From Ignavibacteriota bacterium (GTDB lineage: Bacteria; Bacteroidota; Ignavibacteria; UBA10030), in assembly GCA_022616555.1 (NCBI GenBank), contig JAKEEG010000050.1, positions 1 to 44,180 on the forward strand: 44,180 nt of DNA, written 5' to 3'. Each line of letters starts with the position of its first letter. The first letter of the stretch is position 1. Positions 1 through 44,180 of the stretch are shown piece by piece. A program made the position numbers and the translations under genes. The notes beneath the pieces were generated by a model that did not search any database, was not told the origin of the DNA, and saw nothing but the letters and a program-made list of their open reading frames with translations.

Positions 1-257
1 GCGCGTCGGAGGACGTCAAAAATCTTCCGAATCTGCCCGTTCCGCTCCACATCCGCAACGCTCCCACGAAGTTGATGGAGCAGCTGGGCTACGGCAAAGA
101 ATACAAATACAGTCACGACTACGACGAGCACTTCACCGAACAGCAATACCTGCCCGATAATCTCAAGGACAAAATCTACTATAAGCCTACCGACATCGGC
201 AAAGAGAAAGAGATGAGAGAGCGGCTGAACCGGTTGTGGAAGAGTAAGCCACGGTAA
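1..257 (+). CDS. rarA: RarA/MgsA-type AAA ATPase, C-terminal fragment
   Basis: This is the 3' end of a gene entering from the left edge, read in the frame starting at base 3. The visible residues include NLPVPLHIRNAPTKLM, then LGYGKEYKYSHDY, then QYLPDNL and YYKPTDIGKEKEM. This is the signature C-terminal stretch of the replication-associated recombination protein A family (MgsA/WRNIP1 homologues). These clamp-loader-like AAA+ ATPases act at stalled replication forks. The family's C-terminal helical tetramerisation domain ends with this motif and an arginine-rich helix, as here (ERLNRLWKSKPR). The ATPase core lies outside the window. The stop is TAA at 255-257, and a repeat element starts 31 bases later. 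The family assignment is recognition of the conserved tail and is fairly secure. Confidence 0.85.
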   Translation, partial: ASEDVKNLPNLPVPLHIRNAPTKLMEQLGYGKEYKYSHDYDEHFTEQQYLPDNLKDKIYYKPTDIGKEKEMRERLNRLWKSKPR

Positions 258-288
258 AGTTAAAGAAATCAGAACAAACTTTAGTGGA

Positions 289-403
289 ACCCATCTCAAA
301 AATAGTAATTTGTCATGCCCGCGGGTTTTAAGCGGGCATCCACCTGCTGGATTCCCGCTAAAAGCATGCGGGAATGACATAGAGGGATATTTTTGAGACG
401 GGT
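289..403. repeat. MITE-like palindromic element, copy 1 (family A)
   Basis: This 115-bp element is bounded by near-perfect inverted ends: ACCCATCTCAAAAATA on the left, and TATTTTTGAGACGGGT on the right, which reads ACCCGTCTCAAAAATA when reversed (one mismatch). Inside the ends are the inverted GTCATGCCCGC / GCGGGAATGAC arms and a GCGGGCATCCA-ctgc-TGGATTCCCGC hairpin. Related copies lie at 41254-41410, with the outer ends, and at 11991-12060, core only. The right end abuts the TAG stop of the GH20 gene (404-406). It has no coding capacity, so any mobility would be non-autonomous. This is my own grouping from the sequence; similar GGAATGAC hairpins are common in environmental genomes. Confidence 0.8.
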
Positions 404-2497
404 CTATTTATTTTTGGTTCCAGACGGCTGCACTTCGCTCGCGGCGTAGACAAGCTTTTCAATTGCGGAAAGCACCATCAGTTCTACCTGACCGCGCGGC
501 GCACGAGCCAGCTTTATGAGCTCGAGCTGTTCCTTGCCCCACTCATCGGTTTCCTGCTTCTCGTTTTCAACTAATGATAGCGCGGCTAAGCCGATTCGCG
601 CAACTGCGCTGAGGTCATCAGAAAGCTGTAGAACCTCGCGCAGCGCCGGCGAGCGCTCGGCAAGCTGTTCGAATACTGCGTGATTTTGTTCCCACACGGT
701 GAGTTGCGTACGAAGCTCGGCGAGTATTTGAAGGTCTAAAGGAGTATTCGTGAGCAAGCGGTCAACTACCGTTCTGAAGTTACGAGCCACGCGCGCGTCT
801 GGCCGCGCGGCATCGATGACGCGCGTCAAGGGCGAAAGGGACGTGTGTTCCCTCAGGTTATTCCTGTTATATCCCTTGACCGGTTCGATCACGTCAACGA
901 GCGTTTTGAGTGCCGACACATCGTTTCCGTTCACGAGCCGTCTTAACATCATCTCATAGTTTTTTTCGTGTGTCAGTCCGTGTTCTTCCAGTTGGAGACT
1001 GATAACATTTAGCCGGCGGTACATATCGTCAATGTCGCGCACGTTTTGCGGCGACCAGAATCGCTCGGCAATTGCGGCAGTGCGGGGCCAAATGCGGGAG
1101 TCGACGGTTTCCCATGACACAAATTCTGCCCACATAGTGGTTTCGCCGCCAAGGACCATCTTCTGGAGCTCTGGCGGAAAATTCGCGTCAGGCGGTATCG
1201 AGTCATTGAGATAATGATAATCCGTTGGCTGGATGAGGTCGATGTAATACCTGCTGGAAAGGATGCTCTGGAATCCCTGTCGGGCGGCTTGCATCATCGA
1301 TTCGCGCCCGCGCCATGATTGGATGACGATGTCCTTCGGCATATTGTCTTGTAAAATCTCGTCCCAACCGATCATGATGCGCTTGTGCTTTTTGACAATG
1401 GGTAGAAGCCGCTCGTTAAAATACCGTTGCAAATCTTTGTTGTTCTCTAACTCGTTTCGCTTCATGAACGATTGAATTTCGGGGTTTGTGTCCCAGTGTT
1501 TTACCTTTCCTCCATGCTCAACCTCGTCTCCGCCGATGTGGAAGTACGGGTCGGGGAACAGCGTCGCCATTTCGCCGATGAAACGGTCGAGAAACTCATA
1601 CGTCGATTCGTTTGCCGGGTTCAACACGGGGTCGAAGACACCCCACTTGCGTTCGATGCCATCAGGTGGAGGGCCGCTGCCGAGTTCGGGATAGGCGTAC
1701 ACCAGCGCCGTAGTATGTCCGGGCACGTCGAACTCCGGTACCACCCGGATGCCGCGTTCGTCTGCATACTCAACAATTTCGCGTATCTGTGCCTGAGTGT
1801 AGTACATGCCGTCTGAACCGCGCTCGTGTAGTTTCGGGTACACTATGCTTTCGACGCGGAATCCCTGGTCGTCGCTTAGATGCCAGTGGAGCACGTTGAG
1901 CTTTACCGCTGCCATGCCGTCTAAGTTGCGCTTAATGACATCGACCGGCATAAAGTGCCTTGCCGCGTCGATCATCAGCCCGCGCCATGGGAAGCGCGGC
2001 TCATCGACAATGCGCACGCACGGGAAGTAATATCCGTCCTTGTCAGCGGAGAGCAGTTGCAAGAGCGTTTCCACACCACGCAGCGCGCCGATGTCGGTCT
2101 GTGCGGCAAGCAAAATACCACGCGCATCGACTGTGAGCGTGTAGGATTCGTCTTCTCCGAGCTTCACTTCGCCCGGTTGTTTCACCATCACACTCAACGC
2201 GGGCTTGTCTGCGTTCTGATTCTGGCTGACCGCCGGCCGGGAAAAAAATAAGCCCGTCCTTCCCGCAAGCCGTTGAAGTGCGCGCTGCATTCCCGCTTCA
2301 AGACGTGATGTGGAGGTGCGGCGGATGACGATCGTGAACGATTCAGTGAGCCGAAACGTGCCATTTGTAAATCTCACCTGAGCGGGCACGGGCATAAGGG
2401 AATGCGTTGGCTCAGTTTGTCGCGCCGCGAGGATTGTCCAGGAAAGCGCAACAATGCACAGCAATGCGGCACGTTTGCCGTTGAGAAAAATCTGCAT
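404..2497 (-). CDS. GH20 beta-N-acetylhexosaminidase, secreted
   Basis: This 697-residue glycoside hydrolase of family 20 removes terminal GlcNAc or GalNAc from glycans such as chitin oligomers or peptidoglycan fragments. It starts with a signal peptide (about residues 1-25, ending LAA). A GH20b N-terminal domain runs to about residue 165, and the TIM barrel follows. Family hallmarks are WRGLMIDAARHF near 171, NVLHWHLSDDQGF near 201 and PEFDVPGH near 254. The catalytic Asp-Glu pair lies in HIGGDEV (D324, E325), where the Asp positions the substrate N-acetyl group and the Glu is the acid/base. WAEFV and the IWPR motif follow near 455-470. The C-terminal ~170 residues are helical and unassigned. 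The stop codon directly abuts a repeat element. The downstream-oriented neighbour on the same strand is the DUF5916 gene. Confidence 0.93.
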   Translation of the reverse strand: MQIFLNGKRAALLCIVALSWTILAARQTEPTHSLMPVPAQVRFTNGTFRLTESFTIVIRRTSTSRLEAGMQRALQRLAGRTGLFFSRPAVSQNQNADKPALSVMVKQPGEVKLGEDESYTLTVDARGILLAAQTDIGALRGVETLLQLLSADKDGYYFPCVRIVDEPRFPWRGLMIDAARHFMPVDVIKRNLDGMAAVKLNVLHWHLSDDQGFRVESIVYPKLHERGSDGMYYTQAQIREIVEYADERGIRVVPEFDVPGHTTALVYAYPELGSGPPPDGIERKWGVFDPVLNPANESTYEFLDRFIGEMATLFPDPYFHIGGDEVEHGGKVKHWDTNPEIQSFMKRNELENNKDLQRYFNERLLPIVKKHKRIMIGWDEILQDNMPKDIVIQSWRGRESMMQAARQGFQSILSSRYYIDLIQPTDYHYLNDSIPPDANFPPELQKMVLGGETTMWAEFVSWETVDSRIWPRTAAIAERFWSPQNVRDIDDMYRRLNVISLQLEEHGLTHEKNYEMMLRRLVNGNDVSALKTLVDVIEPVKGYNRNNLREHTSLSPLTRVIDAARPDARVARNFRTVVDRLLTNTPLDLQILAELRTQLTVWEQNHAVFEQLAERSPALREVLQLSDDLSAVARIGLAALSLVENEKQETDEWGKEQLELIKLARAPRGQVELMVLSAIEKLVYAASEVQPSGTKNK

Positions 2498-2626
2498 TGG
2501 AACCTCAGGCTAATGGCGGTTATCTTTTTGATCCGGGAGCGACACCCCGGGTCAGCGCCCAAGATAAGGTGTAGTTCGGAGGGAGTCAAACAAGTAAAAG
2601 ACAAGAGTGTGGTAGTCCTAAACGAT

Positions 2627-2656
2627 CGCAGGCGACAATATATCTCGTCGCCTGCG
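2627..2656. terminator. Stem-loop downstream of the DUF5916 gene
   Basis: A perfect 10-bp inverted repeat (CGCAGGCGAC / GTCGCCTGCG) with a 10-base loop lies about 28 bases past the stop of the DUF5916 gene on the minus strand. There is no T tract, so it may be an mRNA-stabilising hairpin or a repeat rather than a true intrinsic terminator. The rest of the 186-base gap before the GH20 start shows nothing recognisable except a short CCGGG/CCCGG dyad. Confidence 0.4.
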
Positions 2657-2683
2657 GAAAACATCAACAATATGCGGGATTAG

Positions 2684-4921
2684 TCAGCTCCTCCACAAAT
2701 ATTGCAGCTTCACAAAGAATTGCCGCTCGGTCTGCGTGACGCCGTGCGGGTTCTCGAAGTCGTACAGATTGTGTGTCGAGCCAGCGTAGAAAATCGTGAA
2801 GGGATTCAGCTTGTAACTGACGAGCGGGTAAAATTGGAACGTTTTGCCGAACTGGTTGTATTCGCCGATGAGCCGGACGAAAAATTCGGGACTAAATTGG
2901 TAAATGCCGACCGCCCGCGCAATGTAGCCGTCGAACAATAGCTGGTCTGTTGCTTTGCTGGTGAGTTCGGAGCGCGAGTAATTGAGGTTCAGTTGGAATC
3001 TACCCGTCGGCTTGATGGTCGCGCTCAGCGTCATGTTGTGTCCTGCGCCGACCTCCGGTGTGTCGCTCCGGTAAATAAATTCCCCGATGTCGCCCCTGAA
3101 GGTAACATTGAGACTGCCGCTTGCCCGCGTTTGCACGTACCAGAACGCGCGAGGGACGTTCGGAAAGTACACACCGCGGAAGAGCTCTTCGTTGAGCGCA
3201 AGCCCGCCGATTTCCCAGAACGTTTGGGCTTTCATCTGCATGCCGGTGCCGAGCACGATCCATCGTTCTTTACGGTGTCCCCAATGATTGAAATGCAGTC
3301 CTCCATTAAAAAATACGTACCCGTTATCGACGACGGCGCCGTTGGGGTAGTAGTTATAATTTGAATTGGCAGTGATAAATCGGGTGTCATTACTTGTCAC
3401 AAACCCGTTGTAGGCATGGAATGTCGGCGTGTACTCGTTGTAGTTGATGCCGTAGTTGAAATCACGGCTGTTATAGTTCAGGCCGATATCGATTGCCGAG
3501 CCAGTATAGGTTTCCCCGTTGAACGCTGCATTATAGTCGGTGTTTCGAAACGTCCTGCCGTTGTTAAACAGCGTTGGGTCGTTCACTTCCTTCGTTGTCG
3601 AAAGAAGCGCTTGCCCACGGAAGTAATAATGTTCCCAGAAGAAATACGTCCAGTCGACGCCGCCGACGTAATTGTATGCAGAGCCGGTGTTGCGCGCGGT
3701 GCCCAGTCCGCCAATAAACGATTGGTTGCCGAGGTCGTAGCGCGCGCGGGCGACGGTTGAGTACGAATCCAAATCGCTGTTGACAAACGAGCTACCTTCT
3801 TCGCCCGGAATGATGAACGTGGAGCTCCTATCCGCTGCCGTCAGCAGGCCAAACGCGAGCGCCCCCGATTTTTCAGTGACTTTCGCGGCGACGACGGGGT
3901 TGTTGATCATGCGGGAATAGAATCCGGAAATGCGCGTATCAAACAGGTCGATGCCCTCCAAGAAAAACGGGCGCCGTTCGGGGTAGAACAGCGCGAATGT
4001 GCTGTTGACGCTGATTTGGCTTGCGTCGGATTCGACCTGACTGAAATCGGGGTTCACCACGGCATCGAGCACAAAGCCCGGGTTAGGGAAGTACTTCACG
4101 CCCAGCCCAAAACGGCCGCGCAGGTCACCGTTCGTAAAACTGGAAGTGGGGTCTTGCCGATTGTTCAGCGCTCCGCTTTGAAGCCCGACGACGTACGGCA
4201 GTGCTTCGAATGCGGATGTTGATTCGACGTCCTCGATGCCTTCGAGCATTCCGCTCTTACACGTGAAGCAGGGGTCGTTGCGGTCGAATGGAGTCCACGA
4301 GAGGAACGCCCTGCTTGTGCGCGGGTAAATTCTCCCAGCCATGAACAGCCAATCCTGCATTTGTTTGGCGGGGAAACGAATACTCTTGAACGGAATCGCC
4401 ATCTCGACGGTCCAGAGTGAATCAGAAATCGCAGCGGCAGAATACCAAATCGCATCCCACGTCTCGTCTTCGTTGTTGGATGTCCGCAGGAGGTCTCCCT
4501 GTACTCCGACGGGGTTGACGACAAACTCGTATGCCCGTTGTTTATCGCCGAACGTGTCGATCATGATGAATGCAAAATCATCGTCGAACATTTTGTCACG
4601 GTCGGTCACATTGGCGCGAAGCTTGGTCATGTCGGTATCATAACAGATGTAGCCGACGTACAGGAATTCTTTATTATAGAGCACCTTAACGATCGTGCGC
4701 TGCGGCGCAGGGATGTTTTCGCCCGGATCGACTTCGTATGGCAGAGGGATTTCCGGAGCGAGAGACCAATGTGGGTCGGTCAGGCGGCCGGTGAGTTCAA
4801 TGTTCCCGTTGATCCGCGTTGCTTTCACGCGGTAGTTGAGTGGATTGGGCGATTCTTGCGCAGTAAGAAGGTTGGTGCCGAGCAGCATGAATACGAACAT
4901 CGCGAGAACAATGCGCTTCAT
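2684..4921 (-). CDS. DUF5916 outer-membrane protein with CBM9-like N-domain
   Basis: This is a 745-residue exported protein. A signal peptide (about 1-21, ending LTAQ) is followed by a carbohydrate-binding-family-9-like beta-sandwich at about 30-230. Its typical string is TGRLTDPHW, then FLYVGYICYDTD, then DRDKMFDDDFAFIMIDTF. The DUF5916 region follows (NPDFSQVESDASQISVNSTF, then YPERRPFFLEG near 315). The remainder is rich in alternating aromatic strands with YNYNSR-like repeats and ends LQYLWRS, as expected for an outer-membrane beta-barrel. The function of the family is not established; it is often considered a surface glycan or ligand protein in Bacteroidota. The start is supported by AGGAGG five bases upstream. 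The neighbouring hexosaminidase suggests, by inference only, a role in glycan handling. Confidence 0.88.
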   Translation of the reverse strand: MKRIVLAMFVFMLLGTNLLTAQESPNPLNYRVKATRINGNIELTGRLTDPHWSLAPEIPLPYEVDPGENIPAPQRTIVKVLYNKEFLYVGYICYDTDMTKLRANVTDRDKMFDDDFAFIMIDTFGDKQRAYEFVVNPVGVQGDLLRTSNNEDETWDAIWYSAAAISDSLWTVEMAIPFKSIRFPAKQMQDWLFMAGRIYPRTSRAFLSWTPFDRNDPCFTCKSGMLEGIEDVESTSAFEALPYVVGLQSGALNNRQDPTSSFTNGDLRGRFGLGVKYFPNPGFVLDAVVNPDFSQVESDASQISVNSTFALFYPERRPFFLEGIDLFDTRISGFYSRMINNPVVAAKVTEKSGALAFGLLTAADRSSTFIIPGEEGSSFVNSDLDSYSTVARARYDLGNQSFIGGLGTARNTGSAYNYVGGVDWTYFFWEHYYFRGQALLSTTKEVNDPTLFNNGRTFRNTDYNAAFNGETYTGSAIDIGLNYNSRDFNYGINYNEYTPTFHAYNGFVTSNDTRFITANSNYNYYPNGAVVDNGYVFFNGGLHFNHWGHRKERWIVLGTGMQMKAQTFWEIGGLALNEELFRGVYFPNVPRAFWYVQTRASGSLNVTFRGDIGEFIYRSDTPEVGAGHNMTLSATIKPTGRFQLNLNYSRSELTSKATDQLLFDGYIARAVGIYQFSPEFFVRLIGEYNQFGKTFQFYPLVSYKLNPFTIFYAGSTHNLYDFENPHGVTQTERQFFVKLQYLWRS

Positions 4922-5029
4922 CGAATCCTCCTGCTGAATTGTCGGTGCGAGATACTCTGTATATACTTCGCATAGTTCGGAAAGGTTGCAAAAATAGAGA
5001 AAATAAATATTGGATAGAAAAACGTACTG

Positions 5030-5058
5030 TTTACGGAACTATCCAGTTTATTTGTAAT
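5030..5058 (+). promoter_or_regulatory. Possible promoter for the PhyH-family gene
   Basis: TTTACG and TGTAAT are spaced by 17 bases, about 60 bases ahead of the ATG at 5118. This is a weak match to the pattern seen more clearly at six other places in this window. It lies in the AT-rich divergent gap 4922-5117. Confidence 0.3.
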
Positions 5059-5117
5059 ATCTTGATTTTCGGGTATGCGTTCGGCATATTCAAACACTCC
5101 TCCGAGAGTTCTTTTTT

Positions 5118-5939
5118 ATGACTCACGCTCAAAACAAGCGTCTCGAAGAATTTTACAATTTAAACCGAGAACTCATCCAGAGCTATCAGCACAACGGCCA
5201 TGTGCTATTGCCCGGTGTCTGCCCGCCTGATGAGCTGCAAGCGTTCCGTTCGACCATGCTAACCATTGTCGAGAACGTCCGCCGAGAACAAAACTTGCAG
5301 GGGAGGATTTCGGATTACAGTGCGATGTTCACGCAGGCGACGAATGTATGGCGCTTAGACGAACAAGCGAGGCGTTTCGTACTCGCACGCCGCTTTGCAA
5401 AGATTGCCGCCGAGCTGATGGGTATCGATGCAGTCCGGTTGTATCACGACCAGGCGCTCATCAAAGAGCCGGGCGGCAAGCCCACGCCGTGGCATCAGGA
5501 TTATTACTACTGGCCTCTCGACACTGAGCATACTATTACCATGTGGCTCGCTCTGGTGGACATTCCACGCACGATGGGCTCGATGAGCTTCGTCTCCGGT
5601 TCGCACAGGAATACAGCCTTCAAGCCCATGCCGATCTCAGACACCTCGCAGCGATATTTTGAGAACATCATCAAAGAAGAAAAAGCTCGCATCGTAAGCT
5701 ACGAGCTCAAAGCGGGAGACGCGACATTCCACTCGGGTCGTTTACTGCACTCCGCCCACGGGAACACGAGCGCGAACCGGCGCGAAGTGATGACAATAAT
5801 ATATTACGCAGACGGAACTCGGCTGCTTGCGCCCGATAACGAGCATCGCAAGGTCGATATGGAGGTATTCCATCCCGGCCAACAAGCCGGAGAGTTAGCG
5901 GCAAGCGAGTTAAATCCGGTGGTGTATTCAGTTAAGTAA
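5118..5939 (+). CDS. Phytanoyl-CoA dioxygenase (PhyH) family protein
   Basis: This 273-residue Fe(II)/2-oxoglutarate-dependent oxygenase has the double-stranded beta-helix fold. The iron triad is visible as HQD at 126-128 (PWHQDYYYWPL), with the distal histidine at 211 or 214 in HSGRLLHSAHGN. The 2-oxoglutarate-binding arginine is R221 or R222 in NRREVM. TMWLALVDI and GSMSFVSGSHR are family hallmarks. Members hydroxylate small lipids, amino acids or natural products; the substrate cannot be told from sequence. It has no signal peptide, so it is cytoplasmic. It lies 43 bases ahead of the ROK kinase on the same strand and may be co-transcribed with it, though the two functions are not obviously linked. 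The start has only a weak ribosome site. Confidence 0.88.
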   Translation: MTHAQNKRLEEFYNLNRELIQSYQHNGHVLLPGVCPPDELQAFRSTMLTIVENVRREQNLQGRISDYSAMFTQATNVWRLDEQARRFVLARRFAKIAAELMGIDAVRLYHDQALIKEPGGKPTPWHQDYYYWPLDTEHTITMWLALVDIPRTMGSMSFVSGSHRNTAFKPMPISDTSQRYFENIIKEEKARIVSYELKAGDATFHSGRLLHSAHGNTSANRREVMTIIYYADGTRLLAPDNEHRKVDMEVFHPGQQAGELAASELNPVVYSVK

Positions 5940-5982
5940 TTCTCCAAGCACTTCACGCACTTTTTTCATATCTTGATATATT

Positions 5983-6942
5983 ATGGCTCTGTTACCATCA
6001 CAACTCGTTATCGGTGTTGACCTAGGCGGCACCACGGTGAAGACAGGTGTGGTTGCCGGAGATGGCTCTATCGTGTACCAGACTAAGCTGCCGTCACGCG
6101 GAGCCGAGGGCCCTGCTGAAGTGATTTCGCAGATCGAGGCTTCTGTCCATGAGGCGATAAAACACGCGAACGGCAAAACGGTTACCGGCATCGGCATTGG
6201 AGCGCCGGGCATGGTGAACGATCTGGGTGTAGTGCAAGCGCCGCCGAACCTCAACCGCTGGGATGCTGTGCCGCTCAAAGACGAAATGCAAAAGCTGTTC
6301 AACGGCATGACGATTGCCGTAGAAAATGATGCCAACGCAGCGGCGCTCGCAGAAGCGAAATTCGGCGCAGGACGGCAGTTCCCCAATTTTTTGTTTGTCA
6401 TTTGGGGAACCGGCGTGGGTGGCGGAATTATCCTTAACGGCAAAATTTACCGCGGCGCTTCCGGCGGAGCCGGTGAAATAGGGCATATTTCCATTGATTA
6501 CAAAGGACCTCAATGCAACTGCGGGGCGCGAGGTTGCGTAGAAGCTTATGTAGGCCAACGGTATCTTTCCAGCAGGACGGCAGAGCGCTTGAAGGACAAT
6601 CCCAGCTCAAAAATTCTCGACCTTGTCGGCGGCGATGTTTCCAAAATCGAGCCATTCTATATCGCGCAGGCAGCACATGACGGCGACAAGCTGGCGAAGG
6701 AGATTCTCCTTGAAGCCAGCCACATGCTCGGCGTTGCCCTTGGCGCGGTGATGAACACGCTGGACTTGCGCATCAGCGTGCTCGGGGGAGGCATTTCTGC
6801 CGCGGGCGATTTTGCCATCCGCACCGTGGAAGAATCCGTGCGGTCGCATGTCTTAAAGCCTCTGCGAAAAGATATTCGCGTCGTGCCTGCGCAGCTCGGC
6901 AACAACGCCGGCATTCTCGGAGCGGCTGGACTGGTGCTGTGA
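5983..6942 (+). CDS. ROK family sugar kinase (glucokinase-like)
   Basis: This 319-residue ROK protein is probably an ATP-dependent glucose or N-acylhexosamine kinase. The phosphate-1 motif GVDLGGTTVK is at 11-20. The sugar-binding GAPGMV is near 73. The catalytic Asp is D116 in VENDANAA, with GTGVGGG near 142 and the EIGH glucose contact at 165-168. The ROK zinc site is complete: H168, C178, C180 and C185 (QCNCGARGC). There is no N-terminal helix-turn-helix, so it is an enzyme rather than a repressor. It could phosphorylate GlcNAc released by the GH20 enzyme of this window, which is inference. Its stop overlaps a possible GTG of the next gene (GTGA), suggesting translational coupling to lptD. 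The product probably feeds glycolysis or cell-wall sugar pools. Confidence 0.92.
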   Translation: MALLPSQLVIGVDLGGTTVKTGVVAGDGSIVYQTKLPSRGAEGPAEVISQIEASVHEAIKHANGKTVTGIGIGAPGMVNDLGVVQAPPNLNRWDAVPLKDEMQKLFNGMTIAVENDANAAALAEAKFGAGRQFPNFLFVIWGTGVGGGIILNGKIYRGASGGAGEIGHISIDYKGPQCNCGARGCVEAYVGQRYLSSRTAERLKDNPSSKILDLVGGDVSKIEPFYIAQAAHDGDKLAKEILLEASHMLGVALGAVMNTLDLRISVLGGGISAAGDFAIRTVEESVRSHVLKPLRKDIRVVPAQLGNNAGILGAAGLVL

Positions 6943-6970
6943 GGTTTTTCCCTTCCATGGTACAATCTTG

Positions 6971-7039
6971 GTGGGACAGGCATTTTCGCCTGTCGCTCTT
7001 CATGCCAATGAAAATGACAGACAGGAATGTCTGTCCTAC
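6971..7039. repeat. Inverted-end repeat (family B) inside the 5' end of lptD
   Basis: Its left end GTGGGACAGGCATTTTCGCC... and right end ...AATGTCTGTCCTAC are inverted copies of one another (18 of 24 positions). Each end also folds as its own hairpin (GACAGGCA / GCCTGTC and GACAGACA / TGTCTGTC). The element lies wholly inside the open frame of lptD and supplies three in-frame ATGs (7002, 7008, 7014) and the polar start of the signal peptide. A relative with the same GTAGGACAGACA end lies at 9805-9850. Confidence 0.7.
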
Positions 7040-9590
7040 TCTGTTTTTTTTGTTTCTTGTTGTTCTTCCGATTTCGTTGTTTGCGCAACCCCCCCCAGAC
7101 ACGACACAAGCCGCGCTTCCTGCCGACACGCTCTCTCGCTCATCTGACGTCGACACGCTTATCGTGTACTCGGCAAAGGATTCTGTCGTGTACTCCATGC
7201 GCTCGCGCACGATGGACCTTCACGGCGATGGCGACCTGAAGTACCGCACCATCGGGATGAAAGCTGCACACATCAACGTGCAGTGGGATACTGCCGAGTT
7301 GAGTGCTCACGGCGTAAAGGACACCGCCGACACCACAGGCAAAAAATACATCGGTTTGCCGGAGCTGATGGACGCGGGCGAGAAGTACGACGGCTTTCGC
7401 GTGGGCTACAACTTCCGCTCGAAGAAAGGCAAGATTACGCTTGCAGACACCGAAATCGAGGAAGGCTACTACCACGGCGAGGAAATCAAAAAAGTCGATA
7501 CTGACGTGCTGTTTGTCGAAGACGGCAGGTACACAACGTGCAGCCTCGACCATCCGCACTATTATTTTTTCAGCCCGAAGATGAAAGTCACCGTGCGCGA
7601 TAAAGTTGTTGCCGAACCTATTTATCTCTACATCGCGGATATCCCGGTCTTCTGGCTGCCGTTCGGCGTGTTCCCAAACAAAGCGGGCAGGCGCTCCGGT
7701 ATCATTGCTCCTGCGTATGGACAGGACGCGCGCAGGGGACACTACCTGAGCCACTTCGGCTATTATTGGGCGATCAGCGATTATTTTGATTTGACGACGA
7801 CGTTCGACTGGTTCGCGCGGGGCGGATGGCTCAACCGCTCGCTGTTTCGTTATAAGAAGCTGTACGATTTTGACGGCAGCATCCGCGGCAGCATCACGCG
7901 CACGCACGAGGGCGAGCCCGGGGACCCCGATAGAACCGAGCAGCGCGATTATAGCGTGTCGCTCTATCACAACCAGACTATTGACCCCACGTCGAGGCTC
8001 TTCGTAGATTTTACGTTTGCGACGGGCAGCTACTTCCGAAATTTCAGTCAGGACCAGAACGAAATTCTCCGCCAGAACATCGTTTCCAACGCGACGTATT
8101 CAAAGACATGGGGCGAAAGCGCCAGAAGCCTGAGCCTGAACATTTACCGCGATCAGAATTTGATAACAGGCGCCACAAACGAGCGCCTGCCGTCGCTTTC
8201 GTTCCAGCAGCAGCAGTTTTATCCATTACGCCGCTCGTCAACGTCACGCAGCCAGACGGGTGGGTCGACTGACTACGCGTGGTACGAGATGATCGGTTTT
8301 ACCTACAACTCGCAGTTGCAGAACAACCGCACGAAGGATGTGCAAATTATTAAAAGCGATCTCGACCCAACGCAGGACAGCGCACGCATTGAGACTCGCC
8401 GCGAGCGGATGGGCGCCAATCACAACATCAGCACGTCTATTGCGCCGAAGCTGGGATACTTCACAATCTCGCCGTTCTTTAGTTATAATGAGAAGTGGTA
8501 CACGAAGCGCATCGAGCGGGACAGCGCCGGCACGCGCGACGTCAACGGCTTTAGCGCCGTACGGACGTACTCGACGGGCATCTCGGCTTCCACGCGGTTC
8601 TACGGTATCATGCAGCCGCAGGTGCTCGGCATTACCGGCTTCCGGCACACGGTGACGCCGAACGTGACGTTCAGCTACCAGCCGGATTTTTCCGACCCGA
8701 GCTACGGCTACTACGACACGTACGTCGATACCCTGGGCAGGACGGTGAAGTATAGTTTTTACGAGCGCGAGGTCTACGGCGGCGCGCCCGCAGGCAGACA
8801 GCAGAGCCTGAGTTTCAGCATGGACAACATCTTTGAGATGAAATACCAGGCTTCGGATACTGCAAAAGAGGAAAAGAAAATCCAATTGCTGAACGCCAAC
8901 GCGAGCCTTGGCTATAATTTTGTAGCGGACAGCCTGCGGCTTTCACAGTTGAATGTCTCGTACCGCACCGCCATCGGGCAGAATTTCAACGTCTCCGCCA
9001 GCACGACGTACAATTTTTATGTGTTCGATGAAACGGTGGGCAGGCGCGTCAATCGATTCCTTATCGATGATAAAAAATATCTCGCCGACCTGACGAATTT
9101 CACCATAAGCGTTTCAACATCGCTGAGCGGCGAAAAGAGCACGAGCGCGTCGCAGGCGCCGCAGTCTGTACAGGAGGAGCAGGACGCCGCCAACGGCCTG
9201 CCTCCACAGCAGGGGGGCGACACGGGGATCTACGGCGAGGACACGCCGGATTTCAGCATTCCGTGGAGTTTGAACCTCTCATACAATTTTTCGCAGAGCC
9301 AGAACGACCCGCGGCGCGTGTCCCGCTCGTCGTCCATTAACGCCGACCTGAGCTTCAACCTTACCGAGAAATGGCGCTTCACGGCAAGCGGGGGATATGA
9401 CCTCGTGCAGAAGAGAGTCACCGCTCCGCATATCGGCATCTACCGCGACCTGCACTGCTGGGAGATGAACTTCTCGTGGTACCCGGTTGGTTTCTATCGC
9501 GGCTATAGATTGGAGTTGCGCGTCAAGGCTCCGCAGCTGCGTGATTTGAAATTAGAGAAGCAGGGAAGCGCGAGAGGAACGTATTACTAA
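7002..9590 (+). CDS. lptD: LptD-like LPS-assembly outer-membrane protein
   Basis: This is about 862 residues from the ATG at 7002. The frame is open from a GTG at 6939, which overlaps the ROK stop. Starts at 7002-7014 give a proper signal peptide (short polar start, then a Leu/Phe/Val core ending SLFAQ). LptD inserts lipopolysaccharide into the outer leaflet. An N-terminal OstA/beta-jellyroll region is followed by the family signature YTTCSLDHPHYYF and by VAEPIYLYIADIPVFWLPFG. IIAPAYGQ follows, then about 550 residues of barrel strands rich in Tyr, Ser and Asn. The frame ends ...GSARGTYY. It is the Bacteroidota-type LptD, divergent from E. coli. The 5' end carries a dispersed repeat. It fits with the Kdo transferase at 37.5 kb. 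Confidence 0.85.
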   Translation: MPMKMTDRNVCPTLFFLFLVVLPISLFAQPPPDTTQAALPADTLSRSSDVDTLIVYSAKDSVVYSMRSRTMDLHGDGDLKYRTIGMKAAHINVQWDTAELSAHGVKDTADTTGKKYIGLPELMDAGEKYDGFRVGYNFRSKKGKITLADTEIEEGYYHGEEIKKVDTDVLFVEDGRYTTCSLDHPHYYFFSPKMKVTVRDKVVAEPIYLYIADIPVFWLPFGVFPNKAGRRSGIIAPAYGQDARRGHYLSHFGYYWAISDYFDLTTTFDWFARGGWLNRSLFRYKKLYDFDGSIRGSITRTHEGEPGDPDRTEQRDYSVSLYHNQTIDPTSRLFVDFTFATGSYFRNFSQDQNEILRQNIVSNATYSKTWGESARSLSLNIYRDQNLITGATNERLPSLSFQQQQFYPLRRSSTSRSQTGGSTDYAWYEMIGFTYNSQLQNNRTKDVQIIKSDLDPTQDSARIETRRERMGANHNISTSIAPKLGYFTISPFFSYNEKWYTKRIERDSAGTRDVNGFSAVRTYSTGISASTRFYGIMQPQVLGITGFRHTVTPNVTFSYQPDFSDPSYGYYDTYVDTLGRTVKYSFYEREVYGGAPAGRQQSLSFSMDNIFEMKYQASDTAKEEKKIQLLNANASLGYNFVADSLRLSQLNVSYRTAIGQNFNVSASTTYNFYVFDETVGRRVNRFLIDDKKYLADLTNFTISVSTSLSGEKSTSASQAPQSVQEEQDAANGLPPQQGGDTGIYGEDTPDFSIPWSLNLSYNFSQSQNDPRRVSRSSSINADLSFNLTEKWRFTASGGYDLVQKRVTAPHIGIYRDLHCWEMNFSWYPVGFYRGYRLELRVKAPQLRDLKLEKQGSARGTYY

Positions 9591-9802
9591 TGCGGAATGA
9601 TGAATGCGGAGTGCGGAGTTAAAAGCAAGAGCACGGTCCACCCGAAATCCTTCCATATACGCTATTAGAGCGGCGACGCGTGTCTACCCTATGCAAGATA
9701 CCACCCGGGGCGGACGGGAAAAATCCGTCCATATCGTAGAAATCGGTTGAGGGCTAGAAAAGGTAAGAATACACGCAAAGGAGCGAAGAAGGCTAAAATT
9801 AA
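9591..9802. other. Gene-free stretch after lptD
   Basis: This is the first part of a 357-base gap. Bases 9591-9625 hold degenerate repeats of the unit ATGCGGA(A/G) (atgcggaatgatgaatgcgg and onward). The same unit, as ATTCCGCA on the other strand, recurs at 12091-12140 and 33690-33722. Around 9708-9730 is a small GGACGG / CCGTCC dyad. I see no gene here. The remainder of the gap holds a terminator-like repeat (9803-9856), a promoter (9873-9901) and a short leader. Confidence 0.5.
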
Positions 9803-9856
9803 GGGTAGGACAGACATTTGCCAAGGGCATCCCTTTGGGACGTGTCTGTCTTTTTT
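9803..9856 (+). terminator. Family B repeat acting as an intrinsic terminator
   Basis: The outer stem GACAGACA (9809-9816) / TGTCTGTC (9843-9850) encloses an inner CCAAGGG / CCCTTTGG stem and is followed directly by TTTTTT (9851-9856). This is the form of a rho-independent terminator closing the ROK-lptD unit. Its end GGTAGGACAGACAT matches the element at 6971-7039, and its inner module matches one at 39330-39353, so a dispersed repeat appears to serve as the terminator. Confidence 0.6.
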
Positions 9857-9872
9857 GTTTGGGCAGCCCCGC

Positions 9873-9901
9873 TTGACATTAAGTTTGTTCGCGGGTATAT
9901 T
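9873..9901 (+). promoter_or_regulatory. Promoter for the AT-rich three-gene block
   Basis: TTGACA (9873-9878), a 17-base spacer, then TATATT (9896-9901), 46 bases ahead of the ATG at 9948. The match to a sigma-70-type promoter is strong (six of six and five of six). Confidence 0.65.
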
Positions 9902-9947
9902 TTGCTGTTCCATTCTTCACCGGCTGTTGATCTATATAGTATTAACT

Positions 9948-10406
9948 ATGAAAATTGCTTTACTTAAAGATAGCGATTGGAGCGTAACTGAGGGGGAGGT
10001 TTGCAGAGTTATCGACTTTGTGCCTCAGGGTTTTGTCAAAGATGGTAATATTAAAGCGCTAGACGCATCAACACCTTATGCCACCGTTGCCTTAGAATGT
10101 AGAAAATTTCCAGATAGAATTACCGGCTTTATTACTCACAAAGTTGATTTTATTCATCTGTGGAATGCCTTCAAAGGAAGAGGCGTAAAAGAGAATGAGG
10201 AGGTGCTAATTTCTTGGTATAAAAAAGGTCTTAAAACATTCGCCAAAGTTTTCGCTCCATTTATGCCCAAATTGGTAATAATGATTTGTAAGAAAGGTTC
10301 TTACGAATTGCTAAACAACCCAAACTTTAAGCCAGAATTACGCGGTGAAGCTCGCTATAACGCATACAAACCAATTGTTGAATGGAAGCCGAAAGTAATG
10401 GAATAA
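9948..10406 (+). CDS. Hypothetical protein, first gene of an AT-rich accessory block
   Basis: This is a 152-residue soluble protein that I do not recognise. Visible features are a short acidic N-terminus (KDSDWSVTEGEV), a central VDFIHLWNAFKGRGVKENEEVLISWYKKG segment split by charged residues, and a basic tail (KPIVEWKPK). It has no signal peptide, membrane segment or cysteine motif. I chose the ATG at 9948 because the open frame upstream runs through a terminator-like hairpin and the promoter, so it cannot be translated from this transcript. Base composition is clearly lower in G+C than lptD upstream. It is followed after 33 bases by a nuclease-like gene, and the three genes read as one operon. 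The clear promoter supports its being a real gene. Confidence 0.6.
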   Translation: MKIALLKDSDWSVTEGEVCRVIDFVPQGFVKDGNIKALDASTPYATVALECRKFPDRITGFITHKVDFIHLWNAFKGRGVKENEEVLISWYKKGLKTFAKVFAPFMPKLVIMICKKGSYELLNNPNFKPELRGEARYNAYKPIVEWKPKVME

Positions 10407-10439
10407 AAAGTTTTTTAACTCATTGGATGTAAGAGTAAA

Positions 10440-11114
10440 ATGAACTCGGACTATCTATCAGAAGATGGAAAAAGTCTTACTTTCGAAAGTCGGTCTGAGT
10501 TTGACTCTATTCTTGGAACCCTCGATTTGAATGTCCCCTCAAGGATTTCAGGTCGTAAATCCTTTCATAGAGAACGGTATTGTGCAATTCGGTACCTCAA
10601 GGGAGCTGTGTATTATAACCAAATCAATTTTCCTTTTTCAATTTGTAAGAGCGAACGACCTGATTTCATCATAACATTTTGCAATGGTGAAACTATCGGA
10701 TTAGAACATTCAGAAATAACTACCAAAAAGTGGCAGCAAACTTTGACTCAGATTGCTAGGTTACTCCAACAAAAGCAGGCTCTTTTCGGAAATCTTCCCA
10801 ACGATGAGCTAAAACCTGACGAAGCAGCCTCAAAATGGGTTGAGCTTGCTTTAAAAGCCATTGAAAAAAAGACCGAAGACCTTAACAAGCGAGACTTCAA
10901 AAAACTAGATTCTTATGAATTGCTTCTGTATTCCAACACAGACTTACCCAACGTTGAACAAAATCAAATTATTCCCAAACTTTCAGAGGTTTTTAATAAA
11001 AAGTTTAATTCCATGAACTTTTCTAAGTTTTACTCTTCTATTTCAGTTGTGTACGGGGATGAGTTATGGCTCCGAACAATGCAGATAAACAATGTTAATT
11101 CAGTCGAACACTGA
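10440..11114 (+). CDS. Putative PD-(D/E)XK-like nuclease, accessory
   Basis: This is a 224-residue cytoplasmic protein without a named family. Residues 72-95 read ERPDFIITF, NGETIGLEH, SEIT. That is a Pro-Asp followed about 14 residues later by a hydrophobic strand carrying Glu, the arrangement of PD-(D/E)XK-fold nucleases (D75, E89). The usual Lys of E-x-K is absent (E-H-S here), so catalysis is uncertain. Hypothetical proteins with a PDF...GhEH motif recur in accessory and defence regions. An alpha-helical segment with many Lys and Glu follows (about 110-150), then an alternating strand region with LLLYSN. It is strongly AT-rich: bases 10981-11040 contain 14 G/C of 60. It lies between two unknown genes in one apparent operon (gaps of 33 and 15 bases), which suggests horizontal acquisition. 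Confidence 0.55.
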   Translation: MNSDYLSEDGKSLTFESRSEFDSILGTLDLNVPSRISGRKSFHRERYCAIRYLKGAVYYNQINFPFSICKSERPDFIITFCNGETIGLEHSEITTKKWQQTLTQIARLLQQKQALFGNLPNDELKPDEAASKWVELALKAIEKKTEDLNKRDFKKLDSYELLLYSNTDLPNVEQNQIIPKLSEVFNKKFNSMNFSKFYSSISVVYGDELWLRTMQINNVNSVEH

Positions 11115-11129
11115 TTATAGGTTATCCAT

Positions 11130-11804
11130 ATGAAGAACTTCGTAATTCTATTTGTAATATTTCTTCTTTGTGTTTTTCAAGCAAGTTCGCAAACGGAGGC
11201 ATTTAAATTCGGAACTGATGTAATCTGGAGTCTCCAGTTATGTAAGATTGCAGATGATCGTCTTAAGGCAAGTAGTTTGGACGATCCTGTCTTAATGATG
11301 AAGGCCTTACTTGTCTATGGGAGCGGGATTAAACAAGCTAATTTATTTATAGAAGCACACCACGAGAATCAAGACACAGCCATTAGTTCATCGGCTGAAA
11401 TTCTTAGCAATCTCCTTGCAGCAATTGAACAAAATAATAAGAGCCTTATTGCATTCATTGAAGAATCTTTAAATGAACCCGAACTAGCATTGTCAAAAAA
11501 AGGAACGTGGACACGAAAGCTAAGCGAGCACGCAGCCGAAAGCGAGGAACTTTGGAGGTTGCTTCCTGTCGCCATCGCCGGAGTTACACATGCCTTAGTC
11601 GACAAGGAAAGTACACGAGATAATAAACTATATCGTCTCAGAATTACCAAATCAGAACTGAAGCAGCTAGGCAATAAGCTCACTGATGCTTTCGGAGAGA
11701 AAATCAAGGAAGGACCAAAAGCGGGGCAGTTTCCACTTGAAGCATCTGCTACAATGCTATACAAGTTTTTGAATCAAGGTTGGAAGCCATCTGACTCAAG
11801 GTAG
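11130..11804 (+). CDS. Secreted helical hypothetical protein, third gene of the block
   Basis: This 224-residue protein has a clear signal peptide (MKNFVILFVIFLLCVFQASSQ, cleavage probably after Gln21), so it is exported to the periplasm or beyond. The mature part is predicted to be mostly helical (ILSNLLAAIEQNNKSLIAFIEESLNEPE, split by polar residues) and ends KFLNQGWKPSDSR. I recognise no domain. It starts 15 bases after the nuclease-like gene and ends with TAG. An exported partner next to a nuclease-like protein is an odd pairing. It could be an immunity, inhibitor or envelope protein, but nothing in the sequence shows this. Composition is AT-rich like its two upstream neighbours. Confidence 0.6.
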   Translation: MKNFVILFVIFLLCVFQASSQTEAFKFGTDVIWSLQLCKIADDRLKASSLDDPVLMMKALLVYGSGIKQANLFIEAHHENQDTAISSSAEILSNLLAAIEQNNKSLIAFIEESLNEPELALSKKGTWTRKLSEHAAESEELWRLLPVAIAGVTHALVDKESTRDNKLYRLRITKSELKQLGNKLTDAFGEKIKEGPKAGQFPLEASATMLYKFLNQGWKPSDSR

Positions 11805-11834
11805 CTTAACCCTGAATTTCATCAGACTCAAAAA

Positions 11835-11879
11835 ACTTGTTTAAAAACAACTGTTCCCAAGCAATGCTTGGGAACAAGT
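11835..11879. repeat. Palindromic repeat after the accessory block
   Basis: A near-perfect palindrome at 11853-11875 has arms GTTCCCAAGCA / TGCTTGGGAAC around one base. Outer arms ACTTGTT (11835-11841) and AACAAGT (11873-11879) overlap it. It lies 30 bases past the third gene of the block and could end that transcript, although no T run follows. It opens the 344-base gene-free stretch 11805-12148, which otherwise holds the clpX fragment, a family A repeat core and ATTCCGC-type repeats. Confidence 0.6.
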
Positions 11880-11910
11880 GTAATCCGCAATCTACAATCC
11901 CTAATCCAGC

Positions 11911-11984
11911 TTACCCCGCCTTCCGCTCTTCGTACAGGTAAATCGGCTCTTTGGATTTGAGGATGGTATCCCGCGAAATGATGC
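11911..11984 (-). pseudogene. Displaced second copy of the clpX 3' end
   Basis: These 74 bases repeat the last 74 bases of clpX (12149-12222) in the same orientation with 7 differences. Read on the minus strand they encode [20 protein letters not shown]... ending RKAG and TAA, against [10 protein letters not shown]... ending RKAG and TAG in clpX. Five of the seven changes are silent, including the stop codon. The other two fall in one codon (Thr ACA to Ser TCG). That pattern shows the copy diverged while under selection as coding DNA. It is therefore more likely a tail from a related clpX allele than a decaying local duplicate. A family A repeat core sits between it and the real clpX end. Confidence 0.85.
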
Positions 11985-11990
11985 AAAAGT

Positions 11991-12060
11991 CTGTCATGCA
12001 CGCAGATTGTACGCGGGCATCCAGCAGGTGGATTCCCGACTAAAGCATTCGGGAATGACA
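11991..12060. repeat. Family A repeat core, copy 2 (no terminal inverted ends)
   Basis: This has the GTCATGCACGC...GCGGGCATCCAgcaggTGGATTCCCG...CGGGAATGACA core of the element at 289-403, but lacks the outer ACCCGTCTCAAAAATA ends. It lies exactly between the displaced clpX tail (ends 11984) and the spacer before the real clpX end. From 12091 to 12140 follow degenerate ATTCCGCA / AATCC units. Confidence 0.7.
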
Positions 12061-12148
12061 TAATGGGGTGTTGTTATTGCTGGGGGGTGCTAAATTCCGC
12101 AATCCGTAATCCTCAATCGCAATCTAAAATCCGCATTCCACACTCGGC

Positions 12149-13408
12149 CTACCCCGCCTTCCGCTCCTCGTACAAATAAATCGGCTCTTTGGATTTGAGG
12201 ATGGTGTCCCGTGTAATGATGCACTTGGAGACGTTCTGGCGGGAGGGGAGTTGGTACATGATATCCAGCATCACGTCTTCAATGATCGACCGCAGGGCAC
12301 GTGCGCCGGTGCCCCGGGCGATGGCTTTTTCCACAACGGATTTCAGCGCCGCATCTTCGATTTCCAGCTCTACGCCTTCAAGTCTGAATAATTTTTGATA
12401 CTGCTTCACAAGCGCATTGCGCGGCTCTGTTAAGATATTATGCAGAGCTTTTTCATCCAGCGAGTGCAGTGTCGCCGTTACGGGCAGCCTGCCGACGAAC
12501 TCCGGTATCAAGCCGTATTTCAGCAAATCGTCCGGCTCCACTTGCGAGAGATACATATCCCGCTCCTTGCTCTTCTTGCCCTTCACGTCCGCGCCGAAGC
12601 CCATCGGGTTCTGGCTCACGCGCCGCTCGATGATTTTCTCAAGACCGTCGAACGCGCCGCCGCAGATGAAGAGAATATTCTTTGTGTTGATGTTGATGAG
12701 ACTCTGTTCCGGGTGCTTCCTGCCGCCTTTGGGCGGAACTCCCGCTAACGTGCCTTCCAGAATTTTCAGCAGTGCCTGCTGGACACCTTCGCCTGACACA
12801 TCTCGCGTGATCGACGCGCTGTCGCTCTTGCGGCTGATTTTATCGATTTCATCTATATAAACAATGCCGCGCTCGGCGCGCTCGACATTATAATCGGCGT
12901 TCTGCAGGAGATACACGAGGATTGTTTCCACGTCGTCGCCGACGTAGCCGGCTTCCGTGAGCGTGGTGGCGTCGGCAATCGCAAACGGGACGTCAAGAAT
13001 GCGGGCGAGCGTCTGAGCGAGCAGTGTCTTGCCCGTGCCCGTGGGACCGATGAGCATGATGTTGCTCTTTTCGATCTCCACGTCGTCGAACGCGTGCATC
13101 TGTTCGTTCGAATTAATGCGCTTGTAGTGGTTGTACACGGCGACGGCAAGCGTGCGCTTTGCCTGTTCCTGCCCGATGACGAACTCGTCCAATGCTTTTT
13201 TGATGGCGCTCGGCGTCAGCAAGCCGCGCGAGGCGTGCTTGCGCGCGCTGATAGCCGCCATGTTGTTGCGGATGATATCGACGGAGCTCGACACGCACAA
13301 GTCGCAAATGTACACATCCGGCCCTGCGATGATGCTGTTGACTTCCTCCGGCGTGCGTCCGCAAAATGAGCAGGTGATTTTTTCGCCCTGCTTAGTCTTC
13401 TGGCTCAT
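12149..13408 (-). CDS. clpX: ClpX, ATP-dependent Clp protease unfoldase
   Basis: This 419-residue AAA+ unfoldase recognises tagged substrates and feeds them to ClpP. The zinc-binding domain has C13, C16, C35 and C38 (CSFCG...CDLC). Walker A is GPTGTGKT at 121-128, the pore loop is GYVGDDV at 154-160 and Walker B is IVYIDEID at 182-189. RDVSGEGVQ and the IGF-equivalent loop region follow, with the arginine-finger segment [12 protein letters not shown] and sensor GTGARALRS near the end. It is full length for the family. It lies downstream of clpP and tig on the same strand, the usual order. Its 3' end is duplicated at 11911-11984. A 191-base gap full of hairpins separates it from clpP, so mRNA processing or separate expression is possible. 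Confidence 0.98.
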
Positions 13409-13438
13409 GAATCGTTCCTAAAAAAGGTGCTCTTTAGA

Positions 13439-13583
13439 CCCCTCTGTCCCTTTGGGACATCTCCCCTTGTGCGTTGTTTGCATCCCGCTGTTTTCAAGCG
13501 GGAGTAAGGGGAGAAAAAAAGCATTTCCCCTCCTTGTTCAAGGAGGGGTGTCCCGATGCTTTTTATCGGGACGGGGTGGTTGA
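13439..13583. repeat. Hairpin cluster between clpP and clpX
   Basis: Five inverted repeats are packed into about 145 bases. They are GTCCC/GGGAC (13446-13458); CTCCCC/GGGGAG (13461-13513), enclosing CCCGCT/AGCGGG (13484-13502); CCCCTCCTT/AAGGAGGGG (13527-13548); and GTCCCGAT/ATCGGGAC (13550-13572). The last resembles the TCCCGAATGC...ATCGGGA hairpin inside the family A element at 41254. The cluster may regulate clpX mRNA stability; that is inference. Confidence 0.75.
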
Positions 13584-13599
13584 CAATAAAATTCTTTAC

Positions 13600-14229
13600 T
13601 TACTTCGTTTCCTTCTTCTCGTTTGCGCGTTTGAAGAGAATATTATCGATCAACCCATACGTCTTTGCATCCTCGGCTGACAAATACTTATCGCGGTCTG
13701 TGTCTTTCTCCACCTGGTCGATTGTGCGACCGGTGTGGTTGGCGATAATTTCGTTAATCTTTTTCTTCGTCTTCAGAATTTCTTCCGCCTGGATGCTGAT
13801 ATCTGTCGCCGTTCCTTGCACGCCACCCCACGGCTGGTGAATCATAATGCGCGCGTTCGGCAGCGCGGTGCGCTTGCCTTTCGCTCCGCCGGTCATCAGC
13901 ACGGCTCCCATGCTCGCCGCCATGCCGATGCAGATGGTCGAGACATCAGGCCGAATATATTGCATAGTATCATAAATCGCAAGGCCGGAGGACACAGAAC
14001 CGCCCGGGCTGTTAATATAGAGGTTGATGTCCTTCTCCGGGTCTTCAGACTCCAAAAAAAGCAGTTGGGCAATGACTAAACTGGCAATCGTGTCGTCAAT
14101 CGGCGTGCCGATGAACACGATACGCTCCTTGAGGAGCCGGGAGAAGATGTCGTACGCCCGTTCGCCGCGTCCGGTTTGCTCGACGACGATGGGGACAAGT
14201 TGGTTGTAGATTTCACGTTTCGATGACAT
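13600..14229 (-). CDS. clpP: ClpP, Clp protease proteolytic subunit
   Basis: This 209-residue serine peptidase of family S14 forms the tetradecameric chamber that degrades proteins unfolded by ClpX. The catalytic triad is visible: Ser106 in GMAASMGA, His131 in MIHQPWGG and Asp180 in [12 protein letters not shown]. The oxyanion-loop INSPGGSV is near 72-79. YGLIDNIL near the C-terminus is typical. Length and order (tig, clpP, clpX) are standard. The C-terminus is Lys-rich (ANEKKETK). The start is the ATG at 14229 giving [13 protein letters not shown]. The gaps on both sides contain palindromic repeats. Confidence 0.98.
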
Positions 14230-14299
14230 AGGCGCCTTTCTAGAGTTATAGAGTAACTAAACCGAGAGCCGACTCAGACTTTTTATTAAGTAACATTAT

Positions 14300-14424
14300 T
14301 TTCCTCCCCCTTTTATTCCCCCTCAATGAGGGGGACAAAAAGCGCTCAACAGAAGATGCAGGATGATCGATAACATCTATCCCCCTCCCCGAGGGGGGAT
14401 GCCCCATAGGGCAGGGGGAGGAAA
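14300..14424. repeat. 125-bp element with perfect 11-bp inverted ends between tig and clpP
   Basis: The ends TTTCCTCCCCC (14300-14310) and GGGGGAGGAAA (14414-14424) are a perfect inverted pair. Inside are TCCCCCTCA / TGAGGGGGA (14317-14335) and a CCCCTC / GAGGGG hairpin near 14382-14397. There is no coding capacity. It fills most of the 206-base tig-clpP gap and could attenuate transcription into clpP. Confidence 0.75.
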
Positions 14425-14435
14425 CACATTGGATT

Positions 14436-15719
14436 TTATTCCAACGTCGTTTGCTGTTCAACCTCTTTGACCTTCACGCCGGCGATGAGTTTCTTCATCA
14501 GCTTGTCACTGACGACGCGGTCGCTGAACTGGTCTGAGGATTTATAATAATTGATTAATCGTTCCTTATCAATGCCTAACTTTGTTGCTTCTTCTTCGGC
14601 AATGTCCGCAAAGTCGGAGTCCTCAACAGTGATATTTTCCGCCTTGATCAGCTCTTCCCGCAGCAGCGCCCATTTGGACTGGTAGATAGCATATGCGCGA
14701 TTTTGCTGGACAAATTGCTCAGCGTCGAAATTCTCCGGTAGCTGCCGGTTGGGCGAATCGTTTTTAATTTGCTCTACCAGTCCGGAGAGAACGCTGCGCA
14801 CGAGCGATTCCGGCACTTCAAACTCGTGGCGGCGGAGGAGCTCGGCGACAAGATTGTTCACCAACCCGCGCCGGCTCTTGTCGTCCCAGTACGCAAGTAG
14901 ATCCTGGCGCAGGCTCGAGCGGAATTCATCAACCGTTTTGATTTTATCCTTCGTGATTTTTGCGACGAACTCGTCGTTGACTTCCGGCAGAACGACGCGC
15001 TCTACTTTCGTGACTGATATTTTTAGATTTACGTCGTGTGTGTGGTCGCCGTGCTGGTGGCTGAACTGGACGCGGTGCTCGCCTTTGGGTTCCGCGTTCT
15101 TGAGAGCGTCTCGAATCGGTTGCTCGAGACTTTGGTCGGCAAGATAGAACCGCGCACTCTCCGTCTTTTTGCCGATGATGGGGAAGCCGGTGTTGTCGAG
15201 CTCCTGAGCATCGCCCGTCACGATATACTCGTCACCGTCCGCGCGCTCGGCGGGTTCTGTTGTGCTGTTGATACGACGGAGACGGAGGATTTCGTCTTCT
15301 AATTCTTCGTCCTTCACGGTGTGGATCGGCTTCTCGACTTCGAAGCCGGAGTAAGTTTGCAGCTTGATCGTCGGGCGAATGTCGTATTGAATCTTGAACC
15401 AGAATCGATCGTTGCGGTCATACTTCATATCAACCAGTACCGGGTCGCCGATGGGCTGCAGCGTTCGCTCCTTCGCCGTTTGGCGGTACAGCTCGCTGGC
15501 GATTTCTTCCAACGATTCCTGTTCGATCACTTCGCCGTACATTTTCTTGACGAGGTCGAGAGGCGCTTTGCCTTTGCGAAAGCCTTTGATTTCCAGCTTC
15601 GGCTGATAGTCGCGGTACGCCTTGTCGAAATGAGGCTGCAGCTCCGTTTGCGTCGCGGTGATTTCTATTTCGCGTGAAACATCAGAAAGATTTTTGATAT
15701 CGACTTCCACTACCGACAT
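14436..15719 (-). CDS. tig: Trigger factor, ribosome-associated chaperone
   Basis: This is a 427-residue trigger factor. The N-terminal ribosome-binding domain (1-~115) contains the signature GFRKGKAPLDLVKKMYG near 46-62. The middle FKBP-like domain (about 150-250) is degenerate, with a histidine-rich strand (FSHQHGDHTHDVNLKI), and may have lost prolyl isomerase activity, as in many Bacteroidota homologues. The C-terminal helical cradle runs from about 255 to 427 (EVNDEFVAKI onward, then LLREELIKAE). The start is the ATG at 15719; GAAAGGA lies very close upstream, so the GTG three codons in is an alternative. It is first in the tig-clpP-clpX cluster, just downstream of a tRNA-Leu on the same strand. 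Confidence 0.95.
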   Translation of the reverse strand: MSVVEVDIKNLSDVSREIEITATQTELQPHFDKAYRDYQPKLEIKGFRKGKAPLDLVKKMYGEVIEQESLEEIASELYRQTAKERTLQPIGDPVLVDMKYDRNDRFWFKIQYDIRPTIKLQTYSGFEVEKPIHTVKDEELEDEILRLRRINSTTEPAERADGDEYIVTGDAQELDNTGFPIIGKKTESARFYLADQSLEQPIRDALKNAEPKGEHRVQFSHQHGDHTHDVNLKISVTKVERVVLPEVNDEFVAKITKDKIKTVDEFRSSLRQDLLAYWDDKSRRGLVNNLVAELLRRHEFEVPESLVRSVLSGLVEQIKNDSPNRQLPENFDAEQFVQQNRAYAIYQSKWALLREELIKAENITVEDSDFADIAEEEATKLGIDKERLINYYKSSDQFSDRVVSDKLMKKLIAGVKVKEVEQQTTLE

Positions 15720-15739
15720 TCCTTTCTAGACATAATGAG

Positions 15740-15821
15740 TGGGCACGGAGGGACTTGAACCCACATGGGTTACCCCACTAGCTCCTAAGGCTAGCGCGTC
15801 TGCCAGTTTCGCCACGTGCCC
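15740..15821 (-). tRNA. tRNA-Leu (anticodon UAG)
   Basis: Read on the minus strand, it has acceptor GGGCACG / CGTGCCC and a D-arm. The anticodon stem CTAGC / GCTAG holds loop CTTAGGA (anticodon TAG, decoding CUA). A long variable arm (TGGGGTAACCCA) is typical of class II leucine tRNA, and the T-arm is GGGTTCAAGTCCC-like. The discriminator base is A at 15740. CCA is not encoded. It stands 20 bases upstream of tig and is probably co-transcribed with it. Confidence 0.95.
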
Positions 15822-16043
15822 TATATTATAGACGATTAGCTGACGTTTTTCTTGTATAAAAAGGTAGCAGGAAATTAGTATGGATTCAATACTGCCCTAA
15901 AACTTGTTAGACCTCGGATGTTCTTGACAATCAACCCTGTATTTATTAAACTGGTTCCGTTGTATACGGACGCTGAGATCGTTGCTTCCACATCGTCCAC
16001 CAATTCAATATCCTTCTTATTCCACAACCTAGGGAGGCCACCT
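15822..16043. other. Gap between tRNA-Leu and the EEP nuclease gene
   Basis: This is a 222-base AT-leaning stretch. A minus-strand frame (16072 down to 15875, 65 codons) gives a protein-like string (WNKKDIELVDDVEATISA, VYNGTSLINTGLIVKNIRG). The plus-strand frame over the same bases is Ser/Phe-rich and looks antisense. It could be the remnant of a gene that was cut when the neighbour arrived, or chance. I see no promoter that fits well. Confidence 0.3.
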
Positions 16044-16997
16044 ATGAACCACGGAACCGTTTCCCCAGTCATCGCAAAAGGCTTACTCGCGCTTCAACAG
16101 CGGATTAGCGCGGCTAATATCCCCCCATCCAAAATCGATGAGACGCTGAACATCGCCACGTGGAACATCCGCGAATTCGGCAAAAAGCCACGGACGGAAG
16201 CGGCTATCCACTACATCGCGGAGATTCTCGGACAGTTTGACCTCATCGGCGTCGTCGAGCTACGCGAAGATCTCAGCGACCTCAAAAAGGTATTGAATAT
16301 TCTCGGTCCCTACTGGCGCGCCGTGTACTCCGATGCAATTTCCGATTTCGGCGGCAACCGCGAGCGTGTGGCGTACATCTACGATAAGCGCGCGGCGACG
16401 TTCAACGGCCTGGCGGCGGAGGCGAGCCCTCCGCGCAAGAAAAAAGGGGAGGAGTATTTGTCCAAGTCATCGTTCTGGCGCGCTCCGTACATCGCCTCGT
16501 TCCGAGCGGGGAGTTTTGATTTCCTCATACTTACAACGCACATCCGGTGGGGGAAGAGTAACCAGGGGCGCATCGACGAGCTGCAATTGCTCGCAAACTG
16601 GATCGATGCCAAGCGTAACGAAAAACATGCTGAAGATAAAGACATTATCGTGATGGGCGATTTTAACATTCCCGCGATCGACGACGATTTTTACAAGGCG
16701 ATTACCAGCCGCGGGTTGCAAATGCCCGACGCACTTGCCGGCGAGCACCACGGCTCAAACTTGAAGCGCGATATGCGCTACGACCAGATCCTGCATTACC
16801 CGATGTTCAAAAACAAATTCACCAATGCCGGCGGCGTGGTGGATTATTTTATCAACGACAGCCACATCAAGGAGCTGTTTCCCAAAGGGATGACGCGCAC
16901 GCAGTTTACCTATCAGCTCTCAGATCATCTTCCGCTCTGGATGCAAATCGATACCGATATTGAAGAGATGAAGCTTACGCAAATCATTCAGGGGTGA
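16044..16997 (+). CDS. Endonuclease/exonuclease/phosphatase (EEP) family protein
   Basis: This 317-residue protein of the DNase I-like EEP superfamily contains metal-dependent phosphodiesterases cutting DNA, RNA or phosphorylated lipids. In order it shows IATWNIREFG near 35, LIGVVELRED near 62 (metal-binding Glu), LTTHIRWGK near 158, MGDFNIP (catalytic Asp and Asn) near 197, MRYDQIL and the closing LSDHLPLWMQI with the catalytic Asp-His. It has no signal peptide, so it is probably intracellular. The start at 16044 is set by AGGGAGG seven bases upstream; the frame extends further up but without such a site. Its stop is 38 bases before a long secreted protein gene on the same strand, suggesting a two-gene unit placed beside the tRNA-Leu. 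The substrate is unknown. Confidence 0.85.
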   Translation: MNHGTVSPVIAKGLLALQQRISAANIPPSKIDETLNIATWNIREFGKKPRTEAAIHYIAEILGQFDLIGVVELREDLSDLKKVLNILGPYWRAVYSDAISDFGGNRERVAYIYDKRAATFNGLAAEASPPRKKKGEEYLSKSSFWRAPYIASFRAGSFDFLILTTHIRWGKSNQGRIDELQLLANWIDAKRNEKHAEDKDIIVMGDFNIPAIDDDFYKAITSRGLQMPDALAGEHHGSNLKRDMRYDQILHYPMFKNKFTNAGGVVDYFINDSHIKELFPKGMTRTQFTYQLSDHLPLWMQIDTDIEEMKLTQIIQG

Positions 16998-17035
16998 CGG
17001 TTGGAGATAGCTCATTACGCACATCGGGAGACAAC

Positions 17036-19393
17036 ATGAATTTTCGAAAAGCTACTGCTTTAAGAATCGCGTGGATGGCATGTATTCTGATGAATGTTTT
17101 CTCAGCTGCGATCGCACAGAGCGTTTATTACGACGCGATACGGGTGCGAACACACTACTCAAGCAGTATTGATAGTGTGTTGACGGTGTTGGCTCAGTAT
17201 GCACATTCGCCAAGTCAACAACAACTGAGGCTCGAAGAAATAGCGAAATCTTATGAAAAGAATCCTTTTTTGAAACCGTTCATAGATAATCTGGTCAGCC
17301 AAAAGAAAAGGTTAGATGATTTTATTGTAGAAACAGCAAAAGATATCCAGAAGATTGAGAAGAAAGATATTGAAAAGCTAAACCTACCGGATAGTCTTGA
17401 AAACAAAATTAAAGATTTAGTAATAAAGAAGTTAAAGACCATTCGGGACAAAAGGGATAGTGTATTGACAGTACACCGGCAAGATACGGCAAGACTGGCT
17501 GGGCTGGATAAACTTTCTTTGAGCGATAGTGCAGAAGTTAAGCAAAGCTATAACGTTGATGCAAGTATTGATTCTGCTGCATTTACAGCGAGCAAAGCAT
17601 TGCGCGTAGAGCAACTAAAAGCCCAAATAGAAGCTTCTTTACTTACGTTTGATAGTCTTAGCAAGGATTTAATAATATTGTCCCAGGATGTTGCGAGAAT
17701 ATTAAAAAACGCAAATAAAGGATTCGATGGAAAGTTTGCAAGACTCGAAGGAGCGCAAGAGGGTATGGTGAGCGGTCAATTCTTTGGCGGCTTTTCGAGC
17801 GTAAAACCTCACGAACAGACAATGGTGGTTGTTGTTGCTGGTTCTCAAAGCTCGTTCCAAACTTCCATGATCGATGCCACAGCATCGTTCATTGCTGGTA
17901 GATTTAAAGAGGAAGTGAGTTTGGTGTTTTTCGAGAAAATGAAGGACTACATGTCAAACAAAGAATCAGATCAATTGCAGGCTCTTTTTCCTACGACGTC
18001 CGGCTTGTTTAAGGCGACAAACGATATCAATTATTCAACCTTTTTGCAGGTAATAAAAGGCGCTTTTGAAAAAGACATGCAAAATTTGATTTATTCGCTG
18101 CCGGTTTTTTTTGAAAAAGCTTTTTTACAAGAAGGTGGACAAACCAGCCCCGAAGTTTTGTATACGCTGCTGCTCATAAAGACACTCTCAAGCTTGAGAG
18201 ACGGCACCCATATTTTGGAAACTCTTCGTGAATTGCAAATCACCGACGATACATCGCTTAAGACATATACCGACGCGATAAGTATCGCCCTGGAAGTGTC
18301 CAACAGCCTAAGAAGCAATGACGTTTCAAAAAGCATTTGGGTTACTTTTAGCGAATTTCAGCGGCTGAAGATGAATACTGAGCTGAGGAACATTTACCTG
18401 GGGCTCCTTTTTCAAGAATTGAAACAACTGCAAGACGACAAACTGACTGCCGTTGTTGCAGACTCGGCAAAATATTTTCCGTTGGTCGAAAAATTCTTCG
18501 TGCTTGCGAGCAGCATAGACAGGCAAACGATGCGCTGGAAACAGTTGGCTGCACAAGGGTCCGGTTTAACTGCGGAACAAACCTTGAATTTTCTTATCAG
18601 CGAGCTCGACCTCGTCGACTACGTCCAGCAGATTTCTGATTCCCTCCGTGCGCGGCAGATTGATAATACTACCCGTCCTTTGCCGAAGGCACAGCTCGTT
18701 GAAATCAAAAGAGCTGTTCTTGAGGCATATTCTGCCTGCCAGCAAAAGGAATACGGAGCCGCGTTATCGAATGTGCTCTTTCTACTCCATACGACACTGG
18801 GCAATGAATTCAATAATCACAGTGAGCTTATCAGGTATGGGTCGTTTATGGTTGCAGTGGCTCAGGCGAAAAACTCACAAGAGATGCAAAGCGCGATTGA
18901 AGCAGCAAGCCTTCCAGCGGGAAGCTACAGCATTAAAAGGAAAAGCGCGAAAAACATATCTCTTAATGCGTTTGTCGGCATTACCGGCGGCTGGGAGCAG
19001 GCATTCAAAGGAAAACGAACGGAGGACAGCGGCAACCTGGGATTTACGGCGCCAATCGGAATTGCTTATAGTTGGGGCTTAGGAACACCTGAAGTAAGTG
19101 CGGTTACAGTTTTTGTTTCGTTTATTGACTTAGGCGCAGTTGTGAACTTTAGGCTGGGAGATAACAGAACCGCGTTGCCGGAAGGAGTCACCTTTGCGAA
19201 TCTTGTCGCTCCGGGAATATACCTTATCTATGGATTTGAAGGTGTCCCTCTTGCCCTTGGAGTTAACGTGGCAATGAGTCCTAAGCTCAGACAAATTACT
19301 GACGGCGACTCTCAGATACTCGATGCGAATGCATTTAGAATAAATCTTTCGTTTACCGTCGATATTCCTCTCCTTAATTTTTACACGCGGTAG
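17036..19393 (+). CDS. Long exported helical protein with beta-rich C-terminal domain, unknown function
   Basis: This 785-residue protein is not assigned to any family I know. A signal peptide (about 1-27, ending SAAIAQS) is followed by about 600 residues rich in Lys, Glu, Ser and Leu with heptad-like stretches (QKKRLDDFIVETAKDIQKIEK, DKLTAVVADS), probably coiled coil or helical bundle. The last ~135 residues change character: FVGITGGWEQAF, APIGIAYSWGLG, FIDLGAVVNFRLGD, APGIYLIYGFEGVPLALGVNVA and VDIPLLNFYTR alternate as membrane-type beta strands. That suggests a small outer-membrane barrel or anchor. The start is the ATG at 17036 with CGGGAG upstream; a GTG overlapping the previous stop is less likely. 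The 5' half is AT-richer than neighbouring genes. It is probably co-transcribed with the EEP nuclease. Confidence 0.7.
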   Translation: MNFRKATALRIAWMACILMNVFSAAIAQSVYYDAIRVRTHYSSSIDSVLTVLAQYAHSPSQQQLRLEEIAKSYEKNPFLKPFIDNLVSQKKRLDDFIVETAKDIQKIEKKDIEKLNLPDSLENKIKDLVIKKLKTIRDKRDSVLTVHRQDTARLAGLDKLSLSDSAEVKQSYNVDASIDSAAFTASKALRVEQLKAQIEASLLTFDSLSKDLIILSQDVARILKNANKGFDGKFARLEGAQEGMVSGQFFGGFSSVKPHEQTMVVVVAGSQSSFQTSMIDATASFIAGRFKEEVSLVFFEKMKDYMSNKESDQLQALFPTTSGLFKATNDINYSTFLQVIKGAFEKDMQNLIYSLPVFFEKAFLQEGGQTSPEVLYTLLLIKTLSSLRDGTHILETLRELQITDDTSLKTYTDAISIALEVSNSLRSNDVSKSIWVTFSEFQRLKMNTELRNIYLGLLFQELKQLQDDKLTAVVADSAKYFPLVEKFFVLASSIDRQTMRWKQLAAQGSGLTAEQTLNFLISELDLVDYVQQISDSLRARQIDNTTRPLPKAQLVEIKRAVLEAYSACQQKEYGAALSNVLFLLHTTLGNEFNNHSELIRYGSFMVAVAQAKNSQEMQSAIEAASLPAGSYSIKRKSAKNISLNAFVGITGGWEQAFKGKRTEDSGNLGFTAPIGIAYSWGLGTPEVSAVTVFVSFIDLGAVVNFRLGDNRTALPEGVTFANLVAPGIYLIYGFEGVPLALGVNVAMSPKLRQITDGDSQILDANAFRINLSFTVDIPLLNFYTR

Positions 19394-19411
19394 AAGAATA
19401 TCTGAAAAAGC

Positions 19412-20752
19412 TTATTCATTGTTACCAACTTGCGCCGAATCAGAACCCATCTCCATCATTCTCTTCGCATACTCGCCGATAATACGCAGCGTTGAAGTAT
19501 CGGAGGTAAACACAGAATTTTGTCCCTGCGGTTCTTGGGGCGGGTCTCCGACGAACGGATCGCCGCGTTTCCACATGCCGTCTGGATTGAGCGCTTTACC
19601 CTCGCCTCCCCACGCCCAAAAATTTGTCCCGGCAATCGGCGCGCCGGCGCGGGCAGAGTCTTCAATTACCTGCAAAATCGTGCGGTAGTACATGTCGCGT
19701 GCGTTCGTAGGAGTTCCGGGCTGTATCACGCCTCCGTCTCTACCCAAGCCAAACTCGTCCATCACCGTCGGTTTGCCGAGTTTACGGGCCAATCCGATTT
19801 GCTGATTAATGTACGCGAGTGCATTTTGCTCGGCGCTCGGGAGCGTTTCTTTCCATCGTTTCGGGTCAAACCATCCCCAGTTGTACGCCCAGAGATGAAA
19901 ATTCAAGAAGTCGATGTGGGGAGTCTTATATGCTTCGATGTAATATTCCTCGGACTGAAATGTGCCGACGGTGCCTTCACTGCCAGAGCTTACCAAATGA
20001 TTCGGGTCGAGCTCATGAATCAATTTTGCCGTTTCGTCGATCCATTTGTAGAAGGCGGGAAGATTTTTCGTAACAGAATCAGGGGTGCTGCCGGGACGCG
20101 GCTCATTCGCAAGCTGCCAGGACATGATGGTTGGGTCTTCGGCATACAATCTGTTGTTGACAGTATTGCGACGGGTAACAAGCAGTCGGACATAATCATG
20201 ATAGAGCTTTACAGACGCTTCATTGCTGTAAAACGACGCGGCGAAGTCCATGAACATTCCCCATCCCTGCGTCGTGTCTTCGGGGTTTACTGTGCCCGCC
20301 CCCGTCCACACATTGTACTGCGCCATGCCTCCGGACCACTCCCAATAATTGGTAAGATACAGCACCGCCTGCATGTCCCGTTTTGCCATTTCGGCGAGGA
20401 GGAAATCGAGGCCTACGAGCAGTGAATCGTCGTATATTCCGGGCTCAGGCTGGAACGCAGGCGTGACCGACCTGCCGATGCTTGATTCTTCCGAGGAAGC
20501 GAGAACGCGCAAATTGATGATGCCATAAGACTTGAGTGAATCCAACTCACGCAGCAGTCGCGGCCTATCACCTGTAGAGCCGGGCGAGCCAAGGTACGCG
20601 CCGTACCACATATTTGTGCCCACGAAGTAATACGGCTTGCCGTTGCGTACCAGTTGTGTTCCTTGAACCTGTACGAACTCGTTACTCTCTCGTTCAGAAC
20701 AGGATAGGGTCGAAAGTAGCAACACTATAAACACGAATCGAAGTAAGAGCAT
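19412..20752 (-). CDS. GH5 endo-beta-mannanase-like lipoprotein
   Basis: This 446-residue glycoside hydrolase of family 5 most resembles the mannanase subfamily. A lipoprotein signal is visible: hydrophobic MLLLRFVFIVLLL, then lipobox LSTLSC with acylated C18, so the enzyme is membrane-anchored. The barrel begins with GTQLVRNGKPYYFVGTNMWY. The acid/base is E217 in WQLANEPR and the nucleophile E333 in VMDEFGLG. SSGSEG and NFHLWAYNWGW lie between them. I chose the ATG at 20752 because AAGGAGA lies eight bases upstream and the result is a clean lipoprotein signal; the longer frame would bury it. It is divergent from the acetylesterase at 20883, and both probably process plant or microbial polysaccharides. 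Confidence 0.88.
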   Translation of the reverse strand: MLLLRFVFIVLLLSTLSCSERESNEFVQVQGTQLVRNGKPYYFVGTNMWYGAYLGSPGSTGDRPRLLRELDSLKSYGIINLRVLASSEESSIGRSVTPAFQPEPGIYDDSLLVGLDFLLAEMAKRDMQAVLYLTNYWEWSGGMAQYNVWTGAGTVNPEDTTQGWGMFMDFAASFYSNEASVKLYHDYVRLLVTRRNTVNNRLYAEDPTIMSWQLANEPRPGSTPDSVTKNLPAFYKWIDETAKLIHELDPNHLVSSGSEGTVGTFQSEEYYIEAYKTPHIDFLNFHLWAYNWGWFDPKRWKETLPSAEQNALAYINQQIGLARKLGKPTVMDEFGLGRDGGVIQPGTPTNARDMYYRTILQVIEDSARAGAPIAGTNFWAWGGEGKALNPDGMWKRGDPFVGDPPQEPQGQNSVFTSDTSTLRIIGEYAKRMMEMGSDSAQVGNNE

Positions 20753-20882
20753 AGGAATGTCTCCTTGTGGAATATCATCACAATTTATGAACGATGCCAG
20801 TGTGTAAAAAAACATATTGGATTATAAAGCAAGAATTTTGCAGAATACGGGTAATTACTTCACACAGCAAAAAGGCATCTCA

Positions 20883-22895
20883 ATGTCGCGCCATCGCTTG
20901 TATACTTGTTTGTTACTAATTCTCCTCACACAATGGTGTTTTGCCCAGCAACAAGAATTCCGTCTCACCTCGCTCATTGCGGATAACATGGTGCTCCAGC
21001 GTGAAAGCGATGTGCGGCTGTGGGGATTGGGGAAGCCCGGCACCGATGTGACTGTTCTAGCATCGTGGAATGCTACCGCGGCGGCGAGCGTACAGCCGGA
21101 CGGCAAATGGTCGATGCAAATCCGAAGTCCCAAAGCCGGTGGAGCGTATCAGCTAACATTCAAGCATGCTGATGGAACGCTGACTATCAACAATGTGCTT
21201 TCGGGTGAAGTCTGGCTCTGCTCTGGCCAATCCAATATGGAGATGCCGCTCAGAGGTTGGCCTCCCTCCGACACGATAATGAATTCAGCGCAGGAGATCG
21301 CCCGCTCGGCAAACCCGCACATCCGGATGTTCATCGTGCAGAGGGCGCTCTCGGCGGTGCCCGAGCAATTCTGCAATGGCGAGTGGCAGGAAAGTTCGCC
21401 GGAGACTTCACCTAACTTTAGTGCGACGGCGTACTTCTTTGCAAGAACATTGTACGAAACATTGAAAGTGCCTATTGGACTGATTCACTCGAGTTGGGGA
21501 GGCACGCCGGTGCATTCGTGGATCGACGCGCCCCATCTTGCGCGCATGTCGCAGTTCAAGCAAACGGTCTCCAACCTTAGCACATTTGCAGAAGGCCAGA
21601 AGGAAATGCTCGCGTGGCTAGCACAATTCCGCAGCATCGATATGGCCGCGCGGCAGGGGCAGGACCGGTGGAGACAATTGGACTTTGACGATGTCGACTG
21701 CGCTGCTCGTGATTATCCAGACGAATCATGGCGCACGATGTCCTTGCCCGCGTTTTGGGAAAACACGGAAATTGGGAGTTTCGACGGCGCCGTGTGGTTC
21801 CGCAAGCGGGTAGAAATTCCCGCAGCGTGGGTGGGAAAAAATCTGGTGGTCGAGCTCGGTCCCATCGACGACATGGATGAAACGTACATCAACGGAACGA
21901 AAGTCGGCGGTTACGAGGAAACGGGACACTGGCGCGCAAAACGCGTGTATCCCATCCCTGCGTCAGTTGTAAAACATTCGACAGTGCAAATCGCTGTGCG
22001 CGTGCTTGACAATCAGGGAGGCGGAGGCCTCTACGGTGCTGAGGAGCCGATGGTGCTGCGTCCGGAACACGAAACAGACGGCATCTCTCTTGCCTGCGAG
22101 TGGAAATATCATGTTGCCGCACTCTTTCGCCAGAATATCTTCCATGTCTTCGGACAAGAAAACCATTACCATAACAAGCCGCCCAAAGCTATCGACCTCA
22201 CACAACATACACCAACCTCTCTCTATAACGGTATGATTGCACCGCTTGTTCCGTACGGCATTCGAGGAGCAATCTGGTATCAAGGCGAATCCGATACGGG
22301 AAATCCGCAACAGTACAAAGAGTCGTTTCCGCTCATGATTGAAAACTGGCGGCACGATTTTCAGGTCGGCGATTTCCCGTTCTATTACGTGCAGATAGCT
22401 CCGTTCAATTACGGGACGGGTACAAACTCCGCGTATCTGCGCGAAGCTCAGACTGCCACGCTCGCAGTGAAGAACACCGGCATGGCGGCAACGTTGGATA
22501 TCGGCAACGCAACGAATATTCATCCGGCGAATAAACAGGATGTCGGGAAACGTTTAGCATTATGGGCGCTCGCGAAAACGTACGGACAGGATGTTGAGTA
22601 CTCAGGGCCGCTTTTTGCGTCAATGAAAAAAGTCGGCAGCGCGATTGAGCTCTCATTCAACCACGCGGAGGGCGGGCTTGTGCTCAAGAACGCGAGCGGC
22701 TTCCAGATTGCCGGGGCGGATAGCGTGTTCAAAGACGCTGCAGTGCGAGCTGAAGGAAATCGGCTTATCGTGTCACACCCGGAGATCGCGGTACCCGAAG
22801 CAGTACGTTACGCATTTAACAATACTCCCGAAGCGACGCTCTTTAACGCTGAAGGATTGCCCGCGCCGTCGTTTAGAACTGACGACTGGAAATAA
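20883..22895 (+). CDS. Sialate O-acetylesterase-like SGNH hydrolase, exported
   Basis: This 670-residue carbohydrate acetylesterase has a signal peptide (about 1-21, ending CFAQQ). The SGNH/GDSL-like catalytic region is split. The nucleophile is Ser117 in CSGQSNMEM. The block with IGLIHSSWGGTPVHSWID follows. IWYQGESDTGNP lies further on, and the His motif is in TNIHPANKQDVGKRLA. Between the catalytic parts is a GH2-type sugar-binding jelly roll (WFRKRVEIP, VVELGPIDDMDETYINGTKVGG). Such proteins deacetylate sialic acids or xylan and mannan side groups. The start at 20883 follows AAAAAGG; an upstream TTG is unlikely. It is head-to-head with the GH5 mannanase, which fits joint breakdown of acetylated glycans. 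A weak CAGGG / CCCTG hairpin with ATTTTT follows near 22915-22955. Confidence 0.9.
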   Translation: MSRHRLYTCLLLILLTQWCFAQQQEFRLTSLIADNMVLQRESDVRLWGLGKPGTDVTVLASWNATAAASVQPDGKWSMQIRSPKAGGAYQLTFKHADGTLTINNVLSGEVWLCSGQSNMEMPLRGWPPSDTIMNSAQEIARSANPHIRMFIVQRALSAVPEQFCNGEWQESSPETSPNFSATAYFFARTLYETLKVPIGLIHSSWGGTPVHSWIDAPHLARMSQFKQTVSNLSTFAEGQKEMLAWLAQFRSIDMAARQGQDRWRQLDFDDVDCAARDYPDESWRTMSLPAFWENTEIGSFDGAVWFRKRVEIPAAWVGKNLVVELGPIDDMDETYINGTKVGGYEETGHWRAKRVYPIPASVVKHSTVQIAVRVLDNQGGGGLYGAEEPMVLRPEHETDGISLACEWKYHVAALFRQNIFHVFGQENHYHNKPPKAIDLTQHTPTSLYNGMIAPLVPYGIRGAIWYQGESDTGNPQQYKESFPLMIENWRHDFQVGDFPFYYVQIAPFNYGTGTNSAYLREAQTATLAVKNTGMAATLDIGNATNIHPANKQDVGKRLALWALAKTYGQDVEYSGPLFASMKKVGSAIELSFNHAEGGLVLKNASGFQIAGADSVFKDAAVRAEGNRLIVSHPEIAVPEAVRYAFNNTPEATLFNAEGLPAPSFRTDDWK

Positions 22896-23001
22896 CTTAA
22901 TGGCCAACACGCAGGGTTTTTCATTCCTGTTCGGGGAAGCCCTGATTTTTAAGAAGTTGGTACAAATCTAGCTATAGCGTGTGGTCGATCAATCATTTCC
23001 A

Positions 23002-23030
23002 TTGACTCCACCAGCTCTTTTCCCTATACT
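23002..23030 (+). promoter_or_regulatory. Promoter for the Asp-box propeller gene
   Basis: TTGACT (23002-23007), a 17-base spacer, then TATACT (23025-23030), about 50 bases ahead of the ATG at 23081. The gene also has AAGGGGGAAAT as a ribosome site. Confidence 0.65.
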
Positions 23031-23080
23031 TGACGCACTTTTCAATTATCCTGCCGCACCAAACGTAACAAGGGGGAAAT

Positions 23081-25168
23081 ATGAAGCACGTCTTGCATGT
23101 CCTTATCAATTCTTTGATGAGAAAATGTTTATTCGGTAGTCTGTTTCTATGCCTGTTCTTCGTGGATGCGAATGCCCAGGACGTTCTTGAGCCGATACGG
23201 TTTGAGGTCCCTGTTGGCAGCAATGTTATTCATGCTGGTTCGTACAAGACGTCTGGAGCAGGACACAAAATTGAGTTGTTTGCAACCCAAGCCGCTGTTT
23301 ATGTGTACGGCAAAGCGGCAGTCTGGGAGGCGAATTTGCGCGATGAATTCATTGTCAACTTTTGTCAGAAAACAGACGACCCTACGACATTTTTTATTCT
23401 AACAAGCTGGAACGGTATAGGCGTCACTTACAAATTCACAGTCGATGCTGAGACCGGAGAGATAACCCAACCCGAGGAAGTTGGATCGTTTAATACCGAA
23501 ATGTATAGCTTGAAGAAGATAGCTGGCGATGCGCTGTACGTGTTGGGAAATAATCAAATGTATGTGAGCAGGGATACCGGAGTCACATGGGACATCGACA
23601 CGCTCGGGTTCAACGACGCATACGCGTGGGATTTTTCCATCGATTCCGCTCAATATGTGTACGCTGCCACCGACAAGGGCCTGTTCAAACAACATCCGGA
23701 TTCAAGCGCCTGGCATTTCGTCGATTCACTGTACTACGACTACTTCGGAACGCCATACTATCCAAACCTTCGCTCTGTGTTTGTCGATCGAAATAATCGC
23801 ATTCTCGCTTCTCCATGGTACAGTCCGCATGGCGTTTTCACAAGCACAAACGGTGGAACGACGTGGTCGTACTCGGATCAAGGGATAGAAGGTATCTCCG
23901 TAGGAAATTTTGGTGAGGATGCTTTCGGAAATCTCTATGCTGTCGGTGGAATCGGCGGGGGATCAAATAAATTGTTCCGTTCTTCCGACGGTGGTGTCAC
24001 CTGGGTGCAAATCGATACGGCTATCACCAATCTTATAAAACCAACAGCCCCCGATCAGTTCTTCAACTCCATCGGCGGTGATACACTGCTATTTGCGGCT
24101 ACAGCAAGTGGCTTATTCGTCAGTACTGATCAAGGGGATACATGGGAGGAGGCGAATCAGGGCATTGCTGATGAAAATCCTCTCGGGATCGTCAAGTTAC
24201 CGTCTGGAAGATTTGCTTATGCTGGTACGCATGGCATTTTTACAAGGGAACCTGCTGATACAGTCTGGACAAAAAGATTTCCCGTCGACGGCTATCAGCA
24301 ATTGAACGCGCTCTCGACTGGCGGCGGAAATCTGTTCGCGCTTGCGGAGGATTACTTCAACCTACAGACTCGCATCGTCATACGAAGCACGGACGAAGGC
24401 CTCACGTGGCAGCCCGATACTTCGGGAATCGACAATATCGCCGGCCGGTATTGGTTTGTGAATGAGAATGGCACTCAGCACTTGGGTGATGAGTGGTATT
24501 CCTATGACCCAACAGCGCCGATGTTCTATTCGAAACCATTGGGCGGATCCTGGTCGCCCGACACCGCCGGCATTACTCCATCCGGTATCATCGATTTTCC
24601 CAGAACGATATTCTCGGATAGAAGTGGGTACCTTTATGCCTCGACGTACGAAAACAACATGTTATGGCGAAGGCCAATCGGAGGCGGAACTTGGATGGTC
24701 GATACAATTGGGCTTTCACTCACCGACCCGATTAGCATGGGTGCCGGATGGAACGGCACCGCCTACGCAGCCACAAGTCTATCTGCATATAATCCATCGA
24801 CGCTCCATCGGCGCTCCGGAGGAAGCTGGTCGAAAATGAATCTGCCCGCCGAGCGCAACGCGGATAATATTGATGCGATTTCCGTTGACTCGTCTGGGAC
24901 TCTCTGGGTGGCGTTTTCGAGTTTTTATTTCTTTTTCGGCAGTGGTGTATACTCCACTACGGACAATGGCGAAACATGGACGAACCACGGGCTTGATTCC
25001 GTTAATGTGAATTTCAACTCGCTATTCTTAGGTACATACGGCTTAACGTCATACGGAGATACGACGTACGCGTTGACGGTAAGAAGAGGGATTTTTGCGT
25101 TCACGCAGGATGGCGGTACGACGGCAGTTGAGCCGGATGCCACTTCGCCGCGGAGATTTGCACTGTAG
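23081..25168 (+). CDS. Secreted Asp-box (BNR) beta-propeller protein, cut by an amber codon
   Basis: This is a 695-residue exported protein. The signal peptide is about residues 1-32 (ending DANAQ). Six sialidase-type Asp boxes of the form S-x-D-x-G-x-T-W follow: SRDTGVTW, STNGGTTW, SSDGGVTW, STDQGDTW, STDEGLTW and TTDNGETW. This marks a sortilin/Ycf48-like propeller; such proteins bind or hydrolyse glycans or act as surface scaffolds, and no enzyme residues can be assigned here. The frame ends FAL-TAG and then continues without any other stop into a complete type IX secretion sorting tail (25169-25414). Without readthrough the protein would be exported to the periplasm but not sorted to the surface. 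Promoter and ribosome site are good. Confidence 0.88.
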   Translation: MKHVLHVLINSLMRKCLFGSLFLCLFFVDANAQDVLEPIRFEVPVGSNVIHAGSYKTSGAGHKIELFATQAAVYVYGKAAVWEANLRDEFIVNFCQKTDDPTTFFILTSWNGIGVTYKFTVDAETGEITQPEEVGSFNTEMYSLKKIAGDALYVLGNNQMYVSRDTGVTWDIDTLGFNDAYAWDFSIDSAQYVYAATDKGLFKQHPDSSAWHFVDSLYYDYFGTPYYPNLRSVFVDRNNRILASPWYSPHGVFTSTNGGTTWSYSDQGIEGISVGNFGEDAFGNLYAVGGIGGGSNKLFRSSDGGVTWVQIDTAITNLIKPTAPDQFFNSIGGDTLLFAATASGLFVSTDQGDTWEEANQGIADENPLGIVKLPSGRFAYAGTHGIFTREPADTVWTKRFPVDGYQQLNALSTGGGNLFALAEDYFNLQTRIVIRSTDEGLTWQPDTSGIDNIAGRYWFVNENGTQHLGDEWYSYDPTAPMFYSKPLGGSWSPDTAGITPSGIIDFPRTIFSDRSGYLYASTYENNMLWRRPIGGGTWMVDTIGLSLTDPISMGAGWNGTAYAATSLSAYNPSTLHRRSGGSWSKMNLPAERNADNIDAISVDSSGTLWVAFSSFYFFFGSGVYSTTDNGETWTNHGLDSVNVNFNSLFLGTYGLTSYGDTTYALTVRRGIFAFTQDGGTTAVEPDATSPRRFAL

Positions 25169-25414
25169 CAAAACTATCAGAATCCGTTTAATCCCGCGAC
25201 GACGATTCAATTTGAATTGCCGTCAAACGCTCACGTTCGTTTGAGGGTCTTTGACCTCTTAGGCCGTGAGGTGGCAAGTATAATAAATGAAGAACGCACA
25301 GCCGGTACTCACCGTGTTATGTGGGACGCGGCGCACATCAGCAGTGGCGTGTACTTCTACCGGTTGGAAACGGGCAGTTTTGTACGGACTCTGAAAATGG
25401 TTCTATTGAAATAA
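25169..25414 (+). pseudogene. T9SS-type C-terminal sorting domain, separated by one in-frame TAG
   Basis: In the same frame as the propeller gene, directly after TAG (25166-25168), the sequence reads QNYQNPFNPATTIQFELP, then LRVFDLLGREVASI, then GVYFYRLETG and KMVLLK, with stop TAA. This is the standard Por secretion-system tail; homologues read FxLxQNYPNPFNP, so the TAG stands at an otherwise ordinary residue position. One C-to-T change from CAG would explain it. The tail shows no other damage. TAG is used as a normal stop elsewhere in this window (for example clpX and the genes ending at 11804 and 19393), so wholesale recoding is not supported. Recent nonsense mutation, readthrough (TAG-CAA context) or a sequencing error are the options. 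Confidence 0.85.
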
Positions 25415-25440
25415 ACCCGTTTCAGAGCGCCGGGTTTTTT
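25414..25440 (+). terminator. Terminator overlapping the end of the convergent gene
   Basis: AACCCG (25414-25419) and CGGGTT (25431-25436) form a stem followed by TTTT. It begins on the stop codon of the sorting tail and overlaps the last six codons of the convergent TonB-C gene. Its position after 25414 implies that the transcript normally runs through the sorting tail. Confidence 0.6.
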
Positions 25441-26036
25441 GTAACGTCAGCAGGGAATCTCTTGTAAATCACGTACGTTTCGCCGACGCGGATCGGGCGC
25501 GAGGTTTTCCCCTCGTAGAGTTTTCTAATTTCCTCGCGCACCCGCTTCGGGAATTGCAGGATATTCACCGGCGTGCTCGTTTTTTTGAATAGCTCGTCGA
25601 GATCGTTCCCTTCCTGGATCAACGCATAGAGTGAATCCGCCTCCTGCAGGCTTGAACTCACCAACTGGCCGATGTTCATAAACACGGGCTCTTGAACCTG
25701 GACGATAATGAGCTGACGGAACCATACGTCGATTGGTTCGCCGTCGCGGCGGGGCGCGGCGAATCGCCACTGTTTGATGGATTCCAGTGCTTGCGCGTCC
25801 CACTCCGGGTCGCCGCTTGACCCTATCATCCGCACGTACTCCACCGACCCATCACGCAACACATGCATCAGAACGTCAAACTTTAGACCCTCGGCGTAGG
25901 TTGTCGAAGTCAGTGTGGGGAGCGACACCATGCTGATAAGCTCGGGTTGTTCGGGAGGGACTCCCATTTGTGATTGCATGCTGCACCCGGTGAGCAGTAA
26001 GAAGAGCATAAGCAATATAACGGTGATGTATTTCAT
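25422..26036 (-). CDS. Lipoprotein with TonB C-terminal-like domain
   Basis: This is a 204-residue lipoprotein. The signal MKYITVILLMLFLLLTGC ends in lipobox LLTGC, with acylated C18. A TonB C-terminal-like fold lies at about 45-110: VLMHVLRDGSVEYVRMIGSSGDPEWDAQALESIKQWRF is the familiar pattern, shown here in outline. Classical TonB energises outer-membrane transporters, but this protein lacks the N-terminal membrane anchor, so it is a stand-alone member of the family. The C-terminal ~60 residues (FPKRVREEIRKLYEGKTSRPIRVG, then YVIYKR) resemble the end of a parvulin isomerase domain. The start at 26036 has AGGAGG six bases upstream. It is convergent with the propeller gene, and a terminator overlaps its 3' end. 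Confidence 0.75.
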   Translation of the reverse strand: MKYITVILLMLFLLLTGCSMQSQMGVPPEQPELISMVSLPTLTSTTYAEGLKFDVLMHVLRDGSVEYVRMIGSSGDPEWDAQALESIKQWRFAAPRRDGEPIDVWFRQLIIVQVQEPVFMNIGQLVSSSLQEADSLYALIQEGNDLDELFKKTSTPVNILQFPKRVREEIRKLYEGKTSRPIRVGETYVIYKRFPADVTKNPAL

Positions 26037-26124
26037 AAGAGCCTCCTTCCACAAAGCGCAGAAAAGACAAAACTCGCGTTCTCCCCGGTTATACTGAGGA
26101 TGAAGGCGAGTTCATGTGAGTCAG

Positions 26125-26141
26125 AGGAACATAGTGTTCCT
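26125..26141. terminator. Short hairpin between the epimerase and TonB-C genes
   Basis: AGGAACA / TGTTCCT with a three-base loop lies 65 bases past the epimerase stop on the minus strand. No T run follows, so it is a weak terminator candidate. The rest of the 169-base gap shows nothing more. Confidence 0.3.
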
Positions 26142-26205
26142 AACAATTACTATATATAACTTAGGTACTCACAGTGTGAAAGTCAAGTTGAGGCGAGAAT
26201 GGTTC

Positions 26206-27207
26206 TTACTGTGCGGTGGGCAATACCCTTTCGTACCTCTCAATCATCGCGTCGATCCAATCGTTCGTATCCTGTTTGATGATTTTGCGAGAGGGGTCGG
26301 CATCGAACCAGTCGAGTGTTCTCTTAATGCCTTCGGTAAACGGTATCTTTGCGGAGAAACCGGGCACAAATGATTTGATTTTTGAATTGTCGAATATGAC
26401 GGTCGTTGCTTTGTCCCCGATGAGATTGCCGCGTAACTCCTCATTGTGCGCCACAAGTAAATCGGATGCAATATGCACAATGTGTACTTCGCAGCCTACC
26501 GCCGCGGCAACGGTTTCATGGATTTGATTCCACGTGAGGCTTTCATCAGAGGTGATGTGAAATGCCTCGCCGAGCGCCTTGGGGTGTCCAAGCAGCCCGA
26601 GGAACCCAACGGCGAAATCATCTGCGTGCGTCAACGTCCACAACGATGTCCCGTCTCCGTGCACAATAATTTTCTTGCCGCGCTTAATGCGGTCGACGGT
26701 CGTGTACTCCGAGCTGCCACCAAAGGTCACCGGAATGATTGTATTGTACGTGTGCGATGGCCTGACGATGGTGATGGGAAAGCCCTCCCGCTTGTACGCA
26801 ACTTGCAGTGCTGCTTCACACGCGATTTTATCGCGGGAGTATTGCCAGAACGGATTTTCGAGCGGTGTGTTCTCGGTAATGACAGGGTTCTGCAAAGGCT
26901 TTTGATATGCGGATGCAGAGCTGATAAAGATGTACTGCTTTGTTTTGCCTTTGAAGAGTGCGATGTCCCCCAAGACGTCCTGCTCTTTGAAAGCGATCCA
27001 GTTGACAACAACGTCCCACGTGTGGTTGTTCAATGCGGCGGTAAGAGCGACAGAGTTTGTGATGTCGCACGCAATCGTTTTCGCCCCCGCAATGCTCGTA
27101 TTCCGCTGCCCGCGATTCAAAAGATACAGGTCGATGCCTTCGTTTATCGCCAATTGGCTGACCGCAGAGCTGATATTTCCCGTGCCGCCGATGAAGAGGA
27201 CTTTCAT
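26206..27207 (-). CDS. NAD-dependent epimerase/dehydratase (extended SDR)
   Basis: This 333-residue extended short-chain dehydrogenase/reductase probably acts on a nucleotide sugar or related substrate. The Rossmann motif GGTGNISSAV is at 8-17, the SSAS segment is near 96, and the YSRDK catalytic Tyr-Lys pair near 124. VRPSHTYN follows. The C-terminal part carries the sugar-binding HADDFAVGF and LTWNQIHE segments. It resembles plant CSP41-like and Bacteroidota NAD-dependent epimerases; the substrate cannot be told. There is no signal peptide. Its ATG overlaps the stop of the upstream SMP-30 gene (ATGA), so the two are translationally coupled and form one operon, which suggests a joint role in sugar or sugar-acid metabolism. 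Confidence 0.88.
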   Translation of the reverse strand: MKVLFIGGTGNISSAVSQLAINEGIDLYLLNRGQRNTSIAGAKTIACDITNSVALTAALNNHTWDVVVNWIAFKEQDVLGDIALFKGKTKQYIFISSASAYQKPLQNPVITENTPLENPFWQYSRDKIACEAALQVAYKREGFPITIVRPSHTYNTIIPVTFGGSSEYTTVDRIKRGKKIIVHGDGTSLWTLTHADDFAVGFLGLLGHPKALGEAFHITSDESLTWNQIHETVAAAVGCEVHIVHIASDLLVAHNEELRGNLIGDKATTVIFDNSKIKSFVPGFSAKIPFTEGIKRTLDWFDADPSRKIIKQDTNDWIDAMIERYERVLPTAQ

Positions 27208-28088
27208 TCGATAATTCCACCTGTTGTGAACCGAACGCGATACACCGCTTTTGACGTTGTGACGTACAGCGTTTTCCGATCAGCGTCGCCCCAGTTGCAG
27301 TTTGTCGGCTGGCCGGGAATGGGAATCATTTCCATCAACTTACCGGCGCTTGAGAATACCCAGACGCCGCCGGGTCCCGTGCAGAAGAGATTTCCTTCGC
27401 GGTCGATTTTCATTCCGTCCGCGTAACCTTTCGGTTCGATGGTGCCAAAGACGCGTTTGTTTGCCAGTGTTGAGCCGTTCACGACATCCCACACGTAGAT
27501 AATTCGGTCTGGAGACTCGTTCACGTACAATTTCGATTCATCCGGAGAAAAGCAAATGCCGTTGGGCCACTTGAGCGTGCTGTCCAGAACGCTGAGCTCA
27601 CCAGACGGACTGATACGGTAAATCCCAGAAAACGAAAGCTCCTTCTGTTCGCCTTTTGGGATGTTGAAGGGAGGGTCGGTGAATAAAATCGAGCCGTCGG
27701 ATTTTACCACGATATCGTTCGGGCTGTTGAATTTTTTTCCTTCAAACGAAGAGGCGAGCGGAGTCAGCTTGCCGTCCATCTCAAGCCTCGCGATTTGCCG
27801 CTCGCCGGTTTGAGTAAGAATCAATCGCCCTTGGTTATCGAGTGTGAGGCCGTTGGAGTTGAAGGACGGTTTGAGGAATACGCGCGTTCCGCTATCGGGC
27901 GTCCAGCCGTACACCGTATTGGCGGGGATGTCGGAGAACAGCAAGCCGACACCATCTTTCCAGACGGGACCCTCAAGGAACTCTAGATCACCGACAATTT
28001 TTTCTACGGCACCGCCCGGCTGCACGACAGTTTGGGCAAAGGCGAAAATCGGAAATAACGAGAGCATGAGCAATGTCCTTCGAGCCAT
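27204..28088 (-). CDS. Exported SMP-30/gluconolactonase-like beta-propeller
   Basis: This 294-residue six-bladed propeller of the SMP-30/gluconolactonase/LRE family typically hydrolyses sugar lactones with a divalent metal. The signal peptide MARRTLLMLSLFPIFAFAQ makes it periplasmic. Family strings are LEGPVWKDG near 41 (metal-binding Glu), SNGLTLDNQGRL, NSPNDIVVKSDGSILFTDPPF near 128 (metal-binding Asn), WPNGICFSPDESKLYVNES near 178 (Asn) and YADGMKIDREGNLFCTG near 227 (Asp). I chose 28088 since it yields this signal; the frame upstream runs antisense through the hpnC duplication. It overlaps the epimerase start by ATGA. It is divergent from the hpnC operon, with the duplicated hpnC start between them. 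Confidence 0.88.
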   Translation of the reverse strand: MARRTLLMLSLFPIFAFAQTVVQPGGAVEKIVGDLEFLEGPVWKDGVGLLFSDIPANTVYGWTPDSGTRVFLKPSFNSNGLTLDNQGRLILTQTGERQIARLEMDGKLTPLASSFEGKKFNSPNDIVVKSDGSILFTDPPFNIPKGEQKELSFSGIYRISPSGELSVLDSTLKWPNGICFSPDESKLYVNESPDRIIYVWDVVNGSTLANKRVFGTIEPKGYADGMKIDREGNLFCTGPGGVWVFSSAGKLMEMIPIPGQPTNCNWGDADRKTLYVTTSKAVYRVRFTTGGIIE

Positions 28089-28193
28089 ATTGTTTGGATG
28101 GCCTTTCCTTGTGGTGAGTGGCTTGCCGAAGATACAAAATAATACTGTTGTATGCATGCAAGGATTTGTTGTAGGAATCCTGAAAAAACTGCA

Positions 28194-28358
28194 ATGCCTC
28201 GTCTTGCATCTCCACGAGTGTTTCCGCATATTATTGATCCCATGCTGACGCGCGATGTTCATATCACACGGCAATCCTGGTCTGTCGACGAGGCGTACGG
28301 GTACTGTGAACGCCTTACGCGCAGCCATTACGAAAATTCCTCCCCGGTCAGGACGTAA
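28194..28358 (+). pseudogene. Truncated duplicate of the hpnC 5' end
   Basis: Bases 28201-28338 match 28402-28539 (offset 201) at 134 of 138 positions. The copy keeps the reading frame (ATG at 28194, then MLTRDVHITRQSWSVDEAYG and SHYEN). It then diverges at a GGTCAGGAC hairpin and stops at 28358. It therefore encodes about 54 residues, only the first helix of a squalene synthase fold, and cannot be an enzyme. Two of the four differences are silent. Between the copies lie a perfect hairpin and a 12-base tandem. It may still be transcribed as the leader of hpnC. Confidence 0.85.
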
Positions 28359-28368
28359 GTCCTGACCG
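28345..28368. repeat. Perfect hairpin between the two hpnC start copies
   Basis: CGGTCAGGAC / GTCCTGACCG with loop GTAA, followed by a tandem of GCACTCATTAAC and GCACTCATTATG (28369-28392). The latter supplies an ATG (28389) in frame with hpnC. Confidence 0.8.
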
Positions 28369-28442
28369 CACTCATTAACGCACTCATTATGACATCACAC
28401 TGTCTTGCATCTCCAAGAGTGTTTCCGCATATTATTCATCCC

Positions 28443-29324
28443 ATGCTGACGCGCGATGTTCATATCTCACGGCAATCCTGGTCTGTCGACGAGGCGTACG
28501 GGTATTGTGAACGCCTTACGCGCAGCCATTACGAAAATTTTCCCGTCGCGTCGTTCTTCCTGCCAAAAGACAAACGGAAGCACGTTGCCGCCATCTATGC
28601 CTTTGCGCGCACAGCAGACGATTATGCCGACGAGCCGGGAATGACTCCCGCCGAGCGCATCGCAGCCATCAATGACTGGGAGGAGCAGCTCCTGTTGAGC
28701 CGCACCGCACCCGCACGCCACCCGGTATTTGTTGCGCTCTCTCATACTATAGAGAGATTCGAAATCCCTGTTGAACTTCTCCGAAATCTCCTCCACGCCT
28801 TCCGCTCTGACGTGACAATCGATCGCTATGAAACTTTTAACGACGTTTTGCAGTATTGTCAGTATTCCGCCAACCCGGTCGGGCGGCTAGTCCTGCTGCT
28901 CTTTAACTATCGGAGCGAATCCTTGATGCGGTATTCCGACTCAATTTGCACGGCGCTACAATTGGCTAATTTCTGGCAGGATTTGTCGGTTGACCTTCTC
29001 AAGAATCGCGTGTATCTTCCGCAGGAAGATTTGAGGCGGTTTGGCTATTCCGAGGGAGAGTTATTTGCCGGTGCCTACACCGAGAATTTTCGCCGCCTTA
29101 TGGAGTTTCAGGTGGAGCGCACAGAGAGCCTTTTCCGCGACGGCAAGCCGTTATTGACTGAAGTCGGGAAAGACCTCTCATTGGAGTTGCGGCTTACATG
29201 GTACGGCGGTATGAAGATTCTCCAAAAAGTTGTCGATGCAGAGTATCGCGTGTTGAACAAGCGCCCTGTGTTGACAGGACTCGATAAAGCGAGCGTGTTG
29301 GCTTCCGCGTTCTTGAAAAGATAA
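28443..29324 (+). CDS. hpnC: HpnC, squalene-synthase-like enzyme
   Basis: This protein of about 293 residues belongs to the trans-isoprenyl diphosphate synthase (head-to-head) family. In the HpnCDE route HpnD makes presqualene diphosphate from two farnesyl diphosphates, HpnC converts it to hydroxysqualene and HpnE reduces that to squalene. The first Asp-rich motif is ARTADDYADE, with RSHYENFPVASFFLP upstream, the HpnC signature. The second is FWQDLSVDLLKNRVYLPQEDL. I place the start at the ATG at 28443, shared by both duplicated copies. An in-frame ATG at 28389 is provided by the inserted repeat and would add 18 residues. Neither has a strong ribosome site. hpnD follows after nine bases. Confidence 0.92.
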   Translation: MLTRDVHISRQSWSVDEAYGYCERLTRSHYENFPVASFFLPKDKRKHVAAIYAFARTADDYADEPGMTPAERIAAINDWEEQLLLSRTAPARHPVFVALSHTIERFEIPVELLRNLLHAFRSDVTIDRYETFNDVLQYCQYSANPVGRLVLLLFNYRSESLMRYSDSICTALQLANFWQDLSVDLLKNRVYLPQEDLRRFGYSEGELFAGAYTENFRRLMEFQVERTESLFRDGKPLLTEVGKDLSLELRLTWYGGMKILQKVVDAEYRVLNKRPVLTGLDKASVLASAFLKR

Positions 29325-29333
29325 CAGCACTAC

Positions 29334-30242
29334 ATGGCTGAACAACCCACACATACTCTCGAAACGTCGAACGAACTTGCCGAAGTCCCGGAGCAAGGCA
29401 GGGAGAGTAATTTTTATTTTTCGTTTTTAATTCTCCCTCAGCCCAAGCGCGAAGCCATCGAAACGATTTACACCTTCTGCCGCGTGACGGACGATATTGT
29501 GGACGGTGCAGCGGATGAAACGGAAAAATATGTCCGGTTGCGGCAGTGGACGGACGAGTTGGAGCGCTCGCTGTACGGTGTTTCGACATATCCCATTCTC
29601 AACCGGTTGAGTGCGATCATCCGGCATTTCAAAATCCCCCTCCATCATTTCTATGATCTCATTAAAGGGATGGAGATGGACCTCACCACGCGTCGATACG
29701 AGACGTTCGAGGAGCTTCAGGAGTATTGTTACCGCGCCGCATCGACGGTCGGGCTGATTTGTGCTGAGGTCTTCGGATACAAAACGCAGAATACGAAGCA
29801 GTACGCCATCAATCTCGGCATCGCGTTGCAGCTCACGAACATTCTTCGCGACATCAAACAAGACGCGAAACGCGGACGCATTTATCTCCCTCAGGAAGAC
29901 CTTAAGCGGTTCGGTTATACGGAAGAAGAGCTGCGCAACGGCGTGTACAACGAACGGTTTGTGGAGTTGATGAAGTTTGAGTGTGCCCGCGCGCAGTACT
30001 ATTTTAAGAAGGCGCGCGGCTTCCTCGTCGAAGAAGACAAGCCGTTCCTCTATGCTGCGCGCGCAATGGGAAATATTTATTATATGCTTCTCCAGCGCAT
30101 CGAGCGCGCGAACTACGACGTGTTTTCCCAGCGCATTCGCCTTTCGTCTCCTTTGAAACTCCTGATCGCGATGGGACTCCGGCTCCGGAATCGTCTCCCG
30201 AATTTTGTCTACCGGCTTATTCCGATTGAGTTGCCCGCCTGA
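29334..30242 (+). CDS. hpnD: HpnD, presqualene diphosphate synthase
   Basis: This 302-residue phytoene/squalene synthase family enzyme joins two farnesyl diphosphates into presqualene diphosphate. The first Asp-rich motif is CRVTDDIVDGAAD near 52. The substrate-binding GMEMDLTTRRYETFEEL is near 110. The second motif NILRDIKQDAKRGRIYLPQEDL is near 180, with YCYRAASTVGLICAEVFGY between them. These fit HpnD rather than HpnC. It is middle gene of hpnC-hpnD-hpnE, with gaps of nine and 17 bases, so co-transcribed. The N-terminal ~25 residues are polar and variable. It is cytoplasmic, probably membrane-associated. Confidence 0.93.
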   Translation: MAEQPTHTLETSNELAEVPEQGRESNFYFSFLILPQPKREAIETIYTFCRVTDDIVDGAADETEKYVRLRQWTDELERSLYGVSTYPILNRLSAIIRHFKIPLHHFYDLIKGMEMDLTTRRYETFEELQEYCYRAASTVGLICAEVFGYKTQNTKQYAINLGIALQLTNILRDIKQDAKRGRIYLPQEDLKRFGYTEEELRNGVYNERFVELMKFECARAQYYFKKARGFLVEEDKPFLYAARAMGNIYYMLLQRIERANYDVFSQRIRLSSPLKLLIAMGLRLRNRLPNFVYRLIPIELPA

Positions 30243-30259
30243 ATTCTCATAACAGTTCA

Positions 30260-31615
30260 ATGACGTATGATGCGATTATCATCGGCGGCGGGTTGAGCGG
30301 CTTAAGCGCTGCCGTCGAATTAACCGCGCGCGGCAAAAAGATTCTCCTCCTCGAGCAGCGTCCGTTCCTTGGCGGCAGGGCATATTCGTTTGTCGATGAA
30401 ACGACCGGCGATGTTGTCGATAACGGTCAGCACCTCTTGATGGGCTGCTACCACGCGACGCGGCGGTATCTTAAGCTCATCGGCTCCGACCATTTTGCAA
30501 CACTCCAGCCCGACCTCCATATCGATTTTCTGCACCCGCAGCGTGGTGTCGCCTCGCTGTCGTGCCCATCGCTGCCGTCGCCGCTACATGTGCTGATGGG
30601 TTTGTTAAGAATGCAAAGCCTTTCATTGCGTGACCGGCTTAAGCTCTTGCGCGTTGGCGCCGCGGTGTTGTTTCATTCTTCGACAGCCGAGCGTCGGTTG
30701 CAGAATATGACAGTCGATAAATGGCTTACCTCGCTCGGTCAGACGGAATTCAATAAAAAGTATCTGTGGGACATTATTGCCATAGGCACGCTGAACGACG
30801 ACCCTAAAACGGTCTCTGCACTGTTGTTTGCACGCGTCCTCCGTGCGGCGTTTGCAGGCTCGCGTGAAGATTCGAGCCTACTTGTTCCTCGTGTGGGTTT
30901 AAGCGAGTTATTTGTCGACCCTGCCGTGCGGTTTTTGAAATCCTACGGCGCAGACATTCGTACCAACTGTGGCGTCAAGACAATCAAGGCCGATGGAAAT
31001 ACTGCTCGCGGAGTACAGTGTGAGGATGACACAACACTCACTGCCAACGCATACATCAGCGCAGTGCCGTATTATGCGCTTCAACCGATGCTGCAAAACT
31101 CCGGCGTACAAATGTTTCCTCAACTGCCGAGATTTGAGTCATCCCCGATTGTGACGATCCACCTCTGGCTTGACAAGCCAGTGATGGATCAGGAGTTTGC
31201 CGCTTTGCTGGATTTGCGCGTGCAATGGGTGTTCAACAAATCAAAGATGTTAGCTCGGAAAGCTTCCCAGAACCGGCAGTATCTCTCGCTCGTCATCAGC
31301 GGCGCTGCGGAATATGTTGCAATGGAGAAAGAACAGTTGGTCGCAATGGCGTTGGAAGATCTTTGCAGTGTTTTCCCACTCGCGGCGTCGGCGAATGTGT
31401 TGCACTCGCTGGTTGTCAAAGAGAAGCGGGCGACGTTTTCTCCCACACCCAGTGTTGAGCCATTACGCCCTTTGACACGGACAGCGCTCCGTAATTTGTT
31501 CCTAACCGGCGATTGGACCGATACAGGTTTGCCCGCCACAATCGAGGGTGCTATATTGAGCGGAAGAAAGGCGGCAGAGTTGGTTAGCAGTTATCCCAGC
31601 GGGACAAACTCATGA
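30260..31615 (+). CDS. hpnE: HpnE, hydroxysqualene dehydroxylase (FAD-dependent)
   Basis: This 451-residue flavin amine-oxidase/phytoene-desaturase-like protein completes squalene synthesis by reductive removal of the hydroxyl group. The FAD-binding motif IIGGGLSGLSAAVEL is at 6-20, with LEQRPFLGGRAYSF, DNGQHLLMG near 55 and the C-terminal GDWTDTGLPATIEGAILSGRKAAE near 418-441 that closes the flavin site. These match the HpnE type. It overlaps the next gene by ATGA, indicating translational coupling with a glycosyltransferase. No squalene-hopene cyclase is in the window, so whether the product becomes hopanoid, a C30 carotenoid or stays as squalene cannot be decided. Confidence 0.93.
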   Translation: MTYDAIIIGGGLSGLSAAVELTARGKKILLLEQRPFLGGRAYSFVDETTGDVVDNGQHLLMGCYHATRRYLKLIGSDHFATLQPDLHIDFLHPQRGVASLSCPSLPSPLHVLMGLLRMQSLSLRDRLKLLRVGAAVLFHSSTAERRLQNMTVDKWLTSLGQTEFNKKYLWDIIAIGTLNDDPKTVSALLFARVLRAAFAGSREDSSLLVPRVGLSELFVDPAVRFLKSYGADIRTNCGVKTIKADGNTARGVQCEDDTTLTANAYISAVPYYALQPMLQNSGVQMFPQLPRFESSPIVTIHLWLDKPVMDQEFAALLDLRVQWVFNKSKMLARKASQNRQYLSLVISGAAEYVAMEKEQLVAMALEDLCSVFPLAASANVLHSLVVKEKRATFSPTPSVEPLRPLTRTALRNLFLTGDWTDTGLPATIEGAILSGRKAAELVSSYPSGTNS

Positions 31616-32769
31616 ACGGAATGGTTGAAAGCGTATTCGCATACGTTCTGGTTGTGTTGGGGGCGTTCTATATAGCCGCGATTGCTGCGCTTCGCGTTGG
31701 GTTGCGTGCGTTAGCCGCGCGTTCACAGCAAAACAATAGTCTTCAGGCGCCTCAACAACTTCCTTTTATCTCGATTGTCATTTCTGCGCGCGACGAAGAG
31801 CACACGATCCACCGTTTGATTGCTTGCCTCGTTCAGCAAGACTATCCCCGTGAAAAATTTGAAGTCATATTTGTCGATGACCGCTCGCAAGATGGAACAT
31901 GGGGCATACTAGAGGCGGCTTCACGAGAACATCCATTTGTAAAAGCGGTCCGTATTAACGATGTGTTGCCCGGCTTTGCGCCAAAGAAGCGCGCGCTGGA
32001 TATGGCTATCCGTAATGCTCGCGGAGAGGTAATTTTGTTGACGGACGCCGACTGCACCCCGCCTGCAACATGGGCGAGAACGATGGTAGGCAGCTACCAC
32101 GATGGCGTTGCGGGTGTAGTTGGGTATTCGCCCTATCGTTTCGATACGCCGGTGCCACAGTTGGTTCAAGGCATGCTTGCGCTCGATTATTTCTCTCTCT
32201 TTGCTTTGGCTGCGGCTTCATCCGGTTTAGGCAAGGCGTTGACGGCAAGCGGCACGAACTTCAGCTACCGCCGGCAGACATATCTGGACATCGGGGGCTT
32301 TGAGTCGGTCAAGGGCATGATTTCCGGCGACGACGATTTGTTCGTGAATGAGGTCACGCGAAGAAAAGCCGGAAAGTTTTCATTCGCGCTGGATCCTCAA
32401 TCCTATGTCCCGGCAGCTGCGCCGAAGAGTTGGCGGCAGTTTTGGAACCAGCGCATTCGGTATGCAAGTAAAGGACGGCACTACGGTGGCGCGATGACGA
32501 TTGGGCTAATCGCCGTTTATCTGTTAAATCTCTGTATCATTGCGGGGCTCGTTGCCCCACCGTTTGGGGTAAGCGGCTTGTTGTGGACCACCCTGGCAGT
32601 GTGGGGTGCAAAATCAATGATGGAATTGAGTTTGTTACGTCATGCGGCAGAGTTGTTTCACGAACAACGCCTGTTGAAATTTTTTCTGCCAACCGTCGTT
32701 CTGCACCCGCTGTATGTGACAGTGTTCGGGTTCTTAGGATTGTTTGCGAAGTTTACGTGGAAGGGTTAA
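31612..32769 (+). CDS. Membrane GT2 glycosyltransferase coupled to hpnE
   Basis: This 385-residue glycosyltransferase of family 2 has an N-terminal membrane helix (about 10-30). The GT-A domain shows ISIVISARDEEHTI, VIFVDDRSQDGTW near 85, the metal-binding DAD near 145 (LLTDADCTPP), SGDDDLFVNEV near 238 and the QRIRYASKGRHY variant of the Q/RxxRW motif near 282. Two or three C-terminal membrane helices follow (about 295-345). Such enzymes transfer a sugar from a nucleotide donor to a lipid or polysaccharide acceptor at the inner membrane. The ATGA overlap with hpnE suggests the acceptor may be a squalene-derived lipid, for example a glycosylated carotenoid or hopanoid; this is inference. General cell-surface glycan synthesis is the alternative. 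Confidence 0.85.
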   Translation: MNGMVESVFAYVLVVLGAFYIAAIAALRVGLRALAARSQQNNSLQAPQQLPFISIVISARDEEHTIHRLIACLVQQDYPREKFEVIFVDDRSQDGTWGILEAASREHPFVKAVRINDVLPGFAPKKRALDMAIRNARGEVILLTDADCTPPATWARTMVGSYHDGVAGVVGYSPYRFDTPVPQLVQGMLALDYFSLFALAAASSGLGKALTASGTNFSYRRQTYLDIGGFESVKGMISGDDDLFVNEVTRRKAGKFSFALDPQSYVPAAAPKSWRQFWNQRIRYASKGRHYGGAMTIGLIAVYLLNLCIIAGLVAPPFGVSGLLWTTLAVWGAKSMMELSLLRHAAELFHEQRLLKFFLPTVVLHPLYVTVFGFLGLFAKFTWKG

Positions 32770-32800
32770 AGTTCTAACGCAGAATGTCCCAAAACCCGCA

Positions 32801-32829
32801 TTGACTTTCAGCCGGCGTTTCCATAGATT
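32801..32829 (+). promoter_or_regulatory. Promoter for the small outer-membrane protein gene
   Basis: TTGACT (32801-32806), a 17-base spacer, then TAGATT (32824-32829). This gives a leader of about 140 bases before the ATG at 32977, long enough for post-transcriptional control, though I see no known riboswitch. Confidence 0.5.
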
Positions 32830-32976
32830 AAGCACGGTGTTTTTTTTGTTCGTTGCTCAAAAAGTGCCGCGCAGCACATTTTACGGTAATTGAGAGGCGT
32901 GAGCAACTGAAATTGTTGCATTTAGACGAGACGCTCAGTATCATCATGTGTTAACCACTATATAAAGGAGTCTGTT

Positions 32977-33612
32977 ATGCAAACATTTCGCGTGCTGTCG
33001 AGAATTGCAGTTGTTCTCGTAGTGTGCGCTGTCGTCGGTGGGCAAGCCTCCGCGCAGTTGCCGTCTGTGAGTTTGAGCCTGACGGGCGGGTTGGCGCTTC
33101 CGATGGGAGATTTTGGTTCCACCGAAAATAATATTGAATCGGGTTTTGCGTCGACGGGCTGGAATGCCGGTGCAAATGTGGATATCTCAGTTATCCCCAT
33201 GTTTACTGTTGTTGCGAGTTTTACGTACGCATCCAACAGCGTAAGCGAAGACATCATGGGGGGTGCACAGTATAGCGGTGACCTCGGGTCCTGGACGACA
33301 ATGTGGCCCATGGTAGGGTTGAAGTATTCTCTCGGTGTCGGGCCCATTGCCACTATTTATTTTACCGGGCAAGGTGGAGTAGCATTGGGAAACACTCCTG
33401 AAGTTGATATTACGGTCAATGGAACTCCCATTAAGGCGGAATCGATTTCAGGATCGGGCTTTGCATTCGGTCTTGGCGCGGGCGTACAGTTAGCGGGAAA
33501 ATTTGTTGTTGAGGTTCGCTTACTTAGTGCAAACCCCGAATATGAGTCTAACGGTCAGACAATGAAGCAATCCACATCAATTGTCCAGCTCAACGCGGGA
33601 ATTTCTTTGTAA
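32977..33612 (+). CDS. Small outer-membrane beta-barrel (porin-family) protein
   Basis: This is a 211-residue exported protein. The signal peptide is about 1-26 (ending GQASAQ). The mature part alternates Gly/aromatic strands (LSLTGGLALPMGDFG, FTVVASFTYASN, TMWPMVGLKYSLG, ATIYFTGQGGVALG, AFGLGAGVQLAG) and ends VQLNAGISL, typical of eight-stranded OmpX/OmpA-like barrels. The exact role is unknown; such proteins act in adhesion, stability or small-molecule passage. AAAGGAGT lies seven bases upstream of the ATG. Promoter before and hairpin after suggest a single-gene unit. Confidence 0.82.
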   Translation: MQTFRVLSRIAVVLVVCAVVGGQASAQLPSVSLSLTGGLALPMGDFGSTENNIESGFASTGWNAGANVDISVIPMFTVVASFTYASNSVSEDIMGGAQYSGDLGSWTTMWPMVGLKYSLGVGPIATIYFTGQGGVALGNTPEVDITVNGTPIKAESISGSGFAFGLGAGVQLAGKFVVEVRLLSANPEYESNGQTMKQSTSIVQLNAGISL

Positions 33613-33637
33613 GAGTTGGTGGAGATAGTGTACTTTA

Positions 33638-33673
33638 ACCAAGACCCCCTGCAGCAATGTGAGGGGTCTTGGT
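33638..33673 (+). terminator. Hairpin terminator after the beta-barrel gene
   Basis: An 11-bp perfect stem ACCAAGACCCC / GGGGTCTTGGT with a 14-base loop lies 25 bases after the stop. The T tract is short (GTTT). ATTCCGCA-type degenerate repeats follow at 33690-33722, before the convergent priA. Confidence 0.65.
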
Positions 33674-33725
33674 GTTTATGCCTCATCTTCATTCCGCACT
33701 CTGCCTTCTAAATTCCGCATTAGAG

Positions 33726-36257
33726 TCACATCATCCCTGCCGGGTCCACATCCATTGTCATCTGCACGTTTCGGTTCTTGCCAAGGGTTGAAGAATCATA
33801 CTCGCGTTTTGCATTGAGCAACGCGGCGCGGAGCAAAGAGCCTGATGGGTCTTTGATCTTCAGGTTCTTGATGATAATATGTTTCCGGAATTTATTCCTC
33901 ACGCGCGGAATTGCCGCTTCGGCCGGGCCCAAGAGTATAGAGTGATGTTCAATGTGCTGCTGAGCGAGATACTCGGCAAACTTTTTCGCGTGGTGGTGAG
34001 CGTCGTTTTCGCGCGCGCCTTTGAATTCCACGAGAACAATGCGCGAGAATGGGGGATAATCCAATTCCTGCCGGTATGCCAGTTCCTCTTTGTAGAAGCC
34101 AGGGAAATCGTGCGCCACCACGTGTTTCAGGCTGTAATGGTTCGGCTGCATGGTCTGGATGATCACCTCGCCGGCCAGTTTTGCCCTGCCGGAGCGGCCC
34201 GCGACCTGCGTGAGAAGCTGGAACGTCCGCTCCGATGAGCGGAAATCCGGCAACAGCATCTGCGTGTCCGCAGAGATGACGCCCACGAGCGTAACGCGGG
34301 GAAAGTCTAATCCTTTTGCGACCATTTGCGTGCCAAGAAGGATATCCGCTTCGCCGTTTCCGAATTGCATTAAAATTTTGTCGTGTGCGCCTTTGCGCGT
34401 CGTGGTATCCAAATCCATGCGTAAGATTTTGGAATCCGGGAAGAGCTTCTGCAGTTCCTCGTGCACTTGTTGCGTGCCGAACGCATGGAAGCGGATTTCA
34501 AAGCCCTTGCAGTCCGGGCAGACTGAGGGAGGTTTTTTCACAAAGCCGCAATAATGACAGCGGAGATGTTTTTTCGTGGCGTGGTAGGTGAGCGTTACAT
34601 CGCAGTTGTCGCATTTCTCCACGTGCCCGCAGTCGAAACATTCGACGACATGAGAAAATCCCCGCCGGTTCTGCAAGAGGATAACACCCTCGCGTTTCTT
34701 CATGCGCTCGGCGATTTCCCACCGCAGCATGTTGGAGATCGACGAGTCGGGCAGGCGTTTGGGAAATTCCGACTTCTTTTCCTGCACGTCTTTTTTGATT
34801 GCTTCGAAGACCCGTTTTCGCTCAGTTGTCATATCCACGATATCGATACGTGGCATTTGAGCACTATCGACGCGCTCCGGCATTTCCAACAAGCGGTATT
34901 TTCCACTTATCGCATTGTAATAGCTTTCGGCTGAAGGCGTCGCGGACCCGAGCAGCACGACAGCGCCCGCATGCAATGCCCGCACAACGGCAACATCCCG
35001 CGCGTGGTACCGGGGCATTGCGTCAAATTGCTTATAGGACGCTTCATGTTCCTCATCGACAACGATTAATCCGATATCCGAGAGAGGCGCGAAAATCGCC
35101 GACCGCGCGCCGATGACGATATGCACTTTTCCGGAACGCGCTAAGCGCCACACGTCGTACCGCTCGCCCGCCGACATCCGGCTGTGCATAACCGCGACAT
35201 CATCGCCGAAGTATGATTTGAAACGTCGGACGATTTGCGGCGTTAAGGAAATCTCCGGCACCAGAACAATCGCCGCTTTTCCCGCTGAGCGGGCGCGGCG
35301 GATGGCTTCGATATACACCTGCGTCTTGCCGCTGCCTGTGACGCCATGGAGAAGAAACGTAGCATACGCGTTTGCATCGAGCGCGTTGGAGATTTCCGTC
35401 AGCACGCTCTGTTGAGAAGAATTCAGCGTAATATCGTGTGGGGCATCGATGTGTTCGTACTCCGAAGTGCGAAAAACCTCTTGCTCGCCAAATTGAACTA
35501 ACCCGCGTCGTGCAAGCGTCTTCACGGTAGTGAGCGATGCCTTCGCTTGTTTGAGCAGTTGTTGTACCGGTACTGAGCGCTCCTTGTTTTCCTGTAATGC
35601 GGCGAGAATTGCCGTTTGTTTTGCAGAAAGTTTTTTCGTCCCGTCGTTGCGCCATACGCGCCCATCTTCCGTCAGGCCCAAAGTTTTTTCAAGCTTGGGT
35701 TTTGCTGCTGTCGATGCAGTATCATCGAAAAGTTCTATCCAGCCCTTTTGCGCCATGTCGTTCAGGATAGTGTGGATGCTTTTCGTTTTTGTGAGTGTCT
35801 GAAGCGAGGAGATGCTCGCTGTTTTGCTTCTCTGGAGAGCAAGAAGGACAGCGTGTTGTTTCGGAGCCGATTGTTTTGTAGTGGAGAGCACATGCTCGGG
35901 GTCGGAGATTATGAGCCTGGCACTGCGTTTTCCTGCTGAGAGAAAGCTTTGCGGGGCGGCTGCTTTCAACGTTTCTCCCCACGGCGCGAAATAATACTCT
36001 GCGATCCACTTTGTCAGTTTCAACATATCCGCGGAGTACGATGGGACGCTATCGAGGATATCCCGTACGGGCTTTAAGCCGCGCGCGGGCGGCTTTGCCA
36101 GCGTTCCGACGATGACGCCAGTTAAAGTTTTTCTACCGAAGGGTACAACAGCGCGTGCCCCGGGAATTGCGTATTGCTGGAGATCAGGAGGAACAATGTA
36201 CGTAAACGGATGGTCAACGGGAATCGGAAGGGCGATATCGACAAGATATTGAGTCAT
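33726..36257 (-). CDS. priA: PriA, primosomal replication restart helicase
   Basis: This 843-residue superfamily 2 3'-5' DNA helicase reloads the replisome at collapsed forks. The N-terminal DNA-binding domain begins MTQYLVDIALPIPVDHPFTY, with PGARAVVPFGRK near 36. A winged-helix segment follows (about 150-270). Walker A is GVTGSGKTQVY. The DEAH-type box reads VVDEEHEASYK and HARDVAVVRA follows. The zinc-binding insertion has the eight cysteines in CFDCGHVEKCDNC and RCHYCG, CPDC. The helicase motif V/VI region is GTQMVAKGLDFP, QVAGRSGRA. The start at 36257 gives the conserved PriA N-terminus; further upstream the frame runs through a palindromic repeat. It lies 59 bases downstream of larC on the same strand. 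Confidence 0.96.
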   Translation of the reverse strand: MTQYLVDIALPIPVDHPFTYIVPPDLQQYAIPGARAVVPFGRKTLTGVIVGTLAKPPARGLKPVRDILDSVPSYSADMLKLTKWIAEYYFAPWGETLKAAAPQSFLSAGKRSARLIISDPEHVLSTTKQSAPKQHAVLLALQRSKTASISSLQTLTKTKSIHTILNDMAQKGWIELFDDTASTAAKPKLEKTLGLTEDGRVWRNDGTKKLSAKQTAILAALQENKERSVPVQQLLKQAKASLTTVKTLARRGLVQFGEQEVFRTSEYEHIDAPHDITLNSSQQSVLTEISNALDANAYATFLLHGVTGSGKTQVYIEAIRRARSAGKAAIVLVPEISLTPQIVRRFKSYFGDDVAVMHSRMSAGERYDVWRLARSGKVHIVIGARSAIFAPLSDIGLIVVDEEHEASYKQFDAMPRYHARDVAVVRALHAGAVVLLGSATPSAESYYNAISGKYRLLEMPERVDSAQMPRIDIVDMTTERKRVFEAIKKDVQEKKSEFPKRLPDSSISNMLRWEIAERMKKREGVILLQNRRGFSHVVECFDCGHVEKCDNCDVTLTYHATKKHLRCHYCGFVKKPPSVCPDCKGFEIRFHAFGTQQVHEELQKLFPDSKILRMDLDTTTRKGAHDKILMQFGNGEADILLGTQMVAKGLDFPRVTLVGVISADTQMLLPDFRSSERTFQLLTQVAGRSGRAKLAGEVIIQTMQPNHYSLKHVVAHDFPGFYKEELAYRQELDYPPFSRIVLVEFKGARENDAHHHAKKFAEYLAQQHIEHHSILLGPAEAAIPRVRNKFRKHIIIKNLKIKDPSGSLLRAALLNAKREYDSSTLGKNRNVQMTMDVDPAGMM

Positions 36258-36264
36258 GGAAATG

Positions 36265-36292
36265 GTAGGGGCGTTCAATTGAACGCCCCTAC
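36265..36292. repeat. Perfect 28-bp palindrome between larC and priA
   Basis: GTAGGGGCGTTCAA joined head-to-head with its own complement, with no loop. It ends eight bases before the priA ATG on the minus strand, so it would fold in the priA leader at the ribosome site. The GTAGGGGCG half is a motif common to repeats in environmental genomes. Here I see only this copy. Confidence 0.8.
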
Positions 36293-36316
36293 GGTAGATA
36301 ATACCGGATACATTAT

Positions 36317-37483
36317 TTACTTCGCGATTTCTTTTTCTATTACCTTGTACACATCCACAAGCGGCATGTTTTTCTCCAACGCGATGCGCTTGCATTCCTC
36401 AAATTCCGGCACGAGTTTTTCCTTCCCATCACGAATGATACTCTTGACCGTGATAACGCCGAGCGATGTTTGTATCTGTTTCTGTGTGCGTGCCAGTTTT
36501 CGTCGTTCGACGGCTTGCACTCGCGCACCTAGTGTTGATGTTTCACGGAACAGCACGTCGAGTACGGCATCTAACTTTGAGCGTTCCGTCATGGCGGAGA
36601 GCATAATACCCGGGCGCCCTTTTTTCATAATGATGGGCACAAGGTAAGCGTCGTGTGCGCCGGCGCCCATCAGGCGCTCTATGACATACGGATAAACTTC
36701 GGGATTCATATCGTCGATGTTTGTCTCAACCGTCACAAGCTCATCATGGTGATACGGCGCTTCAAGCGTTCCGATGAAAACGCGCAGCAAGTTTGGGATC
36801 TGCTCGATTTCCCGCGTGCCTGCGCCATACCCGATAGATTCTACCTTCAACTGCTCCATGCTCAACAAGCCCTTAGAAAGGGCTTTGATGATTGCAGCGC
36901 CGGTTGGCGTGGTCAGCTCATACGGAACTTCGGTCAATTCGGTAGGATAATTCTTTAGAATTTCGACAGTGGCGGGAGTGGGGATGGGCATTTTCCCGTG
37001 CTGCGTGTTGACGAACCCGCCGCTACCCGTGCGCACGGGGGACGAGTAGAGCGCTTCAATGTTGAATTTATCAATGCAGATCGCCGTCCCGACGATATCA
37101 ACTATCGAGTCAATCGCTCCCACCTCATGAAAGTGGATTTTTTCCACCGTTGAGTTATGTACTTTCGCTTCGGCAACGACAAGCTCAAGAAAAATTTTCT
37201 TAGCGATTTGCTTCACGGCTTCGGCAAGTGCGCTGTTGTCGATAATCGCGTTGATATCTTTGAGATGACGATGGTAGTGCGGTTGCTCGGAGATCACCAC
37301 ATCGACTTTTGTCGCAACAATGCCGCTGCGCTCGATGTGGGAAGCTTGCAGCTCAAAGCCGGGTAGGTTTAATTTTTTCAGTTCCGAGGCGAGCTCGTCA
37401 ACCGGCAATCCCGCGCTGACGAAGGCTCCAAGCGTCATGTCGCCGCTGATGCCGGAGAACGTATCAAAGTATGCGATGGTCAT
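36317..37483 (-). CDS. larC: LarC, nickel-pincer cofactor nickel insertase
   Basis: This 388-residue protein of the LarC (DUF111) family inserts nickel into the pincer cofactor of lactate racemase-type enzymes by CTP-dependent cyclometallation. The N-terminal signature is MTIAYFDTFSGISGDMTLGA. The His-rich metal region is QPHYHRHLKDI near 67, and HFHEVGAIDSIVDIVG near 117. TPTGAAIIKAL is near 189. The C-terminal ferredoxin-like part reads VETNIDDMNPEVYPYVIERLM near 250. It is a single continuous gene, without the programmed frameshift seen between LarC1 and LarC2 in lactobacilli. No larA, larB or larE is in the window, so the client enzyme is elsewhere. It sits between waaA and priA. Confidence 0.95.
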   Translation of the reverse strand: MTIAYFDTFSGISGDMTLGAFVSAGLPVDELASELKKLNLPGFELQASHIERSGIVATKVDVVISEQPHYHRHLKDINAIIDNSALAEAVKQIAKKIFLELVVAEAKVHNSTVEKIHFHEVGAIDSIVDIVGTAICIDKFNIEALYSSPVRTGSGGFVNTQHGKMPIPTPATVEILKNYPTELTEVPYELTTPTGAAIIKALSKGLLSMEQLKVESIGYGAGTREIEQIPNLLRVFIGTLEAPYHHDELVTVETNIDDMNPEVYPYVIERLMGAGAHDAYLVPIIMKKGRPGIMLSAMTERSKLDAVLDVLFRETSTLGARVQAVERRKLARTQKQIQTSLGVITVKSIIRDGKEKLVPEFEECKRIALEKNMPLVDVYKVIEKEIAK

Positions 37484-37501
37484 GGAATGTGTTTAGGTTT
37501 T

Positions 37502-38779
37502 TTACAACGCCTTCGCCAAGAGCTCAACGCATCGCTCGGTTGCACCAATGTTCGCTTTGACGAGGTTGAGAGCTATCGTGCCTGCGGCTTCGCGTTCACG
37601 CGCGCTGATGAACAATTCATGCACCAGAGTGTAGCATTCACTTTCATTGCTTACCACAAACCCGCCGCCGCGTCGCGCGAGCTCAAGAGCTTCCTGCGAG
37701 TTTTTGTGCTTCGGACCGTAGACGACAGGGATGCCGTACGCCGCCGGTTCCAGCACATTGTGCACTCCTTGCTTGAAACTTCCACCGACGTACGCCACGT
37801 GGGCATACTGGTACAGCCCCATAAGGATTCCTATGCTATCGACGAGAATAACGTTCTCATTCGAGTAATCGTTGAGTGCTGAGAACCGGATGGATCGTAA
37901 ACCGCCGTTCAGCTCCTGCTCGAGCCGCTCCAACGTTTCGAGAGTCGGCTCGTGTGGTACGAGAATCAATAATGCAGACGAGTCGTGCTTCGCAAGCTCT
38001 TTGAAGACCGGCAGCACGATTTCTTCGTCTTCTCCCCAGCTGCTGCCGACGACAAAAATCCGTTTGCCGCGGAGAATCGATTCCGGGATGAAATGCTTAG
38101 CGCGCGCCTCGATGCTTCGCAGCCATACCTGGTCGTACCGTGTCTCGCCGACGGCGCGGATATCCGCGTTCTGCAGTTGCAAGGCTCGAAACATTTCAGC
38201 GTCGGTTTCAGAGACGGTAAGGATTGCCGTCAGGTTATCATAAAGATAGCGATGAAAGTTCCGGAGTGCAAACGAAAACCGTACGGAGTTCCTGCGCGCC
38301 GTCGCATTGGCGATGAATGTGGGAACGTCTAGCCGGCGGAGTTCCCACAAGTGATTCGGCCATACGTCGTACCGCACCATGACCGCGACATTCGGTTGTA
38401 CGAGCTCAATGAACCGCCGTGCGTTGCCCATGGTGTCGAATGGAATATAGGAGATCAACGACGCCGGCTTGTATGAACGTGAATGCTCGTAGCCGGATGG
38501 CGAGAAAAACGTAACGATAATATCGATGTCCTGATACCGTTTTTTTAGTGCGGCGATGATCGGCTTTGCCTGCTCGAATTCGCCGAGCGAAGAGGAATGA
38601 AACCAAACTCTCTTGCGCGCTGTAAGGTTGCTGACATCGCGTTCTAACTGTTCGAAGAGATGTTTTCGTCCAACGATGCCCTTTCGCGCTTTCTGGTTAA
38701 AAAACGAAGCGATATGAATTCCTATCCAGAGAAAAGGAACGAGCAGTGTATTATACAGAATGATCCAAACAGTGCGCAT
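37502..38779 (-). CDS. waaA: WaaA, Kdo transferase of lipid A core
   Basis: This 425-residue family 30 glycosyltransferase adds 3-deoxy-D-manno-octulosonate to lipid IVA at the inner membrane. It has an N-terminal membrane helix (MRTVWIILYNTLLVPFLWIG). The family motif VWFHSSSLGEFEQAKPII is near 58, with the proposed catalytic Glu. TFFSPSGYEH and MVRYDVWPNHLWEL follow. The C-terminal donor domain has VVGSSWGEDEE, VPHEPT, YVGGSFKQGVHNVLEPAAYGIPV split by function, and GPKHKNSQEA. The start at 38779 begins the membrane helix; the frame extends upstream into the MOSC gene in another frame. It is 11 bases downstream of the MOSC gene. Together with LptD it shows a complete LPS-bearing outer membrane. 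Confidence 0.93.
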   Translation of the reverse strand: MRTVWIILYNTLLVPFLWIGIHIASFFNQKARKGIVGRKHLFEQLERDVSNLTARKRVWFHSSSLGEFEQAKPIIAALKKRYQDIDIIVTFFSPSGYEHSRSYKPASLISYIPFDTMGNARRFIELVQPNVAVMVRYDVWPNHLWELRRLDVPTFIANATARRNSVRFSFALRNFHRYLYDNLTAILTVSETDAEMFRALQLQNADIRAVGETRYDQVWLRSIEARAKHFIPESILRGKRIFVVGSSWGEDEEIVLPVFKELAKHDSSALLILVPHEPTLETLERLEQELNGGLRSIRFSALNDYSNENVILVDSIGILMGLYQYAHVAYVGGSFKQGVHNVLEPAAYGIPVVYGPKHKNSQEALELARRGGGFVVSNESECYTLVHELFISAREREAAGTIALNLVKANIGATERCVELLAKAL

Positions 38780-38790
38780 GCGGTTGGTGT

Positions 38791-39216
38791 TTAGACCACG
38801 TGAATGGCATCTCCGACCCGAATCATTCCTCCATGCACAACGCGGGCAAGCATCCCGCGTTTCCCGCGTATGAGCTCCTGCAAACCGGGGCGGATTTCCT
38901 CCAAACGAGTGCACGGCATGCACTCATTGGTAATGCGGAGCAGCGCGCCGCCGAGGCGGACATCTTGTCCTCGCTTCAGCGACATCAGGGCAATGCCCGC
39001 GGTCGTAATGTTTTCTTTTACCATGCCGGCTTGAAGGTTAAGAGCTAAAAGGGTTTCTTGCTCGATCAACAGTACGTGACGTGTGCTGTGCTCAAGTGCG
39101 TGCATGTCGCCTTGAATGCCTTTTTCCGCGATCGTCTCAAGAGCTTGCACAGGAATCATCGGCTTGCGATGTCCGGGGCAAATATGAAGGGCGACGACTA
39201 TTGCGGAGTTGCTCAT
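38791..39216 (-). CDS. MOSC-domain protein
   Basis: This is a 141-residue stand-alone MOSC (molybdenum cofactor sulfurase C-terminal) domain. Family strings are GIQGDMHALEHSTRHVLLIE near 35-54 and VKENITTAGIALMSLKRGQDVRLG near 65-88. The conserved Cys lies in NECMPCTRLEEI (C100 and C103). MOSC proteins carry sulfur or bind molybdopterin for delivery to molybdoenzymes. The closely spaced waaA-larC pair downstream gives no functional link to molybdenum, though LarC also serves a sulfur-containing metal cofactor. The start at 39216 gives MSNSAIVVALHI; upstream in frame is a palindromic repeat. It is the first gene of the minus-strand cluster. Confidence 0.85.
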   Translation of the reverse strand: MSNSAIVVALHICPGHRKPMIPVQALETIAEKGIQGDMHALEHSTRHVLLIEQETLLALNLQAGMVKENITTAGIALMSLKRGQDVRLGGALLRITNECMPCTRLEEIRPGLQELIRGKRGMLARVVHGGMIRVGDAIHVV

Positions 39217-39303
39217 AGGCTCGAAAACAGGAATAATTTCCAACTGTTTTGGGCGAGTGCAAATATGACCGGGGCGATGACGGGGGATATTGTTCGCCGA
39301 CGC

Positions 39304-39385
39304 ATAGCACGAAAACCGTGCCTGCACGCCTCCCGAAGGGATGCCTTTGGCAAAAGTGCTGCATTCCGGCACGCAGGCGTGCTAT
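39304..39385. repeat. Repeat with ATAGCACG inverted ends (family C) in the MOSC/kinase divergent gap
   Basis: This 82-bp element is bounded by ATAGCACG (39304-39311) and CGTGCTAT (39378-39385). Internal arms are CGTGCCTGCACGCC and GGCACGCAGGCGTG. Its centre, TCCCGAAGGGATGCC then TTTGGCAAA (39330-39353), matches 22 of 24 positions of the centre of the family B element at 9803-9850 read on the other strand. It shares the divergent gap with a promoter. Confidence 0.7.
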
Positions 39386-39424
39386 TGTAGAGAAATTTTC
39401 ACGGAAATGCAATGCCCTCTTTCC

Positions 39425-39453
39425 TTGACTAAGACTCCTAATCTTGTTATTAT
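39425..39453 (+). promoter_or_regulatory. Promoter for the sensor kinase
   Basis: TTGACT (39425-39430), a 17-base spacer, then TATTAT (39448-39453). The predicted start of transcription is near 39460, about 20 bases ahead of the ATG at 39480. Confidence 0.6.
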
Positions 39454-39479
39454 AGAACCCTACGGTGTTCAGGGGACGG

Positions 39480-41168
39480 ATGCCAAAAACGAAAACCACA
39501 AAAAAATCTTCCAGCCAACCCGCGGCGAAGTCCGGCGCGGGTGCCGCATCATATTATCAGACGCTCCGTTCGTGTTATTTATTCGCCGACGCCGACGACG
39601 CGACGATCGCCGATGTCACCACAAAAGTCACACTTGAAAAATTCCCCGCCGGATCCATCCTTCTCGATTTCGACAAGGAAAGCGACAGGGTGTACATTAT
39701 CGAGAAGGGCAAAGTGAAAGTCAGCCGTGCCGACGCCGGCGGTAAAGAACTTATGCTGAACGTTCTCGACCGCGGTCAGGTTGTGGGTGAATCGCGCGTG
39801 CTTGACGGCAGCAAGCAGTCTGCGCGCGTTACCTGTGTCGAAGATACTCAACTGTTAAGCATATCGAAAAAAGACTTTACCCGCCTATTAGAAGACGACC
39901 AAAAGCTCGCTCTAAACCTGGTTAAAGAGCTTAGCCGCCGGATGCGCAGCTCGAACGAAAATTTTATGAAGCGGCTGGAAGAGCAAACGCACGCGATCGA
40001 AAGCCGCGTGGTGCGGATGCAGAAGTTGATCGAAGCGAGCAAGAGTATCAATTCGACGATCGACCTGGAAAAATTGCTGGGGCTTATCCTTGGCGCAGCC
40101 TCCAAGGGAATAGGCGCAGATCGCGGAACGGTGTATCTAGTAGATGATTTAAAAGGGGAGCTTTGGTCGAAGGTTGCTGCTGGCGATGGTATGGCGGAAA
40201 TTCGCTTGCCGATCGGCAAAGGCATTGCGGGGCACGTTGCAAAGACCGGAGAGGTGATTAATATTCCCGATGCCTACGCGGACTCACGCTTCAATCCGGA
40301 GGTAGACAAATCGACGGGCTATCGCACGAGGAATATGCTGTGCATGCCGTTGAAGAACAAGGACGGCAAGATCATCGGCGTCTTTCAGCTTCTGAACAAG
40401 GCGGGTGGCTCGTTCGATGAAAGCGACGTTGAGTTTATTGAGGCGCTTTCCGCACATGCTTCGGTTGCGGTGGAAAATGCGCGCCAGGCGCAGGAGCTTG
40501 TGCAAAGCGAGCGGCTTTCCGCCGTAGGCCGAATGGCAAGCGCCATTATCCACGATATTAAGAATCCCATGGGCACGCTGCGCGTGTACGCCCAGGTGAT
40601 GAAAAAGAAATCCGGGAACGAAGAAGCCGCGAAGCTCGCAGACGAGATGATCCGGCAAGTGGACCGTTTCGTGAACATGGCGCAGGAGATTCTCGATTTC
40701 AGCCGCGGCGTGAGCTCCACGAACATGCAGGATCTCGACTTCGCTGAAGTAATGAACAGTGTGCTCGATTTCATTGAGAAAGACCTCACGAAGAACAACA
40801 TCCAGTTGATTCGCAAGGCGGCATTCAGCGGCATGGTGAAGCTCGACCAGGATAAAATGATACGCGTGTTTTACAACATCGCCAGCAATGCGCGGGATGC
40901 CATGCCCAATGGCGGTTCGCTCACGGTTGTCACAGCGCCGAACGACGGCTTTGTGAAAGTCGAATTTATCGATTCGGGTACCGGTATGCCGGAAGAAGTG
41001 AAGAAGCGGATCTTCGAGCCGTTTGTGACTCACGGGAAGAAACACGGAACGGGCTTAGGCATGGCAATCGTCAAGAAGGTTGTTGATGACCATAACGGAA
41101 AAATTGAAATCGACAGTGAGATGGGCAAGGGTACAACAATCCGAATACAGATTCCCGCGAAAACGTAA
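39480..41168 (+). CDS. Sensor histidine kinase with cyclic-nucleotide-binding and GAF domains
   Basis: This is a 562-residue cytoplasmic kinase. After a basic tail (1-20) comes a cyclic-nucleotide-binding domain at about 30-150 (GEVRIY-like VYIIEKGKVKVSRAD, then GQVVGESRVLDGSKQSARVT, with the phosphate-contacting Arg). A helical linker and GAF domain lie at about 190-335 (PIGKGIAGHVAKTGEVINIPDAYAD). The dimerisation and phosphorylation domain has His358 in SAIIHDIKNPMGTL. The ATPase domain shows the N box YNIASNARDAMPNGG, G1 DSGTGMPEE and HGTGLGMAIVKK. It lacks membrane segments and no response regulator is adjacent, so it is an orphan. A diffusible ligand such as a cyclic nucleotide probably controls it. 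The start at 39480 is preferred over the GTG at 39465. Confidence 0.93.
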   Translation: MPKTKTTKKSSSQPAAKSGAGAASYYQTLRSCYLFADADDATIADVTTKVTLEKFPAGSILLDFDKESDRVYIIEKGKVKVSRADAGGKELMLNVLDRGQVVGESRVLDGSKQSARVTCVEDTQLLSISKKDFTRLLEDDQKLALNLVKELSRRMRSSNENFMKRLEEQTHAIESRVVRMQKLIEASKSINSTIDLEKLLGLILGAASKGIGADRGTVYLVDDLKGELWSKVAAGDGMAEIRLPIGKGIAGHVAKTGEVINIPDAYADSRFNPEVDKSTGYRTRNMLCMPLKNKDGKIIGVFQLLNKAGGSFDESDVEFIEALSAHASVAVENARQAQELVQSERLSAVGRMASAIIHDIKNPMGTLRVYAQVMKKKSGNEEAAKLADEMIRQVDRFVNMAQEILDFSRGVSSTNMQDLDFAEVMNSVLDFIEKDLTKNNIQLIRKAAFSGMVKLDQDKMIRVFYNIASNARDAMPNGGSLTVVTAPNDGFVKVEFIDSGTGMPEEVKKRIFEPFVTHGKKHGTGLGMAIVKKVVDDHNGKIEIDSEMGKGTTIRIQIPAKT

Positions 41169-41253
41169 GTACTTCCTCTCTGCATCACTCTCCGTTCACT
41201 TCCCCTCGTGCGACCGTTACCGAGTATCCGTACTTTTAAAAAAGAAAATAAAA

Positions 41254-41410
41254 ACCCGTCTCAATAATACCTCCGCTTGTCATTCCCGAATGCTTTTATC
41301 GGGAATCTTCCGAAGGAATCCCTTCGGGACAGCAGCTGGATGCCCGCTTACAACCTGCCTGCCGGCAGGTAGGTCTCCGGGCATGACAGGCTTTTTATTT
41401 GAGATTGGCT
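41254..41410. repeat. MITE-like element, copy 3 (family A), composite
   Basis: Outer ends are ACCCGTCTCAATAATA and (reversed) AGCCAATCTCAAATAAAAA, as in copy 1 at 289-403. Inside are GTCATTCCCGA / CCGGGCATGAC arms and three nested hairpins: TCCCGAATGCTTTTATCGGGA, TTCCGAAGG / CCTTCGGGA and the palindrome CCTGCCTGCCGGCAGGTAGG (41358-41377). The last looks like a separate repeat inserted in the first. This element fills most of the 274-base gap after the kinase. Confidence 0.75.
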
Positions 41411-41442
41411 CTATTCACATTTCACACTGAGGAGCACACACT

Positions 41443-41841
41443 ATGGATGTTCAACAACAACACGCGTCCGGACCGCTCCGCCAGCGGCTTGTACGGTGGC
41501 GGGAAATATTTTTCACACAGAAATACCGCTTCGATTTAGGGCAATCTTTCCTGGTTATTGTCAATTTCACGTTGCTGATCATCACGGCGAGCGATAAGCT
41601 TTCACTCTTTCTTGGCATCCCGCGCCTGCGTTCCCTGATTTTATTAATCGTGCCGGTCGGTTTTCTCGGCGTTTGGCTCTTTGGGTATTTTATGGATAAG
41701 GTCGTGCGGGCGGCACAGATGGCTGAGCGCCAATCCATGAAGCGGAGTGAAGTGTGGACGCGCCACAACGAGCAGATGAACCGGATCGAACGCGAGTTAA
41801 GCGATGTAAAAGCGTTGCTACAACAGCAGAACAGGGGATAA
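41443..41841 (+). CDS. Small two-helix membrane protein with coiled-coil tail
   Basis: This 132-residue protein has no family known to me. It has an N-terminal basic amphipathic segment (RQRLVRWREIFF), then two membrane helices (about 34-52, LVIVNFTLLIITA; and 62-85, LILLIVPVGFLGVWLFGYF). A C-terminal cytoplasmic coiled coil follows (MAERQSMKRSEVW to QMNRIERELSDVKALLQQQ). It could be a scaffold or sensor partner for the upstream kinase, but the repeat element between them argues against one operon. The ribosome site AGGAG lies nine bases upstream. A strong hairpin follows the stop. Confidence 0.7.
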   Translation: MDVQQQHASGPLRQRLVRWREIFFTQKYRFDLGQSFLVIVNFTLLIITASDKLSLFLGIPRLRSLILLIVPVGFLGVWLFGYFMDKVVRAAQMAERQSMKRSEVWTRHNEQMNRIERELSDVKALLQQQNRG

Positions 41842-41842
41842 A

Positions 41843-41879
41843 AAAACGCGCGGTACACAATATGTGTACCGCGCGTTTT
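41843..41879. terminator. Strong bidirectional terminator
   Basis: A 17-bp perfect stem (AAAACGCGCGGTACACA / TGTGTACCGCGCGTTTT) with a three-base loop lies between the convergent small membrane protein and YIP1 genes. The A run on one side and T run on the other allow function in both directions. Confidence 0.85.
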
Positions 41880-41900
41880 AAGAAATACCAACTGCTTACT

Positions 41901-42641
41901 CTAGAAGAGCATCAGGCTAATTACGTGCCACGCCAGCAATATGCCAACTGCGGCTCCGATGCCGGTGCCCGCCGACTTGCCCGTGATTTTGCCCAACCCA
42001 ATACCCACCACGACAGCCTGCCAGAGTGAAAACAACTCAATCTTGGAAAGAATTTTGTGAGTCGTATTCATCGGGTCAAACTCAGAGAGAACGGCAAGCG
42101 ATGCGGCCGGAGAGGCGAACATGGAATTCAAGCCAAGGATCATCAGAGAAGTAACAACCGACCCTAACACGCCTATCCACGAGGCTGTGCCGTACATCGC
42201 GAGGTATGTCCCGTAGCCGTGAGCTCCCCCTAGTGCGAACCTGCCGATGAGCCAGAGGAACAATGTGCCGATAAAATACATCAAGCAGATGCCGACGCCG
42301 ACGAAGATTGCTCCGAAGACGGCAAACAACGTGCCCATTTGTTCCATCCCGCGAATTTGTTGATCGGCTTGGGCTTGTGTCATGTTGCCTTTATCCACTT
42401 GCTCCTGCATGGCTTTGCGCTGCATCTCAACGATTTGTCCTCTGAGCGTATCGTTCGTCGAGATAACAAACGAGAGTACGGTCGCCAGCAGCAACGCCAC
42501 GAGCAGCGGCACAAGCCAGAGGCTTGTTTTCGACTCCATGGTGGTGATGCCGTCAAACGCTTCCCCGGGCGAGGAGAAGACGTTTGTGATGCGGGCGCCG
42601 AGGGACAGTGTCTCCGCAGCGGCTTGTTGTTGTTCTTCCAT
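41901..42641 (-). CDS. YIP1-family membrane protein
   Basis: This is about 246 residues with five or so membrane helices. The N-terminal cytoplasmic part has the family-typical RITNVFSSPGEAFDGI. It is followed by helices at WLVPLLVALLLATVLSFV, TLFAVFGAIFVGVGICLMY, WLIGRF onward, ASWIGVLGSVVTSLMIL and AVGILLAWHVISLMLF. Between the first two is a Gln/Lys/Met-rich soluble loop (about 70-105). YIP1 proteins in eukaryotes act in membrane traffic; the bacterial role is unknown. The start is the second ATG (42641) since GAAGGAG lies six bases before it and touches the first ATG. It is convergent with its left neighbour and divergent from the coiled-coil gene. Confidence 0.8.
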   Translation of the reverse strand: MEEQQQAAAETLSLGARITNVFSSPGEAFDGITTMESKTSLWLVPLLVALLLATVLSFVISTNDTLRGQIVEMQRKAMQEQVDKGNMTQAQADQQIRGMEQMGTLFAVFGAIFVGVGICLMYFIGTLFLWLIGRFALGGAHGYGTYLAMYGTASWIGVLGSVVTSLMILGLNSMFASPAASLAVLSEFDPMNTTHKILSKIELFSLWQAVVVGIGLGKITGKSAGTGIGAAVGILLAWHVISLMLF

Positions 42642-42791
42642 AAGCATCTCCTTCTTTAAGATGAGTGGTATGTTGAAGGCATGATTTTCGGTGCTGCACG
42701 GACAACTACAAAAAGTGCCTGAAAATCTTACGAAAGGCTTGGGCTGAAGTTACAGAATTCTTTGGAAAGAAAAAAACAAGCCGGGAAATGG

Positions 42792-42820
42792 TTGACATTC
42801 CTGCCTTAAATGAATATATT
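42792..42820 (+). promoter_or_regulatory. Promoter for the coiled-coil gene
   Basis: TTGACA (42792-42797), a 17-base spacer, then TATATT (42815-42820). This -10 box lies over an in-frame ATG at 42810, so the true start must be further down, at 42927. Confidence 0.7.
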
Positions 42821-42926
42821 CGAAAGCCTTAGGGAGATGAGCTTAGTCATCACCGCCCTGCCGGTTGCCCCACCTGCAGCATGCACGGAACCTCATGGCA
42901 CGTCCCAATACAACAAATATCCTGAA

Positions 42927-43928
42927 ATGGCAAGCGAAATAGACGAACAACGACAAAAAGTAGAAGAGCTCAAACGCAAGATTCTTGAGCAAAAGCGCAA
43001 AGTTGCCTCAGGTGCAACCGCCGAAGCCGATGAGAAGAAGAAAGCGGAAGAGGCGAAGCGCGCCGCGGAGGAAAAAGCCAAGCAAGAGGCTGCAGAAAAA
43101 GCACGCCGCGCCGCAGAAGAAGCGAAACGCAAAGCTGAAGAGGAGAAGCAACGGAAGCTCGAAGAAGAACAGCGTCAGAAAGAAGAAGAACAACTTAAAG
43201 AAGAAGAACGCAGGCGCCATGAAGAAGAGAAGAAGCGCAAGCAGGAAGAGGAAATAAAACGCAAGCTTGAGCAGGAAGCGCTCCGCAAAGAGCAGGAGGC
43301 GATGCGGGCGAAGGAAGATGAAACCCGCAAGCGCCTGGAAGAAGAAGCCCACCAGAAGCTCGAAGAAGTCCGCAAGATGGCTGACGAGATCGAGCACCGG
43401 CGAGCGGAACAGGAAAAGGTCGCAAAGGAGGAGGAGAAGCGCAGGCGACAGGAGGAAGATGAGCGGAGGAAGAAGTTCGAGGACGAGAAGCGCAAGTTGG
43501 CGGACGAGCGCCGCTGGCTGGAAGAAGAAATGAGCAAGCTTGTGACCGAGCGAAAAGCGATTGAAGAAGAGCGGAAGAAAGTCGCTAACAATAAGTCCGA
43601 GGAAACGTCCGGCGCACGAAACGATGCGTACGCCCAGGCGCTGCGACTGGCATGGGCGAACGGCGAAGTGAGCGAGGATGAAGCGGCATTGCTCGCCGCA
43701 TTGCGTCCCGGACTCGGCATTTCCGACCAGGTGCATGCAAGCCTGGAGCAGGAAATCCAGCTTGAGATTTATCTGCAAGCCATTGTCGATGGTTGGAAAA
43801 ACGGCTCCATCACACCGGAAGATTCCGAGAGCCTCGACCTCATGCGCGAAAAATTCAACATTTCCGCCGAAGAGCATCTCCGCCTCGAAAAACAGGTACG
43901 CCGAGAGATTTTGAAGCACAAAGCGTAA
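42927..43928 (+). CDS. Charged coiled-coil protein with two C-terminal EF-hand-like helical repeats
   Basis: This is a 333-residue soluble protein. About 225 residues form a long, highly charged single helix or coiled coil of Glu, Lys, Arg and Ala (KRAAEEKAKQEAAEKARR, KRKLEQEALRKEQEAMR). The C-terminal ~95 residues hold two tandem units, each of the form W-x-N-G-x-(V/I)-(S/T)-x-(E/P)-(D/E) then LR/MREKFNIS or LRPGLGIS and LEQEI / LEKQV. These resemble TerB-like or EF-hand-like helical repeats. There is no signal or membrane segment. The function is not known; a scaffold or spacer tethering the helical heads is plausible. I chose 42927 because the promoter overlaps the longer frame. The repetitive codon use is dominated by GAA/GAG and AAG/CGC. 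Confidence 0.75.
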   Translation: MASEIDEQRQKVEELKRKILEQKRKVASGATAEADEKKKAEEAKRAAEEKAKQEAAEKARRAAEEAKRKAEEEKQRKLEEEQRQKEEEQLKEEERRRHEEEKKRKQEEEIKRKLEQEALRKEQEAMRAKEDETRKRLEEEAHQKLEEVRKMADEIEHRRAEQEKVAKEEEKRRRQEEDERRKKFEDEKRKLADERRWLEEEMSKLVTERKAIEEERKKVANNKSEETSGARNDAYAQALRLAWANGEVSEDEAALLAALRPGLGISDQVHASLEQEIQLEIYLQAIVDGWKNGSITPEDSESLDLMREKFNISAEEHLRLEKQVRREILKHKA

Positions 43929-43947
43929 TTCCACTCCCCAAAGAACC

Positions 43948-43978
43948 CGTCATCCTGAGCCCTGAGCTTGTCGAAGGG
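43948..43978. repeat. Dispersed-type repeat (CGTCATCCTGAGC...TCGAAGGG)
   Basis: CCGTCATCCTGAGC and CCTGAGCTTGTCGAAGGG follow the coiled-coil stop. I know this motif as a repeat seen in many unrelated environmental genomes. Only one copy is visible here. The rest of 43929-44180 shows no gene. Confidence 0.5.
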
Positions 43979-44114
43979 AGAGCAGGCACGAAGAAAAACC
44001 ACTCCTACAAGCTTCAAGCCTTCCCTCGCTTAATCTCAAGAAATCATTTCCATTCTTGCAGTTGCCGTTATACCCCCAACGTGCTCCTCAGCACAGCCCG
44101 TACTCCGGGAAAAA

Positions 44115-44143
44115 TTGACAATCCTCCTATTTAGAGATATATT
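44115..44143 (+). promoter_or_regulatory. Promoter pointing out of the window
   Basis: TTGACA (44115-44120), a 17-base spacer, then TATATT (44138-44143), followed by CG as at 42815. It presumably drives a gene beyond the right edge. Confidence 0.6.
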
Positions 44144-44180
44144 CGTAGTGCAACAATCTCCCCGATTTTCGTTTTCACCC

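Follow-up and report, generated by a model that had tools for sequence, protein, structure and literature searches.

This locus raises the question of why a single amber codon stands between an exported beta-propeller and the tail that would sort it through the type IX secretion system (T9SS): is a commonplace gene going out of use, or does it yield two forms, one retained and one sorted to the surface? The gene lies on the plus strand of the window, by which we mean the whole stretch of 44,180 nt that was analysed.

A propeller gene interrupted before its sorting tail

The frame starting at 23081 is open for 695 codons, up to a TAG at 25166–25168 (ORF list and translation), and codes for an exported beta-propeller protein of 695 aa, similar to BNR and Sortilin-Vps10 proteins (23081–25168). 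The gene body matches both the Sortilin-Vps10 and the BNR propeller models, with only the former above its cut-off (PF15902, 42.5 bits, cut-off 33), and the N-terminus is a signal-peptide-like stretch, as judged by eye. Past the stop the frame stays open for another 81 codons, until a TAA at 25412–25414, and the junction reads ...SPRRFAL-TAG-QNYQNPFNP...KMVLLK-TAA. The sequence, the ORF and its translation thus bear out the preliminary description of a single amber codon between the propeller and its sorting tail and, in the assembled sequence, body and tail are not part of one translated chain. The gene body contains no further lesion besides the junction TAG. Since a single change would turn 208 of the 776 codons of the gene into a stop, a hit at the junction needs no special cause.

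The severed stretch (25169–25414, 81 aa plus the TAA) is a type A T9SS C-terminal sorting domain (CTD), which on its own scores above the cut-offs of both TIGR04183 (43.8 bits, cut-off 23) and PF18962 (33.9 bits, cut-off 27). The genome also contains genes for the T9SS machinery, including SprA (1104.2 bits, in one frame) and PorU (966.7 bits), so that a system able to handle the severed tail would have been available. The combination of an exported propeller, a recognizable CTD, SprA and PorU is shared with known T9SS substrates carrying type A CTDs (PF18962/TIGR04183); unlike in these, however, a stop separates the CTD in the window from its body, and Gln stands at the place of a near-invariant Pro. 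Among the 44 PF18962 matches in the genome, it is also unique in lying in an open frame that comprises nothing but the tail (81 aa, the next shortest being of 124).

A terminator had been proposed right after the TAA, which we could not confirm. The sequence at 25413–25437 (plus strand) can form a weak hairpin of seven pairs with a loop of 11 nt, followed by T's, whose predicted energy (-7.5 kcal/mol) is no better than that of shuffled sequences (z -0.58), and the terminator scan, which takes only loops of 3–8, lists none after the TAA. A convergent minus-strand ORF ends at 25422. The hairpin lends little support to the TAA as a gene end in use.

The junction codon in relatives

The gene body was used as a query against 31 other genomes of the family and 29 from other families of the order (61 including the window's own), of which 55 gave a match, mostly weak propeller matches. 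The sole close ortholog found is in genome G006 (contig C24), with 71 % identity over residues 213–695. Its codon equivalent to the TAG is CAG, and the sequence reads FALQ|QNFPNPFNP straight into an intact tail; the simplest history is therefore one C-to-T transition. Homologs with the same architecture and 32–43 % identity likewise have sense codons at the junction (AAC, TCG, GAA, CTT, TTT, TAT, and TTT). Within the family (31 other genomes), copies occur only in G006 and, with 39 % identity, in G023, a patchy distribution suggesting that the gene is probably dispensable. Searches for relatives gave none in viral contigs and no match in plasmids, and identified 16 loci in genome contigs, none of them close (best-segment identity of 23–40 %).

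The ortholog in G006 is itself broken, separately, by a net 4-base deletion with respect to the window that brings a TAG into frame at around residue 213 (ca. G006:C24:8450), so that both known close copies are damaged, in different ways. This lesion is situated around 3440–3460 of locus L041 (G006:C24:5000–10780).

Window and G006 sequences show 72 % identity both in the tail and in the body after the G006 lesion, with pN/pS values of 0.20 for the tail and 0.23 for the body. The tail value, which is pairwise and mostly reflects the time before the stop arose, is close to that of the body, indicating that purifying selection acted on the tail for most of the time since the two sequences separated, and until recently. 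Together with the CAG of the ortholog and the otherwise intact tail, this matching divergence supports the earlier proposal of a very young event. As read from these comparisons the event is young; the saturation of dS between both sequences means that it cannot be dated.

These results suggest that the locus quite probably represents a recent nonsense truncation or an early pseudogene, in an otherwise ordinary gene that is going out of use. A transition from CAG (Gln) to TAG where the body of a T9SS substrate gene meets its tail would have left a truncated protein that the cell still produces and that its signal peptide directs to the periplasm but that, without the C-terminal sorting domain, is not expected at the cell surface. 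The tail would then be beginning to lose constraint, as the Pro-to-Gln change described below might indicate, in a gene that is patchily distributed, probably dispensable and, in its sole close ortholog, disrupted by a frameshift of independent origin. The stop, the sense codon of the ortholog, the second change, the T9SS genes and the patchy distribution are observed; that the protein stays in the periplasm, that its function is lost and in which order the two changes arose is what we infer from them. As in young nonsense-truncated bacterial pseudogenes, there is a single stop in an intact frame, in one lineage, with a sense codon in the ortholog, where the inactivating lesion is absent, and a second change downstream. 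It differs from them in the position of the stop, immediately ahead of a sorting domain, so that the body may still fold and persist with its export signal lost. The absence of other lesions in the body and the good preservation of the rest of the tail count against decay. A truncation of this kind matters little in itself, but it is a reminder that a frame which stays intact beyond a stop should not be taken for a functional one.

The main rival to a truncation is a strain polymorphism or a base-call error, whereby the TAG of the contig would reflect a miscalled base or a strain in the minority, with an intact gene in the population. This is possible, albeit rather unlikely: the assembly is a draft (99 contigs, 97.97 % complete) and the CAG of the G006 ortholog is one transition away from TAG, but a lone miscall would not explain a second unusual change only 10 bases downstream (25178–25180).

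A second change in the severed tail

The motif past the stop reads QNYQNPFNP, with a CAG codon (Gln, 25178–25180, plus strand) replacing the near-invariant Pro of QN[YF]PNPFNP. We searched this pattern as DNA, with and without the Pro, in 98 genomes of the order, and the Pro was kept in 7279 of the 7287 matched motifs, the window being one of the eight exceptions. The tail had been described as showing no other damage, which this substitution contradicts. Six of the other seven tails without Pro (L108, L118–L122) lie in visibly broken genes, defined as those with an upstream open frame of less than 50 codons, with stops further up; these are orphan or broken tails. The exception (L117, from G013, with Ser for Pro) has an intact gene upstream, and so the position sometimes tolerates change. 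As a control we examined 30 motifs with Pro from the same seven genomes, one of them limited by a contig end, and found a short upstream frame in none of the 29 assessable (Fisher p 8e-7, for seven of the eight tails without Pro, window included, vs 0/29). As far as these counts go, loss of the motif Pro is associated with broken genes, an association that does not in itself prove loss of function of the window product. Because tails lacking it lie mostly in broken genes, this Pro may offer a simple means of recognizing T9SS tails in decay.

The window tail had also been called a perfect sorting domain, which is nearly right: it scores above both cut-offs and ranks fifth of 30 in a leave-one-out profile (28 other tails from the same genome, the window tail, and that of G006), with no decay visible by profile score among these 30 sequences, but it carries Gln for the near-invariant Pro. 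According to a structural study (PMC10994853), the conserved motifs of the CTD determine how it folds and make no contact with the translocon, except for a near-invariant Lys near the C terminus; this residue appears to be kept in the window tail (KMVLLK, with a putative assignment of the Lys). A review (PMC10202324) additionally describes that the last 22 residues of one CTD are enough for secretion of GFP and, by analogy with that case, the Pro-to-Gln change in the window may be harmless.

Readthrough and stops before other tails

The alternative of a functional readthrough supposes that UAG-C is misread, for instance by tRNA-Gln CUG, often enough for a minor part of the protein to reach the surface while the major part stays in the periplasm. 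The tail frame is indeed open and was under purifying selection in the past, a tRNA-Gln with anticodon CTG is present in the genome and, as reported in PMC5289835, tRNA-Gln misreads UAG in E. coli and a C at position +4 raises readthrough in yeast. A stop just before an in-frame targeting signal is likewise found in the dual-localisation readthrough genes of fungal and animal enzymes (PMC4207609). Whereas in programmed readthrough the stop is conserved among orthologs, here it is replaced by CAG in G006 and by sense codons in the homologs and, unlike in the dual-localisation genes, the tail is changed at a near-invariant residue, the Pro just past the stop.

The RNA around the TAG did not fold better than shuffled sequences (z -0.44), and the folding of the stretch just after it was not significant (z -1.81, with 12 of 200 shuffles folding as well). 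A tRNA with a CUA anticodon was not found among 36 tRNA matches, a list that is incomplete, as it has no tRNAs for Trp, Tyr, Asn or Ile. The absence of these four tRNAs from the matches of genome G000 probably corresponds to assembly gaps.

Stops directly before the motif are rare, occurring in three of the 7287 motifs (the window TAG and two TAA), and never in an ortholog. The search at position -1 gave, besides the window, 15 matches (13 TGG and the two TAA), and that at position -2 gave no stop in the 98 genomes; among the tails inspected, Leu is the usual residue at -2, and fewer single changes turn Leu into a stop. The TAA of G051 (L116) is at a contig start, where the tail breaks off. 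That of G077 (L115, G077:C301, 1509–1511) arose independently, follows 502 open codons and likewise falls where the body of another T9SS substrate meets its tail; because its near relatives G036, G069 and G070 have sense codons at this position (GCG, CAA and AGC), it is an isolated nonsense codon. A recurrent arrangement of a stop before the tail within the order was thus rejected, G077 being the one assessable case.

With sense codons in relatives, a rare and unconserved stop, no suppressor tRNA found among the 36 matches, and a changed Pro, the idea of a functional readthrough or of a two-form switch is left unsupported, and we consider it very improbable. There would be an equally slim chance that, through a leaky UAG-C, the propeller made from this one gene is periplasmic but for a small fraction exposed at the surface, as a T9SS substrate sorted by readthrough; were it true, such a substrate would be divided between two locations by a novel route. 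We found no literature joining type IX secretion and readthrough in the one repository searched. Since tRNA-Gln misreads UAG and +4C raises readthrough (PMC5289835), a low level of leakage is possible, by analogy, in any gene ending in UAG-C, and would not amount to a programmed function.

A reassignment of the amber codon was also rejected, because no CUA tRNA was found in the incomplete list of 36 matches and TAG terminates five of 30 genes in the window and seven of 29 tail frames retrieved from the same genome; these counts confirm that TAG is a normal stop elsewhere, as had been indicated.

Lastly, an adaptive truncation, in which keeping the protein in the periplasm would be advantageous and loss of the tail therefore useful, is hardly credible: the body has no other lesion and the stop is exactly at the domain boundary, but a hit there needs no special cause, the same truncation is seen in no relative found, and cases of a single nonsense codon at the junction are isolated.

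Elsewhere in genome G000, contig C31 contains two T9SS tails with identical scores on opposite strands, ca. 115 bases apart (62382–62606, plus strand, and 62721–62945, minus strand), which would represent either an inverted duplication or an assembly palindrome.
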